From: Thermoanaerobaculia bacterium
GTDB taxonomy: Bacteria; Acidobacteriota; Thermoanaerobaculia; Multivoradales; J023
DNA length: 64,000 nucleotides
Assembly: GCA_028066595.1 (NCBI GenBank)
Contig: JALCBJ010000005.1
Span: 107,933-171,932, forward strand
Direction of reading: 5' to 3'
How positions within the stretch are numbered: position 1 is the stretch's first letter; each line of letters begins with the position of its first letter. Under the pieces are notes generated by a model. That model was not told the origin of the DNA and did not search any database. It was given only the letters and a program-made list of their open reading frames with translations. A program made the translations under genes and the position numbers. Positions 1-64,000 of this stretch are shown in pieces.

Positions 1-281
1 TTGGGCTCACCCTCGAGTTGACTGAGCCGGTAGCGAGGACCCATGAGGTCGACGATGACAGGAACGAATCGCCCCAACTCGCCGGCGATACGACGGACTC
101 TGCGCAGGATTGCGCCGTGAAACTCGTGGTCTCCATGGGAGAGGTTCAGACGGACGACATCGACTCCGGCCTCCAACAACTGACGCAGCATGGGCTCGTC
201 GCCGCTGGCCGGGCCGACGGTAGCCACGATCTTGGCGCGGCGCGGATGGGCGTTGGTTCGTTGCGCGGCTCGATGGGGCAT
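1..281 (-). CDS. pyk: Pyruvate kinase, N-terminal fragment (truncated by window edge)
   Basis: Minus-strand translation from ATG at 281 reads MPHRAAQRTNAHPRRAKIVATVGPASGDEPMLRQLLEAGVDVVRLNLSHGDHEFH..., the typical pyruvate kinase N-terminus (KIVATVGPAS, VRLNLSHG). Confidence 0.9.
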   Translation of the reverse strand, partial: MPHRAAQRTNAHPRRAKIVATVGPASGDEPMLRQLLEAGVDVVRLNLSHGDHEFHGAILRRVRRIAGELGRFVPVIVDLMGPRYRLSQLEGEP

Positions 282-376
282 GTGGAAAGAAACTCCCGGG
301 GATGTAGATGGGCGGCCGTCAGTTTGCCGGTTCGCAGTGCTTTCTACCGATTCTTGCAGCTCGAGCCGAACTTCTG

Positions 377-408
377 AATAAAGAAACGGCGGGGATATCC
401 CCGCCGTT
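377..408 (-). terminator. Rho-independent terminator downstream of the Ala/Glu-rich lipoprotein gene
   Basis: Perfect 24-bp palindrome AACGGCGGGGATATCCCCGCCGTT (385-408); on the minus strand it is followed by TTTCTTTATT. Confidence 0.7.
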
Positions 409-446
409 GCCAGACAAAGTGACGCCGATGGGGCGTCGGAACCCGA

Positions 447-770
447 TCAGCTGTCGCCTTCGCCCTCGGCGTCCTCTTCGGCCGTGGCTTCGCCTTCTCC
501 AGCCTCTCCGGCTTCCCCGGCTTCTCCTTCAGCTTCTTCTCCCATCGCCTCGGCTTCTTCGGCGACCGCTTCCGCAGCTCCTTCCGCAGCTTCCGCCACG
601 TCCTCCGCGGCTTCCTCCAAGGCGTCAGCAGCTTCAGCGGCGGTCTCTTCCACTGCCTCGGCGGCCGCTTCGGCCGGCTCGGCTGGTGGCGCGGACTCTC
701 CCGCGCAGGCGACCAGACCCAGGATCGTCAAGAGCGATGCGACGAGCAGCAGTGCCTTGATCTTCTTCAC
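447..770 (-). CDS. Small Ala/Glu-rich low-complexity lipoprotein
   Basis: MKKIKALLLVASLLTILGLVAC signal with lipobox (GLVAC), then almost only A/E/G residues; promoter-like boxes upstream and terminator downstream. Confidence 0.75.
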   Translation of the reverse strand: MKKIKALLLVASLLTILGLVACAGESAPPAEPAEAAAEAVEETAAEAADALEEAAEDVAEAAEGAAEAVAEEAEAMGEEAEGEAGEAGEAGEGEATAEEDAEGEGDS

Positions 771-886
771 TTCTTCCTCCGGAGCTTTGTCAGTTCAGAT
801 CCAGCCGCCGGACGCTCCGGCAGCCCGTGTCCCTCATCGTCGGCCCACAGTGGGACAACAGACCCATAGGATGGAATCAGGGGCGA

Positions 887-914
887 ATCCTAGCGGATCA
901 GAGCGTGATGTCAA
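887..914 (-). promoter_or_regulatory. Sigma70-like promoter for the 447-770 lipoprotein gene
   Basis: On the minus strand: TTGACA (909-914), 16-nt spacer, TAGGAT (887-892), upstream of the start at 770. Confidence 0.5.
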
Positions 915-1128
915 GACAGCGCGTGAACCGTCGGTGAAGTCGATGTCCAGGTGAGCCGTGGCAGTAGCCTGTCTCCGAGCGATGGCCGAAAACGCAGAAC
1001 CGCCGCGATCTGAAGGATCGCAGTGGTCTGCACGGTCACGGGCTTGTAGCCGAAGGCCTTTCTCGAGCTCGTCCGCCTCGGCGTCCTTCATCGGACGGCT
1101 CATGGGTCCGAAGTTAGAGCGCCCTCGA

Positions 1129-1690
1129 TCAGGCCGGAGGCGCGCTCGAGGAGCCCTTGCCCTCGATCTCCCCCTGCACTTTCGAGTAGATCTCCTTGAA
1201 CTTCACCGTCCAAAGGGTCATCAACTTGTTGATCTTGTCATCCGATCGGAAGGTGATCCGCTACCAGCCGATGGGTCTTCTCGCTCCACTCCAGAACGAG
1301 CGGTGCCGGGCTACCGTCGATCTCCTGCGGCTCCCGTAGCGTGACGCGGACGCCGCGGAAGTGGGTGCGTTGAAGGGCTGTCGCCTCGAGCGCTGCCCAC
1401 GGGAAGAAGAGCGTGGGATGGAAGGCCCGCAGCAACCAGATCGGATGCAACAGGAGGCCTTCGCCGGACACGCCGATCACCAGGATCCCGTGGAACGCGA
1501 AGCCGTTCATCACAGCAGTGCAAAAGTGAAACTTGCGACCCCGGAACCCGCCGCCATGGTCTCGCAACCGGTACGACTTCGCGAGCGTTTGCCACCCGTT
1601 ACGGTCGGCCGACATGAAGCTCATGTAGAGCAGGATGCCGACAGTCGTCACGGCGATGGTGGCGACTACTGTGGTGACGATGAGCTGCAT
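1129..1690 (-). CDS. Hypothetical N-terminally membrane-anchored protein; probable single-base frameshift near 1261
   Basis: ORF 1238-1690 (TM helix at N-terminus) ends at ...KTHRLVADHLPIG*. Removing one base near 1261 continues as ...KTHRLVRITFRSDDKINKLMTLWTVKFKEIYSKVQGEIEGKGSSSAPPA*, stop at 1129-1131. Confidence 0.55.
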
Positions 1691-1719
1691 GGCGGCGGGA
1701 AGTATATGGGGATGTCAGC

Positions 1720-3858
1720 TCAGAAATCCCATCCGAAGGCCAGGCGGAACGACCGACCGGGCTCGCTGATCCGCTCCCTTGTGAACGGGTTCGGTGAGTT
1801 GAGGTGGCTGGCATACGCCTCGTCCGTGACGTTGTCCACGAAAAGCGCCAAGGAAACGCCCTTTCCGGTTCGAAGGCCGGCCCCGATGTCGAAGACCTCG
1901 TATCCCGGCGTCACCTGTTCGAATCGCGAGACCGCAACACGATCCTGCCGATCGACCCAGCGTACGACACCGTCGATCCACCAACTATCGTTGGGTGTCA
2001 AGCGCAGACCCAGCTCGGCGCGTAGCGGTGAGATGCCCAGAACCGGTTCGTTCAGCTCCTCGTCCTCGGCTCGAACCCAGCTCATGGACGCACGCCACCC
2101 GACGACGTCGTTCGTCTGGTGGCGGATCGACACCTCGCCGCCGAAGTAGATGGCCCGGTCACCGTTGACGTAGCGATAGACCAGGGGTGGACTGAGCGGC
2201 AGGCGCTTCGGCAGCTCCGGGTCTGGCGACACTGTGATGTATTCGTCGATGCGGCGGTAGAACCCACCCACTTCGAGATAGAGGTCACCGTAGCGCGCTC
2301 GGGCGCCCCCGTCGAGCTCGAGACTCGTTTCCGGATCGACCAGAGGATTGCCCATGAACTCGGCCGCGAGCTGGAACTTGGTAGCCGGGAATCGGTCGGA
2401 GTAGCGCTCCAGGACGGTAGCGGACCGAACGGCCCGCCCGAGACCGAATTCGAGGGTCCAGTGCTTGCCCGCCTCGACGATGGCATTCACCGCAGCGCTG
2501 AGATTTGTTTCGCTCTGGTCAGAGGCACCTACCGTATTGGCCGCGAAGAAGTCGGACACGTCTCCTGTCGAGGCCTCGACCCGATCGGCACGAACCGTGG
2601 CGCCATAGCGGACGCGGTTGCGCCGGGTCACGACCTGCGCCCAGCCGCCTAGGTTTTGGATCACGGCATCGGGCCAGACTTGATCGGTGAAGATCACGAG
2701 GTCGTTGCTCCGTCGCGAGATGGTCCGGGTGGCGGTTTGCTCGACGCGGTATTGGTCGAGGCCAAACGAGAACTTCGTGTCGCCGTGGGACGCGAGGTCG
2801 AGACGCAGCCTGCCACCGGAGGTGTTCGATTCCGTGGGCAGGTCGATGCGTAGGCCGAACGGCGGAATACGTCCCGGCATGTCCGATGCCGTCGGCTTTC
2901 CCTCGTTGTTCATAAGGTGATCTTTGCGATTGGAGTAGAGCTCCGCGGTAAACCCCTCGATCCGGTCGCGGCCTGCCCATCGCAATTCGAAAGCGTGGGA
3001 ACGAGTATCGAAGTACGTTGCGTCGAGGATCCGACCCGGATAGTCCAGGTCGTCCTGCTCTTGGAAACCACCGCTGTAGTCGATCGTCAAGTTTTGAGAC
3101 GGTCGGAATCCCAGTCTCCAACGTAGGTCGTGGGACCTGTAACCGCCGGGAACCGACGCTCCTCTTCCGTCTTCGTATTCCTCGCCGGATCGGCGGCCGA
3201 GACCGAGATGGAAGCGGAGCCGATCCGTCGCTGCGGAAACGGAGCCGTAGGTGTCTGCCGTGTCACCGTTTTCGCCCCATACGGCATCCAGTCGGCCCTG
3301 CCAGACAAGGCCGCTGGACGGTTCGGAGAAATCGGGTCTCACGGTGACCAGCCGAATTGCGGACAGCGTCCCTGAGCCCCAGGTCAGAGCATAGGGGCCT
3401 TTTACGACCTCCAAGCTCTGGACGGACCGGGGGCCGACATGGGATAGATCGGAGTCCATGCGTGCGGGACCGGCTGCGAAGGTTCGCGTACCGTCGACGA
3501 ACATGGCGATTTGAGATTCCTGGAGTCCACGGATCGCGGGTTCCAGGTTGATGGTGCCTCGGCGGACCGCGTCGAGACCGGCGATGTACCGCAGATGGTC
3601 CACCACGTCTTGCGATCCGCCGTTCGTCAGATCTGAACCCGGGATCCGCAGTGATGTAGCTAGCTCGGGGAGGCTCGAAGTCACGGTGATCTCAGCACGT
3701 ACTGTGTGGCGATCTTCTTGGTCAGGCGCCGACTCGTTCGGCGGTGTGTCGGTCGTCGACTCCGAGGCGACGGCGGGGGGGAGCGTCAGGACGGTTGATA
3801 GGAAGAGCGGAGTCAGGTAGACCGTGGCGTTGCGAAGGGCTTGAAATCGTTGTTTCAT
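1720..3858 (-). CDS. TonB-dependent outer-membrane receptor
   Basis: Signal peptide, plug-domain motifs (AIRGLQESQIAMFVDGTRTF, VEVVKGPYALTWGSG) and C-terminal beta-barrel ending in aromatic (FRLAFGWDF). Start taken at MKQRFQALRNA. Confidence 0.85.
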   Translation of the reverse strand: MKQRFQALRNATVYLTPLFLSTVLTLPPAVASESTTDTPPNESAPDQEDRHTVRAEITVTSSLPELATSLRIPGSDLTNGGSQDVVDHLRYIAGLDAVRRGTINLEPAIRGLQESQIAMFVDGTRTFAAGPARMDSDLSHVGPRSVQSLEVVKGPYALTWGSGTLSAIRLVTVRPDFSEPSSGLVWQGRLDAVWGENGDTADTYGSVSAATDRLRFHLGLGRRSGEEYEDGRGASVPGGYRSHDLRWRLGFRPSQNLTIDYSGGFQEQDDLDYPGRILDATYFDTRSHAFELRWAGRDRIEGFTAELYSNRKDHLMNNEGKPTASDMPGRIPPFGLRIDLPTESNTSGGRLRLDLASHGDTKFSFGLDQYRVEQTATRTISRRSNDLVIFTDQVWPDAVIQNLGGWAQVVTRRNRVRYGATVRADRVEASTGDVSDFFAANTVGASDQSETNLSAAVNAIVEAGKHWTLEFGLGRAVRSATVLERYSDRFPATKFQLAAEFMGNPLVDPETSLELDGGARARYGDLYLEVGGFYRRIDEYITVSPDPELPKRLPLSPPLVYRYVNGDRAIYFGGEVSIRHQTNDVVGWRASMSWVRAEDEELNEPVLGISPLRAELGLRLTPNDSWWIDGVVRWVDRQDRVAVSRFEQVTPGYEVFDIGAGLRTGKGVSLALFVDNVTDEAYASHLNSPNPFTRERISEPGRSFRLAFGWDF

Positions 3859-4026
3859 CAATCTCTCTCGTAGGCTCTGGGGATTTTTGACACGCGAAAA
3901 GCCATCGGTACCGATACGTGGCACCGACGCTCTTTCGCGCGAAGCGAGCGGCAGGCGATCGAGGTCGGCGGCGGGCTATCACGTGGCACCGCAGCGTTCC
4001 GATGGACCCGATCGGGGAGCGAGAAG

Positions 4027-4479
4027 CTACAAGAGAGAGTTCGGCGGGGGCCGCGGGAGCAGGTTTGGATCCTGCGTGGGTATCCCGCGCAGTGCATCGA
4101 CCGAACGGCTGATCGGTTCCGCTGAATATGATCCGGCCTCTGAGCGGTAGGGCGGTGGTCCTACCCACGGCGGCTTCGGGGCGGTATCGCGGACGGCTCC
4201 CGGACACGGGCTGGAGAGCGCCCGGTCGACCGGGTGGCGTTGTAGTCCGCGCCCGGTGGTGCCGACCGCAACGAGGGGACGACCGTCGGAACGAGCGAGC
4301 AGCATGCAGCAGCAGCTCTCGTTCTCAACGCTGCACGCCATGGTGCAGAAACTCGTCGACGATTGGACGGCCGCGATGGCGGGCGATACGACGCCATAGG
4401 CCAGCCAGAGCGCTAGCGCCGCAGCGAGCATCTGCGTCCGCCCTTGTCTCCGAAGCTGCAGGTGGCGTGGAGTCGTCAT
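4027..4479 (-). CDS. Small secreted Cys-rich protein
   Basis: Signal sequence (MLAAALALWLAYGVVSPAIA) followed by FCTMACSVENESCCCM; upstream of the TonB receptor on the same strand. Confidence 0.5.
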   Translation of the reverse strand: MTTPRHLQLRRQGRTQMLAAALALWLAYGVVSPAIAAVQSSTSFCTMACSVENESCCCMLLARSDGRPLVAVGTTGRGLQRHPVDRALSSPCPGAVRDTAPKPPWVGPPPYRSEAGSYSAEPISRSVDALRGIPTQDPNLLPRPPPNSLL

Positions 4480-4541
4480 CGGTTCGTCCGCTGCGTGCCT
4501 CACCCTATCTCAATAGCCTCTACTAGATTTGAGGGTTCTTA

Positions 4542-4573
4542 GATCTGGGAGTCTCTTGGATCTGGGAGTCTCT
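4542..4573. repeat. Two direct copies of GATCTGGGAGTCTCT, 17-bp period, in an upstream region
   Basis: Exact 15-nt copies at 4542-4556 and 4559-4573, just upstream of the GTG start at 4588. Confidence 0.8.
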
Positions 4574-4587
4574 GCTATCTTTCGCCG

Positions 4588-5172
4588 GTGTCCTTTCTCA
4601 AATCTCTTTCCGGACAGGCAGTTCTGTTCGACGTCCTGGAGGCATTCCCCGAGAGCGCGCGGCCGTTGATGGATTTCCACGACGTGGTGCTGCGAGGCCC
4701 GTCTCCCCTGGGTGTAGAACAGCGCGAGTTGATCGCTGCCTATGTCTCCGGGCTCAACGCATGCCACTGGTGTCATCGGATCCACACTCGCGTAGCGGCG
4801 GCTTTCGGCGTGGATCGAGATCTGCTGGAGCAGGTGGTCGACGACGTGGATTCGAGTGCTGTGGCGGAGGAGATGAAGCCGCTGCTGCGGTTGGTGCGCA
4901 AGCTGACGCTGACTCCCGGTCGCATGACCCGAGCCGACGCCGAGGCCGTTTTCGCCGTCGGTTGGGACGACCGGGCCTTGCACGACACGGTGTCGATCTG
5001 TGCGCTCTTCAATTTCATGAATCGGCTGGTGGAAGGTCTGGGAATCGGTGGTGACACCGAAGATCTCGACATCGCGGCTCGGCGAATCTACGAGCGAGGA
5101 TACGGAGCTCTGGTGAGCCGGCCGGATCTCGAGTCCGCCTCAGACGTCGGTCAGCCGGACGACGAGGAGTAG
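4588..5172 (+). CDS. Carboxymuconolactone decarboxylase/AhpD-like (peroxidase-related) protein
   Basis: LGVEQRELIAAYVSGLNACHWCHRIHTRVAAAFGVD contains the CxxC-xxxH AhpD-like motif. Confidence 0.8.
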   Translation: MSFLKSLSGQAVLFDVLEAFPESARPLMDFHDVVLRGPSPLGVEQRELIAAYVSGLNACHWCHRIHTRVAAAFGVDRDLLEQVVDDVDSSAVAEEMKPLLRLVRKLTLTPGRMTRADAEAVFAVGWDDRALHDTVSICALFNFMNRLVEGLGIGGDTEDLDIAARRIYERGYGALVSRPDLESASDVGQPDDEE

Positions 5173-5176
5173 GCGC

Positions 5177-5761
5177 GTGACGCGCGCGGTGCGTCTTCGA
5201 GCCGTTGTCGGCTCCCTCAATCCGGTCAAGATCGAAGCGGCGAGGACGGGAGTGCAGCGCGCCTTCCCTGGAGCGGAAGTAGACGTACGGGGAGTGGCGG
5301 TGCCGTCGGGCGTGTCGGACCAGCCTATGGACGATGAGGAAACCCGCCGCGGTGCTTTAGGGCGTGTCGAGGCTGCCGCCCGCGCCCTTCCCGATGCGGA
5401 CCTTTGGATCGGCATGGAAGGCGGGCTCGAGCAGATGCAAGGTTCCTCCGGTCCGACGCCCGATCGCCTTTTCGCCTACGCGTGGGTCGTGGTCCGGCGT
5501 GATGGGCCAGATGGCTCCGGACGGCGCGGTGAGAGCCGTACGGCGAACTTCGAGCTTCCCCCGGAGGTCGTCGAGTTGGTGCGTGCCGGCATGGAGCTGG
5601 GAGAGGCCGACGATCGGGTGTTCGGACGCAGGAATTCGAAGTCCGAGGAAGGGGCGGTCGGTCTGCTCACCCGCGGCCTGGTAACACGCGCCGAGCTATA
5701 TGCACCGGCGGTGCTACTGGCGTTGGTGCCGTTCCTCCGACGGGACCTCTTCCCTCAATAG
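5177..5761 (+). CDS. YjjX/DUF84-type inosine/xanthosine triphosphatase
   Basis: VVGSLNPVKIEAARTGVQRAFPGAEV...VPSGVSDQPMDDEETRRGALGR...ADLWIGMEGGLE are family motifs. Confidence 0.85.
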   Translation: MTRAVRLRAVVGSLNPVKIEAARTGVQRAFPGAEVDVRGVAVPSGVSDQPMDDEETRRGALGRVEAAARALPDADLWIGMEGGLEQMQGSSGPTPDRLFAYAWVVVRRDGPDGSGRRGESRTANFELPPEVVELVRAGMELGEADDRVFGRRNSKSEEGAVGLLTRGLVTRAELYAPAVLLALVPFLRRDLFPQ

Positions 5762-5823
5762 GCGGTCGCTGGAGCCTGCCTCTTCGCCTCATCCGCCTCG
5801 ATGTCACTTATGCGCCTTGCGGC

Positions 5824-7023
5824 CTATCGTCGCTCCAGCAGCAACGCCGTCCAGTCGTCCTCCAACTCCTCTTGCGTCGCTTCTCGAAGTTCCTCGAAGA
5901 GTCCGTCGAGCCAGGGACGCGATGGGTCGACTTCCGTTCTACGTACTACCTCCTCCAGAGCTTCATAGCCCAAGGGCTCTCCCTCGGACGCGGGAGCCTC
6001 GGGCAAACCATCGGTGAGCAGCAGAAGTCGTTCCCCCGGTTCCAGACGGGCGGTCACGATGCCGTAGCTCAACTCGGAGCGCAGGCCCAGAGGCAGTCTG
6101 GGTTGGGGCGCCACCAGCGAGCGTATTTCACCTCCGGGGCCGAGAACGTACGGGTCCGGTAAACCGGCGTTGGCCAGCTCGACTCGACCTTCCGGATCGA
6201 CCGCTGCCAGAGCTAGGGCAACGAACTCTCGCCGATCGAGAAAGCCAGCGAGCCGCCGGTTGAGATCGCCGAGTGTCTCGGTCACCGAGCGGTCCACGGC
6301 CACCAACGGAAGCACGGCTTTGACTGCGGCCATGATCAAGCTCGCCGCGACCCCTTTTCCTGCCACGTCGGCGACTGCGATGCGCAGGCTGCCGTCGGGT
6401 AGCGAGAAATAGTCGTAGAAGTCGCCGGCCACTCCGCGGGCTGCCAAGTTGCGCGCCGTCAGGCGGAAACGGTCGCCTCGGTGATCGGGCGCCGGTAGGA
6501 GGCGATGCTGGAGGCCCCGGGCGATCTCGAGCTCCTGAAGTGCCAGCTCTTGCCGCCGCTGTGCTTCCATCACTTGCTTCTCGGCGTCGTGCGACGTGCG
6601 CACCGCCAGGTACACATAGGCTGCAGCTGCCGCCTGCAGGTAGACCACCACACCGACGGCGAAGAACAACGCGGGTACGTGCGCCAACAGCTCCTGAGCG
6701 TCTCGCAAAGCGTTCGTGCGAGACAACAACCACGCCCAGCCGCCCGCCGCTAGCTGCCACAAGGAACTGGTCAACAGGGCGCCGATGAAGTGACTGGTGA
6801 TGGATTGCCACAGGTGGGTGCGGTCCAGCGGTGCTGATTGTGCCGGGAACCAGGCTGCCAAGCAGAGGAAGCCGAGCACCACCGTCAGTGGGACGGCGAG
6901 GGCCAGGGCGACCGGCCAGCGGACGTCGTTCTGCTGGACCACCGCGGCGAGGAGCAGCCCGGCCGGACCGAAGAGTGCTAGATAGGCGAGCAGTCGGCCC
7001 CGCTTCCCCAGGATCGGGTGCAT
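5824..7023 (-). CDS. Membrane-anchored SpoIIE/PP2C-type (RsbU-like) serine phosphatase
   Basis: Several N-terminal TM segments; ARGVAGDFYDYFSLPDGSLRIAVADVAGKGVAASLIMAAVKA; LLLTDGLPEA. Confidence 0.85.
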   Translation of the reverse strand: MHPILGKRGRLLAYLALFGPAGLLLAAVVQQNDVRWPVALALAVPLTVVLGFLCLAAWFPAQSAPLDRTHLWQSITSHFIGALLTSSLWQLAAGGWAWLLSRTNALRDAQELLAHVPALFFAVGVVVYLQAAAAAYVYLAVRTSHDAEKQVMEAQRRQELALQELEIARGLQHRLLPAPDHRGDRFRLTARNLAARGVAGDFYDYFSLPDGSLRIAVADVAGKGVAASLIMAAVKAVLPLVAVDRSVTETLGDLNRRLAGFLDRREFVALALAAVDPEGRVELANAGLPDPYVLGPGGEIRSLVAPQPRLPLGLRSELSYGIVTARLEPGERLLLLTDGLPEAPASEGEPLGYEALEEVVRRTEVDPSRPWLDGLFEELREATQEELEDDWTALLLERR

Positions 7024-7187
7024 CGATCAGGAAGCGGTTCGTACGCGGGTCCGCGGCGCGGAGCCGAGGCAACGGATCCGACTCCTGCGGCGCCTACACG
7101 GCGTGTCTCTGCGCCGTGGGTCGTTCGGAGCGCGGAGATGCTCTCTCTGCGTGAACGCCGGGCTGGGGGTTCGTGACACGCGGGCCC

Positions 7188-7925
7188 CTAGTAGGTGATT
7201 TCCAGTCCGCCCATGACCACGAATCCACGGATCAAGAGACGGGGCGCGTCCGCCGAAACGGGACGGCCGCTGCGGCTCTTTTCATCGAACCCACCCATGA
7301 ATGGGATCACCCGTACATCGACGGCCCAGTTGTCGGGCAGGCGGATCTCGACGCCACCCCAGAAGCTGAAGACATCGACGACGGCGCCTTCCGCGGCCAG
7401 CTCGGTATCGTTCAGGTCGAGCGTGTAGGCGCCGACGAAGGCCGTCGCCTGATCGCCTCGGTAGGACTGGCTCCGCGGACGCCACACGATCGTCCGAAAG
7501 ATGGCCATCGATCCCGGGTGGCTTCCGTTCTCACCCTCGCTCTCACCTCGCTTGCTGCCAGGCTCCGGCAAGAAAGAACGGATCACCGTCCAGATGCCGA
7601 TGGCGACCAAGAACAGCGGCCACTGGGACAAGATGTCGGTGATGCTGATGTCGGGGCGTATCTTCGGTAGAAAGAAGACAGCTCCCAGAGCGGTGAACAC
7701 CAAGAAGCCACCGAAATCGAGCTTCGACAGCGAAACGAATGCCAGGATGAAGAAGATCAGAGGCCAGAGCTCACCGATGTGTAGCTCGACGGGCAGCAGA
7801 TCTAGTCGAGAAAGAAGCAGCAGACCGCCGATAGTCGTCAGCACGAGGCCGAAGACGATACGAGGTACGTCTCGGGGTAAGGCAGCGTCGGGGGCGCTCG
7901 ATTGGATGGGATCACTCGATGTCAT
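7188..7925 (-). CDS. LiaF/DUF5668-like membrane protein
   Basis: TM segments (PLIFFILAF, WPLFLVAIGIW) followed by VDVFSFWGGVEIRLPDNWAVDVRVIPFMGGFDEKS. Start at MTSSDPIQ. Confidence 0.7.
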   Translation of the reverse strand: MTSSDPIQSSAPDAALPRDVPRIVFGLVLTTIGGLLLLSRLDLLPVELHIGELWPLIFFILAFVSLSKLDFGGFLVFTALGAVFFLPKIRPDISITDILSQWPLFLVAIGIWTVIRSFLPEPGSKRGESEGENGSHPGSMAIFRTIVWRPRSQSYRGDQATAFVGAYTLDLNDTELAAEGAVVDVFSFWGGVEIRLPDNWAVDVRVIPFMGGFDEKSRSGRPVSADAPRLLIRGFVVMGGLEITY

Positions 7926-8071
7926 GTCGTCCTCTTCGCGGTTCTCGTCTCCTGGCCAGGGATACGTGGGCGACTCGGGCAGGATATAGGAAACCCCACC
8001 AGCGTCCTGTGAGGATCGGTGAATGGCGGTCGCGATGGGGTAGGCGAGTCCGTCGGCACGGGCCCCTACCG

Positions 8072-8974
8072 CTACCAGGGAAGTCGGTCGAGGTCGACGT
8101 TCCCCCCGGAGATCAAGATGCCGACAGCCTTGCCTCGCACGTCGATCTTGCCGTCGAGTAGAGCCGCGACCGGCACGGCGCTGGAGGGTTCGATGACCAG
8201 CTTCATTCGCTGCCAAACCCATCGCATGGCGCGAATGATCGCTTCGTCGTCGACCGTGATCAGATCTTCCAGATTTGCACGGAGTATTCCGAAGGTCAGT
8301 TCGGATAGCGGGGTTCGCAGGCCGTCAGCGATCGTGTCGACCACGCCGACCGGCTGCCGGCTGCCGCTGCGGAACGAACGCGCAGCGTCGTCAGCTCCCT
8401 CGGGTTCGACACCGACCACCGCAGTCGTCCGGCCGAGGTGGCGGGTCGCCAAACAGGCGCCGGACATCAAGCCACCACCGCCCACCGGGCCTAGCAGCAG
8501 ATCCAAAGGTTCCGGAGCATCCTCGTGCATCTCACGGGCGGCGGTCGATTGCCCGGCGATGATGCGTCCGTCGTCGAACGGGTGGATGAGCGTCCCGCCT
8601 GTCTCGCGCAGCACTGCGGCAGCAGCCTCCTCTCGCGCGGTATGGGTGGGCGCACAGCGTGTGAGGTGGGCGCCATAGCCGCGCACCGCTTCGACCTTGA
8701 CCTCGGCCGCGCCCTCGGGCATCACCACGTGCGCGGCGACTCCCAGCAGACGTGCCGCCAGAGCCACGGCCTGGCCGTGATTACCCGACGAGTGTGTGAC
8801 TACACCGCGACCGCGGTCCTCGTCGCCGAGGCCAGAGATCGTGACGTAGGCGCCACGGAACTTGAAAGCCCCGATCCGCTGCAGGTTCTCGCACTTCAGA
8901 TACACGCGCCCACCGACTCCCTCGTCGAGGCTCGACGAGGTGAGGATCGGCGTGCGATGTGCGTGTCCGGCCAA
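8072..8974 (-). CDS. PLP-dependent threonine/serine dehydratase (fold type II)
   Basis: RTPILTSSSLDEGVGGRVYLKCENLQRIGAFKFRGA, THSSGNHGQAVALAA, GPVGGGGLMSG. Start uncertain (non-ATG possible upstream). Confidence 0.85.
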   Translation of the reverse strand: MAGHAHRTPILTSSSLDEGVGGRVYLKCENLQRIGAFKFRGAYVTISGLGDEDRGRGVVTHSSGNHGQAVALAARLLGVAAHVVMPEGAAEVKVEAVRGYGAHLTRCAPTHTAREEAAAAVLRETGGTLIHPFDDGRIIAGQSTAAREMHEDAPEPLDLLLGPVGGGGLMSGACLATRHLGRTTAVVGVEPEGADDAARSFRSGSRQPVGVVDTIADGLRTPLSELTFGILRANLEDLITVDDEAIIRAMRWVWQRMKLVIEPSSAVPVAALLDGKIDVRGKAVGILISGGNVDLDRLPW

Positions 8975-9024
8975 ACACGCCGCTGCAGCATCGAGATCCG
9001 CCGGGCCGGGTGCCGACCGAGTCG

Positions 9025-9579
9025 TCAGCGCTCGTTCTCCGCTGTGTTGCCCATGGATTTGACGACGCTGCGCTTGTCGTTGAACTCGCGGCGGGCTTCG
9101 ACGAACTCGGCATGGCTCAGTGCCAGCTCGTCGGCGATCTTGCGGATCTCTTGTTCTTCGACACCACTGATCTCGTCATCGGCCGCGGATACGGCGAAGA
9201 GGCAGCGCAGGAGATCCAAGCGCTCCTGCTTGCCCGTGATGTCACGGAACTCACGGGCGACCTGAAAGTTCTCTGTGTGGCCTAGAAGACGCGATTGCAT
9301 CTTCGCGACTTGAACCACCAAGATCGCCTGTTCCTCCGGCATGTCGGTCAGTTCGCGGACGATGCGCTCCATGGCGCCGGTTTCCTCGTCGGAAATGTCG
9401 AGATCGGCATGGGCCACCCTCGACAAGAGGTAGGCAAACGCGGCCACGAAACGTGCCCGGTCCGGCGGCAGCTGTTCCAGCTTGCCTACGATGCGCCGTA
9501 CCGTGGCCGTGTCGCCGCCGGAGGAAGGTTCCCCGGACTCCTGGGTGGACAGGCCGAGGAACTCGAAAAGGGAACGCAC
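9025..9579 (-). CDS. TerB-like (tellurite-resistance-type helical domain) protein
   Basis: YLLSRVAHADLDISDEETGAMERIV...LFAVSAADDEISGVEEQEIRKIADELALSHAEF resembles tandem TerB acidic motifs. Confidence 0.75.
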   Translation of the reverse strand: MRSLFEFLGLSTQESGEPSSGGDTATVRRIVGKLEQLPPDRARFVAAFAYLLSRVAHADLDISDEETGAMERIVRELTDMPEEQAILVVQVAKMQSRLLGHTENFQVAREFRDITGKQERLDLLRCLFAVSAADDEISGVEEQEIRKIADELALSHAEFVEARREFNDKRSVVKSMGNTAENER

Positions 9580-9591
9580 CGTATCCCCCGA

Positions 9592-10134
9592 TCAGTGCGA
9601 TTCGGGGGACAGAATCATCGTCATCTGGCGGCCCTCCAGGCGCGATCTCGAATCGACATTCGCCTGTTCCGCCAACTGCTCTTGAACCTTGTCGAGAATC
9701 TCTTCGCCCAACTCGGGCCGCCGCAACTGGCGATAGCGGAAGAAGACGGTGACCTTCACCTTGTTTCCCTTCTTCAAAAAGCGCTCGGCCCGCTTGACCT
9801 TGATGTCGAAGTCGTGCTCGTCGATGGTGGGCCGGAACTTGACTTCCTTGACCTCGATGGTGACGGCATTCTTCTTGGCTTCTTTGGCCTTCTTGTCGCG
9901 CTCGAACTTGGCCTTGCCCCAATCCATGATCTTGACCACGGGAGGATCGGCCTTCGCTCCCACCTCGACCAAGTCGAGACTTTGCTTGCGGGCGCGCTCT
10001 CGGGCATCCTCCACCGGCACGATGCCGACTTGGGTGCCATCGGCGTCGATGAGGCGTACTGGACTCTTTCGGATACGTTCGTTGATGCGGGGCTCGTCGA
10101 CGTTGCGCCGCACCGGTCTAGGCGGTCTACGAAT
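9592..10134 (-). CDS. infC: Translation initiation factor IF-3, probable ATT start codon
   Basis: NVDEPRINERIRKSPVRLIDADGTQVGIV...PPVVKIMDWGKAKFE...RQMTMILSPESH. AGGAGG (10141-10146) lies 6 nt upstream of ATT (10132-10134) on the minus strand. Confidence 0.92.
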   Translation of the reverse strand: MRRPPRPVRRNVDEPRINERIRKSPVRLIDADGTQVGIVPVEDARERARKQSLDLVEVGAKADPPVVKIMDWGKAKFERDKKAKEAKKNAVTIEVKEVKFRPTIDEHDFDIKVKRAERFLKKGNKVKVTVFFRYRQLRRPELGEEILDKVQEQLAEQANVDSRSRLEGRQMTMILSPESH

Positions 10135-10398
10135 GGGGAACCTCCTGTCGGCTCGAAGGCCGAGGACGTGAAATGCACGCACGACGAACGACTCGCCGTG
10201 TCGGGCGGAGAGTGATGGTGAAGGGGGCGGCCGCCATCATGCACGCGGAGCGCACACCCAGCCGGTCGGCTCGGTGTTCACGCATCGCGATCTGGCATCA
10301 TGGCGCCGGTCTCGACAAGTGAGGCGTTTCGGGTCGGATTTCGGCCATCCGCCCGCAGTGTAGCAGAAGACCGAACCTTGTACCGTCGATCGGTTCGG

Positions 10399-12963
10399 TC
10401 ACTCGGGGCCCAGCTCCTCGTCGAAGAGATGGTAGATCCGGCGGTACTCGTGCAGCCACCCCGAAGGGCGTCGGAACCCGTGCGGCTCGATCGGAAACAG
10501 CGCGACTTCGAAGCTCGTCTTGTCCAGCTCGATCAGCTTCTGCACCAAGCGCACCACGTCTTGGAACAGGACGTTGTCGTCGAGCATGGGCGCGCAGATG
10601 AGGAGCGGATCCTCCAGGCCGTCAGCGAACTCGATGGGGGAGCTGCGGGCGTAGGCCTCGGGGTCGACGGCAGGCGTGTTGAGGATGTTGGACGTATAGC
10701 CGTGGTTGTAATGGGCCCAGTCGGTCACGGGCCGCAGCGCAGCGCCTGCCGCGAAGGCTCCCGGCTCCTTGAAAAGGGCCATCATCACCATGAATCCGCC
10801 GTAGGAGCCGCCGTAGATTCCCACCCTCTCGGGGTCGACGTCGTGCTCCGAAGCGAGCCACGATCGGCCGTCGAGCAGGTCTTCTAGCTCGGGCTGACCC
10901 ATGTGACGATAGATGGCCTGACGCCATTCAGCTCCATAGCCCTTGGATCCGCGATAGTCGACGTCGAGAACGGCGTAGCCGCGTTCCGCCAGGAACGTGT
11001 GGAACATGAACTCGCGGAAGTAGCCCGACCAGCCCTCGTGAGCGTTCTGCAGGTATCCTGCTCCGTGGACGAAGATCACAGCGGGGATCTTTCCGTCCGG
11101 ACCGCGAAGGAGATCGGGGTTCTTGGGTGGATAGTACCTGCCCCAGATCGGACGATCGTGATGGCTGGAGGGGACCTGAACGATCTCCGGTGCAATGAAC
11201 GGCAGGGACTCGAACGGTTCGCTCGTGGTATCCGTCAGCTGCCGCACCTCGGAACCCGGTGTGACCGCCTGCAAGAACAACTCGGGCGGTTCCAAGAGCT
11301 GAGAGTTCCGCAGGAGCAGTTGGGAGCCGTCCGGCGACAACTCGAACTGAACTGTGCCGCCCGTTTCGGTGACGCGTTGGAGGCTGCCTCCCCGTGAGCC
11401 GACGCGATAGACGTCGTAAGACGTGGGCCGCTCCGGGTTGGCTGTGACGTAGAAGTTCTCACCCGCGGGATCGTGCTGTGGATCGGAAACCACGAACTCT
11501 CCCGACGTCAGCGCTGTCGTCTCGCCGTTCTCCGGGTCGTACACATAGAGGTGGGAATACCCGCTCTCCTCCGAGAGAAAGTAGAGTCGCCCGTCGGGCA
11601 GCCAGCCGAAGTCGTTGTGAGACCAATTGATCCAGCCGTTCATCGTCAGACGGTGGATCGTCTCGGGTTCGGGATCGTCGCGCGACAAGGAGACGAGCCA
11701 GCGGTCCTTGTTGTCGCGGCTCCGCACCAGGAAAGCGACATGTGAGCCGTCTGGGCTCCATTCGAATCCGAAGATCCGTACGTGGCGCGGCTTGGTGTCG
11801 TCTTTTTTTCCGGTGTCTTCTTCGTCTGCTTGCTTCGATGCGTCGGAATTCTCCGGCGAAGGCTCGCTCTCGGCTGCCCGGTCATCGGCTTCGGCCTTCT
11901 TGGCCGCTTCGGTCGCCGCCTTGAGATCTGCGAGGGGGTCTTCGTCGATTCCCGGTAGTACAGACAGGTCGACTTTATGCAGCTCGTGGTCCACGAGATC
12001 GAGAAACACGAGACTGTGCGTGTAGTCACCTCCGACCCCGACCTTTCGACGGACCTCTTCGATCTCCACGTAGCCGTCGGCACCGACGTAGTTCGGCATC
12101 TTGTCCTGGCGACCCTCGTCCCGGTTCTCAGGAGCCATCAACAAGAGTTGGGCCTCCCCTGAAGGCGACAGGGTGCTGCGGAGAGTCTCCCGACCTTTTC
12201 CCAGGTAGAAGGGCGACGGTACGGAATGGGGATCGACGCGACGGCGTTCGCGCCGACGCTCGGCGCGTCGATCCTCGGTCGCTCGATCCTCCCGAACGAC
12301 TTCGAACAGCCGACGCTGCTGCTCCGAGAGATAGTCGTCGTCGGGTTCTTTTTCGGCCGGATCGTCACCAGCGATCACGTCGGCGGGCTGGAACTCCAGA
12401 CCGGTCTCGAGTTCGCGGACGTACCAGGTTCCGCCTCGTGAGAATGCGACACGGTCATCGCCGCTGAGGAAACGAGGGCCGCTCTCTCTCGCGGACGTTC
12501 GGGTGAGCTGCCGCCTCTGGCCCATCGTGACGTCGATCAGGTAGACGTCGCCGTTGAGTGCGTAGACCCTCCGTGTTCGGTCCTCGCTCCAGTCGCCGGA
12601 AAACGGTTCGACCGAGCTGAGCTCGGCCAGCGGGACCTCCGTCATCTCGCCACTGGCGATGTCGAGACGCCACCAGCGATCGTCGTCGTCTTCCAGATCG
12701 GCCGGGTCCCGGTCGAAGAAGACGGTCGACCCGTCGGAGGACCAATAGAATCCCTGTGGCGCTCCGCCGAGCCAGTCGGTGTCGGCCATGATGCGCTCGA
12801 GAGTGATGCCCGATGAGGTGTCGGCCTGGGAGGCAGGAGGTGTCGAGTCCGCTGCGGACGTCGACGCCAGAACCAGGAGAGCCGAGGCCATCAGCGTCAG
12901 CAGACGTGGCTCGGTGCACAGCAGTCGGTCCGCTGGGCTTCTCGAGGTGTCTCGGCGCGACAT
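10399..12963 (-). CDS. S9 family prolyl oligopeptidase/DPP-like peptidase
   Basis: Catalytic GIYGGSYGGFMVMMAL, VHGAGYLQNAHEGWSGYFREFMFHTFLAERGYAVLDVDYRGSKGYG, and C-terminal EPHGFRRPSGWLHEYRRIYHLF. Confidence 0.9.
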   Translation of the reverse strand: MSRRDTSRSPADRLLCTEPRLLTLMASALLVLASTSAADSTPPASQADTSSGITLERIMADTDWLGGAPQGFYWSSDGSTVFFDRDPADLEDDDDRWWRLDIASGEMTEVPLAELSSVEPFSGDWSEDRTRRVYALNGDVYLIDVTMGQRRQLTRTSARESGPRFLSGDDRVAFSRGGTWYVRELETGLEFQPADVIAGDDPAEKEPDDDYLSEQQRRLFEVVREDRATEDRRAERRRERRRVDPHSVPSPFYLGKGRETLRSTLSPSGEAQLLLMAPENRDEGRQDKMPNYVGADGYVEIEEVRRKVGVGGDYTHSLVFLDLVDHELHKVDLSVLPGIDEDPLADLKAATEAAKKAEADDRAAESEPSPENSDASKQADEEDTGKKDDTKPRHVRIFGFEWSPDGSHVAFLVRSRDNKDRWLVSLSRDDPEPETIHRLTMNGWINWSHNDFGWLPDGRLYFLSEESGYSHLYVYDPENGETTALTSGEFVVSDPQHDPAGENFYVTANPERPTSYDVYRVGSRGGSLQRVTETGGTVQFELSPDGSQLLLRNSQLLEPPELFLQAVTPGSEVRQLTDTTSEPFESLPFIAPEIVQVPSSHHDRPIWGRYYPPKNPDLLRGPDGKIPAVIFVHGAGYLQNAHEGWSGYFREFMFHTFLAERGYAVLDVDYRGSKGYGAEWRQAIYRHMGQPELEDLLDGRSWLASEHDVDPERVGIYGGSYGGFMVMMALFKEPGAFAAGAALRPVTDWAHYNHGYTSNILNTPAVDPEAYARSSPIEFADGLEDPLLICAPMLDDNVLFQDVVRLVQKLIELDKTSFEVALFPIEPHGFRRPSGWLHEYRRIYHLFDEELGPE

Positions 12964-12966
12964 GAA

Positions 12967-13719
12967 TCAGGCGCTCGGCTTCAGACTATGGAGCATGGAG
13001 AAAAAGGCGTCCCGCTGAGCATCCAACGTCGCCGACGGCCCGGTAGCCTTGAAGAACCACGGACCCTGCGGGCCCTCGACCACCGCGCCCTGCAAGCGGG
13101 AACCAGGCTGGGGTTCCGTGGGTCCGGTGCCCATCACGCTCGCCCTCAGCGTTCCTGTCACCTCGATCCAATGAGCCACCAGCCCTCCTTCGAGGTCCAT
13201 GCGAATCCGACGCGGCAAGCTACCCGGATCGAGCTCGACTTGACCCACCCAGCGGTCGATGTTGGCGTCGACCCCGCCACCGCCGCCCGGTCCGAAATAG
13301 AAGACCGTCAACTGGCCGTCACCCGATTCCCCGGGAATCGAAGCCTGGGCCATGCGCATGCTCGACGACGGCGTCTCGTTGCGCCACTCCGCGGGAAGGT
13401 GGAAAGAGACTCCCGGCGCCTGGATCGATGTGCCGCCAGCCGGTGCGATGTCGGTCGGTAGACTGCCTTCTTCCTCTCCTTCGGATCGGGAGGTGACGGG
13501 CTCGAAGCTGTCCGCTCCGCCCGTGTCGGCAGACGGCGTGCTCGGCGCAGACTCCTTGTCTGTCGCAGACGCGTCATCCTGCGATCCCTGACCACCGCTA
13601 CAGGCGACGGCGCCGAACACAGTGCAGAGCACCGTGAGTACGAGCAGAACCGTTCGCGTCGTGTGGGACGTATTCCGGGAGTATGAGTTGCGGAGCGAGA
13701 GGGAGGTAGGCGAGGTCAT
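12967..13719 (-). CDS. Hypothetical lipoprotein
   Basis: Signal ending in FGAVACSGGQG lipobox from MTSPTSLSL; immediately downstream region abuts the S9 peptidase gene. Confidence 0.65.
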   Translation of the reverse strand: MTSPTSLSLRNSYSRNTSHTTRTVLLVLTVLCTVFGAVACSGGQGSQDDASATDKESAPSTPSADTGGADSFEPVTSRSEGEEEGSLPTDIAPAGGTSIQAPGVSFHLPAEWRNETPSSSMRMAQASIPGESGDGQLTVFYFGPGGGGGVDANIDRWVGQVELDPGSLPRRIRMDLEGGLVAHWIEVTGTLRASVMGTGPTEPQPGSRLQGAVVEGPQGPWFFKATGPSATLDAQRDAFFSMLHSLKPSA

Positions 13720-13880
13720 GGGGGACTCCTCGGGAGATCGCGTGGACGAACGGCTGTTTGTGCTGCCGGCACGGCCGGGAGACGTTACCACGCAGGTCTG
13801 GGTGAGTCCGGCTCCGGTAGTCTCGAATCAGACATCGACCGCGGGCTGTTCGGCCCGCCTCAACATACAAGGAAGAACCG

Positions 13881-14240
13881 ATGGCACAGATCACCAAGCT
13901 CGAATCTCAGGAGGCGCTCGACGCCGCATTCACCGAGTCCCAGGACCAGACCGTGGTGCTGTTCAAGCACAGTCTGATTTGCCCGACATCCAGCCGGGCC
14001 TTCGACGTGTTCCAGAGCTTCGTCTCGGACCAACTGGACGAGCGGGCCAGTTTCAAGTTGATCGAGATCCAGCGTCAGCGAGCCCTCTCCCGTGAGGTGG
14101 AACAGCGAACGGAGGTCAAGCACGAGTCGCCGCAGGTTCTGGTCCTGCAAGACGGCCAAGTGATTTGGCACGACAGTCACTGGCGCATCACCGCGGAGGC
14201 TCTGGAGGACGCGGTTCCAACAGCAGTTGCGAGCTCGTAG
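13881..14240 (+). CDS. YtxJ-like monothiol bacilliredoxin (thioredoxin fold)
   Basis: QTVVLFKHSLICPTSSRAFDVFQSF...EVKHESPQVLVLQDGQVIWHDSHWRIT matches the YtxJ/DUF2847 pattern. Confidence 0.85.
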   Translation: MAQITKLESQEALDAAFTESQDQTVVLFKHSLICPTSSRAFDVFQSFVSDQLDERASFKLIEIQRQRALSREVEQRTEVKHESPQVLVLQDGQVIWHDSHWRITAEALEDAVPTAVASS

Positions 14241-14354
14241 GAGCGGTTGGGAAGAGGCTCACCTCCGGCCACTCTAGCCGTAGATCGTCGGATCGACGGC
14301 GTGATCGGTGCACTCGTCGGTTCCCGCCTCGGCGAATAAGATCGCAGGAGACCG

Positions 14355-15659
14355 ATGACCCTCCTCGGACTCAGATCTGTGTTGTGCCGAAGATCCTCCG
14401 TATCGGCCGCGGCCGTCCTGGCCGGGATCCATATCGTCGCTGCACCGTGCGCGGCCGACGAGCTGCCGACCGGGCCTCCAGCTGTGGGTCATGCCGTGCC
14501 GTACACCGTCGCGCCGGGCCCCACTGCGTTGGCCGCCGCCGCTCAGGGCGTCTGGAGCGAGACGGTTCAGATGCCCGGCGCAACGTTTATCAAGCCACAT
14601 TTCGTCGGGCTCGAGCTGGAAGCAGGAGATGAGCTGGTCGTGCGCAGCGCGTCGGGGCGGGTGGTGGAGAGACTGACCGGCCGAGGTCCGAAGGATCGAG
14701 GCACGTTCTGGGGTCTGTCGGGGTTCGGAGACCTGCTGACCCTCGAGTTTCGATTCCGTGGTGAGTACGACGAGCTTCCGTTTCGCATCGACCAGGTGAT
14801 CGTAGGGGACCGGGATCTCTGGGGAGGGAACGGTGGTTCCGGGCTCGGCAAGAGCGTCTGCGCTCCAGCGGATTTCGACGACGTCGCTTGCTATGACGAC
14901 GATCCGGTCAAATGGGCGAACGCTCGCGCCACGGTCGGAGTGCTGACAGTGAGCGGCGATCCCGCGGTGGCCATCTTCTGCTCCGGCTCCAACGTCTCGC
15001 CTGATAGCTACGTGCTGACCAACGATCACTGTCTCAGCGGGACCGGCACCTGCCCACAGTTCGGAAGCTGCGCCGCCGCCGAGTTCATCTTCCGCTACTA
15101 CCGCGCAGGCTGCAACGATGGCTCGCCGATCGGCTACTGGGAGAGTTTTCACTGCGACGAAGTCGTCGCCAGCTCTCCCTGTGTGGATTGCGACTCGGGC
15201 CTGGGCGACCTCGACTTCGCCCTCGCATCTGTGATCGGCGATCCGGCGTCGACCTACGGCTGGATTCAGCCGGATCCGGTGCCACTTACCGACGGTGAGG
15301 CGATCTACGTGATCCAGCATCCGAACGGTCGCCCACAGGAGATCGCGCATGGCAGTGGTGCGGACGTCGACGTCGACGGTACAGTGATTCGGTACTACGG
15401 CACCCTCGATACTCAACCAGGAAGCTCCGGCTCACCTGTGCTCCGCGAGTCCGACGGCAAGATGGTCGGACTGCACCATTGCGGCGGCTGCGAGACGGCG
15501 TCGGGCAATCGCGGGGTGGCGATGTCGGACATCTTTCCCCACATAGCACCGTGGGTAGTCGACCCGACCTCTATTTTCGAGGACGGTTTCGAGTCCGGCG
15601 ACACCACATTCTGGTCAGTGCTCGTTGATCGGGCGCTCAGAGATTCGCCGACACGTTAG
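14355..15659 (+). CDS. Secreted trypsin-like serine protease with C-terminal DGFESGD motif
   Basis: Signal peptide; catalytic triad context VLTNDHC / GDLDFAL / QPGSSGSPVL; C-terminus IFEDGFESGDTTFWS. Confidence 0.85.
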   Translation: MTLLGLRSVLCRRSSVSAAAVLAGIHIVAAPCAADELPTGPPAVGHAVPYTVAPGPTALAAAAQGVWSETVQMPGATFIKPHFVGLELEAGDELVVRSASGRVVERLTGRGPKDRGTFWGLSGFGDLLTLEFRFRGEYDELPFRIDQVIVGDRDLWGGNGGSGLGKSVCAPADFDDVACYDDDPVKWANARATVGVLTVSGDPAVAIFCSGSNVSPDSYVLTNDHCLSGTGTCPQFGSCAAAEFIFRYYRAGCNDGSPIGYWESFHCDEVVASSPCVDCDSGLGDLDFALASVIGDPASTYGWIQPDPVPLTDGEAIYVIQHPNGRPQEIAHGSGADVDVDGTVIRYYGTLDTQPGSSGSPVLRESDGKMVGLHHCGGCETASGNRGVAMSDIFPHIAPWVVDPTSIFEDGFESGDTTFWSVLVDRALRDSPTR

Positions 15660-15698
15660 CTCGCACGCCGAAGCGTCAGCGAGATGGTGGGATTGTTT

Positions 15699-15718
15699 TT
15701 ACAGATTTATGTCTGTAA
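15699..15718. promoter_or_regulatory. Candidate regulator site TTACAGA-N6-TCTGTAA upstream of the di-heme cytochrome gene
   Basis: Perfect 7-bp arms, 6-nt spacer, in AT-rich intergenic DNA 62 nt upstream of ATG 15780. Confidence 0.5.
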
Positions 15719-15779
15719 TATTTGAATAAAGTCAAAGAGATCCGGACTCGCCCCGTTCCACCGACTTGGAGACACTTCC

Positions 15780-17114
15780 ATGGACCACTGTTCAGCTCGA
15801 CTCTCCCTTGTCTGTTTGTTACTCGCGACCTGCCTTGCAGCTGCCGCGACAGCCGAATCCCCATCGCCGATCGACCTGAAGACCGGCGAGCTCGAAGTCT
15901 CGACATCCTTCTCTCATCTCGATCCGGTGGTCACCCACGCTGTGAGCTCCATCGAGCGCGGTAGAACGTGGTTTCGATACGACCCCTTCGGAAGCCGGCT
16001 GTTCTTCACAGACGCGCTCCGGCTGAACGAGGTTCTGGCCGGCGTCACACCCCGTCAGGCGCTGGCGTTGGGCGTGAAGGTCGATTCCGACAATCTTCCC
16101 GGTTCGGTCCGAGATGCGCTCCGACGCGGTGAGGTGGACCTCGACGATCCTGCGGTGACCCGTTTCCTCTTTCAACGATTCGCGGTGGTCGGCGTTGTGG
16201 CCGAAGTGACGGACGACGGTAAGCTCGAGAACCTCGGTATTACCTGCGCACTCTGCCATTCGACAGTCGATGACTCGCTGGCTCCAGGTGTCGGGCGCCG
16301 GTTGGACGGTTGGGCCAATCGCGATCTCGACGTTGGAACCATTCTCTCGCTGGCGCCCAATCTCCAGCCCTTCGCGGATCTACTGGGCGTCCCGGTAGAT
16401 ACGGTCCGCGCCGTGTTGCAGAGCTGGGGGCCAGGCCGGTTCGATGCGCACCTCAATCTCGACGGCAAGGCGTTTCGGCCTGACGGTGCGTCGGGTTCTG
16501 TATTGATACCGCCTGCGTTCGGCTTGGCGGGTGTCAACCTCCATACCTATGAAGGTTGGGGTTCCGTGACGTATTGGAATGCGTTCGTCGCTGGACACGA
16601 AATGAACGGTTTGGGCCGTTTCTACGATCCGAGATTGGCAGATGCGGAGAAGTACCCGATCGCTGCTGCAGCCGGACTGGACGATGTCCGGGAAGTACCT
16701 GATCTGGTGACTCGTCGCTTGGCGGACCTCCATCTCTACCAGCTGGCGATGCCGGCGCCGACACCTCCGGAAGGCAGCTTCGACCCGGAAGCTGCCGCGC
16801 GTGGCGGCACCCTGTTTCTGGGCAAGGCGGCCTGTGCTGACTGTCACGTGCCACCCTTGTTCACCGAGCCTGGATGGAATCTGCATACGCCGGAGGAGAT
16901 CGGGATCGACTCGTTCCAGGCGGATAGAGGTCCGGAAGGGCGCTATCGGACGACTCCGCTGAAAGGACTCTGGAGTCACATGCGCGGTGGCTTCTACCAC
17001 GATGGTCGGTTCGAGACCCTTCTGGAGGTCATCGAACACTACGACCAACACTTCGACCTCGAGCTGACGGATGCCGAGAAGGCCGATCTCACCGAATATT
17101 TGAAGTCTCTCTAG
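15780..17114 (+). CDS. Exported di-heme c-type cytochrome (cytochrome c peroxidase/MauG-like)
   Basis: Signal peptide plus CALCH and CADCH heme-binding motifs; TTPLKGLWSHMRGGFYHDGRFETLLEVIEHYD C-terminal pattern. Confidence 0.85.
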   Translation: MDHCSARLSLVCLLLATCLAAAATAESPSPIDLKTGELEVSTSFSHLDPVVTHAVSSIERGRTWFRYDPFGSRLFFTDALRLNEVLAGVTPRQALALGVKVDSDNLPGSVRDALRRGEVDLDDPAVTRFLFQRFAVVGVVAEVTDDGKLENLGITCALCHSTVDDSLAPGVGRRLDGWANRDLDVGTILSLAPNLQPFADLLGVPVDTVRAVLQSWGPGRFDAHLNLDGKAFRPDGASGSVLIPPAFGLAGVNLHTYEGWGSVTYWNAFVAGHEMNGLGRFYDPRLADAEKYPIAAAAGLDDVREVPDLVTRRLADLHLYQLAMPAPTPPEGSFDPEAAARGGTLFLGKAACADCHVPPLFTEPGWNLHTPEEIGIDSFQADRGPEGRYRTTPLKGLWSHMRGGFYHDGRFETLLEVIEHYDQHFDLELTDAEKADLTEYLKSL

Positions 17115-17158
17115 CGGACCCTGCCAGCGCGCCCCGGCTCTGCTAGACCGGTCAGAAT

Positions 17159-18022
17159 CTAGTCGTCGTTTTCGGGTTCCCACGCGAAGAGAGCGTCGGA
17201 GACCGATTCCAGACGCCGGTCGAGTACTGTGAATACGCACCGACCGTCACCTGCCTGGAAGCGCTCGGTGCGTACGACGTCGCGCTGCAGCAGGCGGCGT
17301 AAGACGGAGACCGTGACGCTGCACAGCGCCGGCCGCCGTTTCGCCACCTCGAGATAGGGGCAGTTCATTTCGACGAGTCGCACCTCGTCGCCGTCGCCGT
17401 ATTCGACACGGCAGAACGGATCGTCGGTCTTGTAAATGTTACGAAGCGCCGCGAGTCGTTCGTCCAGAGACTTGCCGTCGATCTGTGGTAGCAGCTGCTC
17501 TACCTTCTTCGACGCGATCTCCTCGAGAAGACTGTGGAGCGCTTCGGGACCCAGACGGTCGGCCGCCGCATCGATCAGAGCGACCGCCAACTCGTCATAC
17601 TCCTTTGGAAAGAGGTGGTCTCCGGCCGCGGTCAGGTGGTAGACGGACCGAGGCCGTCCGGGGCCGGGAGCGCTGCGGTCGATCTGTCTCGCGATCCAGC
17701 CATCCGCCTCGAGCCGTCCCAGTTGCTGACGCGCGGCTTCGTATGTGATTCCGTTGCGTTCGGCGATCTCCGCGACGCCTGCCGCCCGGTCGCGCTTGAG
17801 TGCGATCAGAATCGAGCGCCGGGGCTCGCCTAGCGTGTCGAGGGTTTGTGATCCCTCGTTCTCGGTCCCGTTCCGCGCCGACTCTGTCTTCACATCGGTC
17901 TCCTCATGCGAGCCCATGGTAGCGAGTTCGGCGGATTGGCGCACGTTGGGCTCCGCTGGATGACTTGCCGAGTGGGCCGAAACGGGATGTAGAGGTGTCG
18001 GACACTGTGCATTGACGTACAT
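17159..18022 (-). CDS. SufR-like HTH transcriptional regulator (Fe-S binding type)
   Basis: HTH VAEIAERNGITYEAARQQLGRLEADGWIAR, GPGRPRSVYHLTAAGDHLFPKEY, C-terminal NCPYLEVAKRRPALC...GRC. Start may be internal (MGSHEETD). Confidence 0.75.
   Translation of the reverse strand: MYVNAQCPTPLHPVSAHSASHPAEPNVRQSAELATMGSHEETDVKTESARNGTENEGSQTLDTLGEPRRSILIALKRDRAAGVAEIAERNGITYEAARQQLGRLEADGWIARQIDRSAPGPGRPRSVYHLTAAGDHLFPKEYDELAVALIDAAADRLGPEALHSLLEEIASKKVEQLLPQIDGKSLDERLAALRNIYKTDDPFCRVEYGDGDEVRLVEMNCPYLEVAKRRPALCSVTVSVLRRLLQRDVVRTERFQAGDGRCVFTVLDRRLESVSDALFAWEPENDD
17995..18005. promoter_or_regulatory. Palindrome GTGTC-G-GACAC near the 5' end of the SufR-like gene
   Basis: Perfect 5-bp arms; lies upstream of the alternative start MGSHEETD. 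Confidence 0.35.
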
Positions 18023-18094
18023 CGCTCTAGCAGATAGATTGGCAATAGTATCTCGAAAAGCTACCGATTTCGGCAGGATGAAAGGAGTCGGATA

Positions 18095-20167
18095 ATGTGC
18101 TCATCCCTGCCTGCGATACGAAGATTCGCCATAGGGTCCGTCTCGATATCGTTCGCCTGCGTGCTCGGTTGTGGCGGACAAGGCACGACATCGGAGCCGC
18201 AGGCGGCGGATCGTGAGCTGCTGTCGGCCGGATCGGCCGTGGTGTGTGACAACACGGCTCCACCGGTCACCCTGCAACTCGACTGCCCCGCGTTGCCGAA
18301 CACCGTCGCGTCGGGTCAGATGCAGTCGTCGTCGGCTGGCGAAGTGCTCGACTACGATCTCTTTGCCTGGAACTCGTTCATCGCGCTCAACTGGCCGGCG
18401 ATCGTACCGAGCGCGGCCAACGGGTATCGGCGCGGTTTCCCCGACACGTCGCGCAGCTTTGCTGCTGCGCAGGCTGCGGATCTGACGGTCTGGGAGACCC
18501 TGAAGGAGAAGCGGGAGATCTTCCTCGCAGACCCGTTCACCGGTGAGATCACGCCGGATCCGCAGGTCAGTCCTTGGAACGCGGCGCCGGTCTATGGGCC
18601 AGCAGATCAACAAGTTCCGCTGTGCGAGGACGTGAAGGCGCAGGACCTGGCGATGAGTCGCGAGATCGTCTTCGCCGTCAAGGGCAACCTCTTCGATACG
18701 CAGGACGAAACCGCCGAGGTTGCTTCAGAGGCCCGAGAGACCGATGCCGTGCTGTGCAAGGGGCACGATCCAAACTGTGGGATCTCGGGGACCGCGGTCG
18801 GTCCGCGCGTGTGGAAGGGGCAGCCGAATGACCAGGGCGTGCCGGTGGTCTACGAGGTGAAGGTCAATTGGGACTTCTATGACTACCTGCAGAACTTCGA
18901 GGCCGGGCCTTTGTGGAACCAGCCGATCGCCCGGCAGGCCGCGACGCGAGGCGACATCCGTTTGCCCGCTCGCACCAGTGCAGGGGAGGCAGCCTATGTA
19001 CCGGCTGGATCCCACGTATCGAGTCCTGCGTCCGGGCAGCAAGTACGCGGACCGAATCCCCTGGTCGCGGGCTACTCTGCCGAATCCTGTTTGACAGGAA
19101 GTCGCGAGACTCCGTGTCCCGTGGGTTCGATTCACCTCAAGGCAGCATGGTTGCCGATCAGTGAGGCCGATGCCGACTCGGGCAAGTACCACGTGGCCGA
19201 AGCCTTCTACTACCGAAATTCCGGGGCTGAGAAATGCAGGGCTCCGCAGCTCTTCGGATTGATCGGTTTGCACATCATCCAGAGGATCCACCAGCAGGAG
19301 TTCGAGGGCGGCCAGGCGCAGGAACCGGCCCGCCCTGCCGGCGGGACCTTCGTATTCGCCACTTGGGAGCATGTGGACAACGACGAGCAGGGTCTCACCT
19401 ACGCCAATCTCGGACCCACGCAGTTCGACGGCGAGCCAGTGGACGATCCGATGCCGTATCCCAACGTCGACGCAGGAGAAGACGCCATCGATTTGCGTCG
19501 TGTGTACGATCTTCTGCCTTCGACGAAGGCTGCCAATCAATTGGTACATGATGCGTTGGGATGCTCCGGATCGCAGCCGAGCGTCTGGTGTAACTATGAG
19601 CTCATCGGTACCCAGTATCGGGCAACGAACTTGCCGTCGCCGGCACCCACGCTGCTGACGGTGATTCCCGATCAGCCACTTCCCAACGTCGAGAGCCCGG
19701 CCGGTTCGGGTCAGCCCTACTACCTGGCGAATCTCGTGATCGAAAGCAATCTGGGACTTCAACAGTTCCAGGGAGTGCCGCCGGCGTTTGCGCCGGTCGC
19801 GCACTTCACCTCGCCGAAGCCGCCGCCGGGGACCAGTGGTCGCACACGTGGTCAAGGCGGAGGAGCGCCGGAGATCCTGGCGAACTCGGACGACTTTCAT
19901 TTCCAGCACGGCTACAACAACCTCGCGTGGCGTATCGCCCCGCGGGTCAAGGATGCCGAACCCAAGAGCGACATCGACAACAACGGCGGAACGTTCGCGG
20001 GCAGCAAGCGCGGAGCGTTCAACATGGGTGGATGCATGGGCTGCCACGGCGTTGCTCAGACGCAGGGATACTCGTTCAGTTTCGTGCTGCTCGACAACCA
20101 GGCGGGTGGCAGCCCCGACACCCAGACCGAGGTAGTGATTCCGCCGTTGCCACTCGGTGCCGAGTAG
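18095..20167 (+). CDS. Large lipoprotein with a single C-terminal c-type heme motif (CMGCH)
   Basis: Lipobox-like FACVLGCGG; near C-terminus NMGGCMGCHGVAQTQGYSFSF. Confidence 0.75.
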   Translation: MCSSLPAIRRFAIGSVSISFACVLGCGGQGTTSEPQAADRELLSAGSAVVCDNTAPPVTLQLDCPALPNTVASGQMQSSSAGEVLDYDLFAWNSFIALNWPAIVPSAANGYRRGFPDTSRSFAAAQAADLTVWETLKEKREIFLADPFTGEITPDPQVSPWNAAPVYGPADQQVPLCEDVKAQDLAMSREIVFAVKGNLFDTQDETAEVASEARETDAVLCKGHDPNCGISGTAVGPRVWKGQPNDQGVPVVYEVKVNWDFYDYLQNFEAGPLWNQPIARQAATRGDIRLPARTSAGEAAYVPAGSHVSSPASGQQVRGPNPLVAGYSAESCLTGSRETPCPVGSIHLKAAWLPISEADADSGKYHVAEAFYYRNSGAEKCRAPQLFGLIGLHIIQRIHQQEFEGGQAQEPARPAGGTFVFATWEHVDNDEQGLTYANLGPTQFDGEPVDDPMPYPNVDAGEDAIDLRRVYDLLPSTKAANQLVHDALGCSGSQPSVWCNYELIGTQYRATNLPSPAPTLLTVIPDQPLPNVESPAGSGQPYYLANLVIESNLGLQQFQGVPPAFAPVAHFTSPKPPPGTSGRTRGQGGGAPEILANSDDFHFQHGYNNLAWRIAPRVKDAEPKSDIDNNGGTFAGSKRGAFNMGGCMGCHGVAQTQGYSFSFVLLDNQAGGSPDTQTEVVIPPLPLGAE

Positions 20168-20307
20168 CTCGAACGAGCGGTCCCCGCAGCGGAAGCCCGG
20201 CCGCGGGGGGGGGGCGGCTCCGCCGAGGCGTGTCTACGCGAGTCCGATCGGCAGGGCTCCTTGATTCCGAGGAAGAGCAAGTCGTCTCCGGTCGCCGCGC
20301 GGTGGCA

Positions 20308-20347
20308 TGAGGGTCCTGATCGGCTCGATCGACCCTCAGTTTGATTT
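20308..20347 (+). terminator. Putative terminator hairpin downstream of the heme lipoprotein gene
   Basis: TGAGGGTC-CT-GATCG-GCT-CGATC-GACCCTCA (two perfect stem segments, 2-nt bulge) followed by GTTTGATTT. Confidence 0.55.
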
Positions 20348-20433
20348 CGGATCTTGGACAGTATCTTCCGATCTGAAAGATGGTCTTTCTGTGACACGAT
20401 GAGGTTATTGGACAGGCAGAAAGCGAGAATTCG

Positions 20434-20889
20434 ATGAATCAGCCTACGGCTATGCCGTTTCCACCGGAGCTTTTCCAGCTCCGCCAGGACACGAATTCGG
20501 TTCGGTCGGTGATTGACCAGTTGCAGCCCCTCGGTCTGCAGTGGCAGGTCGAGGAAGACGCAGATCGGGATCGAGTCCGCGCTCTGGCACCGCTCTTCGT
20601 CGACTCCGAGGCCGGTGAGATCTGGGCCGTCGCGGCGGTAGAGAACTGGGGCTCACCTCGGCACGAACACAACGACGGTGGGATCTACGGTGAGCTGGTG
20701 ATCACCATGGCTGGCGCGCTCGACGACGTCACCGACGACGGACGAGCAGTGCAATGTCTACCGGGCACTGTGTTGTGGCATGCCGGTGGTACCGTTCACC
20801 AGGCCACGGGGGAGTTCTGGGTCGGGATCTACCATCAACCCAGAGGCTCAACACCGCGGCCTATCGAGGACGATCCGGATACCCTCTGA
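20434..20889 (+). CDS. Small cupin-like protein
   Basis: WGSPRHEHNDGGIYGELV...GTVLWHAGGTVHQATGEFWVGIYH: conserved His/Glu spacing of a cupin. Confidence 0.6.
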   Translation: MNQPTAMPFPPELFQLRQDTNSVRSVIDQLQPLGLQWQVEEDADRDRVRALAPLFVDSEAGEIWAVAAVENWGSPRHEHNDGGIYGELVITMAGALDDVTDDGRAVQCLPGTVLWHAGGTVHQATGEFWVGIYHQPRGSTPRPIEDDPDTL

Positions 20890-20908
20890 CTTCGTCTGGA
20901 GGCCGACC

Positions 20909-21308
20909 ATGCCGAAGCTCTTTCGCGTTCTGTTGCCCGTTTCGGATATCGAGCGGGCTGCGTCCTTTTACGCGGCGGTGCTTGGCCAGCAGGGGTATCG
21001 GGTGTCGCCCGGCCGCCACTACTTCGACTGTGAGGGAACGATCCTCGCGTGCTACGACCCGGCCGCCGACGGCGACGGCGGAGAGGCCGTGCCGCTGACC
21101 GAGTCGTTGTACTTGGCGGTCGACGATCTGAAGGACGGAACAACGAGCACGCGACGCGGGCGCCAGCTTCAGTACGCACGTCGTGCCCGATGTCGGTCCT
21201 CTGGGCGAGATCGCGGATCGCCCCTGGGGCGAACGCTCGGTGTATTGCGAAGATCCGTTCGGCAACCCGCTGTGTTTCGTCGCTCGCGGAACGGAGTTCG
21301 TCGGCTGA
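20909..21308 (+). pseudogene. VOC/glyoxalase-family gene with probable +1 frameshift near 21136
   Basis: Frame 1: MPKLFRVLLPVSDIERAASFYAAVLGQQGYRVSPGRHYFDCEG...LYLAVDDLKD; another frame continues EQRARDAGASFSTHVVPDVGPLGEIADRPWGERSVYCEDPFGNPLCFVARGTEFVG*. Length 400 nt = 3n+1. Confidence 0.75.
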
Positions 21309-21368
21309 AGGGCTGGCACCGTGCCGCCTTCAACCAATGGAAGGAGACTCGGACTCTCGGTACGCCCT

Positions 21369-21432
21369 GATCCCGCCTCGATACGTTGATCCCGTCTCGA
21401 TGCGTTGATCCCGTCTCGATACGTTGATCCCG
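21369..21432. repeat. 19-bp tandem repeat, 3 full copies plus partial
   Basis: GATCCCGCCTCGATACGTT / GATCCCGTCTCGATGCGTT / GATCCCGTCTCGATACGTT / GATCCCG in a convergent intergenic region. Confidence 0.9.
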
Positions 21433-21435
21433 GCG

Positions 21436-23472
21436 CTAACCGAACATCGCCTCGGTCCCCTCGGCGTTGGGTTCGCCGGCGACACACCAAGCCGTGAGAT
21501 GCGCCATCAGGTTCAGCTCGGTTGCTGTGAGATGGGTCTTGAACGTGGAGTAGTTCGGGAACCCCGAATAGGAGTTGGGGTCGTCGAAGTCGCCGAGGAT
21601 CGCCTGGACTTCGGGCTGCAGCTGGTCGTACCAGTCGCGGACCCGGTCGAGGTAGAACCAAAGGATCTCGATCTGGCGTTGCGACCCGTCTGCCCGGGTT
21701 CCGTGGACGTGAAACCAGGTGTTGTCGACCACCCGCAGGGTCTGTCGTACGCGAGGTGTGGACTGCTTCACGCCGGGTTTTCCAGGCCCCAGATCCTCCG
21801 GGTCGACGGTATTGCCCATCGCTTTCCACAGACCGGTGAGGAACTCGACGAAGCCGCTCGACTCGAAGACGTGGCTGTGGGCGTAGACCGGCTTCTCGGG
21901 ATCCTCGTCTCCCGCGTACAGAACGTAGCCTTTGTCCTTATCGTAGGGCTGGTAACCGAAGAGCGGCGGAATCTGTGCGGAGACCACGATGCGGGTGCCG
22001 GGTGCCTCTGTGGTACCTCCTGAGCCGTCGGGCACCATGACGCCACGAGCTCCGGTCATCAACGGCTCCGACGAGTTGACGAAAGCGAGAACCCGATCGA
22101 CGTCGTCGTAGCTCAGCGCGTTGGCGACGCCGGTGTTCTCCAGGTTTCCCCCGTCGGCGAATCGGGTTGCCTTCAGATCTGGCTCCGGAGAGGCGCCCTG
22201 GACCGGCCAATAGAAATACTCGGGGATCAGATCCTTCAGATCGCCGATTACGCCCAGGAAGTCTCCGACCAGCGGTGCCAGATGCGCCTTGGCGTCACGA
22301 AACGGCTCGAGAGCTTCGTCCTCGAGACGATGCAGGACCCGGTGCGCGGCGGAGGCCTTGAGATGACGTCGAGCCATGGCGCGGGTTTCCTCGCGATGCT
22401 CCAGCGCGGCAGCGACGAGTTGGGAAGGGTCGTCGTGCCACTGCGTGAACAGGTTCTGAAGGACTTCGGCGAAGAAGGCGCTGCTGGATCCCACCGCGTC
22501 GGTGAGCGACCACTGGCGGCTCTGGCCTACGGAGGCATCGCGACCTGAAATTGCCAACAGCGAGCAGTTGAAGGCGAAGCACGTCAGCCCGCCGCCGCCC
22601 GCCTGCCGGCCGTTGGCGTCGGCACCATCCGGGTGGCTTACGATCCCCGACCAAAACGGCGTGCATTGCACCGGCGCCAGGAGCTGGAAAGCCTGATTTG
22701 TTCGTTGCAGGAACATCGAGGTATTGCAGACGAGGTACGGACGGCGGCTGTGCTCCGGGTCGTTGGCCGTGACCAGATGGGCCGTTTCCCCCGTCAGGGA
22801 AGGATTGGGGGCCAACACGTCGCGCTGCAGCACGGCTTCGTCATACGAGAACAGGGACGTCGGTGCAGCGTCCTCGCCACCTTCGTAGAGTCCGTAGGGC
22901 TCGAGGAGGTGGATTCCGACCAAGGTCTGCCACACACTGTGCGCCGGTACGCCGCCGAATAAGTGGAGCATCAGAGCTTTCAGTGCCAATCCTGCGGGCG
23001 CGAAGCTCCTGGCCGCGATCGCCAGGCCAATGTTGCCTTCGGGTAGCTCGTCGAGGGTTTCGGCCATGGAATGATCTTGAGTTTTCGTCGGCACCAACCG
23101 TCCGGGATCGGCGACGAATCGATTCAAGTAGTCGTCGTCGGGGGTGGAAGAGGGAAGATAGGTCCACGTGGTGCCGAGCCACGATCCACCCGAGACCGTC
23201 GACAGGGCACGCGCCAGGGAGACCAAGTCGCGGTCGGCCGACGTGAGGGCCCGAAGCGCCCTCATCTGGCCCATCCCTGCGGTGAGCGCACGAGAGCCTC
23301 CTCCCGAAAGGCAGATCGCGACGTCGCCCGGGGTATCTCCGAGCTCCACGAAGTCGGAAGTCTCGAGTCGCGAGCCCTCGGGAGTAGGGATGACTCGAGC
23401 GTCGAGGGTTTGTGGGGTCGTCGAGGGCTCGGGCGACTTGGACCCTGAGCTGTGCGAGTGGTGGCCAGGCAT
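21436..23472 (-). CDS. cPLA2/patatin-like lysophospholipase domain protein
   Basis: ICLSGGGSRALTAGMGQMRAL, STVSGGSWLGTTW, TRFADGGNLENTGVANAL. Start taken at MPGHHSHSSG. Confidence 0.75.
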   Translation of the reverse strand: MPGHHSHSSGSKSPEPSTTPQTLDARVIPTPEGSRLETSDFVELGDTPGDVAICLSGGGSRALTAGMGQMRALRALTSADRDLVSLARALSTVSGGSWLGTTWTYLPSSTPDDDYLNRFVADPGRLVPTKTQDHSMAETLDELPEGNIGLAIAARSFAPAGLALKALMLHLFGGVPAHSVWQTLVGIHLLEPYGLYEGGEDAAPTSLFSYDEAVLQRDVLAPNPSLTGETAHLVTANDPEHSRRPYLVCNTSMFLQRTNQAFQLLAPVQCTPFWSGIVSHPDGADANGRQAGGGGLTCFAFNCSLLAISGRDASVGQSRQWSLTDAVGSSSAFFAEVLQNLFTQWHDDPSQLVAAALEHREETRAMARRHLKASAAHRVLHRLEDEALEPFRDAKAHLAPLVGDFLGVIGDLKDLIPEYFYWPVQGASPEPDLKATRFADGGNLENTGVANALSYDDVDRVLAFVNSSEPLMTGARGVMVPDGSGGTTEAPGTRIVVSAQIPPLFGYQPYDKDKGYVLYAGDEDPEKPVYAHSHVFESSGFVEFLTGLWKAMGNTVDPEDLGPGKPGVKQSTPRVRQTLRVVDNTWFHVHGTRADGSQRQIEILWFYLDRVRDWYDQLQPEVQAILGDFDDPNSYSGFPNYSTFKTHLTATELNLMAHLTAWCVAGEPNAEGTEAMFG

Positions 23473-23767
23473 AGGTGTTTCCTCGAGGGTGCGCCAGCGC
23501 ACGCGGCTAGGCGAGCCACGTACGCCAAGATCTTTGGTGCGCGTGACCGAAATCATCGGCTCCGCGGCGCCAAAGTAGAGTTGAATCAGCCGTTTTGGGC
23601 AGTGTATCTCGATCCGGGGATTGATCGCATGGAAAAACCGTTCTTTTCTGGCGGTCATCCCAGCTCGCTTTCGTAGTCATATTGACGAGTCGGGGAGGCG
23701 ATAAACTCTCCCCACCAGCCGACTAGCTCCTTCTTGGTCCACCTCGCCCCCCGCGGACCCGCACCTC

Positions 23768-26062
23768 ATGGCTTCGCCCATTGCCGACATCGAAGGCAAG
23801 TACGAGATCCTCGCCAAGCTGAGCGAAGGCGGGATGGGTGCGATCTACCAGGTTCGCCATCGGCTGCTGGAGGAGATCCGTGTGGTCAAGGTGCTGCGCC
23901 AGCAACATGCCGGAGACGACGAGCTGCGCCTCCGATTCGCCCACGAGGCACGAGCTGCCATCCGCTTGCGCCACCCCAACGTCGTGCAGATCTTCGACTT
24001 CTCCGTCGACGACCAAGGCAACGGGCTGATCGTGATGGAGAATATCGACGGGATCGACTTCGAGAAGCTGGTGCGCAGCCACTATGCGCCTTCGATGGCC
24101 TTGGGCCTCGAGATGGCCCGCCAGGCTCTTCGCGCCTTGGGCTTCTTGCACCAGCACGGGTTCGTCCACCGGGACGTTTCCCCGGACAACCTGATGCTTA
24201 CCCTCGATGTCGATCGTCGGCCTCTGGTCAAGCTCATCGATCTGGGAATCGCCAAGCGCGTCGACGCCGAGCGTCAGCTGACCACCCGAGGCTCTTTCTT
24301 GGGCAAGTTCCGCTACGCTTCGCCCGAGCATTTCGGAGCAGCTGGGCATGACGGCATCGAGCCCCGCAGCGATCTCTACAGTTTCGGTGTCGTTCTCTAT
24401 GAGCTCTTGACCAAGAGCTTTCCGATGTCGGCGGCCACCACTTCTCAACTGATCGCCGCCCATCTGATGAGGCCGCCGCGCGATTTCGCCGAGACCGATC
24501 CGGAGAATCGGTTGCCGCACGACGTACGGCAGATGCTCCTGCGCTCCCTGGCGAAGGGTCCGGAAGGCCGTTTCCAGGATGCCGAGTCCTGGATTGCCGC
24601 GCTCGACGAGCTTCGTTCGCAGGTCGAGCCCGCCGACGTTGCGAAAGAGGCGTCGGAGTGGTTGGCGAAGGCTCCGCCGGAGACGGGGCAGACGCCGGGA
24701 AGCGCGACCCAAGGACGCTTCGATCACATCTTCGGAATGGAGACAACCCCGAGGCCGACCAGCCAGATCGAGCGGGAGCCGGCGCGGACGACACCAGGCG
24801 GTGATCTCGACGCGCTCGTGTCAGGGGCGCGAACGCTTTTCGAGCTCGGGCAGACCAAAGCAGCACGGCGGCAGCTGGAGACGCTCCTGGGTATCGCACC
24901 AGACCATCCTGACGCCACACGTCTTCTGTCGGAGTTCGAGACCGGTGGGCAGGAAGCTCCGACGGCCTCCGAAGCTGCCGATCCAGAGAAGTCAGCCGCG
25001 ATCGAGGTGTCGACTGAGCCGGAAGAAACGGAAAGGGAGGCCGTCGCGGTTTCGGAGAAGCGAGAACCCGACGAGCCGGACGCCGATCGCATCGGGGCCG
25101 GATCTGCGCTGCCTGAAGAATCCGAGACCGTTGACGACCAGCTGGCTTCGGAGATCTCCGACATCGAGCGGCTGATCGGGGAGGGGCGGCTCACGGAAGC
25201 CGATCGTCACCTTTTTCAGCTTGCCGAAGAGCACCCTGATGCTCCTCAGTTTCGGCCGTTGCAGGAGCGTCTCCAGGCTGCGTTCGATGGTGGTTTGGAA
25301 GTCCAGCTCCAGGCCTTGTTGGCCGAAGCCGAGTCGAAGATCGAGAACGACGACTATCCCGCGGCGCTCGCGCTGATTCAGAAGGCGGAGATCATGGCTC
25401 CGGAGGAGCGGGAGATCCGGCGGAAACACCTCCAGGGCGTCGCTCGACTCAAGGCCGAGATCGATGCACGCGAGAGCCGCCGGGGGTTGGAACAGATCGA
25501 GCGCCACGTGGTCCGCAGGATCCAATCCGGCAAGCTGGCCGGCTTGCGCGACGAGCTGGCGCGCGCCAAAGCATCCTACGGTCAGGCGGACGGCGAGGCG
25601 GGAGAGATGCTGGACCATCTGGACCGCCTTGTCGACCGCACGGTGCGCGATCGACTGGGAACCTACGTGGCGGAGGCAGGCGTGGCGTTGGAGAACGGTC
25701 GCGTGGCTGCTGCTGTGAGTCAGCTGCGCGACGCGTCGGAGCTGGCACCAGACGACCCGTGGATCGCGCGCCAGCTGGCTGCGGCCGAGAAGCAGCTGGC
25801 GGCACAGCGGGCTCGAGACGAGGCCGACGCATCGCTGGTGGGTAGGTTGGTCGCAACGGCCGACGGCGAAGGAAACCCGACGCCGTCCGATCTGCCGCCC
25901 AACCTCGTCAGTACCCTGGCAGCCATCGAGCAGCTACGCCTGGACGGCGACAACCTCGGCGCTTGGAAACAGATGCTGAGGGCGCTGGAGCGGTTCGGCG
26001 AGATCGAAGTGCTCTTGGAGGCTCGTCGTTCCCTGGCCGAGTCGATCCTCGATCGAGAGTGA
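23768..26062 (+). CDS. Serine/threonine protein kinase with C-terminal helical/TPR-like region
   Basis: EGGMGAIYQVRHR, FVHRDVSPDNLMLTLD, KLIDLGIAKRV (DLG), YASPEHFG; long helical repeats after residue ~300. Confidence 0.9.
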   Translation: MASPIADIEGKYEILAKLSEGGMGAIYQVRHRLLEEIRVVKVLRQQHAGDDELRLRFAHEARAAIRLRHPNVVQIFDFSVDDQGNGLIVMENIDGIDFEKLVRSHYAPSMALGLEMARQALRALGFLHQHGFVHRDVSPDNLMLTLDVDRRPLVKLIDLGIAKRVDAERQLTTRGSFLGKFRYASPEHFGAAGHDGIEPRSDLYSFGVVLYELLTKSFPMSAATTSQLIAAHLMRPPRDFAETDPENRLPHDVRQMLLRSLAKGPEGRFQDAESWIAALDELRSQVEPADVAKEASEWLAKAPPETGQTPGSATQGRFDHIFGMETTPRPTSQIEREPARTTPGGDLDALVSGARTLFELGQTKAARRQLETLLGIAPDHPDATRLLSEFETGGQEAPTASEAADPEKSAAIEVSTEPEETEREAVAVSEKREPDEPDADRIGAGSALPEESETVDDQLASEISDIERLIGEGRLTEADRHLFQLAEEHPDAPQFRPLQERLQAAFDGGLEVQLQALLAEAESKIENDDYPAALALIQKAEIMAPEEREIRRKHLQGVARLKAEIDARESRRGLEQIERHVVRRIQSGKLAGLRDELARAKASYGQADGEAGEMLDHLDRLVDRTVRDRLGTYVAEAGVALENGRVAAAVSQLRDASELAPDDPWIARQLAAAEKQLAAQRARDEADASLVGRLVATADGEGNPTPSDLPPNLVSTLAAIEQLRLDGDNLGAWKQMLRALERFGEIEVLLEARRSLAESILDRE

Positions 26063-26098
26063 CGATACCGGGATACGCTGTAGGTCCGTTCCGACCTT

Positions 26099-27634
26099 TT
26101 GGAGAATTCGGTGAGCAGAATCCTGGGTTTCGGTCTTCTTTGCCTTTGGGCGACTTCGATCGCCGGCGAACAACCTGCCGAGGTGGACTCCGATTCCGTA
26201 CCGATTCCTTCGTCGTTCCATGAAGAGACGGACGTGGTCGCCATCGATCGTATGGTGGGTCTGGAAGGCACGGCGGGCTGGCTACGAGGTGGCAAGCTGC
26301 CGAGGAGGCTCGGCTTGGGCGAGTTCGAAGCCTGGGTGCTACCCCTGGAAGAAGACCAACGGAGCCGGACCGCCCTCACCCCCGTGGTGGTGGAACGGGT
26401 CGTCCGCGGCCTTCCCGAGCGAGCCGAACCCTGGAGCGTCGTGGTGTTGCTCGATGCCATGACGGCGTCGACCCGTACGGTGCGCTGGGCGGTCGGCCTG
26501 TTGGCGGATCATGCCGAGGAACTGACGTCTCTGGGCCCGGTCACGGTGTGGATGAGCTCTGCGGACGGTGGACTGAAAACGTTGCTGTTGCCTTCGGAAG
26601 AGACCCAGCGGGTGAAGGAGCTCCTATCGCGGCTGGCGTTGCTGACGGAGGGCGAAGATTCGGTCTTGCAACGGCGCTGGGATTGGGTGGAGGACGGGGA
26701 GAACGAGATGCTGGCAGCGGGCATCGCCCAGGAAGAGACGGTATCCCTACGTCGCGCGCTGGATGCGCGCCTGTTGCACCTTCGTGAGCAAGCAAGGACG
26801 TCCGGACCCCGCCGTCTCTTGCTTTGGGTGACCGACGGGTTCGATCTGTCTCCCTCGGATTTCTACGGTGTCGAGATGGAGCAGCCCGACGCGCTGGCCG
26901 GCCACTTCGAGGACGCCATCCACGCCTTGGCAGCGGACGGCTGGATCGCGGCAGCGCTGCGTCCGCCCGACGAAGATCCGTACCGGGGGAAGGCGCGAGG
27001 CGTACGCATCGGCAAGTGGCGTTTCGTCGGGATCCCTCCCTTTCTGGTCTACGGTGCGTACGAGGCGGAGCGTGATCCCGAGAAGTCGGAAGCGCTCCTG
27101 GAGTTGGGGGATCAACGGCTGGCAGCCGACGACATAGAAGGTGCAGCGGATGCCTATTCCCGTGCCTTCTACCATTTCTGGGGCGATCCCAAAACAGCCG
27201 ACCGACAGTCCGTCGCCTTGCTACGCCTGTCCGACTGCCTGGAGATCCTAGGCGATCGGAGCGGTGCTCGCAGGGCCCGTGGCCTGGCCGCAGAACTGGA
27301 TCCGGTGACGGCGGAACGGCATCTGGCACGGACGATGGACCCCGGCAACCATGCCTCCGTGGCTCGGCTGCTCGATCCGCTGGAGCCCCTGAACCTTCTC
27401 GCGGAGGCGACATCGGGCGTGGTCATCGCCGAGGCATCCGAGCTGGACGATGCTCTGTTCGAGTGGCAGCGCCGCCTGCATCTGACCCTCCAGCTTCCGG
27501 CTGGGCTGGAACCCGGGATTCACCGCGTGGAAGTTCGTTGGCGGGGCGAGACGGCGAGGGTTCCCGGCTGGGTGCGGTTCGGCGAAGCGCCGGCCGTCGA
27601 CGAAGCTGAGATCCGCCGAGGTCGGCGTCCATGA
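26099..27634 (+). CDS. Secreted VWA-like domain protein
   Basis: N-terminal signal; WSVVVLLDAMTASTRTVRWAVGLLADHAEEL and RRLLLWVTDGFDLSPSDFY resemble Acidobacteria-type VWFA-related proteins. Start probably an internal GTG (VSRILGFG). Confidence 0.65.
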   Translation: MENSVSRILGFGLLCLWATSIAGEQPAEVDSDSVPIPSSFHEETDVVAIDRMVGLEGTAGWLRGGKLPRRLGLGEFEAWVLPLEEDQRSRTALTPVVVERVVRGLPERAEPWSVVVLLDAMTASTRTVRWAVGLLADHAEELTSLGPVTVWMSSADGGLKTLLLPSEETQRVKELLSRLALLTEGEDSVLQRRWDWVEDGENEMLAAGIAQEETVSLRRALDARLLHLREQARTSGPRRLLLWVTDGFDLSPSDFYGVEMEQPDALAGHFEDAIHALAADGWIAAALRPPDEDPYRGKARGVRIGKWRFVGIPPFLVYGAYEAERDPEKSEALLELGDQRLAADDIEGAADAYSRAFYHFWGDPKTADRQSVALLRLSDCLEILGDRSGARRARGLAAELDPVTAERHLARTMDPGNHASVARLLDPLEPLNLLAEATSGVVIAEASELDDALFEWQRRLHLTLQLPAGLEPGIHRVEVRWRGETARVPGWVRFGEAPAVDEAEIRRGRRP

Positions 27635-28246
27635 TCTGGCGCTGAGCCGCAAAGTAGCCTTCCGCCTATCGTGGTTGCTGCAGTGAACGTGCGATGTCTC
27701 TCGTTCACCGAGCCTTTTCGGTGGGATTCTTCGCTGCCACAGCTCCAGCAGCGATCGAATCGCTGCATCGAGTGCTGGTCCGCGGAGATCCCGCGCGACG
27801 ATCCTGCCTTTGGGATCGACCACGAACAGGGTCGGCACGGTCTGCACGTCGAAGCGCCGAGCCGCAACACCCTCGACGCCGGCGGGTTGGTGGACCTGCG
27901 GCCAGTCGATGCCGTGGCGACGGAGGAAAGAGAGCAGCCGTCGTCGATCGATCGCATCGAGCGCCACGCCGAGAATCAGCAGATCCTCGTCTTCATGCTG
28001 CTCGCGAAGGGATCGGAGATGGGGCAGCTCGGCCAGGCACGGTGCGCACCAGGTGGCCCAGAAATCGAGCACGACGACCCGGCCGAGCAGGGAATCGGCA
28101 GTCCAGGTCCGACCGTCGAGATCGATCCAATCGATGGCTTGCCAGATACCGGTGTTCGCCGACTCTTCTTGTGTATGTGATGGTTGGACCGCAATGCAAC
28201 TCGCCGAGACGACGAGCACCACGATCAGCTGCAGTCGGACGCTCAC
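27248..28246 (-). CDS. TlpA/ResA-like thiol-disulfide protein with anomalous antisense C-terminal extension
   Basis: VVVLDFWATWCAPCLAELPHLRSL, VPTLFVVDPKGRIV; GTG start overlaps the stop of the upstream TonB receptor (GTGA). ORF continues ~387 nt antisense into 26099-27634. Confidence 0.75.
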   Translation of the reverse strand: MSVRLQLIVVLVVSASCIAVQPSHTQEESANTGIWQAIDWIDLDGRTWTADSLLGRVVVLDFWATWCAPCLAELPHLRSLREQHEDEDLLILGVALDAIDRRRLLSFLRRHGIDWPQVHQPAGVEGVAARRFDVQTVPTLFVVDPKGRIVARDLRGPALDAAIRSLLELWQRRIPPKRLGERETSHVHCSNHDRRKATLRLSARSWTPTSADLSFVDGRRFAEPHPAGNPRRLAPPTNFHAVNPGFQPSRKLEGQMQAALPLEQSIVQLGCLGDDHARCRLREKVQGLQRIEQPSHGGMVAGVHRPCQMPFRRHRIQFCGQATGPASTAPIA

Positions 28247-30558
28247 AGATCCCAGCGTAGTCCGAAATGCGCCGTACGCGGTAGGCGCGGCCCGTAGACG
28301 TAGTTCGAGTCGCGATCCGGGCCGCGGTCGAGATCCGGTTGATACTCGTCGGTCAGGTTCTTGACGCCGGCCGTCACGGTCAACTGATGGCCAGCCACCT
28401 CGAAGGTACGCGAAAGATTGAGGTCGAGCTCGAGGAAGGTCTGCGTACGCTCCAGCCGATCCTCGTCGATGAATCCAGCATAGTGAGGCGCGATCATGGA
28501 GCCGGTGTAGCGTCCGCCGAAGAAGAGATTCAATTCGCCGGGTAGAGCCACCTGCAGGTTCAGGGTGCCGTGCTCGTCCGGGGAGCGGAAGAACCGCAGG
28601 CTGCCGAAGTCAGGCTCGGCCGTTTCGAACCGGGAGCTCTGAACCACGTAGCCCAGCTGCGCGGTCCAGCGGGAGCCCCAGCGCACGGACGCCGACAGCT
28701 CCACACCCTCCACGCGAGCACCTTGCGCGTTGACGCGCAGGAATTCACGGCGGTTGGGAGTGGCCGGGTCGTCGGCCTCCACGACGTCGAATAGGTTCTC
28801 CAGGTCGGTACGGAACAGCGCGGCTTCCAGTGAGGCGCTTCCTTTCCGAACGCCACCGTTCCAGCTGAAGGTCGGTCGCCATTCAGCCGAGGCAAGCCAA
28901 GCGCGGGATGTTTCCTCCACCAGTCCAGGTGCTCGCGACACCACCCTCGCGTCGCCGCCGGCCAGCTCGATGTGTAGATCCTCGTCGAAGATCTCAGGCG
29001 CCCGAAACCCCTCGGCGAAGGACACGCGGAAGGTCAGGCTCGGTCGAGGCGAGATCATCCAGGCCATTCGCGGCGACACCACCGGATCGTCCAGCGCCGA
29101 GTGGCGATCCACCCGAAGGCCGTAGACGACGCTGGCTCGTTGTCCGAGACTTCGATCCTCTTGCAGGAACAAGCCCGTCTCTTCCTGTGTTTCCGCCAGC
29201 TCTCGACCGTAGCCGGGTTGGCTGTCGGACAGGTCCTCATGGCTATGACTGAGGCCGGCGCTCGTGGTGACGCCATCACGGTAGAGATTCAGCTGACCGT
29301 CTACCAACCAAAGTGGATCGTCGGTTCGACCGTAGGCAGCAGGGTCGAAGCCAGCGCCATAGTAGGAACCGCGATCGGTATCGGCCCAAGAAGCCGCCAG
29401 CCGATAGTCGAGCTTCGACGACACGGTGTGCAACCACGAGGTACCGAAGGCTAGGCGCTGGGTGTCGATCTCCTCCGTCAGCGCCGTCTCCTCCGGCAAG
29501 AGATCGATACCCGCGAGGTCGCCTCCGCGGCGGTAGGCGTCGGTGTAGTTGACTTCGGCTGTGAGGCGGGCCGCATCAGAGAGAACATAGCCCTCGCCGC
29601 GCAAAGCGAAGGTCGTCAGATCTCGGCTCGTGATCTCGGTAAATCCGTCATGGTCGCGATCCGAGGGCTCGACACGATCGTCCTGAGCCAGCAGGGAGAG
29701 GCCGGCGCGACCGTTACGAGGACTCCAGTCGATGAGCGCCGACAGGCTATGACCCGGCTCGTTCCCCGTCTCCAAGAACCTGCCGTCGAGCGTCACGTGG
29801 GTGTCGAGAGGTGCGTGGGGGATCAGATTGATCACTCCGCCCACCGCTCCAGCTCCGTAGATTGCGGCGCCGCCGCCCTTGACGACTTCCACCGTGTCGA
29901 GCATACGGGCAGGAAACTGTTCGATGCCGTAGACCATGGCCAGCGACGACACCATCGGCTGGCCGTCGATCAAGATCTGAGAGTAGGGGCCTTCGAGGCC
30001 CAACATCCGTACCTGGGAGAAGTTGCAGTTCTGGCAGTTGCTCTCGATGCGAACGCCTGGTGTGAGCTCCACGGCGTCAGCCAGAGTGCGAGCCGCGGCG
30101 GCTTCGATGGCCTGGCGGTCCACCTGCTGTACATGGACCGGTGAGTCGAGGAGCTTCTGCGCCACGCGAGTGCCGGTGACCACGAGTTCCTCGCCGAAGG
30201 CTGGTGCCAGCTGTACACGGAATTCATCTCCCACGTCCCCGCCTACATCGAAGATCGCGTCGAGCACTGCAAAGCCTTCGGCCACCACGATGGCGACGTG
30301 CCGGCCAGCGGCGAGGCTCGCGATACAGATCCTGCCTTCGGCATCCGTCGTGTAGACCTCCTCGTTTGAGGACAAGAATCGGACTTGCGCATCCGTCACG
30401 GCGCGGTCTAGAGGTCCGACCACTTGGATCTCGAGGTTGCACGGCTCAGCGCCACAGGGAAGAGCGACGAGCAGTGCCCCGGTGAGCGATGCGGCCAGTA
30501 GGCCGCTCGAAACAAGGCTCCGTAGGGAGCGAGTCCGTGTCTGTGCTGAGGTGAACAT
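28243..30558 (-). CDS. TonB-dependent receptor with N-terminal carboxypeptidase-regulatory-like domain
   Basis: LVVTGTRVAQKLLDSPV, SNCQNCNFSQVRMLGLEGPYSQILIDGQP, VEVVKGGGAAIYGAGAVGGVINLIP; ends FGLRWDL. Confidence 0.9.
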   Translation of the reverse strand: MFTSAQTRTRSLRSLVSSGLLAASLTGALLVALPCGAEPCNLEIQVVGPLDRAVTDAQVRFLSSNEEVYTTDAEGRICIASLAAGRHVAIVVAEGFAVLDAIFDVGGDVGDEFRVQLAPAFGEELVVTGTRVAQKLLDSPVHVQQVDRQAIEAAAARTLADAVELTPGVRIESNCQNCNFSQVRMLGLEGPYSQILIDGQPMVSSLAMVYGIEQFPARMLDTVEVVKGGGAAIYGAGAVGGVINLIPHAPLDTHVTLDGRFLETGNEPGHSLSALIDWSPRNGRAGLSLLAQDDRVEPSDRDHDGFTEITSRDLTTFALRGEGYVLSDAARLTAEVNYTDAYRRGGDLAGIDLLPEETALTEEIDTQRLAFGTSWLHTVSSKLDYRLAASWADTDRGSYYGAGFDPAAYGRTDDPLWLVDGQLNLYRDGVTTSAGLSHSHEDLSDSQPGYGRELAETQEETGLFLQEDRSLGQRASVVYGLRVDRHSALDDPVVSPRMAWMISPRPSLTFRVSFAEGFRAPEIFDEDLHIELAGGDARVVSRAPGLVEETSRAWLASAEWRPTFSWNGGVRKGSASLEAALFRTDLENLFDVVEADDPATPNRREFLRVNAQGARVEGVELSASVRWGSRWTAQLGYVVQSSRFETAEPDFGSLRFFRSPDEHGTLNLQVALPGELNLFFGGRYTGSMIAPHYAGFIDEDRLERTQTFLELDLNLSRTFEVAGHQLTVTAGVKNLTDEYQPDLDRGPDRDSNYVYGPRLPRTAHFGLRWDL

Positions 30559-30594
30559 CGGCAGATCCTCGTGGGTTCCATGTGTGGAATCTGA

Positions 30595-30620
30595 ATTTTA
30601 GACTAATCAAAAACTAAAAT
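30595..30620. promoter_or_regulatory. Inverted repeat ATTTTAG-N12-CTAAAAT in the divergent TonB receptor/SEC-C intergenic region
   Basis: Perfect 7-bp arms in AT-rich DNA between starts at 30558 (-) and 30668 (+). Confidence 0.4.
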
Positions 30621-30667
30621 CAAGATAGTCGAGAATCAAGATGAGTGTGGGATGGTAACCTCGCTCG

Positions 30668-30958
30668 ATGAGCATCGGACGAAACGACCCTTGTCCCTGC
30701 GGAAGCGGGAGAAAGTACAAGCGCTGTTGTCTGGGCAAAGGGGATCCCGAGGTGCAGGCGCGCAACCGGAAGTTCATAGTCCTGACCGCTCTGGTGCTGG
30801 CGGCCGGGTTGGCCTGCGGTATCTTCATCTCCCGAGAGGTGGGCATTCTCGTGAGCGGTGTCGGCTTGGCGGTTGTGGCTGTCGCTGTCTGGCTCAGCAC
30901 GCCGCCGCCCAAGTCGAGTGGCGGAGCGGATCCGAGCGCCATCAATTTCGGACGCTGA
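30668..30958 (+). CDS. SEC-C zinc-binding motif protein with two C-terminal TM helices
   Basis: [25 protein letters not shown] (SEC-C) followed by [20 protein letters not shown] and [19 protein letters not shown]. Confidence 0.8.
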
Positions 30959-31069
30959 GTACCGAATTCGGCGCGCAGGGTCGCCGTACGTGGATCACTG
31001 AACGAGACAACGGACAACGCCGTCGGCCGGGAAGGACCCGCACGACGCCTAGCTGAGAGAGGCTCGATC

Positions 31070-32986
31070 ATGACTCGCGAAGAACTCGACGGCTCTACAC
31101 CTACCTACCGGTTGTGGCCCGGGATCGTGATCGTCGTGCTGCAGTGGCTGGCGACGTTCGGCACCGGAAAGATCGTGCCGGCGTCGATGGTGCAATTTTT
31201 TGCCATGGTGGGAGCACCGCTGCTCGGCTTCTTGATCCTTTTCGGGTGGTGGATGAAGGTGTCGGGTGAGTCTTGGAGCCGCAGGCTACTGGTTTTCTTT
31301 CTGCCGATCCTGCTGTTCGTCGGTTCGGTGTCGCTGTCCGATCCGTCGGTCTACCAGGCGTCCTACATCTATGGCTTGCCAGCAATCTGCATCGCGTTCG
31401 TCGTCTGGTTGATCTGGTGCCGCGTCGCGTCGGTCTCCCGCCCGATCTGGGTGTGGCTGGTGATGTTGGTCGTCGTGTGCGGAGCCTGGATGGCTTTGAA
31501 GACTACCGGCGTCGATGGCGACATGGCGTACCACTTCGAGCCGCGATGGAGCAAGGCACCGGAAGACGACCTGCTTCTGGCACCGCTGGCGACGGTGGAG
31601 ACGGTGGAGACGGTGGAGACGGTGGAGACGGTGGAGAGTCCAGCGCCAGAGACGACGACGTCCGCGGTGGAAGACGCGGATCCGCAGACCGAGCAGGACG
31701 GCGAGAGCGACCTGGCCGACCCGAGGGCTGGCGGGGCGGAAGGAGAGACGCCGGACGGTGAGGCGCTCGCCGATGCCGCTCAGGCCGAAGGCGAAATCCT
31801 CACCGCGGCCATCCCGACTGCCGAGCCACCAGCGTGGCCCGGCATGCGCGGCGCTCGTCGCGACGGCGTGGTTTCCGGTGTGGGCATCGCGTCCGATTGG
31901 TCGGCGACCCCGCCGGAAATACTCTGGAAGCGTCCGGTGGGTCCTGGATGGGGTTCCTTCGCTATCGACGGTGACGTCATCTACACCCAGGAGCAGCGTG
32001 GAGAGCGCGAAGTTGTCTCGGCCTATTCAACCTCGACGGGAGAACCGATCTGGCAGCACGCTGACGAAGCCCGGTTCTGGGAAGCCATGGCAGGTGCGGG
32101 TCCACGCGCCACGCCGACCCTCGCAGACGGTACGGTCTACAGTCTCGGCGCCACCGGCATCCTCCAGGCGCTCGAAGCCGAGATGGGGCGTGAGCTCTGG
32201 CAGCGCAACCTGGCCGACGACACCGGTGCGGAGATTCCGATCTGGGGATTCTCGTCTTCGCCTTTGGTGGTGGACGACCTCCTGGTGGTCCACAGTGGCG
32301 CTCCCGACGGCAAGGGGCTGGTCGCTTACGACAGGAAGACCGGCGAGCCTGCCTGGTTTGCGCAAGCGGGGCAGCTCAGCTACTGCTCCGTACACGAGGC
32401 GGAGCTGGACGGTGTTCGCCAGCTCCTTGTCGCCACTGGATATGGCGTGAGCAGTGTGTCTCCAACAGGAAAGTTGCTCTGGACGCACGTGTGGCCGGCA
32501 CCGGGCGGCGCCCGAGTTGTGCAACCAGCTATCACGGAGGACGGTGACGTTTTGGTGGGCACCAGCTTCGGTCTGGGTACACGCCGCTTCAAGGTCGAGA
32601 AGTTGCGCGACACCTGGACCACTCGAGAGGTTTGGACGTCGACCGGAATGAAGCCGTACTACAACGACATCGTGGTCCACGAAGGCTACGTCTACGGGTT
32701 CGACAACCGCATCCTCGCGGCGCTCGATCTGGAGACCGGTGAGCGCGCCTGGAAAGGCGGGCGATATGGCAACGGCCAGCTGCTGCTGCTGGCGGATCAA
32801 GATCTCTTGCTGGTGGTGTCAGATCGCGGCGAGCTGGCCTTGGTGCGCGCCGCGCCTGACGGCTACGAAGAGCTGGGCACCTTCCAAGCTATCGAAGGCA
32901 AGACCTGGAATCACCTCGCCCTGGCCAACGGCATCCTGTTCGTACGCAATGCAGAAGAGATGGCCGCGGTACGCCTCCCCACTTAG
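31070..32986 (+). CDS. Membrane-anchored PQQ/WD-like beta-propeller protein
   Basis: N-terminal TM segments; [15 protein letters not shown]...[54 protein letters not shown]; further quinoprotein-like repeats. Confidence 0.85.
31587..31635 (+). repeat. In-frame 9-bp repeat encoding TVE repeats
   Basis: (G)ACGGTGGAG repeated 5 times; encodes [15 protein letters not shown]. Confidence 0.9.
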
Positions 32987-35399
32987 GGCGGTTGTCGCGC
33001 TGGGGCTCGTCTGGAGCGCCGCGTGCCAAGGGACGGAGGAGGACTTCGACTCCCCCGATCAGAGTGTTGCGTCCGTTGGGACCTTGCTCCACGGTCCGCC
33101 TGGTGCCGAGCCCTATCCGAAGGCTCTGGCCGAGCGGCTCTGGACTGCGTACGAGGCCCGCGGGCGCGACTACGAGCCGCGCACCGAGCATCTGCACGAG
33201 GACGGCCAGCCGGTCTACGTCAATCGACTGATCCTCGAGGACTCTCCCTACCTGATCCAGCACGCCCACAACCCGGTGGACTGGTACCCGTGGGGAGCCG
33301 AGGCTTTCGAGAAAGCCCAGCGCGAAGACAAACCGATCTTCTTGTCGATCGGCTATTCGACATGCCATTGGTGTCACGTGATGGAGCGGGAGAGCTTCGA
33401 CAACGAGGACGTGGCGCGACGACTGAACGAGGGTTTCGTCAGCATCAAGGTCGACCGCGAACAGCGTCCGGACGTGGACCAGGTTTATATGACCGCGGTG
33501 CATGTCCTCGGCCAGCGTGGCGGCTGGCCCATGTCGAGTTTCCTGACCCCCGACGGCCACTCGTTCTTTGGCGGTACCTACTATCCGCGGGAGAGCTTCG
33601 TCCAGCTGTTGGACGCTGTGGCAAATGCCTGGGACGTCGACCGGCAGCGTGTGCTGACCCAGGCGCATCGTATTTCCGACGTCGTCCGCGATGTCATGAC
33701 CGCGGCACAGGAGGCAGCGCAGGTCGATGAGGAGGTGTTGCGCGCCGCGGTGGACGAGATCCTGTCTCGGTTCGACCCCTACAAGGGAGGGTTCTCGCCG
33801 GCACCGAAGTTCCCACACGAGCCGGAGCTGCTCTTCCTTCTCGGGCGAGCTGCGCGCAGCGGCGACGAGCGCGTCCTAAACGCCGTTTCGGCCACCCTCG
33901 ACCACATGGCGCGGGGTGGCATCTACGATCAAGTCGGTGGCGGTTTCCATCGCTATTCGACGGATGCAGATTGGCTGGTGCCTCACTTCGAGAAGATGCT
34001 CTACAACCAGGCTCACCTGGCCCGTGCCTATCTCGAAGCATCTCGACTCGTCGGTGACCCATTCTTCGAGCGGGTAGCCCGTCAGACCCTGGACTACGTG
34101 TTGCGGGACATGACCTCGCCGCAGGGCGGGTTCTACTCGGCGACGGACGCGGACAGCGAGGGGCGGGAGGGAGAGTTCTTCGTCTGGACAGTCGGTGAGA
34201 TCCGGTCGACCCTGTCATCCGAGGAGGCCGACCTCGCTCTCCGGCTTTTCGGTGCCACCTCCTCCGGCAACTTCGAAGGCAAGAACATTCTTCATTTACC
34301 GGCTCCACTGAAACAGCAGGCGGAGGAGCTCGGACTCTCGTTGCAAGGGCTCCTCGTCCGCCTCGACCGCATTCGCCACCGCCTATACAACGCACGCGAG
34401 GAGCGGCCCCGTCCTCTGCGCGACGACAAGATCGTCACGGCGTGGAACGCCATGATGATCACGACCTTGGCCCGAGCGAGCACCTCATTGCGGGAGGATC
34501 GATATGCCGAGGCGGCGGTCGGTGCAGCGGAGTTCCTGTGGCGCCACAGCCGTCGACAGGACGGGCGATTGTGGCGCGCGGTGCTGCAGGGAACCGGCTC
34601 CGTGTCGGCAACTCAGAACGACCACGCGTACATGTTGGAAGCATTCGCGGCTCTCTACGACGCTACGGGTGACGAGCGATGGCTCGATCGGGCCGGCGAG
34701 CTGGCCGATTCGATGGTCGAAGGATTCTGGGATGACGACGATGGCGGGTTCTTCCTCGGTGAAGACGACTACGAGGGCAGGCTGCCGGCCCGACCGAAGA
34801 GCTCCACCGACGGAGCGATTCCATCGGGCAACGCAGTGGCTGCGCGCGCTTTCGCGCAACTCGCGGAGCGGACGGGTGACGCCGTGTTCCGGCAGCGGGC
34901 CGAAGCCACGCTCGCTGCATTCTCGGGCCGGGTCCGAGGCCAGCCGTCAGCCTTCTCCTACCTGTTGCTGGCAGCGGACGAGCTACTCCACGGTGCGGCG
35001 GGGCCGCTGGCCCATGGCGCGCGTGGCGCGGTGAAGGCCGAGGCCTCGGTCAGCGCTGGCGGACGCTTGCAGGTACGGGTCGAGCTTGCCGAAGGGTGGC
35101 ATCTGAACTCCGACCAGCCTCTGCAGCAGAACCTGATGCCGACCCGAATGGACGTCTCTGACGGCTGGCAACTCGCGAACGTGAACTACCCGGACGCCGA
35201 GACCGTGACGCTGGGTTTTCAGGAGGAGCCGCTCGCTGTCTTCCAAGGAAGTTTTACGATCCATGGCGTCGTCAAACGGGTCGAAGAGACCGGGCCGGTC
35301 GTCCCGGTGCGGCTCTCGGTGCAGGCTTGTGACGAACGCAAGTGCCTCCGGCCCGAGGAACTCACGCTAGAGATCCCGTGGCCGAAGGCAGGACACTAG
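32949..35399 (+). CDS. YyaL/DUF255 (thioredoxin-like plus six-hairpin) lipoprotein with C-terminal DsbD-N-like domain
   Basis: [56 protein letters not shown]; lipobox VWSAACQG; C-terminal [24 protein letters not shown]...[25 protein letters not shown]. Confidence 0.85.
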
Positions 35400-35956
35400 G
35401 TATAAGCCTGCAACAGAAAGAAGATGACGACGCCCGTGACCGATACATAGAGCCAGGTCGGTAGGGTCCAGCGTGCGATCTTCTTGTGACTGGCGAAGCG
35501 CTTCCGGGAAGCGAAGAAGAGAGTCGAGAGGATCATCGGCAACATGACCACCGACAGCACGATGTGGCTGATGAGGAGGGAAAAATAGAACGGGCGAATC
35601 CAGCCCTGGCCCGGGAATGGAGTGTCGCCTTGGTAGTGGTGGTAGACGAGGTAGCTGGCGAGGAACAGGACGGAGAAACCGACGCCTGTCAGCATGAGCT
35701 TCGGATGTAGCTGACGCCGTCCTTGGCGAATCGCCCACCATCCGGCCACCATGAAGGCTGCCGCCAGCGTGTTGAACGTGGCGTTGACGGCCGGTAACGC
35801 AGAGATCCATCCAGCGTCCGACGCCCCCGGGGTCTTGAAGTAGATCCACCAGATGAGAAATGCCGCCGTCGCGGCGGATACTCCGAGGATGGAGCCCAGG
35901 GGTGTGCGGGCCTTGGGCTCGCCGCCCGAGCCCAAGGCTAGGGAGTCGTTGCTCAC
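35396..35956 (-). CDS. DUF420 membrane protein
   Basis: [53 protein letters not shown]...[24 protein letters not shown] is the DUF420 pattern. Confidence 0.85.
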
Positions 35957-35965
35957 GGGGGAAGC

Positions 35966-36451
35966 TCAGCCGCCGTGCTCTTCACCCAGGTACGAATGCC
36001 TGAACTCGTGGATCAACTTCCGGAGGGCCTCGACGTGCGCGAGGTCTGCGGTCTGCTTGGCCTTCATGGCATGGACCATGATCTTGTGCAGCAGACTCAG
36101 CTCCCGGACGTATTTGGCCTGGGTAGCCTCGTCGGCTCCGTGCGCGGGCGGCTTGATGCGCTGCGCCATGAAGTAGTACGTCACGATCTCGGTCAGCTCA
36201 TCGGCGTGGTCTTCTTTGTTGTTCACCCAGCGGACGAGCTGATTCCAGTCCGGTGACTCGGCAGCGCCGATCTCGCCGATCTGCTTCATCGACTTCTCGA
36301 TGGTCTGGACGTGCTCGATCATCATGTCGATGCGCATGGGGTCGCCGTAGATTCCGCAAGGGATCTGGCAATGGGCAAAGGCGGCGGGCGCGAGCGTTGC
36401 GAGGACGAGAGTTGCGCTCAGCAGAAGGCTCAGGCGGCGGATGGAGCTCAT
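35966..36451 (-). CDS. sodN: Nickel superoxide dismutase with N-terminal export signal
   Basis: MSSIRRLSLLLSATLVLATLAPAAFA-HCQIPCGIYGDPMRIDMMIEHVQTIEKSMKQI: NiSOD Ni-hook HCxxPCGxY directly after a predicted AxA cleavage site. Confidence 0.92.
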   Translation of the reverse strand: MSSIRRLSLLLSATLVLATLAPAAFAHCQIPCGIYGDPMRIDMMIEHVQTIEKSMKQIGEIGAAESPDWNQLVRWVNNKEDHADELTEIVTYYFMAQRIKPPAHGADEATQAKYVRELSLLHKIMVHAMKAKQTADLAHVEALRKLIHEFRHSYLGEEHGG

Positions 36452-36570
36452 GAATTCCTCCGGGGGTCTGGCTGGACGTGTGGAATGAGGTCGAGAGCTG
36501 GTGGCAGCAAGGCTCTGGGCGGACGTTATCACCGGCCCGCCTGTGGGACCCGGGCCAAGACCGGGAGGGC

Positions 36571-38622
36571 TTACGGCTCCTCGCTCGCCTCGGCGGAGGC
36601 GGGGACCAGCTGCGGCGGCACGTCGTCCTCTGAGCTCTCTTCGGCCTCGCTCCGACTGCCCCAGCGCATCACCACCAGCGTCAGGTCGTCGTCGAGATGC
36701 CCACCGTCACCGTAGTGGCTGGCGACCGCGGCCAGCAGTGCAGAGCGCACCTCTTCGATGTCGTCCGAGTGACCCTCGAGGGTCTCCACGACCCTTCGAT
36801 AGCCGAACAACTCGTCGTCGCGATCGGTGGCTTCCAGCAGTCCGTCCGACAGCCACACCAAGACGTCACCTTCTCGGAGTCTGGCCTGGTGCAAGGGAAA
36901 TGCCGGCTGAAGTAGTCCCAGAGGTGAGCCGTGAAGCTCGACCTCGGTCACGTCGCCGTTCCGCAGGAGATAGGTCGGCGGATGACCCGCGTTGACGATC
37001 TCGATCTCGCCCGTGGCACGGTCGATGGCGGTGATCGTCGCGGTGACGAAGAAGCGCCGCTGCTCGGAGCTTTGTAGCCGTTCCTGCAGGAGATCGTGGA
37101 GACGCCCCAGAAGAGTTGTCGGATCGGACTCCTCTTCCGACAAGAGCTCGAAGGCGGACTTCACCATCGCCATGCGCAGCCCAGCGGCGAGCCCATGTCC
37201 CGACACGTCGGCCACGACCACGGCACAACGTCCATCCGCGAGCGTCAGCACGTCGTAGTAGTCGCCGCCGAGGGCTGCGCTGGGTCGGAAGTAGGTAGAG
37301 AACTCGAGTGGCTCGGGAGCCTGCAACGTGTCTGGCAGGAGGCTGCGTTGCATCTCGTGGGCCAACGACATCTCGCGTTCCCAGATCTCCTTCTGGGCTG
37401 TATCGCGAACCAGCCGTTCGAGATTCTCGGCCATACCGTTGAAGCTTCTCTGGAGCGCGCCCACCTGATCACGCCGGCGCACCGCGATACGGGTCGCAAA
37501 GTCGCCGCTCTGGATGCGTTGAGTAGCGTTCGACAACCGGTTGACCGCCCTGCTGAGCCCGACGATCATGGTGACAGCCATGACGACCGCCACCAGGTAG
37601 AGGTCGAACGTGACCAGGAAGACCACGAGGAAGATGAGGTAGACGAAGAAGCCCACTTCCGGAGACTGCGGCACGATGTGGTCGGACAGCGATCGGACCG
37701 TGGCCGACATCGTCGCCGTCAGATACTCGTCAGCGGTCGTGCCGCCATCGAGCAAAAGATACGGGCGCGACAGCTCGACCCAGACGAGCCAGGGTTCGTC
37801 GAGCCAGCCGGGATCCGCTCGTTCCGTAAAGTGTTTGCGGATGATCTCCGGATCTTCCACTGGTTCCAGGGCATGGATCGGGTACTCACGGCCGAAGAGC
37901 TTGAAGGTCACCCTTTCGCCGACGTGTGCCCCCGGGCGCGCTAGCTCGACCCAGAGACCGGTACGACGGGACAGATAGGGCGCCAGTTCTTCACCGTGGC
38001 GAGCGAGGATGGCGAAGCGTCCCGCCCGGGCTGCTCCGAACACCTCCGGCTGTCCATCGATTCCCTGGACCATCGGTAGCTGTCCCGTGCGTGCGTCGAG
38101 CCGTGCGTCGGTCCACCATTCCTGCCATCGTTTGGGTGCATCACGGGCTCCCAACCAGAGCTCGCCGTCTCGGTACAGGGTGAAGGCGACGTCCAGGTCG
38201 GGAGGAGGCGGTTCTTCCGCCAGCTGGCCGCGTAGCACCAGGTCGAGCTGGCGTGCTGCGAGGGACTCCAGCTGGGCCTGGAGGTCGTAGACCGCATCGC
38301 GGAAGAGATATCCCTGGTAGAAGCCGGCCAGGACGTAGAAGATCAGCGAAACCAGGATCGCCAACAGCGGGATCGGTACGATGCCGATGAGGAAATAGGA
38401 GAACGCGAGACGTCGTCCGACGCTCCACAGCAGTTTCCCGATGGCGACCCCGGCCAGCCAGACGAGCATCGTCACCAGCCACAAAAGGGTCCAGGCGCGT
38501 AGCCACCATTCGAGTACGCCGGCGCCGTCTCCGGGCCACAGGCCGAACCACACCGCCAAACCCGCGATAGCGGGTAGGCTCGTGGCACAGACGAGAAACG
38601 TGCGCAGACTGGGCAGCTTCAA
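36571..38622 (-). CDS. HAMP-containing SpoIIE/PP2C-type (RsbU-like) phosphatase
   Basis: TM segments, HAMP-like region (VNRLSNATQRIQSGDFATRIAVRRRDQVGALQRSFNGMAENL), ALGGDYYDVLTLADGRCAVVVADVSGHGLAAGLRMAMVKSAFE, LVWLSDGLLEATD. Confidence 0.88.
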   Translation of the reverse strand: MKLPSLRTFLVCATSLPAIAGLAVWFGLWPGDGAGVLEWWLRAWTLLWLVTMLVWLAGVAIGKLLWSVGRRLAFSYFLIGIVPIPLLAILVSLIFYVLAGFYQGYLFRDAVYDLQAQLESLAARQLDLVLRGQLAEEPPPPDLDVAFTLYRDGELWLGARDAPKRWQEWWTDARLDARTGQLPMVQGIDGQPEVFGAARAGRFAILARHGEELAPYLSRRTGLWVELARPGAHVGERVTFKLFGREYPIHALEPVEDPEIIRKHFTERADPGWLDEPWLVWVELSRPYLLLDGGTTADEYLTATMSATVRSLSDHIVPQSPEVGFFVYLIFLVVFLVTFDLYLVAVVMAVTMIVGLSRAVNRLSNATQRIQSGDFATRIAVRRRDQVGALQRSFNGMAENLERLVRDTAQKEIWEREMSLAHEMQRSLLPDTLQAPEPLEFSTYFRPSAALGGDYYDVLTLADGRCAVVVADVSGHGLAAGLRMAMVKSAFELLSEEESDPTTLLGRLHDLLQERLQSSEQRRFFVTATITAIDRATGEIEIVNAGHPPTYLLRNGDVTEVELHGSPLGLLQPAFPLHQARLREGDVLVWLSDGLLEATDRDDELFGYRRVVETLEGHSDDIEEVRSALLAAVASHYGDGGHLDDDLTLVVMRWGSRSEAEESSEDDVPPQLVPASAEASEEP

Positions 38623-38935
38623 AGGGGGTTCCGGCGAGAAAGGTGAAGGCGGTGCCGAGGCGGGTCAGACCGACCACGGCTCGCCGGTCAGCACTGCTAC
38701 CTACGATAACGAACGCGTGGTGTTGTCGTTGACCGACGTCAGAAAAACTCTAGAGAAGCTCTCGAGCGCATCCATGGACCGCCCCAGTTCAGAAAGATCC
38801 GTTGCTTCCTCGTGCGAAGGAGCACCAGACCGATCGAATCCTCTCCTGGAGAGCCGTCTCGAGCCGGGAAGCGCTCTGCGAGGGATCCAGAAATCGTCGT
38901 CCGCGACCAGCGAAAGGGTCTGCTAGCATCCTTGG

Positions 38936-38962
38936 AAGGGGCCCGAACGAACGGCCCTTTTT
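38936..38962 (+). terminator. Terminator-like hairpin in the 5' region of korA
   Basis: GGGCC (38939-38943), loop CGAACGAAC, GGCCC (38953-38957), T5 (38958-38962). Confidence 0.45.
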
Positions 38963-39141
38963 CCGTACCAGCTGGGCCACGGCGAGGCAGGCTCGCAGGT
39001 CCGCACTCCTACGATGCTCAGCTCGGTCTCACGTGTCCGACTCGCTGCAGGAAGCCTTCGAGGCGCGGCGGGCTCGGTCGTATCGGAACCGCTCGCAGGC
39101 TCTAGATTCAGCTCGGATTCCCAGAAAGGTCGAACAAGCCG

Positions 39142-41019
39142 ATGACCACTCCCGCCGTTTCGGACTCTGTTTCCGAACGTCAGCACGAAAAGCTGCACGA
39201 TGTCGTGATTCGATTCGCTGGCGACAGCGGAGACGGCATGCAGCTGACCGGCACGCAGTTCACCAATACATCGGCTGTGCTCGGCAACGATCTTTCCACG
39301 TTGCCGGATTTCCCGGCGGAGATCCGCGCTCCTGCCGGCACGCTTCCGGGCGTCTCCGCGTTTCAGGTACGGATCGCCGACTACGACATCCATACGCCGG
39401 GGGACGTGCCCGACGTGCTGGTGGCGATGAATCCGGCGGCACTGAAGACCAACCTCGGGGACTTGGTGCCGAACGGCATCGTGATTCTCAACGTCAACGA
39501 GTTCAACAAGCGCAATCTGGGCAAGGCCCACTACGATGTGGATCCGAGGGAAGATGGCTCCCTCGAGGGGTTCCGGTTATTCGAAGTCGAGCTGACCCGG
39601 TTGACCTTGGAAGCGCTGCAGGAGCTCGAGCTCGACAATCGTAGCCGTGGGCGCTGCAAGAATTTCTTCGCCCTGGGCATGGTGTACTGGATGTACAGCC
39701 GCCCCCTCGACAACACGATCGAGTACCTCTACAAGAAGTTCGCCAAGAAGCCGATCTTGGCCGAGGCCAACGAGAAGGCACTACGAGCCGGCTACAACTA
39801 TTGCGACATCACCGGCGCTTTTCAGGTCCGCTACGAGGTGGAGCCAGCGCAGCTGGAGCCGGGCCTGTACCGGAACATCAACGGCAACTCGGCTCTGGCA
39901 CTGGGCTTCGTTGCCGCGAGCCGGCGAAGCGGCCTGCCGCTGTTCCTGGGCTCGTACCCGATCACCCCGGCTTCTTCGGTGTTGCACGAGCTCGCCAAGT
40001 ACAAGCAGTACAACGTCACGACATTTCAGGCAGAGGACGAGATCGCTGCAGTTTGCGCCGCCATCGGTGCATCGTTCGGTGGGTCGCTGGCGATCACGTC
40101 CACCAGCGGCCCGGGGATCGCTCTGAAGTCCGAGGGCATGAACCTGGCATTGATGACTGAGCTTCCGCTGGTGGTGATCAACGTGCAACGAGCCGGTCCT
40201 TCTACCGGCATGCCGACGAAGACCGAGCAAAGTGACCTCCTTCAGGTGATGTTTGGGCGCAACGGCGAGGCACCCATGCCTGTCATCGCACCGTCGTCGC
40301 CAGCCGACTGCTTCTTTGCGGCTCTCGAAGCGAGTCGGATGGCCGTGCATCACATGGTCCCCGTGATCCTGATCTCCGATGGCTACCTGGCGAACGGGTC
40401 GGAGCCGTGGAGGCTACCCTCGGTCGAGGATCTGCCCGATCTGACGGTGGACTTCTACGGCGGTGAGAACACCGATCCAGAGGTTGGATTCTTGCCCTAC
40501 CGTCGCAGTTCCGAAACCTTGGCTCGCCCTTGGGCGGTGCCGGGCACACCGGGTCTGGAGCACCGCATCGGGGGCCTGGAGAAGCAGGACGGTACGGGAA
40601 ACGTGTCCTACGACCCGGAGAATCACGAGCACATGACCCGGTTGCGTGCCGAGAAAGTGGAGCGCATCGCGAACACCATCCCTGAGCTGGAGGTGGTGGG
40701 CGACGAGGACGCTGAGCTATTGGTGGTGGGGTGGGGGTCGACTCTGGGCGCCATCACTGGCGCCGTGAACCTGGCCAGGCGCCAGGGATACAAGGTGGCG
40801 CGGACTCATTTCCGGCATATTCACCCACTACCGCGCAACACCGAGGAGGTGCTACGGCAGTTCCCGAACGTACTGATGCCCGAGCTGAACACGGGGCAGA
40901 TGGCCATGCTGCTGCGCTCCCACTTCCTGATCGACGTCCAAACCTATTCGAAAGTCCAAGGGAAGCCGTTTACCCGTAGCGAGATTCTCGATCGCATCGT
41001 CGAGATGCTGGAGACATGA
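39142..41019 (+). CDS. korA: 2-oxoacid:acceptor (ferredoxin) oxidoreductase, fused gamma/alpha subunit
   Basis: IRFAGDSGDGMQLTG, FLGSYPITPASSVLHELAKYK, AAIGASFGGSLAITSTSGPGIALKSEGMNLA, PSTGMPTKTEQSDL. Confidence 0.92.
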   Translation: MTTPAVSDSVSERQHEKLHDVVIRFAGDSGDGMQLTGTQFTNTSAVLGNDLSTLPDFPAEIRAPAGTLPGVSAFQVRIADYDIHTPGDVPDVLVAMNPAALKTNLGDLVPNGIVILNVNEFNKRNLGKAHYDVDPREDGSLEGFRLFEVELTRLTLEALQELELDNRSRGRCKNFFALGMVYWMYSRPLDNTIEYLYKKFAKKPILAEANEKALRAGYNYCDITGAFQVRYEVEPAQLEPGLYRNINGNSALALGFVAASRRSGLPLFLGSYPITPASSVLHELAKYKQYNVTTFQAEDEIAAVCAAIGASFGGSLAITSTSGPGIALKSEGMNLALMTELPLVVINVQRAGPSTGMPTKTEQSDLLQVMFGRNGEAPMPVIAPSSPADCFFAALEASRMAVHHMVPVILISDGYLANGSEPWRLPSVEDLPDLTVDFYGGENTDPEVGFLPYRRSSETLARPWAVPGTPGLEHRIGGLEKQDGTGNVSYDPENHEHMTRLRAEKVERIANTIPELEVVGDEDAELLVVGWGSTLGAITGAVNLARRQGYKVARTHFRHIHPLPRNTEEVLRQFPNVLMPELNTGQMAMLLRSHFLIDVQTYSKVQGKPFTRSEILDRIVEMLET

Positions 41020-41020
41020 G

Positions 41021-42028
41021 ATGACCGAGCAAGCGACACTCACCCGCAGCGATTTCCAATCCGATCAGGAAGTCCGTTGGTGTCCAGGTTGTGGCGACTA
41101 CGCCATCCTCAAGGCCGTGCAAGACGTGTTTCCGACGTTGGGGATACCGAAGGAGAAGTTCGTCATCGTCTCGGGTATCGGCTGCTCCAGCCGGTTCCCC
41201 TATTACATGGATACCTACGGATTTCACACGATTCACGGTCGTGCGCCTGCCATCGCCACAGGGCTCAAGGTCAGTCGACCGGATCTGGAAGTGTGGGTGG
41301 TCACGGGAGATGGTGACGCCCTGTCGATCGGTGGCAACCATCTGATCCACGCGCTGCGCCGCAACGTCGGGCTGAAGATCATGCTCTTCAACAACCGGAT
41401 CTACGGACTGACCAAAGGCCAGTACTCGCCCACGTCCGAGGTCGGAAAACGCACCTCGTCTACGCCGTATGGCTCGATCGACGCACCTTTCAATCCTTTG
41501 GCCATCGCGCTCGGTGCCGGGGCGAGTTTCGTGGCTCGCGGTGTCGACGTCTTCCTGCCACACCTCAAGTCGATCCTGCAGCGAGCCTCGGCGCATCAGG
41601 GCACCGCGTTCGTCGAGATCTACCAGAATTGCAACATCTTCAACGACGGCGCGTTTCAAGCAGTGACGTCGAAGGAGCATCGCAAGGCCGACGTGATCTA
41701 CCTAGAGCATGGGCAGCCGGTGACATTCGGCGACGATCGGGAGCTTGGAATTCAGATGGACGGTGCGCAGTTGAAGGTGGTGGAGTTGGGGGACGGCCTC
41801 ACCGCGGACGACTGTCTCGTCTGGGACGAGACCGATCGGAATCTGGCCTGGGCCATGGCCCAGATGGAGGCACCGGCGTTCCCGACTCCGATCGGGATTC
41901 TTCGCTCCGTCGAGCGCCCGTCTTTCGAGAGCCAGGTCGTTGCACAGATCCAACACGAAATCGACATCAAAGGAAGCGGCAGCCTCGACGAGCTGGTCCG
42001 TTCCGGCGATACTTGGACCGTCACCTGA
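41021..42028 (+). CDS. korB: 2-oxoacid:acceptor (ferredoxin) oxidoreductase, beta subunit
   Basis: VRWCPGCGDYAILKAVQ, VSGIGCSSRFPYYMDTYGFHTIHGRAPAIATGLK, VVTGDGDALSIGGNHLIHALRRN, MLFNNRIYGLTKGQYSPTS. Confidence 0.95.
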   Translation: MTEQATLTRSDFQSDQEVRWCPGCGDYAILKAVQDVFPTLGIPKEKFVIVSGIGCSSRFPYYMDTYGFHTIHGRAPAIATGLKVSRPDLEVWVVTGDGDALSIGGNHLIHALRRNVGLKIMLFNNRIYGLTKGQYSPTSEVGKRTSSTPYGSIDAPFNPLAIALGAGASFVARGVDVFLPHLKSILQRASAHQGTAFVEIYQNCNIFNDGAFQAVTSKEHRKADVIYLEHGQPVTFGDDRELGIQMDGAQLKVVELGDGLTADDCLVWDETDRNLAWAMAQMEAPAFPTPIGILRSVERPSFESQVVAQIQHEIDIKGSGSLDELVRSGDTWTVT

Positions 42029-42030
42029 GA

Positions 42031-42148
42031 GTACGAGAGACGCGACGATCGCACCGGACACCACGATCGCACCAGAGACACAACGGTCGCGCCGTATACA
42101 CGACAACCGTACGAGAGACACGACAACCGTACGAGAGCCACGACGATC
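42031..42148. repeat. Six-copy degenerate ~20-bp tandem repeat between korB and lepB
   Basis: GTACGAGAGACGCGACGATC / GCACCGGACACCACGATC / GCACCAGAGACACAACGGTC / GCGCCGTATACACGACAACC / GTACGAGAGACACGACAACC / GTACGAGAGCCACGACGATC. Confidence 0.85.
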
Positions 42149-42159
42149 CGCTTTGATTC

Positions 42160-42963
42160 ATGACTGACCACAGCGAACGTCACGACAGCTACGCCCCGGA
42201 GGACGCCGCGGGATCGAGCATCGCGGAGCCACCTCGGGCCCGTGACGGTGCCGAGTCCGGAACGGTGGAAGTCGAGGGCTGGAAGGGCAAGAGCCATGCC
42301 TTCTGGCGCGAGTGGATCAAGCCTCTCCTGATCATCGGGCTCGTGATGTTCTCGTTTCGCTCGGCCGTCGCCGATTGGAACGATGTACCCACCGGTTCCA
42401 TGAAGCCGACCATTCTCGAAGGCGATCGCATCTTCATCAACAAGATTGCCTACGACTTGAAGGTGCCGTTTACGACGATTCGGGTCGCGGAGTGGGATGA
42501 TCCGGAGTGGGGTGACGTGGTGGTATTGCTGTCACCGGAAGACGGCAAGCGGTTGGTGAAGCGGGTAGTGGGACTCCCGGGCGATACGGTCGAGATCGAC
42601 GGGCCGTTCCTTTATCGCAACGGTGAGCGGGCCGCGTACGACATCCTCGATCCGTACTATGTGAACCAGATCGACAGTCACGAGCAGGCTCGCTATCACT
42701 TTGCAGCAGAGGAGCTGGACGGTTTACGACATCCCATCATGACCCGCGTCGGACGGCTGGATTCGCCGACCGGCCCGTTCGTCATTCCTGACGATCATTT
42801 CTTCGTGATGGGCGACAACCGCGGCAACTCTCGTGATTCCCGCTATTTCGGCACCGTCCACCGCGACGAGATCTTGGGTCGCGCCACAGCCGTTGCTCTG
42901 TCGCTGGACCGAGAGAACTACTTCAAGCCTCGCTGGCACCGCTTCTTCACGAAGCTTCCCTGA
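42160..42963 (+). CDS. lepB: Signal peptidase I
   Basis: DVPTGSMKPTILEGDRIFINKIAYD (catalytic Ser), GKRLVKRVVGLPGDTVEI (catalytic Lys), FFVMGDNRGNSRDSRYFG. Confidence 0.95.
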   Translation: MTDHSERHDSYAPEDAAGSSIAEPPRARDGAESGTVEVEGWKGKSHAFWREWIKPLLIIGLVMFSFRSAVADWNDVPTGSMKPTILEGDRIFINKIAYDLKVPFTTIRVAEWDDPEWGDVVVLLSPEDGKRLVKRVVGLPGDTVEIDGPFLYRNGERAAYDILDPYYVNQIDSHEQARYHFAAEELDGLRHPIMTRVGRLDSPTGPFVIPDDHFFVMGDNRGNSRDSRYFGTVHRDEILGRATAVALSLDRENYFKPRWHRFFTKLP

Positions 42964-42975
42964 GCGGGCCCGAGC

Positions 42976-45564
42976 TCAGGCCGGGCACCTGCCGAGCGCA
43001 TCCCGTGCCCGATCCAGGGCCGGTGCGGTGGCATCGTCTTCGTCTGGATTTCCCAGGAGAGGTGCGAATTCCTCGCGGGCGATCCGACATGCTCCGCTCT
43101 CTGCCAGCATCATGACCCAGACCGCCCGAGCGCGCCGGGTCCTGGCGTGGTGCGTTCCCAAGGACCGCTCGAAAACTTCGACCGCTTGCCGCGCCTGGTC
43201 GCGGGCTTCCGGTCCACGGCCCACCTGGAGTAGCACCTGAGCCAGCTGAGTCCGCGCATGCGCGATCTCAGGATGGTCCGGCGGCAATGTCTGGATCATC
43301 CAGTCGATAGCCTGCCGAAATCCCTGGACCGCTTCGCCGTGCTTCCCCGCGTATGACCGAAGGACCGAGAGATTGATCAGCACGGCTGCTAGGTCTGGAT
43401 GCCCCGGATCCAAGGTGCGGTTCCACATGTCGAACGCCTCCGCGTGGAAGGTCTCGGCTTTCTCCAGATCACCTCGGTGATACCAGTAGGCTCCCAAATT
43501 GTTGAGTGCCTGCGCCACCTCCGGGTGGTCCGCAGCGTATAGCCGCCTGCGCATCGAGAGGGCCTCGCGATAGAAGGGCTCTGCTTGTTCGAGCTCTCCC
43601 TTGATACGCAGAAGGTAGGCCAGGTTGGTCATCGCCGATGCTGCGTGCGAGGAGTCGCGGCCCAGGACGCTCTGAAAGACGCTCAAGCTCTCCCTCAGCA
43701 GGGGCTCGGCCTCCGCCAACTCGCCAAGAGATGAATGGACCGAAGCCAAGTTGCTCGAGGTGCGTGCAATCTCGAGGCGGATCTGGCCGGTGGCCTCGAG
43801 CCGCTGCAAGATCTCCAGCGAGCGAAGGAAGCTCGATCGAGCGGCCGGAAATCGACCCTCGTCGGACTCGATCAGGCCCAAGCCGTTGTATGCGGCGGCC
43901 GCGATACGTCCGTCGGTTTCTCCCCGCCGCTCCAAGCGATTCAACAGCTGTTGGTAGTGGTCGACCGCCTCCTGGAACTGAGCACTGAGTCGGGCGAGCT
44001 CCCCGAGTTCCAGCAAAAGTTCGTCGGGTTGGTGCTCGTCGTCGAGGCCGCCGAGCTGAACGCTGCGCGTCAACTGTTCGCGCGCATCCTCCAGGCGTCC
44101 GAGACGAATGTAGGCACTGCCCAGCACGCGAAACAGCTCGATCTGAAGATCGGGTTGTTGTTCGAACTGCTCGTCGACTTGTCGTACTCCCTGGTCCAGG
44201 AGGTCGCCCGCATCGATGATCTGTCCAGGCGACTCGTTCGGGGTCGAGAGATCGAATAGTCCGAGGAGCAACTCGGAGACCACCTGGGCCTTGCGAGTCT
44301 CTTGCTCTGCAGTACGCTGGCCATGGAGGGAGATGACGAAGCCGACGAGAAGAGAACCGGCCAGGAGTGCGCTCATCAGCGAGCCGAACCAGTGGCGTCG
44401 AAGTGCTCGGTGAGCTCGGTAGGCCCATGAGTCCGCGCGGGCCCGAATCGGCAACGCACTGCGGTGGCGCCGAATGTCCTCCAGGAGCTCTCGAACCGAA
44501 CCGTAGCGGCGGGATGCATGGCTCCGCAGCGCCGTGAAGCAGATCGTATCGAGGTCGCCCACCAATGCCCGACGTAGGCGTGACGGCGTCGTTCCGCGAG
44601 TGCTGGCGATGGAGTGATCGAGATCTCGCTTCGAAGGTAGCGCGGCGCCTTCCTCTCGAACGCGACGCAACATGTCCAGTGGCCCCGAGCCTCGTGGATC
44701 GAACGGGCGGTGGCCGCAGAGCAAGCGATACAGCAAGATGCCCAGCGAGTAGACGTCGGCACTGGTACCACTACTGCGACCCTCCAAGATCTCGGGAGCT
44801 GCGCATTCGAGACTGAGGAACCTCGCGCTGGTTCGGGTCGTCTCGAAGCCCGCACCGAGTCCGTCGTCCTGCAGCGCCCTGGCGATCCCGAAGTCGAGCA
44901 ACTTGACGACGCCATCCGGGGTCACGAGGATGTTCGACGGTTTGAGGTCCCGGTGGACCACCAAGCTCTGATGCGCTGCGGCCACGGCTGCGCCAATGGT
45001 GTGGAAGAGATCGAGCCTCTGGTCGAGAGTTGCCTGGTGTGCGTCGCAGTACGACAAGACATCCTGTCCCGGCACGTGTTCCATCGCCAGCCACGGGACG
45101 CCGTTGGCGGTCATGCCACTGTCGAGAAAACGGGCGATGTTGGGATGATCGAGTCTCGCCAGAATTCGCGTTTCGCTGATCAGGCGGCGAACCAGGCTCG
45201 GACTGAACCCCTCGACGATCTTCAGCGCAACCTGTTGCGAGAACTCGGCATGCTCTTTGACAGCGAGATATACGACGCCCATACCCCCACGCCCGAGGAT
45301 CTCCTCGATGCGATAGGGACCGATTTCCTGCCCGGCCGGGAGGCATGTCTCCACTCTGCCCCCGTCGAGAAGGCTCGGTCTCTCCAGCATCGACGGTGGG
45401 TCGCGGAAAGCCTCGACCAGGCTCCTCACTTCCCGACGTAGCTCGATCTGCTGGCCACAAGCCTCTTCGAGAAACGGCTCCAGCTCTTCCGGCGATCGGG
45501 CGAGCGCCTCGTGCAACAGGCCCTCGACGGTCGTCCAGGAATAGTCTAGATCCGGGCGCGTCAC
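42976..45564 (-). CDS. Serine/threonine kinase with C-terminal TPR repeats
   Basis: ILGRGGMGVVYLAV, VVHRDLKPSNILVTPDG, KLLDFGIARAL, YSLGILLYRLLCGHRPF; repeated TPR motifs (AQALNNLGAYWYHRGDLEKAE). Confidence 0.93.
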   Translation of the reverse strand: MTRPDLDYSWTTVEGLLHEALARSPEELEPFLEEACGQQIELRREVRSLVEAFRDPPSMLERPSLLDGGRVETCLPAGQEIGPYRIEEILGRGGMGVVYLAVKEHAEFSQQVALKIVEGFSPSLVRRLISETRILARLDHPNIARFLDSGMTANGVPWLAMEHVPGQDVLSYCDAHQATLDQRLDLFHTIGAAVAAAHQSLVVHRDLKPSNILVTPDGVVKLLDFGIARALQDDGLGAGFETTRTSARFLSLECAAPEILEGRSSGTSADVYSLGILLYRLLCGHRPFDPRGSGPLDMLRRVREEGAALPSKRDLDHSIASTRGTTPSRLRRALVGDLDTICFTALRSHASRRYGSVRELLEDIRRHRSALPIRARADSWAYRAHRALRRHWFGSLMSALLAGSLLVGFVISLHGQRTAEQETRKAQVVSELLLGLFDLSTPNESPGQIIDAGDLLDQGVRQVDEQFEQQPDLQIELFRVLGSAYIRLGRLEDAREQLTRSVQLGGLDDEHQPDELLLELGELARLSAQFQEAVDHYQQLLNRLERRGETDGRIAAAAYNGLGLIESDEGRFPAARSSFLRSLEILQRLEATGQIRLEIARTSSNLASVHSSLGELAEAEPLLRESLSVFQSVLGRDSSHAASAMTNLAYLLRIKGELEQAEPFYREALSMRRRLYAADHPEVAQALNNLGAYWYHRGDLEKAETFHAEAFDMWNRTLDPGHPDLAAVLINLSVLRSYAGKHGEAVQGFRQAIDWMIQTLPPDHPEIAHARTQLAQVLLQVGRGPEARDQARQAVEVFERSLGTHHARTRRARAVWVMMLAESGACRIAREEFAPLLGNPDEDDATAPALDRARDALGRCPA

Positions 45565-46208
45565 TCGACGCCGACCCCTCGATCCTCGCCATCATCCGGC
45601 CCGCTCTTCAATTCTCGGGCCAGAAGCGCTTTGGCGCTGATCCAGTCCCGTTTGATGGTCATGCCCGACACTCCGAGGGCCGAGGCGGTTTCCTCGACGC
45701 TCAGGCCGACGATGAAGCGGCATTCCACGACTCGGGCCAGCCGCTGACTGGTTTCCGCCAGACGCTCCAAGGCCTGGTCGAGGGACAAGATGTCTTCCAG
45801 CATCTGGTCCATCGACGGATCTCTGGGTACTTGGGGGTCGTCGAGAGAAACCGGCTTCTCGGTGCCACCTCGTTTTGCGCGGTGGTGAGCTCTGGCGTAG
45901 TCCACGAACGCGAAACGCATGGCGCGAGCGACCAACGCCAGGAAATGATCCCGATCGTTCCAGCGAACGCTGTCTCGCCCCTGGAGTCTGAGATAGGCCT
46001 CGTTGACCAGAGCGGTGGTATTCATCGTGGCATCGCGGCGCCACGGTGCCATACCGCTACGAAGCGTCCGGCGGGCCACCAGGCGCGCCTCCTCATAGAG
46101 ATCAGCAAAAGTCTCGTCAAGGTCGGCGCGGGTCGCCGACGAAAGTCCGGCGGGGTGTGGCTCGCCTCGGAGCGCCACCTTCTCCATGTCTCCTCGTTCG
46201 CCAGCCAT
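45561..46208 (-). CDS. ECF-family sigma factor paired with the kinase
   Basis: NTTALVNEAYLRLQGRDSVRWNDRDHFLALVARAMRFAFVDYARAHHRAKRGG...VVECRFIVGLSVEETASALGVSGMTIKRDWISAKALLARELKS; 4-nt overlap with kinase ORF. Confidence 0.9.
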   Translation of the reverse strand: MAGERGDMEKVALRGEPHPAGLSSATRADLDETFADLYEEARLVARRTLRSGMAPWRRDATMNTTALVNEAYLRLQGRDSVRWNDRDHFLALVARAMRFAFVDYARAHHRAKRGGTEKPVSLDDPQVPRDPSMDQMLEDILSLDQALERLAETSQRLARVVECRFIVGLSVEETASALGVSGMTIKRDWISAKALLARELKSGPDDGEDRGVGVE

Positions 46209-46302
46209 GTTCCTTTCCAGCTGCGGTTGACGATCATCTTAGTAGAGGGCCGGATCGGAGATCCGAGCGGCCTTCTTGCAACCACACAGAGGAGATCTGA
46301 TC

Positions 46303-48018
46303 GTGACAGGACTGAGAAGGATCGCTTGCGTGGCTGGCTACTTGGGTGCCTGGCTCTGGCTTGCTGTCTCAGCGGTGAGTCAAACCTGGATGGAGGAGGG
46401 TGATGCGATGAGCTTTCCCGATCAGGCAGCCCAGGTGACCAGGGGACAGGGCCAGTTGTCGATCGTCGAAGGAGCGACCGGGCTCGCAGACGCTCGGGAC
46501 GCCTACTGCATCCGGATCGACGAGTCTTTCTTCTTCCGAGCGACCACCGACCCGAACAGCCATCCCGAGGCGAGCGCCACATTCGACACCCGGCTCTTCC
46601 TGTTCGACGAATACGGCTGGCCGGTGCTGGCGAACGATGATTCGTCCGCGGGTGGAACGACTCTTTCGACCCTCGAACGGTCCGCGTCTGACGGTTCCGG
46701 ATTCGAGTTGGAACAGCGTGGGCGGTACACACTCGTCGTGGCCGGAGCCGCGGACTCGCCGCAAGATGTGACAGGTGCGGACCTCTTTGACTTCGGTGCA
46801 GGCGGAACCTTGACCCACTCGCCGGCAACAGGCGTCGGCGCCTTCGCAGAGTGGCAGGGCGGCGTGGTAGAGACGGGGAGCTATTCGCTGGCGCTCGAGG
46901 GTGCGAAGTTCTGCCAGGAGACACTATCTGCAGTCTTCACGACACCGGGAGACCCAGATCGAGTCTGTCGCCTGGAAGGCGGGGCACTATCCGGCTGTGC
47001 GGATCGACCGGACGACGGTGGGGCGGACAGCCAAGCCGCTGCGTTCGGCTACTTCGACTCCAATGCTCATCTCGACTTGGTGGTCGCGCTGGGAAGCAAT
47101 GAGCGAGACCAGATCTGCGCGGGTTCGGCGCAAGGCCTCGTTCTCTGTGTCGAGGCCTCCACTACCAGCCTCTCCACCCACGACGTCGCGGTCCGCGATC
47201 TCGACGGTGACTCGATTCTGGATGCCGTGTTCGCTCACCTCGGTACCGACAAGATTTGCTACGGCGATGGTGGAGGCCTTTTTGTCTCTTGCGACGACAT
47301 TTTCCAGCTGGTCGCTCCCAACGCCAGCTCGACAGGCGTCGCTATGGGACATCTGGACGGCGATGCTTTCTACGACGTCATTTTTTCGACCGATGGTGTC
47401 GGAGAGCTGAACTACGCCTGCCTGGGAGACGGTCTCGGCAACTTTGATACGTGTGAGGCAGTGGGGACGGTCGCGGTCGCGAGTCAGAGCGTCGCTCTCG
47501 GGCGTGTCGATGAAGATCTCCACCTCGATGCTGTCGTCGCCAACGCCCTTGCCTCTGACGAGATTTGCTTGGGCCTGGGCGACGGTACCTTCACCTGCTC
47601 GAGCATCGATGCTTCGGATACAGAGTCGTCGTTCGACGTCGAGCTGGGCTTCGTCGATGGAGATCAGGTTCTCGACGCCGTCTTTGCGCGCGGACCGGAA
47701 ACCGAGAATCTGGTCTGTCTCGGGGACGGTTTAGGTGGCTTTACCTGTTCTCAGGTGAGCTTCGACGATGACGATACTGCTGGTGTGGCTCTGGGATTCG
47801 TGGACGACGATCCATTCCTCGATGCGGTCTTCGCTGGCGACGTCGACAGAATCTGTCTGGGTGATGGCAGCGGCGACTTTACTTGCGCCGCTACTTTGGC
47901 TGCGAAGTCGTCCCCGGCTTCGACGAGCGTGATTCTTGGCCCGCTCGCCGACTCGTTTCTGTTCGGCGACGGATTCGAGTCCGGAGATCTACTGGCCTGG
48001 ACGCCTCTCGCGCCATAG
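46303..48018 (+). CDS. Secreted FG-GAP/VCBS-like repeat (beta-propeller) protein with C-terminal DGFESGD motif
   Basis: GTG start after AGAGGAG; signal VAGYLGAWLWLAVSAVSQ; seven repeats of the type ICLGDGxGxFTC...DxxLDAVFA; C-terminus FLFGDGFESGDLLAWTPLAP. Confidence 0.8.
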   Translation: MTGLRRIACVAGYLGAWLWLAVSAVSQTWMEEGDAMSFPDQAAQVTRGQGQLSIVEGATGLADARDAYCIRIDESFFFRATTDPNSHPEASATFDTRLFLFDEYGWPVLANDDSSAGGTTLSTLERSASDGSGFELEQRGRYTLVVAGAADSPQDVTGADLFDFGAGGTLTHSPATGVGAFAEWQGGVVETGSYSLALEGAKFCQETLSAVFTTPGDPDRVCRLEGGALSGCADRPDDGGADSQAAAFGYFDSNAHLDLVVALGSNERDQICAGSAQGLVLCVEASTTSLSTHDVAVRDLDGDSILDAVFAHLGTDKICYGDGGGLFVSCDDIFQLVAPNASSTGVAMGHLDGDAFYDVIFSTDGVGELNYACLGDGLGNFDTCEAVGTVAVASQSVALGRVDEDLHLDAVVANALASDEICLGLGDGTFTCSSIDASDTESSFDVELGFVDGDQVLDAVFARGPETENLVCLGDGLGGFTCSQVSFDDDDTAGVALGFVDDDPFLDAVFAGDVDRICLGDGSGDFTCAATLAAKSSPASTSVILGPLADSFLFGDGFESGDLLAWTPLAP

Positions 48019-48031
48019 GAGGCGAGGGCTG

Positions 48032-50317
48032 CTATGGTGCGGGTGGTGACCAGTCGAGGACGATCCGGATCCCTTGGGGTGTCTTCGTACGTCTGTCCTG
48101 GATCGCGAGAAATCCGTCTTTGGCGGGCTGGATCATCTCGAGTCCCAGATCGTGATCCAAGACCTTGGTCGGGCTGCCCGGCAGCACCTGGCCGTTGCGC
48201 CGGATCTCGACTTCTTGGAGTCCCTCCGCGTCGTGAAAGTAAAGGCGGGTCCCGTCCACGGACCAGAAGGGTGACCAACCCCCATCGGAGCTGATCTGCC
48301 AACGGGAGGAGAGAGACGGGAAGTCGAAGAGAAAAATCTGCCAGTCGCCGTTGACCGAAATGCCCGCAGCGAGCAAGTCCCCGTCTGGGGAGGGCGCTGC
48401 GGCCGACTCGAGGGCCTGCGATACGAAGATAGGACGTCTCTCACCGCCTTCCTTCCATAGCCACAGATCCCAGGCCGTCTCGGGGTGGGCCTCGGTGTAC
48501 AGAAGGTGTTCGCCATCCGGCATCCAGGCCCACGGGTAGGAATGATGCGGCCGTTCGAAGAGTAGGTCGGCATCGCCCCGCCCGTCGGCACTCTTGCGAT
48601 GGATCCCGTAGTGACCACCGCGATCTGAGGCGAACGTCACCGAGCGCCCGTCCGGCGTCCACACCGGCTCGATGTCGAAACCCTCGAATGTGAGGCGGCG
48701 GAGAGTGCCTTGTTCCAGATCGACGATCCATACATCCGACTCTCCCTCCTCCGCGATGGTTACTGCGGCTTGCGTGCCATCCGGGGAGACCTCCAGATTT
48801 CGGTAGAAGCGCGGCGGTGTCGGCAGTGGAGTCACCCGACCGGTGCGATCGATCCGTACGAGGCGTCGTCCGGCGGCTCGGACGGGGTCGGATCGATCGG
48901 TCTCGGGTAGGTATGCCATGGCCCCCCTGGGCGCCAGTGCCATGTGTAGCAGACCCGTGAACGGGCAGGGCTCCAGATCTGGGAGCACAGGAACCGGTGG
49001 GCCCAGATCGCCTGTCTCCGGGTCGTAGGTGGCGGCCGCCGTACCGTCGGGTCGGGAGAATATGAGGTGGCCGGGCATGCCCGGTTCGCGAGGTGCCAAC
49101 CACTTGGCACCGGCCGCCCCGGCGACTACCGTTCGACGCGTACCCGTGTCGGGGTCGAGCCGGATGATCGAGGCGGTACCGACCGTATTCGACCAGGCTG
49201 TGACCAGCAGATCGCCGTTCGGAAGATGCTGTGGCCAGATCAGGGCCACCTCGCCGGCCGACGGGTCGGCATGGGCCAGGATCTCGGGTTCCCCGCCGAT
49301 CGCGGGCACGCGGAGCAGTGTCGTTCCCGGATGGGGTGAGAAAACGATGGAGTCCGATCCCCAGCTGGCCCCGAGCGCTTTGGACGTTTCGCAGACGGCG
49401 ACGCGAGAGCCGTCCCTCGGATCGATCTTCCAAAGCCTTCGCTCCGCGAAGAAGCCGATCCACCGACCGTCCGGTGAGAAGAAAGGGGCCTGAGCTCCGC
49501 GAGGTACGGGGATCGAGGTCGGTTCGTATCGATCCAGGGATTGGTGAACGAGCATCGCGTTCTCGCCGCGAACCACGGTCCAAGCGAGTTGCCGACCATC
49601 GGCCGACATGGCCAAAACCGGGTATTTGGGATGGATCTCGTCACCCGGCACCCAAGGCAGGAGAAAGCGCGTCGGTTGGCGGGAGCGGGCCCCGCTTTCC
49701 ATGGCGCCCGAGCTCGCGACCAAAGCGCGAGTGTCTGTCTTGGAGCTCACCGGTCCGTCTCCGGAGCGCCCGAGCCAGAGAAGCAATGCCTGCACCGCGA
49801 CGATGGCGCCGAGGGACCAGATCAGCCATCTGGAACCCACCTCGGCGAAACCGCGGTGCGGTATCTCCGGAGCAGGATCTTTGCGTTCCGAGGTGACGGT
49901 CGGAAGCTCGTGCAGGAGCTCGACGGCTTGCGGCTCCGTCGGACCGGCCGGAGATACCTGGGCGACGAACCGGTAACCACGCCGATGCACCGTCCGGATG
50001 AACCTGGGTGTCTGGGGTGAGTCGCCGAGGGCTTGTCGCAACAGGCTGACGGCCTCGGTGATGGATGCATCGGCGACATGGGCTCCGTTCCAGACCTCCT
50101 CGATCAGCTTCTCCTTCGAGACGACGCTGCCCTGGCGCGCCAAGAGGGTGTCGAGGACGGCGAGTGCCCGTGGCGGCAAATCCACGTCTTCGCCATGTCG
50201 CTGGAGACGACGATCGCGCAAGTCGTACTCGAAGTCGCCGAATCCGATCCGCGTGGCGGCAGGATGTCGAGCGACGCTGAACTGCGAACTCTTGCGGATC
50301 TGGGTCGAGACGCTCAT
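48032..50317 (-). CDS. ToxR/CadC-type winged-helix protein with TM segment and TolB-like beta-propeller
   Basis: FGDFEYDLRDRRLQRHGEDVDLPPRALAVLDTLLARQGSVVSKEKLIEEVWNGAHVADASITEAVSLLRQALGD...HRRGYRFVAQV; repeated propeller motifs (LEVSPDGTQAAV, PVWTPDGRSVTFASDR). Confidence 0.88.
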   Translation of the reverse strand: MSVSTQIRKSSQFSVARHPAATRIGFGDFEYDLRDRRLQRHGEDVDLPPRALAVLDTLLARQGSVVSKEKLIEEVWNGAHVADASITEAVSLLRQALGDSPQTPRFIRTVHRRGYRFVAQVSPAGPTEPQAVELLHELPTVTSERKDPAPEIPHRGFAEVGSRWLIWSLGAIVAVQALLLWLGRSGDGPVSSKTDTRALVASSGAMESGARSRQPTRFLLPWVPGDEIHPKYPVLAMSADGRQLAWTVVRGENAMLVHQSLDRYEPTSIPVPRGAQAPFFSPDGRWIGFFAERRLWKIDPRDGSRVAVCETSKALGASWGSDSIVFSPHPGTTLLRVPAIGGEPEILAHADPSAGEVALIWPQHLPNGDLLVTAWSNTVGTASIIRLDPDTGTRRTVVAGAAGAKWLAPREPGMPGHLIFSRPDGTAAATYDPETGDLGPPVPVLPDLEPCPFTGLLHMALAPRGAMAYLPETDRSDPVRAAGRRLVRIDRTGRVTPLPTPPRFYRNLEVSPDGTQAAVTIAEEGESDVWIVDLEQGTLRRLTFEGFDIEPVWTPDGRSVTFASDRGGHYGIHRKSADGRGDADLLFERPHHSYPWAWMPDGEHLLYTEAHPETAWDLWLWKEGGERRPIFVSQALESAAAPSPDGDLLAAGISVNGDWQIFLFDFPSLSSRWQISSDGGWSPFWSVDGTRLYFHDAEGLQEVEIRRNGQVLPGSPTKVLDHDLGLEMIQPAKDGFLAIQDRRTKTPQGIRIVLDWSPPAP

Positions 50318-50499
50318 CCTCGGACATGTTACGGCCGGCATCCGTAGGAGTTCGCGAGACTTTGGACGCTCTTGAGACTTTCCTTGGAAAAAGTTCCTTG
50401 TGTGTTGAGGACTGTAGAAGGCTCTTGGGGAACACTTCAAGACACTCGGAGCCTCGTTCCGAAGCTTCGATGCAAGAGACCAACCTATCGGGAGATTTC

Positions 50500-52806
50500 A
50501 TGATTCGATGCCACTTCGCGCGCTGGCGGTTCCTCCCTGTGCTTCTCTCTTTCCTGTTCTCCGTTTCGGTGCTCGTCGGTCCTCTCATGGCTCAGGAATC
50601 TCCGGTCCAGACCGCCGCCGAATCGCCAGAGCCTCTACCGATCTCCCGAGCCAGCTCTAGCATCGAAGTCGATGGCGTTCTCGATGAACCTGCCTGGGCC
50701 AATGCGCTGAAAATGACCATCGGCTATGAGTGGTTTCCCGGCGACAACGCCGAACCGCCGGTGGCTACGGACGTCTTCTTGACCTACGACGACGACGCCT
50801 TCTATGTCGGCTTCGTGGCCTACGATCCCGATCCCTCGGCCATCCGAGCTCATCTGATGGATCGCGACACGATCGGCACCTTCGTCCAGGACGATCACGT
50901 GACCTTCATGATCGACACGTTCAATGACGAGCGTCGCGCGTTCCAGTTCCGCATCAACCCTTTGGGGGTCCAGGCCGACGCGCTCTTCTCTCAGGTCGAG
51001 TTCATCGAAGACTTCTCGTGGGATGTGATCTGGGATTCGGCGGGACGCATCACCACGGAAGGGTACGTGGTGGAAGTGGCGCTGCCGCTCGATCAGATCC
51101 GTTTCCCAGAGACGGAAGGCCCGCAGACCTGGGGAGTCGAGTTGGGGCGATCGTATCCGCGAGACCGCCGCCATCGTATGAGCGCCAATCCCCGCGACCG
51201 CGATCGGACGTGCCTCTTGTGTCAGGTCGACAAAGTGCGGGGATTCGAGGGCATCGAGCCGGGCCGAAATCTGGAGGTCACTCCCACCGTTACCGGGCTG
51301 GTGGCCGAAGCGCGACCAGGATTCCCCGGGGGTGATTTCGAGACCGAGGAAGAGGACGGCGAGGTGGGGGTTTCCATGCGCTGGGGCATCACCCAGGCGC
51401 TGACTCTGAACGCCGCCTACAACCCCGACTTCTCCCAAGTAGAGGCCGACGCCGCGCAGCTGAACGTGAACGAGCGCTTTGCGCTCTTCTTCGAAGAGAA
51501 GCGGCCGTTCTTCTTGGAAGGAGTCGACTTCTTTGCAACGCCCATCAACGCGGTGTTCACTCGTACGGTCGTCGATCCGGAGTTCGGACTCAAGCTGACC
51601 GGCAAGCAGGGCGCGAACGCCGGAGGTGCCTTCGTCACTCGGGACGAAGTGAACTCCTTGGTCTTTCCGAGCAACCAGGGATCGCGCCAGACCTTGACCC
51701 GCGAAGCCGTGGACGGCGCCGTAGCTCGCTACCGCCGGGATATCGGCCAGGGTGGGGCGGTCGGCGTACTCCTGACGTCGCGATCGGCGGACGAATACGA
51801 AAACCAGGTAGCAGGGATCGACGGGTTTCTGCGCTTGGGGCAAGTCGACGAGCTACGATTCCAGTATCTGGCCTCGGAGAGTCGGTATGCCGACGACGTG
51901 GCTCTGAGCTTCGGACAGCCACTGGGGGACTTCAATGGCGATGCCTTCGAGGTCTCGTACGCACACAACGCGCGGAACTGGGCCTGGAACGCAAAGTACG
52001 AAGATCTCGAGCCAGGTTTTCGGGCCGATTTCGGCTTCGTCCCCAGGGTCGATCTGAGGCAGTTGAGCGGGGGGGTTCAACGAACCGTTTGGGGAGGCGA
52101 AGATGATGCCTACGATCAGCTGAATTTTGGTGGCAGTTGGGTACGGGCGGAAGATCACGAGGGCGATCTCACCGATCGGGAGATCGACATCTTCGCGAAT
52201 TTCCGCGGACCTCTCCAGAGCTTCGTCGAGGTGGCGACGTCCGAGCGGACGAGGGTGGTTCGCGGTGTTCGCCACGACGGGCTCCAGCTCTACGAGGCCG
52301 TGGGGCAATTCCAACCCGGTGCGATCGGCAAGGTGGTGCTCTTCGTGGCGGACGGGGAGACGGTGGATTTCTCGAACAACCGCCCGGCGGACATGACGAT
52401 CTGGAACCCGCAGCTCGAGATGAAGCTCGGTCGCCATTTCAACGCGCAGCTGTCCCACGTCCAGCAGACCCTCGATGCGCCGGAGGGCGAGATCCTCGAC
52501 GTCGGGTTGTCGGAGCTGAAAGTGGTCTGGAACTTCAGTCTTCGCTCGTTTCTACGAGCCATCGTCCAATACCAGAACCTGGATCGCAATCCGGAGCTCT
52601 TCGTGGTCCCGGTCGAAGAGAAGGTCGAGACGCTCTTCACCCAGCTGCTCTTCAGCTACAAGCTCAATCCCCAGACGGTGCTCTTCCTGGGCTACTCGGA
52701 CAATTCGCTCGGTGTCGAGGACTCCCGGTTCCCGCTGCAGAGCGTGTCGTTGACTCAGACGGACCGGACCCTGTTCTTCAAGCTCGGCTACGCGTTCACC
52801 TTCTAG
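50500..52806 (+). CDS. CBM9-like domain/DUF5916 outer-membrane-type protein
   Basis: [58 protein letters not shown]; long barrel-like C-terminus ending [11 protein letters not shown]. Confidence 0.85.
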
Positions 52807-52936
52807 CTCTCCTCCCGGGCTCCGAGGTGGGTATAGGAATGCGATACCCTCTCGGTCCGATCGTTCCGGCGTGGCCGACTCGCCCTCGGGCGGCAAACGT
52901 CGCGTCGTCGAGATTCATCCGCTGCGAGGAGACACC

Positions 52937-53452
52937 ATGAGCAACCCGACCGCTGTGTTCGAGACCAGCCACGGAACCTTCAAGGCCGAGATCTTCGAAG
53001 ACAAGATGCCGAAGACTGCCGGCAACTTCATTCAGCTCGCCGAGGACGGTTTCTACGACGGTCTGCATTTCCATCGCGTGATCAAAGGCTTCATGTGCCA
53101 GTTCGGCTGCCCTCATTCCAAGGATCCGAGCAGCCCGCGTGCAGGCACCGGTGGACCGCCCCACGGCACTATCGAAGACGAGCATCCGGAGGACGCCAAG
53201 TTCTCCAACGAGCCCGGTACCCTGTCGATGGCCAACACCGGACGCCCCAACTCGGGCGGTTCGCAGTTCTTCATCAACACGGTACACAACACCTACCTCG
53301 ATTGGTTTTCTCCCGGACCGTCGAAGCACCCGGTCTTCGGCAAGGTCAGTGAAGGGATGGACGTCGTCCAGAAGATCGAGACGACGCCGACGGCGCGTGG
53401 CGATCGGCCGGAACCGCCGGTTCAGATGGTTCGGGTGACCATCGAGAGATAG
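52937..53452 (+). CDS. Cyclophilin-type peptidyl-prolyl cis-trans isomerase
   Basis: [68 protein letters not shown]. Confidence 0.95.
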
Positions 53453-53533
53453 CGGCCGGGGAGTCGAGGGTGCGGCCTGCGGTTCGAGGTTCCCGGCGCA
53501 GCTAGCGATGCCGAGAATTATCGAGCCCTGCTG

Positions 53534-54973
53534 CTAGATCCGCGGGGCCGAGACGTCGGCCTCGTCGGCTCCTTCGAGCGCAGGCTCGATGACCTCGGAG
53601 AGGAACTCGTCCACCTGCTGCTCCGACCGACCGGTGAAACCGCCCGGATCGAGCCAAGGCTCGACCTCCTCTCGCGACAGTCGGAAGTCCGGGTCGCGGA
53701 CGATGCTCTCGATGAGCGGGTTTTCCGCGGCGCCGGCTTCCAGATCTTCCTGGGCTGCGAGGCTGTGCCCGCGGATTCTCTCGTGCAGGTGCTGACGGTC
53801 GCCGCCGCGCAGCACCGCTTCCATGAGAATCGTTTCCGTTGCCATGAAAGGCAGCTCACGCTCCACACGAGCTGCGATGGCGCGATCCTTGACCCGCAGA
53901 CCCGCCGCGATATGCGCGGCCAGGCCGAGAATGGCATCGGCGGTAAGAAACGCGTCTGGCAGCACCAGTCGCCGATTGGACGAGTCGTCGAGGCTTCGCT
54001 CGAGCCATTGCGTGGCGTGGTTGAGCGGCCCATTGAGGGCGTCGACCATCAGCTTTCGTGACAGTCCGCACAGTCGCTCGGAACGGATCGGATTGCGTTT
54101 GTAGGCCATCGCCGACGAGCCCACCTGCTTGTCGTCGAACGGCTCCGACAGCTCGCCCACGCCTTGTAGAAGGCGCAGATCGGTCCCCATCTTGTGGCAG
54201 CTCTCGGCGATGCCCGAGAGCGCCGCCAACACCTGGGAGTCTTGCTTGCGCGAGTAGGTCTGGCCGGTGAGGTCCATCGACGACTCGAAGCCGAGGCGCC
54301 GTGCGATGGCCCGATCGAGCTCCCGTACTTTGTCGCCGTTGCCACCGAACAGAGTCAGATAGGACGCCTGCGTTCCCGTCGTGCCTTTGGCGCCGCGACA
54401 ACGCAGGGTGGCCAAGCGGTGATCGATCTCTCCCAGATCGAGGAAGAAGTCCTGGAGCCAGAGTGTGGCCCGTTTTCCGACGGTCGTCAGCTGAGCGGGT
54501 TGAAAATGGGTGAAAGCCAAGCAGGGCACACCCTTTGTGCGTCGGGCGAAGTCTGCGAGATGGCGCATCGACGAAACGAGGCGGCTACGCAAGAGCCGCA
54601 GAGCATCACGGGTCAACACCACATCGGTGTTGTCGGTGATGAAGGCACTGGTCGCCCCGAGGTGGAGGATTCCCCCGGCACTGGGATGGATCTGGTCGGC
54701 CTGCTCGGCGTAGTGCCGGATATGAGCCACCACGTCGTGTCGGGTCTGTCGCTCGACCTCGGCCACGCGATCCAAATCGACGGAGTCCGCCGCGTTCCGC
54801 AACGCTCGGAGCTGTGCTTCTGTGATGTCCAGGCCCAGATCCCGCTGGCTCTCGGCCAAGGCGATCCACAGGCTGCGCCAGGTACGGAAGCGGTTGGCGG
54901 CGGAGAACAGGCCCGCCATCTCACGGGATGCATAGCGCTCGTGAAGTGGATTCTGGGGTGCGGCAGACGACAT
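53534..54973 (-). CDS. purB: Adenylosuccinate lyase
   Basis: HLGATSAFITDNTDVVLTRDALRLL, THFQPAQLTTVGKRATLWLQDFFLDL, KQVGSSAMAYKRNPIRSERLCGLSR. Confidence 0.92.
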   Translation of the reverse strand: MSSAAPQNPLHERYASREMAGLFSAANRFRTWRSLWIALAESQRDLGLDITEAQLRALRNAADSVDLDRVAEVERQTRHDVVAHIRHYAEQADQIHPSAGGILHLGATSAFITDNTDVVLTRDALRLLRSRLVSSMRHLADFARRTKGVPCLAFTHFQPAQLTTVGKRATLWLQDFFLDLGEIDHRLATLRCRGAKGTTGTQASYLTLFGGNGDKVRELDRAIARRLGFESSMDLTGQTYSRKQDSQVLAALSGIAESCHKMGTDLRLLQGVGELSEPFDDKQVGSSAMAYKRNPIRSERLCGLSRKLMVDALNGPLNHATQWLERSLDDSSNRRLVLPDAFLTADAILGLAAHIAAGLRVKDRAIAARVERELPFMATETILMEAVLRGGDRQHLHERIRGHSLAAQEDLEAGAAENPLIESIVRDPDFRLSREEVEPWLDPGGFTGRSEQQVDEFLSEVIEPALEGADEADVSAPRI

Positions 54974-54978
54974 CGGAG

Positions 54979-56637
54979 CTACCTCGCGCTGGGCTGGTGG
55001 GCGGGTCGAAGAAGGTCGAAGACGGTTTTCACAGGCGCGAAGATCGAAGCCGGGATCTCCACGAAGACGGTATTCCAGCGCGCCATGGCGCCATTCCAGA
55101 GCCCCGGGCGTTCGAGCACTCGAATCGGTTGCCCTTGGTGGGACTTGTTGCTCAGGAAGACCGTGTCGGGGTCGACGAAAGACGCGAGGTCATAGGGATC
55201 GCCGCGGTGCGAGCGCAGGCGGCAGACCATATTCACAGGGTTGAAATGGGTGGCTGCTCCAGCGATGTCCGTTTGCTGCGGATCGCGACGATTCACTTGC
55301 GCCTGCTCGACGATCTGGGGGGTAGTGACCTGTCCGACCTCGGAATCGGAGGACACATGGCGTACCCAAAATGGGCCGCCGCCCGGCTCACCCTCGTTCT
55401 TCACCATGCCGCAGACCCGCAGCGGCCTGTCGAGCCGGTCCACCAACCAAGCATGCTTCACCCGTAGTGGACGGTCTAGGTAGTCGAGAGCGTGGGCCAG
55501 GTTCAGCCTTTCCGCGGCGAAGCGTAGGCCAGCGTCGACCTCGGACTCGCCCACGCTACCCGCGCGTTCGGCCCGTTCCAGTGCACCGAGGTGCTGCACG
55601 ATGCCTTGCTCCAGCTCCAACAGATAGCCTCCGAGAAGACGATTCCACAGCAGGACCTCGCGACGCTGCGCCGCCGGCAACACGTTGTCGATCGTCCGGA
55701 GGAAAACCAGGTCGGCGCCAGTCTCCTGTACTACCTCTCCGAGGTTCACCAGCAGGGCACCATGACCGCCTGGACGAAATAGCAGCCGCCCTTCCTCGTC
55801 GCGCAACGGTGCGGCGAGCTCAGAGCTTCCGTCTTCCGCCAGACGGACTGCCACGGTATCGGTCGATGGACGCTGGATCGAGCAACTCAGCTCGTAGCGT
55901 CCGCCGAGCCTCGCTTCGAGACGAGCCACGATGTCGCGGAAGGCCTGTCGGAACTCCAGCTCCCGGTGCTGGGGAATGGTGAAATGCACGCTGCAGACAC
56001 CATCGTGTGACCGTAAGTGCTCTGCTGCTTCCTCGACGTGCTCGTCGAGAGGGGTGCGGGGTCCGGAGTCCGTGGCGTGAAACGGAATCAGCGCCTTGGG
56101 ATACGAGCCAAACCCGAGAGCTGGTGCGTCGTCTGTCGCTTCGTCGAGGAGCGCTTCGAGAGCTGACTGGGCTTCGGCCTTTCGGGCCAGCTCGTCGAGT
56201 TCGAGGCCGCGCTCGTTTAGGACCTCGCTGAGGAGATCCCGGAACGGGAAGCGGCCCATCTCCGACAGAAACCGTTTCGCCTCGTCTGCCTCTGTGCTTC
56301 CTAGTTTCAGCGTCCCGGCGTTCCGCGCGGCGAGTAGCCCGCGGAACATTCGGGTTGCGGCCCCCGAGGCGGGCACGAATTTGGCAAATCGGCCCGCCGC
56401 TGCCGCCGCCTGGAACCGGTCCTGCAGCGCGGCGTGTCGCTGTTCGGACAATCTCAGGATCCCATCCCCGACCGTGCAGGGGCGATCGAGCTGAATCGGA
56501 GGCGGCTCGTGGCGGAGTAGTCGCAACTGACGGGACACTTCCGCCAGGTCTAGACCGTGGCGTTCGATCCGAGCTCGGTCGGTTTCGGTGAGTCCGTCCG
56601 GGAATGTTCCGTGCGGGCTGTGCTCGGATCCTGACAT
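54979..56637 (-). CDS. DUF4301 family protein
   Basis: AAAGRFAKFVPASGAATRMFRGLLA...GRPL-like PLRVCGMVKNEGEPGGGPFWVRHV...ATHFNPVNMVCRLRSHRGDPYDLASFVDPDTVFLSNKSHQGQPI. Confidence 0.75.
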   Translation of the reverse strand: MSGSEHSPHGTFPDGLTETDRARIERHGLDLAEVSRQLRLLRHEPPPIQLDRPCTVGDGILRLSEQRHAALQDRFQAAAAAGRFAKFVPASGAATRMFRGLLAARNAGTLKLGSTEADEAKRFLSEMGRFPFRDLLSEVLNERGLELDELARKAEAQSALEALLDEATDDAPALGFGSYPKALIPFHATDSGPRTPLDEHVEEAAEHLRSHDGVCSVHFTIPQHRELEFRQAFRDIVARLEARLGGRYELSCSIQRPSTDTVAVRLAEDGSSELAAPLRDEEGRLLFRPGGHGALLVNLGEVVQETGADLVFLRTIDNVLPAAQRREVLLWNRLLGGYLLELEQGIVQHLGALERAERAGSVGESEVDAGLRFAAERLNLAHALDYLDRPLRVKHAWLVDRLDRPLRVCGMVKNEGEPGGGPFWVRHVSSDSEVGQVTTPQIVEQAQVNRRDPQQTDIAGAATHFNPVNMVCRLRSHRGDPYDLASFVDPDTVFLSNKSHQGQPIRVLERPGLWNGAMARWNTVFVEIPASIFAPVKTVFDLLRPAHQPSAR

Positions 56638-56642
56638 CGACG

Positions 56643-57209
56643 TCAGTCCTCCGACCAGAGCGGAAGCCGGTCGCGCACCTCGGACAATGCCGCCGCCCCG
56701 GCGTCCTTGGCCGACAGAAGGGGAGCCCCGTCGAGAGGCCAGTCGATGCCGATCGCGGGGTCGTCCCAGGCGACCGTCAGTTGGTGCTCGGCGTCATAGA
56801 CATCGGTACATTTGTACTGCACCTCCGCTACCTCGGAGAGGACGTAGAAGCCGTGCAGGTAGACCGGCGGTATGTACAGTTGGTGATGATTCTCGGACGA
56901 GAGGTGGAATCCGACCCATTTGCCGAACGTCGGCGCTCCGATCCGCGTATCCACTGCGACGTCGAAGATCTCACCGGCCGAGCAGCGCACCAGCTTGCCT
57001 TGGGGCCTGCGATCCTGACCGTGGAGTCCCCGGAGGGTACCCTTCTTCGACTTCGAATGGTTGTCCTGAACGAACGTCGCTTCGAGTCCTAGCTCGGCGT
57101 ATTTCTCTGAGTGGTACGTCTCTACGAAGAACCCGCGATCGTCACCGTGTATCACGGGCTTCACCAACAGGACTCCGGGGAGGGACGTCTTCTCGATCTC
57201 CAGGGCCAT
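56643..57209 (-). CDS. rfbC: dTDP-4-dehydrorhamnose 3,5-epimerase
   Basis: LPGVLLVKPVIHGDDRGFFVETYHSEKYAELGLEATFVQDNHSKSKKGTLRGLHGQ...YIPPVYLHGFYVLSEVAEVQYKCTDVYDAEHQLTVAWDDPAIGIDWP. Confidence 0.93.
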   Translation of the reverse strand: MALEIEKTSLPGVLLVKPVIHGDDRGFFVETYHSEKYAELGLEATFVQDNHSKSKKGTLRGLHGQDRRPQGKLVRCSAGEIFDVAVDTRIGAPTFGKWVGFHLSSENHHQLYIPPVYLHGFYVLSEVAEVQYKCTDVYDAEHQLTVAWDDPAIGIDWPLDGAPLLSAKDAGAAALSEVRDRLPLWSED

Positions 57210-58321
57210 CAGCCGGAAGCTCCCGCTTCCTTTGTCTCGGATTGGCCCGAGCCCAGGCGCTGCCGATCGTATTTGTCGGCCAGAACCTTCTTGCACCAGT
57301 CCTGGTTGTCCAGGTACCAGCGTACGGTCTCGCGCAGGCCCGATTCAAAGTCGTGGCGTGCTGCCCATCCCAGTTCGGAGCGGATCTTCGAAGAGTCGAT
57401 GGCGTACCGCCAATCGTGCCCGGGCCGGTCGGTGACGAAGCTCTTCAAGTCGGTGTACGACGTCTTGCCGGCGGCCCGAAGTGTTGCGTTCTCTGCGGCG
57501 GGCAACTCCTCTTCCAGCACCTCGCAGATCCGGTCGACCACCTCGAGGTTGGTGCGTTCGTTGTGCCCACCAATGTTGTATTTCTCACCCACCCTACCCG
57601 AGGCGAGCGCGAGCAGGATGCCGCGGCAATGGTCGTCGACGTACAGCCAGTCGCGAACGTTCGAGCCATCGCCGTAGATGGGAAGGTTGCGGCCCTCGGT
57701 AGCGTTCAGGATCATCAACGGGATCAGTTTTTCGGGGAACTGAAACGGGCCATAGTTGTTGGAGCAGTTGGTGATCACTGCGGGCAAGCCGTAGGTATGG
57801 ACGTATGCGCGCACCAGATGGTCTGCCGCCGCTTTCGACGCAGCGTACGGCGAGTTGGGTGCGTACGCCGTCGTCTCTTCGAAGAGACCGGTCGGACCCA
57901 GGCTGCCGTAGACCTCGTCGGTGGAGACGTGGAGGAATCGAAATCGTTCCCGAGCCTCTTCGTCGAGGGACGCGAATCGGTGCCTGGCGGCCTCCAACAG
58001 CTCGAAGGTACCGACGATGTTGGTGCGTACGAAATCGCCCGGACCATCTATGGAGCGGTCGACGTGACTCTCCGCGGCGAAATTGACCAGTGCGCTCGGC
58101 GGCAGCTCGGCGAAGAGGGAGCGCACGTCCTCGCGCCGGGCGATGTCGCCTCGAACGAAGCGGAAACGTTCGTGACCTTCGACATCGCGAAGATTCTCCA
58201 GGCTGCCAGCGTATGTCAGCGCGTCGAACACAACCACCTCGGCCTCGGTCTCTGCGAGGGCCAAGCGGACGAAGTTGGAACCGATGAAGCCGGCTCCACC
58301 GGTGACGATCATGCGTTGCAT
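57209..58321 (-). CDS. rfbB: dTDP-glucose 4,6-dehydratase
   Basis: MIVTGGAGFIGSNFVRLALAETEAEVVVFDALTYAGSLENL, FAAESHVDRSI, STDEVYGSLGPTGLFEETTAYAPNSPYAASKAAADHLVRAY. Stop/start overlap TGATG with rfbC. Confidence 0.95.
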   Translation of the reverse strand: MQRMIVTGGAGFIGSNFVRLALAETEAEVVVFDALTYAGSLENLRDVEGHERFRFVRGDIARREDVRSLFAELPPSALVNFAAESHVDRSIDGPGDFVRTNIVGTFELLEAARHRFASLDEEARERFRFLHVSTDEVYGSLGPTGLFEETTAYAPNSPYAASKAAADHLVRAYVHTYGLPAVITNCSNNYGPFQFPEKLIPLMILNATEGRNLPIYGDGSNVRDWLYVDDHCRGILLALASGRVGEKYNIGGHNERTNLEVVDRICEVLEEELPAAENATLRAAGKTSYTDLKSFVTDRPGHDWRYAIDSSKIRSELGWAARHDFESGLRETVRWYLDNQDWCKKVLADKYDRQRLGSGQSETKEAGASG

Positions 58322-58497
58322 CGAGAAGGTTCCGAGGAGGGAAGGGGACGGGGAGGAGTGGGCGGGTGACGCCGCAGGGTCGGGAGGATCGTAGACCATC
58401 CGACCTCGGCGCGGTCGCGAGTATACCGAGGCCATGACGGGTCTGTTGCAGGCATCTCGTCCAGGCCTGCGGTGAGATTCACGGCGCCGTACCCTGC

Positions 58498-58527
58498 TTG
58501 ACAGTTCGACCGACTGGTTGGTAGGCT
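58498..58527 (+). promoter_or_regulatory. Candidate sigma70-like promoter for a plus-strand sRNA
   Basis: TTGACA (58498-58503), 18-nt spacer, TAGGCT (58522-58527). Confidence 0.4.
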
Positions 58528-58532
58528 CGCTC

Positions 58533-58600
58533 CGCGAGGGGGCGAAATCCTCCTCTCATCCCTCCCAACGAGGGGCGCCAAAGCGCCCCTCCTTTTTTTT
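58533..58600 (+). ncRNA. Candidate small RNA with C-rich anti-Shine-Dalgarno region and intrinsic terminator
   Basis: Hairpin GAGGGGG-CGAAAT-CCTCCTC (58536-58555), linker with CCCTCCC (58560-58566), terminator 58570-58600; promoter-like boxes upstream; no plus-strand CDS nearby. The transcript itself is inference. Confidence 0.45.
58570..58600 (+). terminator. Strong Rho-independent terminator
   Basis: GAGGGGCGC-CAAA-GCGCCCCTC perfect 9-bp stem followed by C and T8 (58593-58600). Confidence 0.85.
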
Positions 58601-58624
58601 GCCCGAACGAACCCAGGGACGGGG

Positions 58625-59671
58625 CTACGGCTTGACGCCGTAGGGCGCTAGAAGAGCTGCAGCCTCTCCGAGGTAGCCCTGGGTGCGGACCAAATGTTCT
58701 TGTGCCTGTTGCACTCGGGCGGCGTTACAGTCGACCGCGAGAGCCTGCATCTCGACGAAAGCCCGCCGCAGCGGCTCGACGACCTTTTTGTCCGGAGCTG
58801 AGGCGAACACCTGGGAGCTGTCTTTCAGAATCGGAATCACGGCCCGGCTCAGGTCGCGGCATGCCGATCCGACCCCACGATTTCTCTCGGCCTGTGCTCT
58901 CAGGTAGTCCGCCAGAGCTTGCTTGGCGGGTACGACGGCGGGTCGGTAGACCTCCTGATGCCAGTGCTGCATCAACTGGGTGAGAGTCGGCCCTTCCGGC
59001 TCGTCCGGTTCTTCTGTTTCCAGATAGTCCTGGTACTGACCTTCCGCTTCGACGGCCGCCATCTGGATGCCTGGCAGGTAAGGAGCGATGGCTTCGGCCT
59101 TTCGTTCGTCGTCTGACAGAACCAGTCTGCCCAGTTCGCGAACCTCTCTCTCGATCTTCTCGACCGTCTCCAAGACCTCGAGCTGAAAGCTGTCGAAGGG
59201 TGCTACCGGTACGGCCACCAGATCGCACAGCCGTCCCGAGTGTTCGGCCATGCGACGGAGAGATGCGCCGGCTTCGCGTCGGATTTTCGGTTGCAACTGG
59301 TCCAAAAGCTCATCGGCCACGTCACCGGCCTTGCGGAAGCTCGCCATTTCTCCGGTATGGCTCTGCAGAATCCAGTCGCGGATGCGCTGTTCTTGATGCT
59401 CATTGGTACCCGCCATTCGGTTCCAGCGGGTCGAGATGCCCTCGGACAGTTGCTGACACCCCTCGAACTGATAGTCGAGCAACGCCAGGATCGTGACCGC
59501 TTCCTTGCCTGCATCGGGCAGTGGCACCGAGGCGCCGAGCGCAGCTTGGGGCAAGGTGAAGGATCCGATGAGAGAGGCTGCGACCGCGACCCACGAGACG
59601 ACCCTCCCAGGATCTTGGGGTCGGGCGCGAAGTTCCGGGGCAGCGGCGGCGAAGGTGCAGACTGATTCCAT
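58625..59671 (-). CDS. Hypothetical secreted helical protein
   Basis: Long ORF with N-terminal hydrophobic segment (VAVAASLIGSFTLPQAALGA) and helical, polar remainder. Confidence 0.65.
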   Translation of the reverse strand: MESVCTFAAAAPELRARPQDPGRVVSWVAVAASLIGSFTLPQAALGASVPLPDAGKEAVTILALLDYQFEGCQQLSEGISTRWNRMAGTNEHQEQRIRDWILQSHTGEMASFRKAGDVADELLDQLQPKIRREAGASLRRMAEHSGRLCDLVAVPVAPFDSFQLEVLETVEKIEREVRELGRLVLSDDERKAEAIAPYLPGIQMAAVEAEGQYQDYLETEEPDEPEGPTLTQLMQHWHQEVYRPAVVPAKQALADYLRAQAERNRGVGSACRDLSRAVIPILKDSSQVFASAPDKKVVEPLRRAFVEMQALAVDCNAARVQQAQEHLVRTQGYLGEAAALLAPYGVKP

Positions 59672-59750
59672 CTTCTAAGTATATCGAGGGACTTCGATGA
59701 GCCGATGAAGCGAAGTAGCATGGTACGTTCTCGCAGCCAAGAGACTCGAC

Positions 59751-61145
59751 TTGCGACCGGTGACTCCACTGCCATCGTCTTCTAACCCGCTCTTCGACGC
59801 ATTCGCGCGCCAGGTGCGCGATCGGGGCCGACAGGAAGCTTTGTGGTCGCGGGGAGAAGGGTTGCGCTTGAGCTTCGACGATCTCGAGGAGCGCATCGGA
59901 AGGCGGGTGTCGGAACTACGCGCCGCCGGCATCTCGAAGGCGGCGACCTTGGCGACGGGCAACAGCCTGGCGTTCGTCGAGGGCTATCTGGCGCTACGGC
60001 GGCTCGGCGTGACCGTGGTGGCCATGGATGGCTCGCTGCCGGAGCAGGACAAAGTCGCCATCTGCCGAGAGCTCGGCGTACGACATCTCCTCCAATCAGA
60101 CCGCACGATCACGGTCGATCTAGATGCACGGGAAGACAAACCCGCCGTGTCGGATTTGCCGGATGAAATCGGTCTGATCAAGCTCACCTCGGGCTCGACC
60201 GGACGCCCTGCTGGCGCCTGTTTCTCCGATGAAGAGCTTTTTCACGGAATCCGGCAGATCGCCGAAGGCATGGAGCTGGATTCGAGGCAGCGCGTCCTGT
60301 TGTGCATTCCGCTCTCTCATTCCTACGGTTTCGACAACGGCGTGCTATCGATGATCGTCGCGGGGACGCCTCTGATCTTGCAGCCGAGCATTTTCCCTGC
60401 GGATCTCCTGCGGGCTCTGGACGAGACTTCGGCGCACTTCCTTCCCTTGGTACCACCTCTGGTGCGCAGCTTGGGACGAGCCGTCTGGCCGAGTGGGCTG
60501 TCGTTGCGCCGGGTCATCTGCGCTGGCGGTGCGTTGCTGCCCGACGCTGCTCGACAGTTCCGCCAGGCCTCCGGTTTGCCGGTACACAATTTCTACGGCT
60601 CGACCGAGACGGGCGGTATCAGTTTCGAGACCGCTCCCGAGGAGACCGCCGCCCAGGGCACCGTGGGTCGCCCTCTTCCTGGCGTGCGTGTGGAGCTCGA
60701 CGAGTCGCACAGAGTCACGGTGCACTCGGCGGCCAATCTCGTCGCCCGGTGGGGACGCGATGGATTCTGTTCCTTGGACGATCGCCGGGTCCGGACAGGC
60801 GATACTGCGGAATGGACACCCGATGGGCGACTTCGTCTCACCGGCCGTTCGGCCGACGTGCTCAATATCGGCGGCCGCAAGATCGCCGCAGCCGAGGTAG
60901 AGCACGCGTTGCGAGCCTTGGCCGGAGTGCGCGACGCGGCGGTCGTCGGCGTCGAAGATCCGGTCCGTGGAGACCGAACCGTCGCCTTCCTCGTGGCGGA
61001 CGAGTGGCCGGTCGAGACGTCCGGTGTGCCGCCGAGGCTCGCTCCTCGGGAACTTCGCCGGGTAGAGTCGCTTCCTTATACGGTCCGAGGCAAGCTCGAT
61101 CGTCAGGCTTTGCGCGGCATGGCGCGCAGAGGGCTCGTCACGTAG
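59751..61145 (+). CDS. AMP-dependent synthetase/ligase (acyl-CoA synthetase-like)
   Basis: LIKLTSGSTGRPAGACFSDEEL, IPLSHSYGFDNGVLSMI, NFYGSTETGGISFE, RTGDTAEWTPDGRLRLTGRSADVLNIGGRKIAAAEVEHALRAL. Start may be the nearby GTG. Confidence 0.88.
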   Translation: MRPVTPLPSSSNPLFDAFARQVRDRGRQEALWSRGEGLRLSFDDLEERIGRRVSELRAAGISKAATLATGNSLAFVEGYLALRRLGVTVVAMDGSLPEQDKVAICRELGVRHLLQSDRTITVDLDAREDKPAVSDLPDEIGLIKLTSGSTGRPAGACFSDEELFHGIRQIAEGMELDSRQRVLLCIPLSHSYGFDNGVLSMIVAGTPLILQPSIFPADLLRALDETSAHFLPLVPPLVRSLGRAVWPSGLSLRRVICAGGALLPDAARQFRQASGLPVHNFYGSTETGGISFETAPEETAAQGTVGRPLPGVRVELDESHRVTVHSAANLVARWGRDGFCSLDDRRVRTGDTAEWTPDGRLRLTGRSADVLNIGGRKIAAAEVEHALRALAGVRDAAVVGVEDPVRGDRTVAFLVADEWPVETSGVPPRLAPRELRRVESLPYTVRGKLDRQALRGMARRGLVT

Positions 61146-61230
61146 GCTCGGCGTGCTCCGCTCGCCCCCTCCGGGCATCAACTCCGGATCGCGAGCTTCG
61201 TAGCTAACGGGGGCGACCTTCACGATTCGT

Positions 61231-63897
61231 ATGAGCCTGCGACCCCATATCACCACACTGCTTCTGATCTTTGGTCTGTTGGCATTCGGCATCGCCGGCC
61301 TGTCGATCGCGGACATGTTCGTGCCCAGGCCGTACGACGGTGTCGTGTTGCGTCAGGCGGCCACGTCGGAAATCGTGGTCAGTGAGGTGCTTCCGGACTC
61401 GAGCGCGGAGAGGGCAGGCGTTTTGCCCGGAGACGAGATTCGCGGAATCGGCCGACAGGCGCTGGCCCATCCCCGCGATGCGGCCGAAGTGCTCGAGGAC
61501 TATCGGATCGGCCAGAGGGTGCCGTATCTCATCAAGCGGCCAGGGGAGAAGGTATTCGAGATCGAGGTCGAGCTCAGCCGGCGAAGTCTCGGCGACGGTA
61601 CCTACTTCTACATCTCCTTTCTCGGCTTTGCCTTTTTTTTCATCGGCTTCTTCGTGCTGGTACGCCAACCTGGTCTCGTGGCGAGCCAAGTGTTCTTTTT
61701 CATGGCTTGCCTTTTCCTGTTACTCCTCGTGTGCAGGCTCAGGCCGCTTTCCTATTCAGGCATCGACACCGCGATTCTGAGCGTCGGAACGGGCGCACTT
61801 CTCTTTCTGCCGTCCGCCTTCCTGCACTTCTTTCTGATCTTTCCGCGTCCAGTATGGCTTCGGGCCATGGCGTCCGAGGGCCGTTGGCGGCCACTGACCT
61901 GGTTGTTCTTGGGAGGTGGCTGGCCACTGGTATACATCCTTCCGCCTCTGGTCCTGGCGACGGCCCGTCTCTTCGCTCGCAAGACGGAAGGATCGTGGCT
62001 GACGGACGCGCCTCTCACCAGCTGGTGGCTGTTGGCGACCTTCGTCGGGCTGGGCTTCGCGGGCCTGGTGGCCAATGCGCGCCGGATTCAGAGCTCGCGA
62101 GAGCGGCGCGGCATGGTGCTGGTGCTGTTGGGCTCGGTGTTCGGCTTGACGCCGTTCGCCTTGGCCAGCGTAGTACTACCGAATCAGGCCTCGACCATGT
62201 TCTTCGTGCTCGGGGTCGTGCCTCTGGTGCTGGTGCCGATCACCTTCACATACGCCATCGTCCGATTTCAGCTGCTCGACATTCGCGTCATTCTGCGGCG
62301 CAGCCTCCTGTATACGGTGACCACGGCTCTCGTGACGAGCCTCTACGCTGGCGGGATCGCGATGTTCAACGCGTTTTTTCGCGACAGCGCCCTGGCGAGA
62401 GGTGGCTATTTCCCGATCGTCCTGGCGCTGGCGATCGTGGTCCTGTTCGACCCGGTGCGTCGACGAGTCCAAAACCTGATCGACCGCAGTTTCTTCGCCG
62501 AACGCTCGCGGTTACAGGATGCACTCAAAGAGTTGACCGAGGCAATGACCGCGCAGTCGGACCTTCAGGCCGTGGTGCGCGACCTGGCCGAGCGGTTACC
62601 GCAGATTCTGGATATTCGTTTCTGCGGTCTCTACATGGTGCGCCATGGCCAGTTGGAGAGGCTCGCGGGCCCGGCGGAGCTGCCGCCCCGGCTCGCTGCG
62701 TTGCCCGAGCTTCAGCGCTTCTTGGCCCGGCGGCGTGGTCTCCACCGGCTCGACCAACTCGGTTCGCTGCCGCTCCGTTCTCCGAAGGTAGCGCAACTGG
62801 TGGAGACTCTGGTGGACGCAGGGGTCGAGTCTTTGGCTGACCTCGCCTCGCGACGGCGTCAGATCGGTTTGGCCTTGTTCTCACCGCGCCAGGGACAGGC
62901 ACCACTGGAACCCGAGGAGCAGGAACTTCTGGAACGGCTCCTGGACCAGGCCTCCATCGCCCTCGAGACCGGTCTGCTGCTGGAAGAACGGACCCAGCAG
63001 GCCGAGCTGGAGCGAGAGATGGAGATCGCTGCATCGATCCAGGCGCGCCTGCTTCCGGATCGGCTACAGGTGGCGCCGGGTTGGCAGGTGGCTGCTCAGT
63101 GTCGACCGGCCCGGATCGTCGGCGGCGACTTCTTTACCCAGTTGCCGGCCATGGGCCACGATGGAGGCGGTGCCGTCGTCTACGGCGATGTGGCGGGCAA
63201 ATCGGTCTCCGGCGCGTTGATGATGATGGCGGCCCACGAGGCGCTCCACACCCTTTCCATGGCGATGGACGGATCGGATCCGGCCCGCCTCTTCGATCTC
63301 GCCAATCGTCGGGTGTATCAGCTCGGCAAGCGCAACTTCGTGGCCATGGCCTATCTGAGTGTCGGAGACGAACAGGGCTTGCTGCGCTACATGGTGGCCG
63401 GTCAACCGCCGCCGCTCCTGCGACGAGCGAGCGGAACGGTCGAGGAGCTGCCGATGGTCGGTCATCGCTTGCCCGTGGGTGCGTTCCGCCATGGCGGGTA
63501 CCAAGTATCGGAGGTTCGTCTGGAACCGGGTGACATCGTGCTCGGCTACAGCGATGGCGTGACCGAGGCGCGTTCGTCGGATGGAGACTTTTTCGGAGAA
63601 GATCGCTTGCTCGATGTCGTGGCCACGGCGGTGCACGCCGATCCGGAAGAGCTGGTGCGCGAGGTGTCGTTGGCTGTAGAGGCGTTCAGCGACAGCAACA
63701 CCCTCTACGACGACGTCACCTTGGTCGCGGTGGCGCGTACCGCATCCAGCATGTCGTCCGCACGAGATCCCGACGCAGCCGACCGGGCCCACCGAGCTAC
63801 CGGCTCCGACCTCGGACGAAACACTTCAGCCTCTCGATCGTCCAAGCAAGAGAGCCGATCCACCGGAAGCACCGGATCGGCCGGGAGAATCGAATGA
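61231..63897 (+). CDS. PDZ-domain, polytopic-membrane SpoIIE/PP2C-type phosphatase
   Basis: N-terminal TM plus PDZ-like SEVLPDSSAERAGVLPGDEIRGIGRQAL; several TMs; GAF-like region; ARIVGGDFFTQLPAMG...AVVYGDVAGKSVSGALMMMAAHEAL; VLGYSDGVTEARSSDGDFFGEDRL. Confidence 0.85.
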   Translation: MSLRPHITTLLLIFGLLAFGIAGLSIADMFVPRPYDGVVLRQAATSEIVVSEVLPDSSAERAGVLPGDEIRGIGRQALAHPRDAAEVLEDYRIGQRVPYLIKRPGEKVFEIEVELSRRSLGDGTYFYISFLGFAFFFIGFFVLVRQPGLVASQVFFFMACLFLLLLVCRLRPLSYSGIDTAILSVGTGALLFLPSAFLHFFLIFPRPVWLRAMASEGRWRPLTWLFLGGGWPLVYILPPLVLATARLFARKTEGSWLTDAPLTSWWLLATFVGLGFAGLVANARRIQSSRERRGMVLVLLGSVFGLTPFALASVVLPNQASTMFFVLGVVPLVLVPITFTYAIVRFQLLDIRVILRRSLLYTVTTALVTSLYAGGIAMFNAFFRDSALARGGYFPIVLALAIVVLFDPVRRRVQNLIDRSFFAERSRLQDALKELTEAMTAQSDLQAVVRDLAERLPQILDIRFCGLYMVRHGQLERLAGPAELPPRLAALPELQRFLARRRGLHRLDQLGSLPLRSPKVAQLVETLVDAGVESLADLASRRRQIGLALFSPRQGQAPLEPEEQELLERLLDQASIALETGLLLEERTQQAELEREMEIAASIQARLLPDRLQVAPGWQVAAQCRPARIVGGDFFTQLPAMGHDGGGAVVYGDVAGKSVSGALMMMAAHEALHTLSMAMDGSDPARLFDLANRRVYQLGKRNFVAMAYLSVGDEQGLLRYMVAGQPPPLLRRASGTVEELPMVGHRLPVGAFRHGGYQVSEVRLEPGDIVLGYSDGVTEARSSDGDFFGEDRLLDVVATAVHADPEELVREVSLAVEAFSDSNTLYDDVTLVAVARTASSMSSARDPDAADRAHRATGSDLGRNTSASRSSKQESRSTGSTGSAGRIE

Positions 63898-64000
63898 AAA
63901 CCGCTCTAGTCGTCTTGGCTCTTCTGCTGACAGTCTTTGCTCTGGTGGTGGGTGGCGCCTATCTATGGTCCACGGCACCGGATGAGGCACCTTGGACGGC
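63894..64000 (+). CDS. N-terminus of a membrane/exported protein (truncated by window end)
   Basis: ATGA overlap with the preceding stop; MKTALVVLALLLTVFALVVGGAYLWSTAPDEAPWT. Confidence 0.6.
   Translation, partial: MKTALVVLALLLTVFALVVGGAYLWSTAPDEAPWT

What the first reader, a model, noticed from the sequence alone, without database searches (positions are those of the whole stretch)
58498..58600. Candidate undescribed small RNA with C-rich anti-Shine-Dalgarno element
Seen: a textbook terminator (9-bp perfect stem, 4-nt loop, T8) on the plus strand where neighbouring genes on both sides are on the minus strand, so no CDS accounts for it. Upstream are TTGACA-N18-TAGGCT, a 7-bp hairpin (GAGGGGG/CCUCCUC, one G-U) and a linker AUCCCUCCCAAC able to pair with GGGAGG/AGGAGG ribosome-binding sites. 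Known: several bacterial sRNA families expose CCUCC-type loops to repress translation. Inference: ~68-nt trans-acting sRNA. Alternative: 3' stem protecting the minus-strand gene 58625-59671, though T8 lies on the wrong side for that gene's termination.
Basis: partly seen in the sequence, partly recalled or inferred. Interest (0 to 1): 0.68.

Follow-up and report, generated by a model that had tools for sequence, protein, structure and literature searches.

The report
New TetR-linked C-rich bacterial small RNA
A tiny, previously undescribed RNA gene with its own switchable promoter is conserved in four families of Acidobacteriota and probably silences messenger RNAs by covering their ribosome-binding sites; this phylum has almost no described regulatory small RNAs.

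Summary
Window 58498-58600(+) holds TTGACA-N18-TAGGCT, a 7-bp hairpin, an unpaired C-rich linker and a 9-bp terminator with T8. It is a conserved RNA gene: BLAST and a covariance model find 15 copies in 14 genomes from four families (f1, f6, f7, f8) of one Thermoanaerobaculia order (Acidobacteriota). CCUCCUCUCAUCCCUCC is identical in every copy, and in 14 of 15 it continues CAA. The 5' arm, loops and terminator vary, with a clear compensatory terminator pair. Every copy has its own -35/-10. Most sit between uppP (after rmlBC) and a convergent chalcone-isomerase-like gene, so there is no downstream gene to regulate in cis. Rfam has no match. New finding: in three genera the promoter spacer carries a 14-bp imperfect palindrome, ACCGACTGGTTGGT. 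Its only other exact copies in those genomes lie upstream of homologous TetR-family genes, so the RNA probably belongs to a TetR regulon. Most likely mechanism: derepressed when the TetR ligand appears, Hfq-assisted, its UCCCUCCC seed blocks GGGAGG-type ribosome-binding sites. Transcription and targets are not shown; no conserved target was found. Novelty: a new sRNA family of a known mechanistic kind.

The parts
58498..58503 (+). -35 hexamer TTGACA
   Evidence: sequence; TTGAC(A/T) at this place in all 15 copies, spacing 17-18 to the -10
58509..58522 (+). imperfect palindrome ACCGACTGGTTGGT between -35 and -10; probable TetR-family operator
   Evidence: in genera g1, g2, g3 (one mismatch in G001); exact copies elsewhere in these genomes lie upstream of TetR-family genes
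58522..58527 (+). -10 hexamer TAGGCT (TAnnnT in relatives)
58534..58600 (+). predicted sRNA, about 66-68 nt (5' end inferred from -10 spacing, +/-2 nt)
   Evidence: BLAST hits in 13 of 59 relative genomes including own; CM R1 hits
58536..58555 (+). 5' hairpin GAGGGGG/CCUCCUC; right arm invariant, left arm varies with G-C/A-U/G-U pairing kept
58556..58569 (+). single-stranded C-rich seed UCAUCCCUCCCAAC; UCAUCCCUCC identical in all 15 copies, UCAUCCCUCCCAA in 14
   Evidence: alignments A1, A2; about 85-100% unpaired
58570..58600 (+). intrinsic terminator: 9-bp stem, 4-nt loop, T8
   Evidence: G-C/A-U compensatory pair across families
57209..58435 (-). rmlB-like (dTDP-glucose 4,6-dehydratase-like) neighbour, divergent; followed by rmlC-like 56643-57296
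   Evidence: Pfam; rmlB near the sRNA in most relatives
58625..59671 (-). convergent orphan ORF (348 aa, no Pfam match); not part of the conserved locus
   Evidence: no tblastn match in any other locus fetched

Best explanation
58534-58600(+) is the gene of a trans-acting, probably Hfq-assisted small RNA. It is transcribed from its own sigma-70-type promoter, and in this genus and two sister genera that promoter is probably repressed by a TetR-family regulator bound to the palindrome in the spacer. When the ligand releases TetR, the RNA accumulates; its stable 5' hairpin and terminator stem protect it and display the C-rich linker UCAUCCCUCCC. The linker pairs with G-rich (GGGAGG) Shine-Dalgarno regions of target mRNAs and blocks translation initiation. 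Shown (computationally): conservation, structure, promoter, shared operator, no co-directional neighbour to regulate. Inferred: transcription, TetR binding, Hfq binding, SD pairing. Targets unknown.
For: 15 copies in 14 genomes of four families. CCUCCUCUCAUCCCUCC identical in all copies while the surrounding letters of the RNA vary; linker unpaired. One terminator pair is G-C in 7 and A-U in 7 distinct sequences. TTGAC(A/T)-N17/18-TAnnnT at nearly constant distance in every copy. Conserved synteny with uppP upstream and a convergent Chalcone_3 gene downstream, hence no cis target. Exact palindrome elsewhere only in front of TetR-family genes in G001, G003, G006; a TetR homologue in G004 has ACCAACCGGTTGGT. 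Hfq above cut-off in own genome. C-rich/UCCC seeds pairing with SD regions are proven in LhrC (PMC4132741) and NfeR1 (PMC10746234).
Against: No expression data. The 11-mer complementary to the seed is not clearly enriched in sRNA-bearing genomes and its sites show no shared gene. The cognate TetR was not found in the window's own genome: the two nearest homologues (53-55% identical to the G001 protein) lack a good operator copy. The operator is not in families f6-f8 and is replaced by another palindrome in genus g4. Hfq also occurs in relatives without the sRNA.
Confidence: 0.74

Rival explanations
1. The RNA is real but acts by sequestering a protein or another RNA (a sponge) rather than by pairing with ribosome-binding sites.
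For: No conserved mRNA target was found with the 11-mer seed complement; the invariant block (17-20 nt) is longer than a minimal SD-pairing seed needs.
Against: The linker is an unpaired C-rich stretch with perfect complement to GGGAGG, the same arrangement as the proven UCCC seeds of LhrC (PMC4132741). A CsrA-type GGA motif is not conserved (f1 copies have GGGGGC in the 5' arm).
Confidence: 0.14
2. It is a 3' UTR/terminator of the upstream gene uppP (or a 3'-UTR-derived sRNA), not an independent gene.
For: uppP lies directly upstream and co-directional in f1 and f6 relatives.
Against: The window has no uppP match, yet RNA and promoter are intact; in f7 uppP is about 1.8 kb away; every copy has its own -35/-10; G002 carries a tandem second copy with its own promoter.
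Confidence: 0.05
3. It is only a terminator or protective 3' stem for the minus-strand gene 58625-59671.
For: The hairpin lies about 33 nt beyond that gene's stop codon.
Against: On the minus strand the hairpin is preceded by A8 and not followed by a T run; the gene has no homologue at the other loci while promoter, seed and 5' hairpin are conserved.
Confidence: 0.02
4. It is a cis-acting leader/attenuator of a downstream plus-strand gene.
For: A 5' hairpin followed by a terminator resembles attenuator layout.
Against: The conserved downstream neighbour is convergent; the 5' hairpin and terminator do not compete in the predicted folds.
Confidence: 0.02

Closest known systems
LhrC1-5 (Listeria monocytogenes, UCCC-motif sRNAs; PMC4132741)
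   Same: Short RNA with a C/U-rich UCCC motif in a single-stranded stretch between a 5' stem-loop and the terminator, proven in LhrC to bind the G-rich region upstream of the start codon and block translation.
   Different: LhrC has three redundant CU-rich sites including loops and is a multicopy family under the LisRK two-component system; here there is one invariant linker, mostly a single copy, and a probable TetR operator. No homology shown.
NfeR1/alpha-r14 (Rfam ar14, RF02344; PMC10746234)
   Same: Ultraconserved C-rich anti-Shine-Dalgarno motif in unpaired regions while stems diverge; silences mRNAs at the translation initiation region.
   Different: alpha-r14 has three hairpins each with CCUCCUCCC; the window scores 14.8 bits against a gathering score of 58.8; different phylum and layout.
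Acido-1 (RF01686) and Acido-Lenti-1 (RF01687), known Acidobacteria ncRNA motifs (PMC2864571)
   Same: Noncoding RNAs described from Acidobacteria.
   Different: Neither appears among the matches at gathering or permissive threshold.

Membership tests
alpha-r14 / NfeR1 (RF02344) | match to the Rfam covariance model | tested here: not met
   14.8 bits, gathering 58.8
alpha-r14 / NfeR1 (RF02344) | three hairpins, each with unpaired CCUCCUCCC | tested here: not met
   two hairpins, one linker AUCCCUCCCAA
LhrC / UCCC-type sRNAs (functional kind) | unpaired UCCC-containing motif | tested here: met
   UCAUCCCUCCCAA about 85-100% unpaired, invariant in 14-15 copies
LhrC / UCCC-type sRNAs (functional kind) | translation block of a target through SD-region pairing | not testable with these tools
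   needs reporter assays; target sites not resolved
Independent intergenic sRNA gene | own promoter and intrinsic terminator conserved | tested here: met
Independent intergenic sRNA gene | detected transcript | not testable with these tools
   no RNA-seq available
Hfq-dependent sRNA | host encodes Hfq | tested here: met
   G000:C54, E = 1.1e-14, above cut-off
Hfq-dependent sRNA | Hfq binding | not testable with these tools
   U-rich tail present in all copies but no binding data
Member of a TetR_C_24 regulon | same operator at regulator gene and at sRNA in one genome | tested here: met
   in G001 (one mismatch at the sRNA), G003, G006
Member of a TetR_C_24 regulon | cognate regulator with operator in the window's own genome | tested here: not met
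   of the nearest homologues the two examined have only sites with 3-4 mismatches; assembly is 95% complete

The most novel reading that the evidence does not exclude
The sRNA is the post-transcriptional arm of a ligand-sensing TetR regulon in Thermoanaerobaculia: one repressor controls its own gene and a C-rich sRNA, and repressor control of the sRNA is re-wired between genera (a different palindrome fills the same promoter spacer in genus g4), while the seed stays frozen.
Probability: 0.45. Interest if true: 0.68.

Novelty: new member of a known kind. Interest (0 to 1): 0.55.

Why it matters
Acidobacteriota are almost blank for regulatory RNA: a 2022 review counts 4 annotated sRNAs in the phylum against 345 in Proteobacteria (PMC9029176). 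This family gives a concrete, short, conserved sRNA with a predicted regulator, a predicted seed and close relatives to compare. It fits the view that C-rich SD-pairing seeds arise repeatedly in unrelated phyla, and offers a direct test of Hfq-sRNA regulation in this phylum.

Tried and rejected
Rfam at gathering and permissive thresholds: no family. Phylum-wide CM search of 396 genomes: outside the class only scores of 33 bits or less, read as chance terminators. Exact 19-mer in Sphingomonas and a Desulfurococcales archaeon: no matching hairpin or terminator, taken as chance. Two further seed-plus-terminator candidates (G006:C357, G147:C10): not conserved in relatives. Target search with the 11-mer complement: no clear enrichment, no shared gene. 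Literature search for the exact operator: none. Covariation in the 5' hairpin: one-sided changes only, so no compensatory support there (the alignment register of the left arm is off by one in some rows, so per-sequence folds were used).

Full report
What is there. The plus strand at 58498-58600 reads TTGACA - 18 nt - TAGGCT - about 6 nt - GAGGGGG CGAAAT CCTCCTC - TCATCCCTCCCAAC - GAGGGGCGC CAAA GCGCCCCTC - C - T8. The RNA folds into two hairpins joined by an unpaired linker (-31.3 kcal/mol, z = -4.1; accessibility). A perfect 9-bp GC-rich stem with at least 7 T occurs at this one place in the window and never in 60 Markov copies. On the minus strand the same hairpin is preceded by A8 and lacks a T run, so it fits termination of plus-strand transcription only.

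Conservation. BLAST of 131 bases hits 13 of 59 relative genomes including the own one, always over the predicted RNA. Collection titles identify the relatives as Acidobacteriota / Thermoanaerobaculia metagenome-assembled genomes. A covariance model from 14 copies run over 148 genomes of the class finds them again and adds G026. In all there are 15 copies in 14 genomes: seven genomes of family f1 (with a tandem second copy in G002) and genomes of f6, f7 and f8. G027 was found by BLAST and confirmed with the model on its locus. Families f2, f3, f4, f5 and f9 of the same order gave no convincing match. Phylum-wide, nothing outside the class exceeds 33 bits.

Pattern of change. CCUCCUCUCAUCCCUCC is identical in all 15; 14 continue CAA. 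In the CM alignment 1 of 17 columns of the 5' part, 17 of 20 of the CCUCCUC-linker block and 12 of 26 of the terminator are invariant. The terminator has one pair that is G-C in seven distinct sequences and A-U in seven; 98% of its cells pair. The 5' hairpin keeps pairing through A-U/G-U changes on its left arm only (GAGGGGG, GAGGAGG, GGGGAGG against invariant CCUCCUC). In the two f8 genomes the predicted minimum-energy fold pairs the left arm with the linker instead, so a two-state 5' arm is possible there. A frozen unpaired block between drifting stems is what a base-pairing seed predicts.

Promoter and operator. All copies have TTGAC(A/T), 17-18 nt, TAnnnT, 19-22 nt before the CCUCC block. 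In genera g1, g2 and g3 the spacer carries ACCGACTGGTTGGT (ACCGACTGATTGGT in G001). Across the seven f1 genomes the only other copies of the searched pattern, apart from those of the tandem G002 locus, are in G001:C17, G003:C60 and G006:C935. Each lies upstream of a gene for a TetR-family protein; the G006 protein has TetR_N and TetR_C_24 domains and is distantly similar to FadR-type regulators but far below the curated cut-offs. A TetR homologue in G004 has the perfect palindrome ACCAACCGGTTGGT. In genus g4 (G004, G005) the sRNA promoter has another inverted repeat, CACCGGG-N5-CCCGGTG type. The simplest reading is a TetR that represses itself and the sRNA. In the window's own genome the closest TetR homologues lack a good operator, so the cognate repressor there is unidentified.

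Locus. In f1 and f6 the RNA follows uppP (BacA, PF02673), with rmlB/rmlC-like genes beyond, and in most loci it faces a convergent Chalcone_3 (PF16036) gene. In f7 uppP is about 1.8 kb away. In the window uppP and the Chalcone_3 gene have no match and an orphan ORF stands downstream; the RNA and its promoter are intact. There is no conserved co-directional downstream gene, which argues against a leader or attenuator, and the own promoter argues against a mere uppP 3' UTR.

Mechanism. Inference: the exposed linker pairs with GGGAGG-type SD sequences (model duplex of the linker with GGGAGG -12.3 kcal/mol, with UAAGGAGGU -9.0). Precedents with proven pairing are LhrC (PMC4132741) and NfeR1 (PMC10746234). 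Hfq is encoded in the own genome. A search for the 11-mer complement in 20 genomes gave no convincing excess, once the sRNA genes themselves are set aside, and no shared target; shorter or imperfect seeds could not be tested because the whole genome was not available as a file.

Verdict. It is a new sRNA family, not a member of any Rfam family, and probably works like the C-rich SD-pairing sRNAs. Transcription, targets and TetR control remain to be shown by experiment.

Noticed in passing
L075 (G006:C357:8440-8517, minus): A second sRNA-like element with the same seed UCUCAUCCCUCCCA before a strong terminator and CCCUCCCAACCCC in a hairpin loop; found in only one genome.
   Followed up: partly
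L077 (G147:C10:4822-4891, minus): sRNA-like element in another family of the class: hairpin with a C-rich loop, then UCAUCCCUCCC and a strong terminator; not conserved in its family.
   Followed up: partly
L012, L013 (sRNA promoters of G005, G004): The promoter spacer carries a different long inverted repeat (ACACCGGGAAAAACCCGGTGT in G005), as if another repressor had taken over control.
   Followed up: no
L078 (G006:C452:1521-1538): An exact copy of CCTCCTCTCATCCCTCCCAA without hairpin or terminator, just downstream of what looks by eye like an IstB-type transposition ATPase frame; possibly a fragment carried by a mobile element.
   Followed up: no
G009, G017, G024 (family f4): Three genomes of family f4 gave no Hfq match and also no sRNA match.
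   Followed up: no
window 58625-59671: 348-aa ORF without any Pfam match and without homologue in the loci fetched from other genomes.
   Followed up: partly
window 54979-56637: DUF4301 protein (E = 1.8e-156), function unknown, next to rmlC/rmlB.
   Followed up: no
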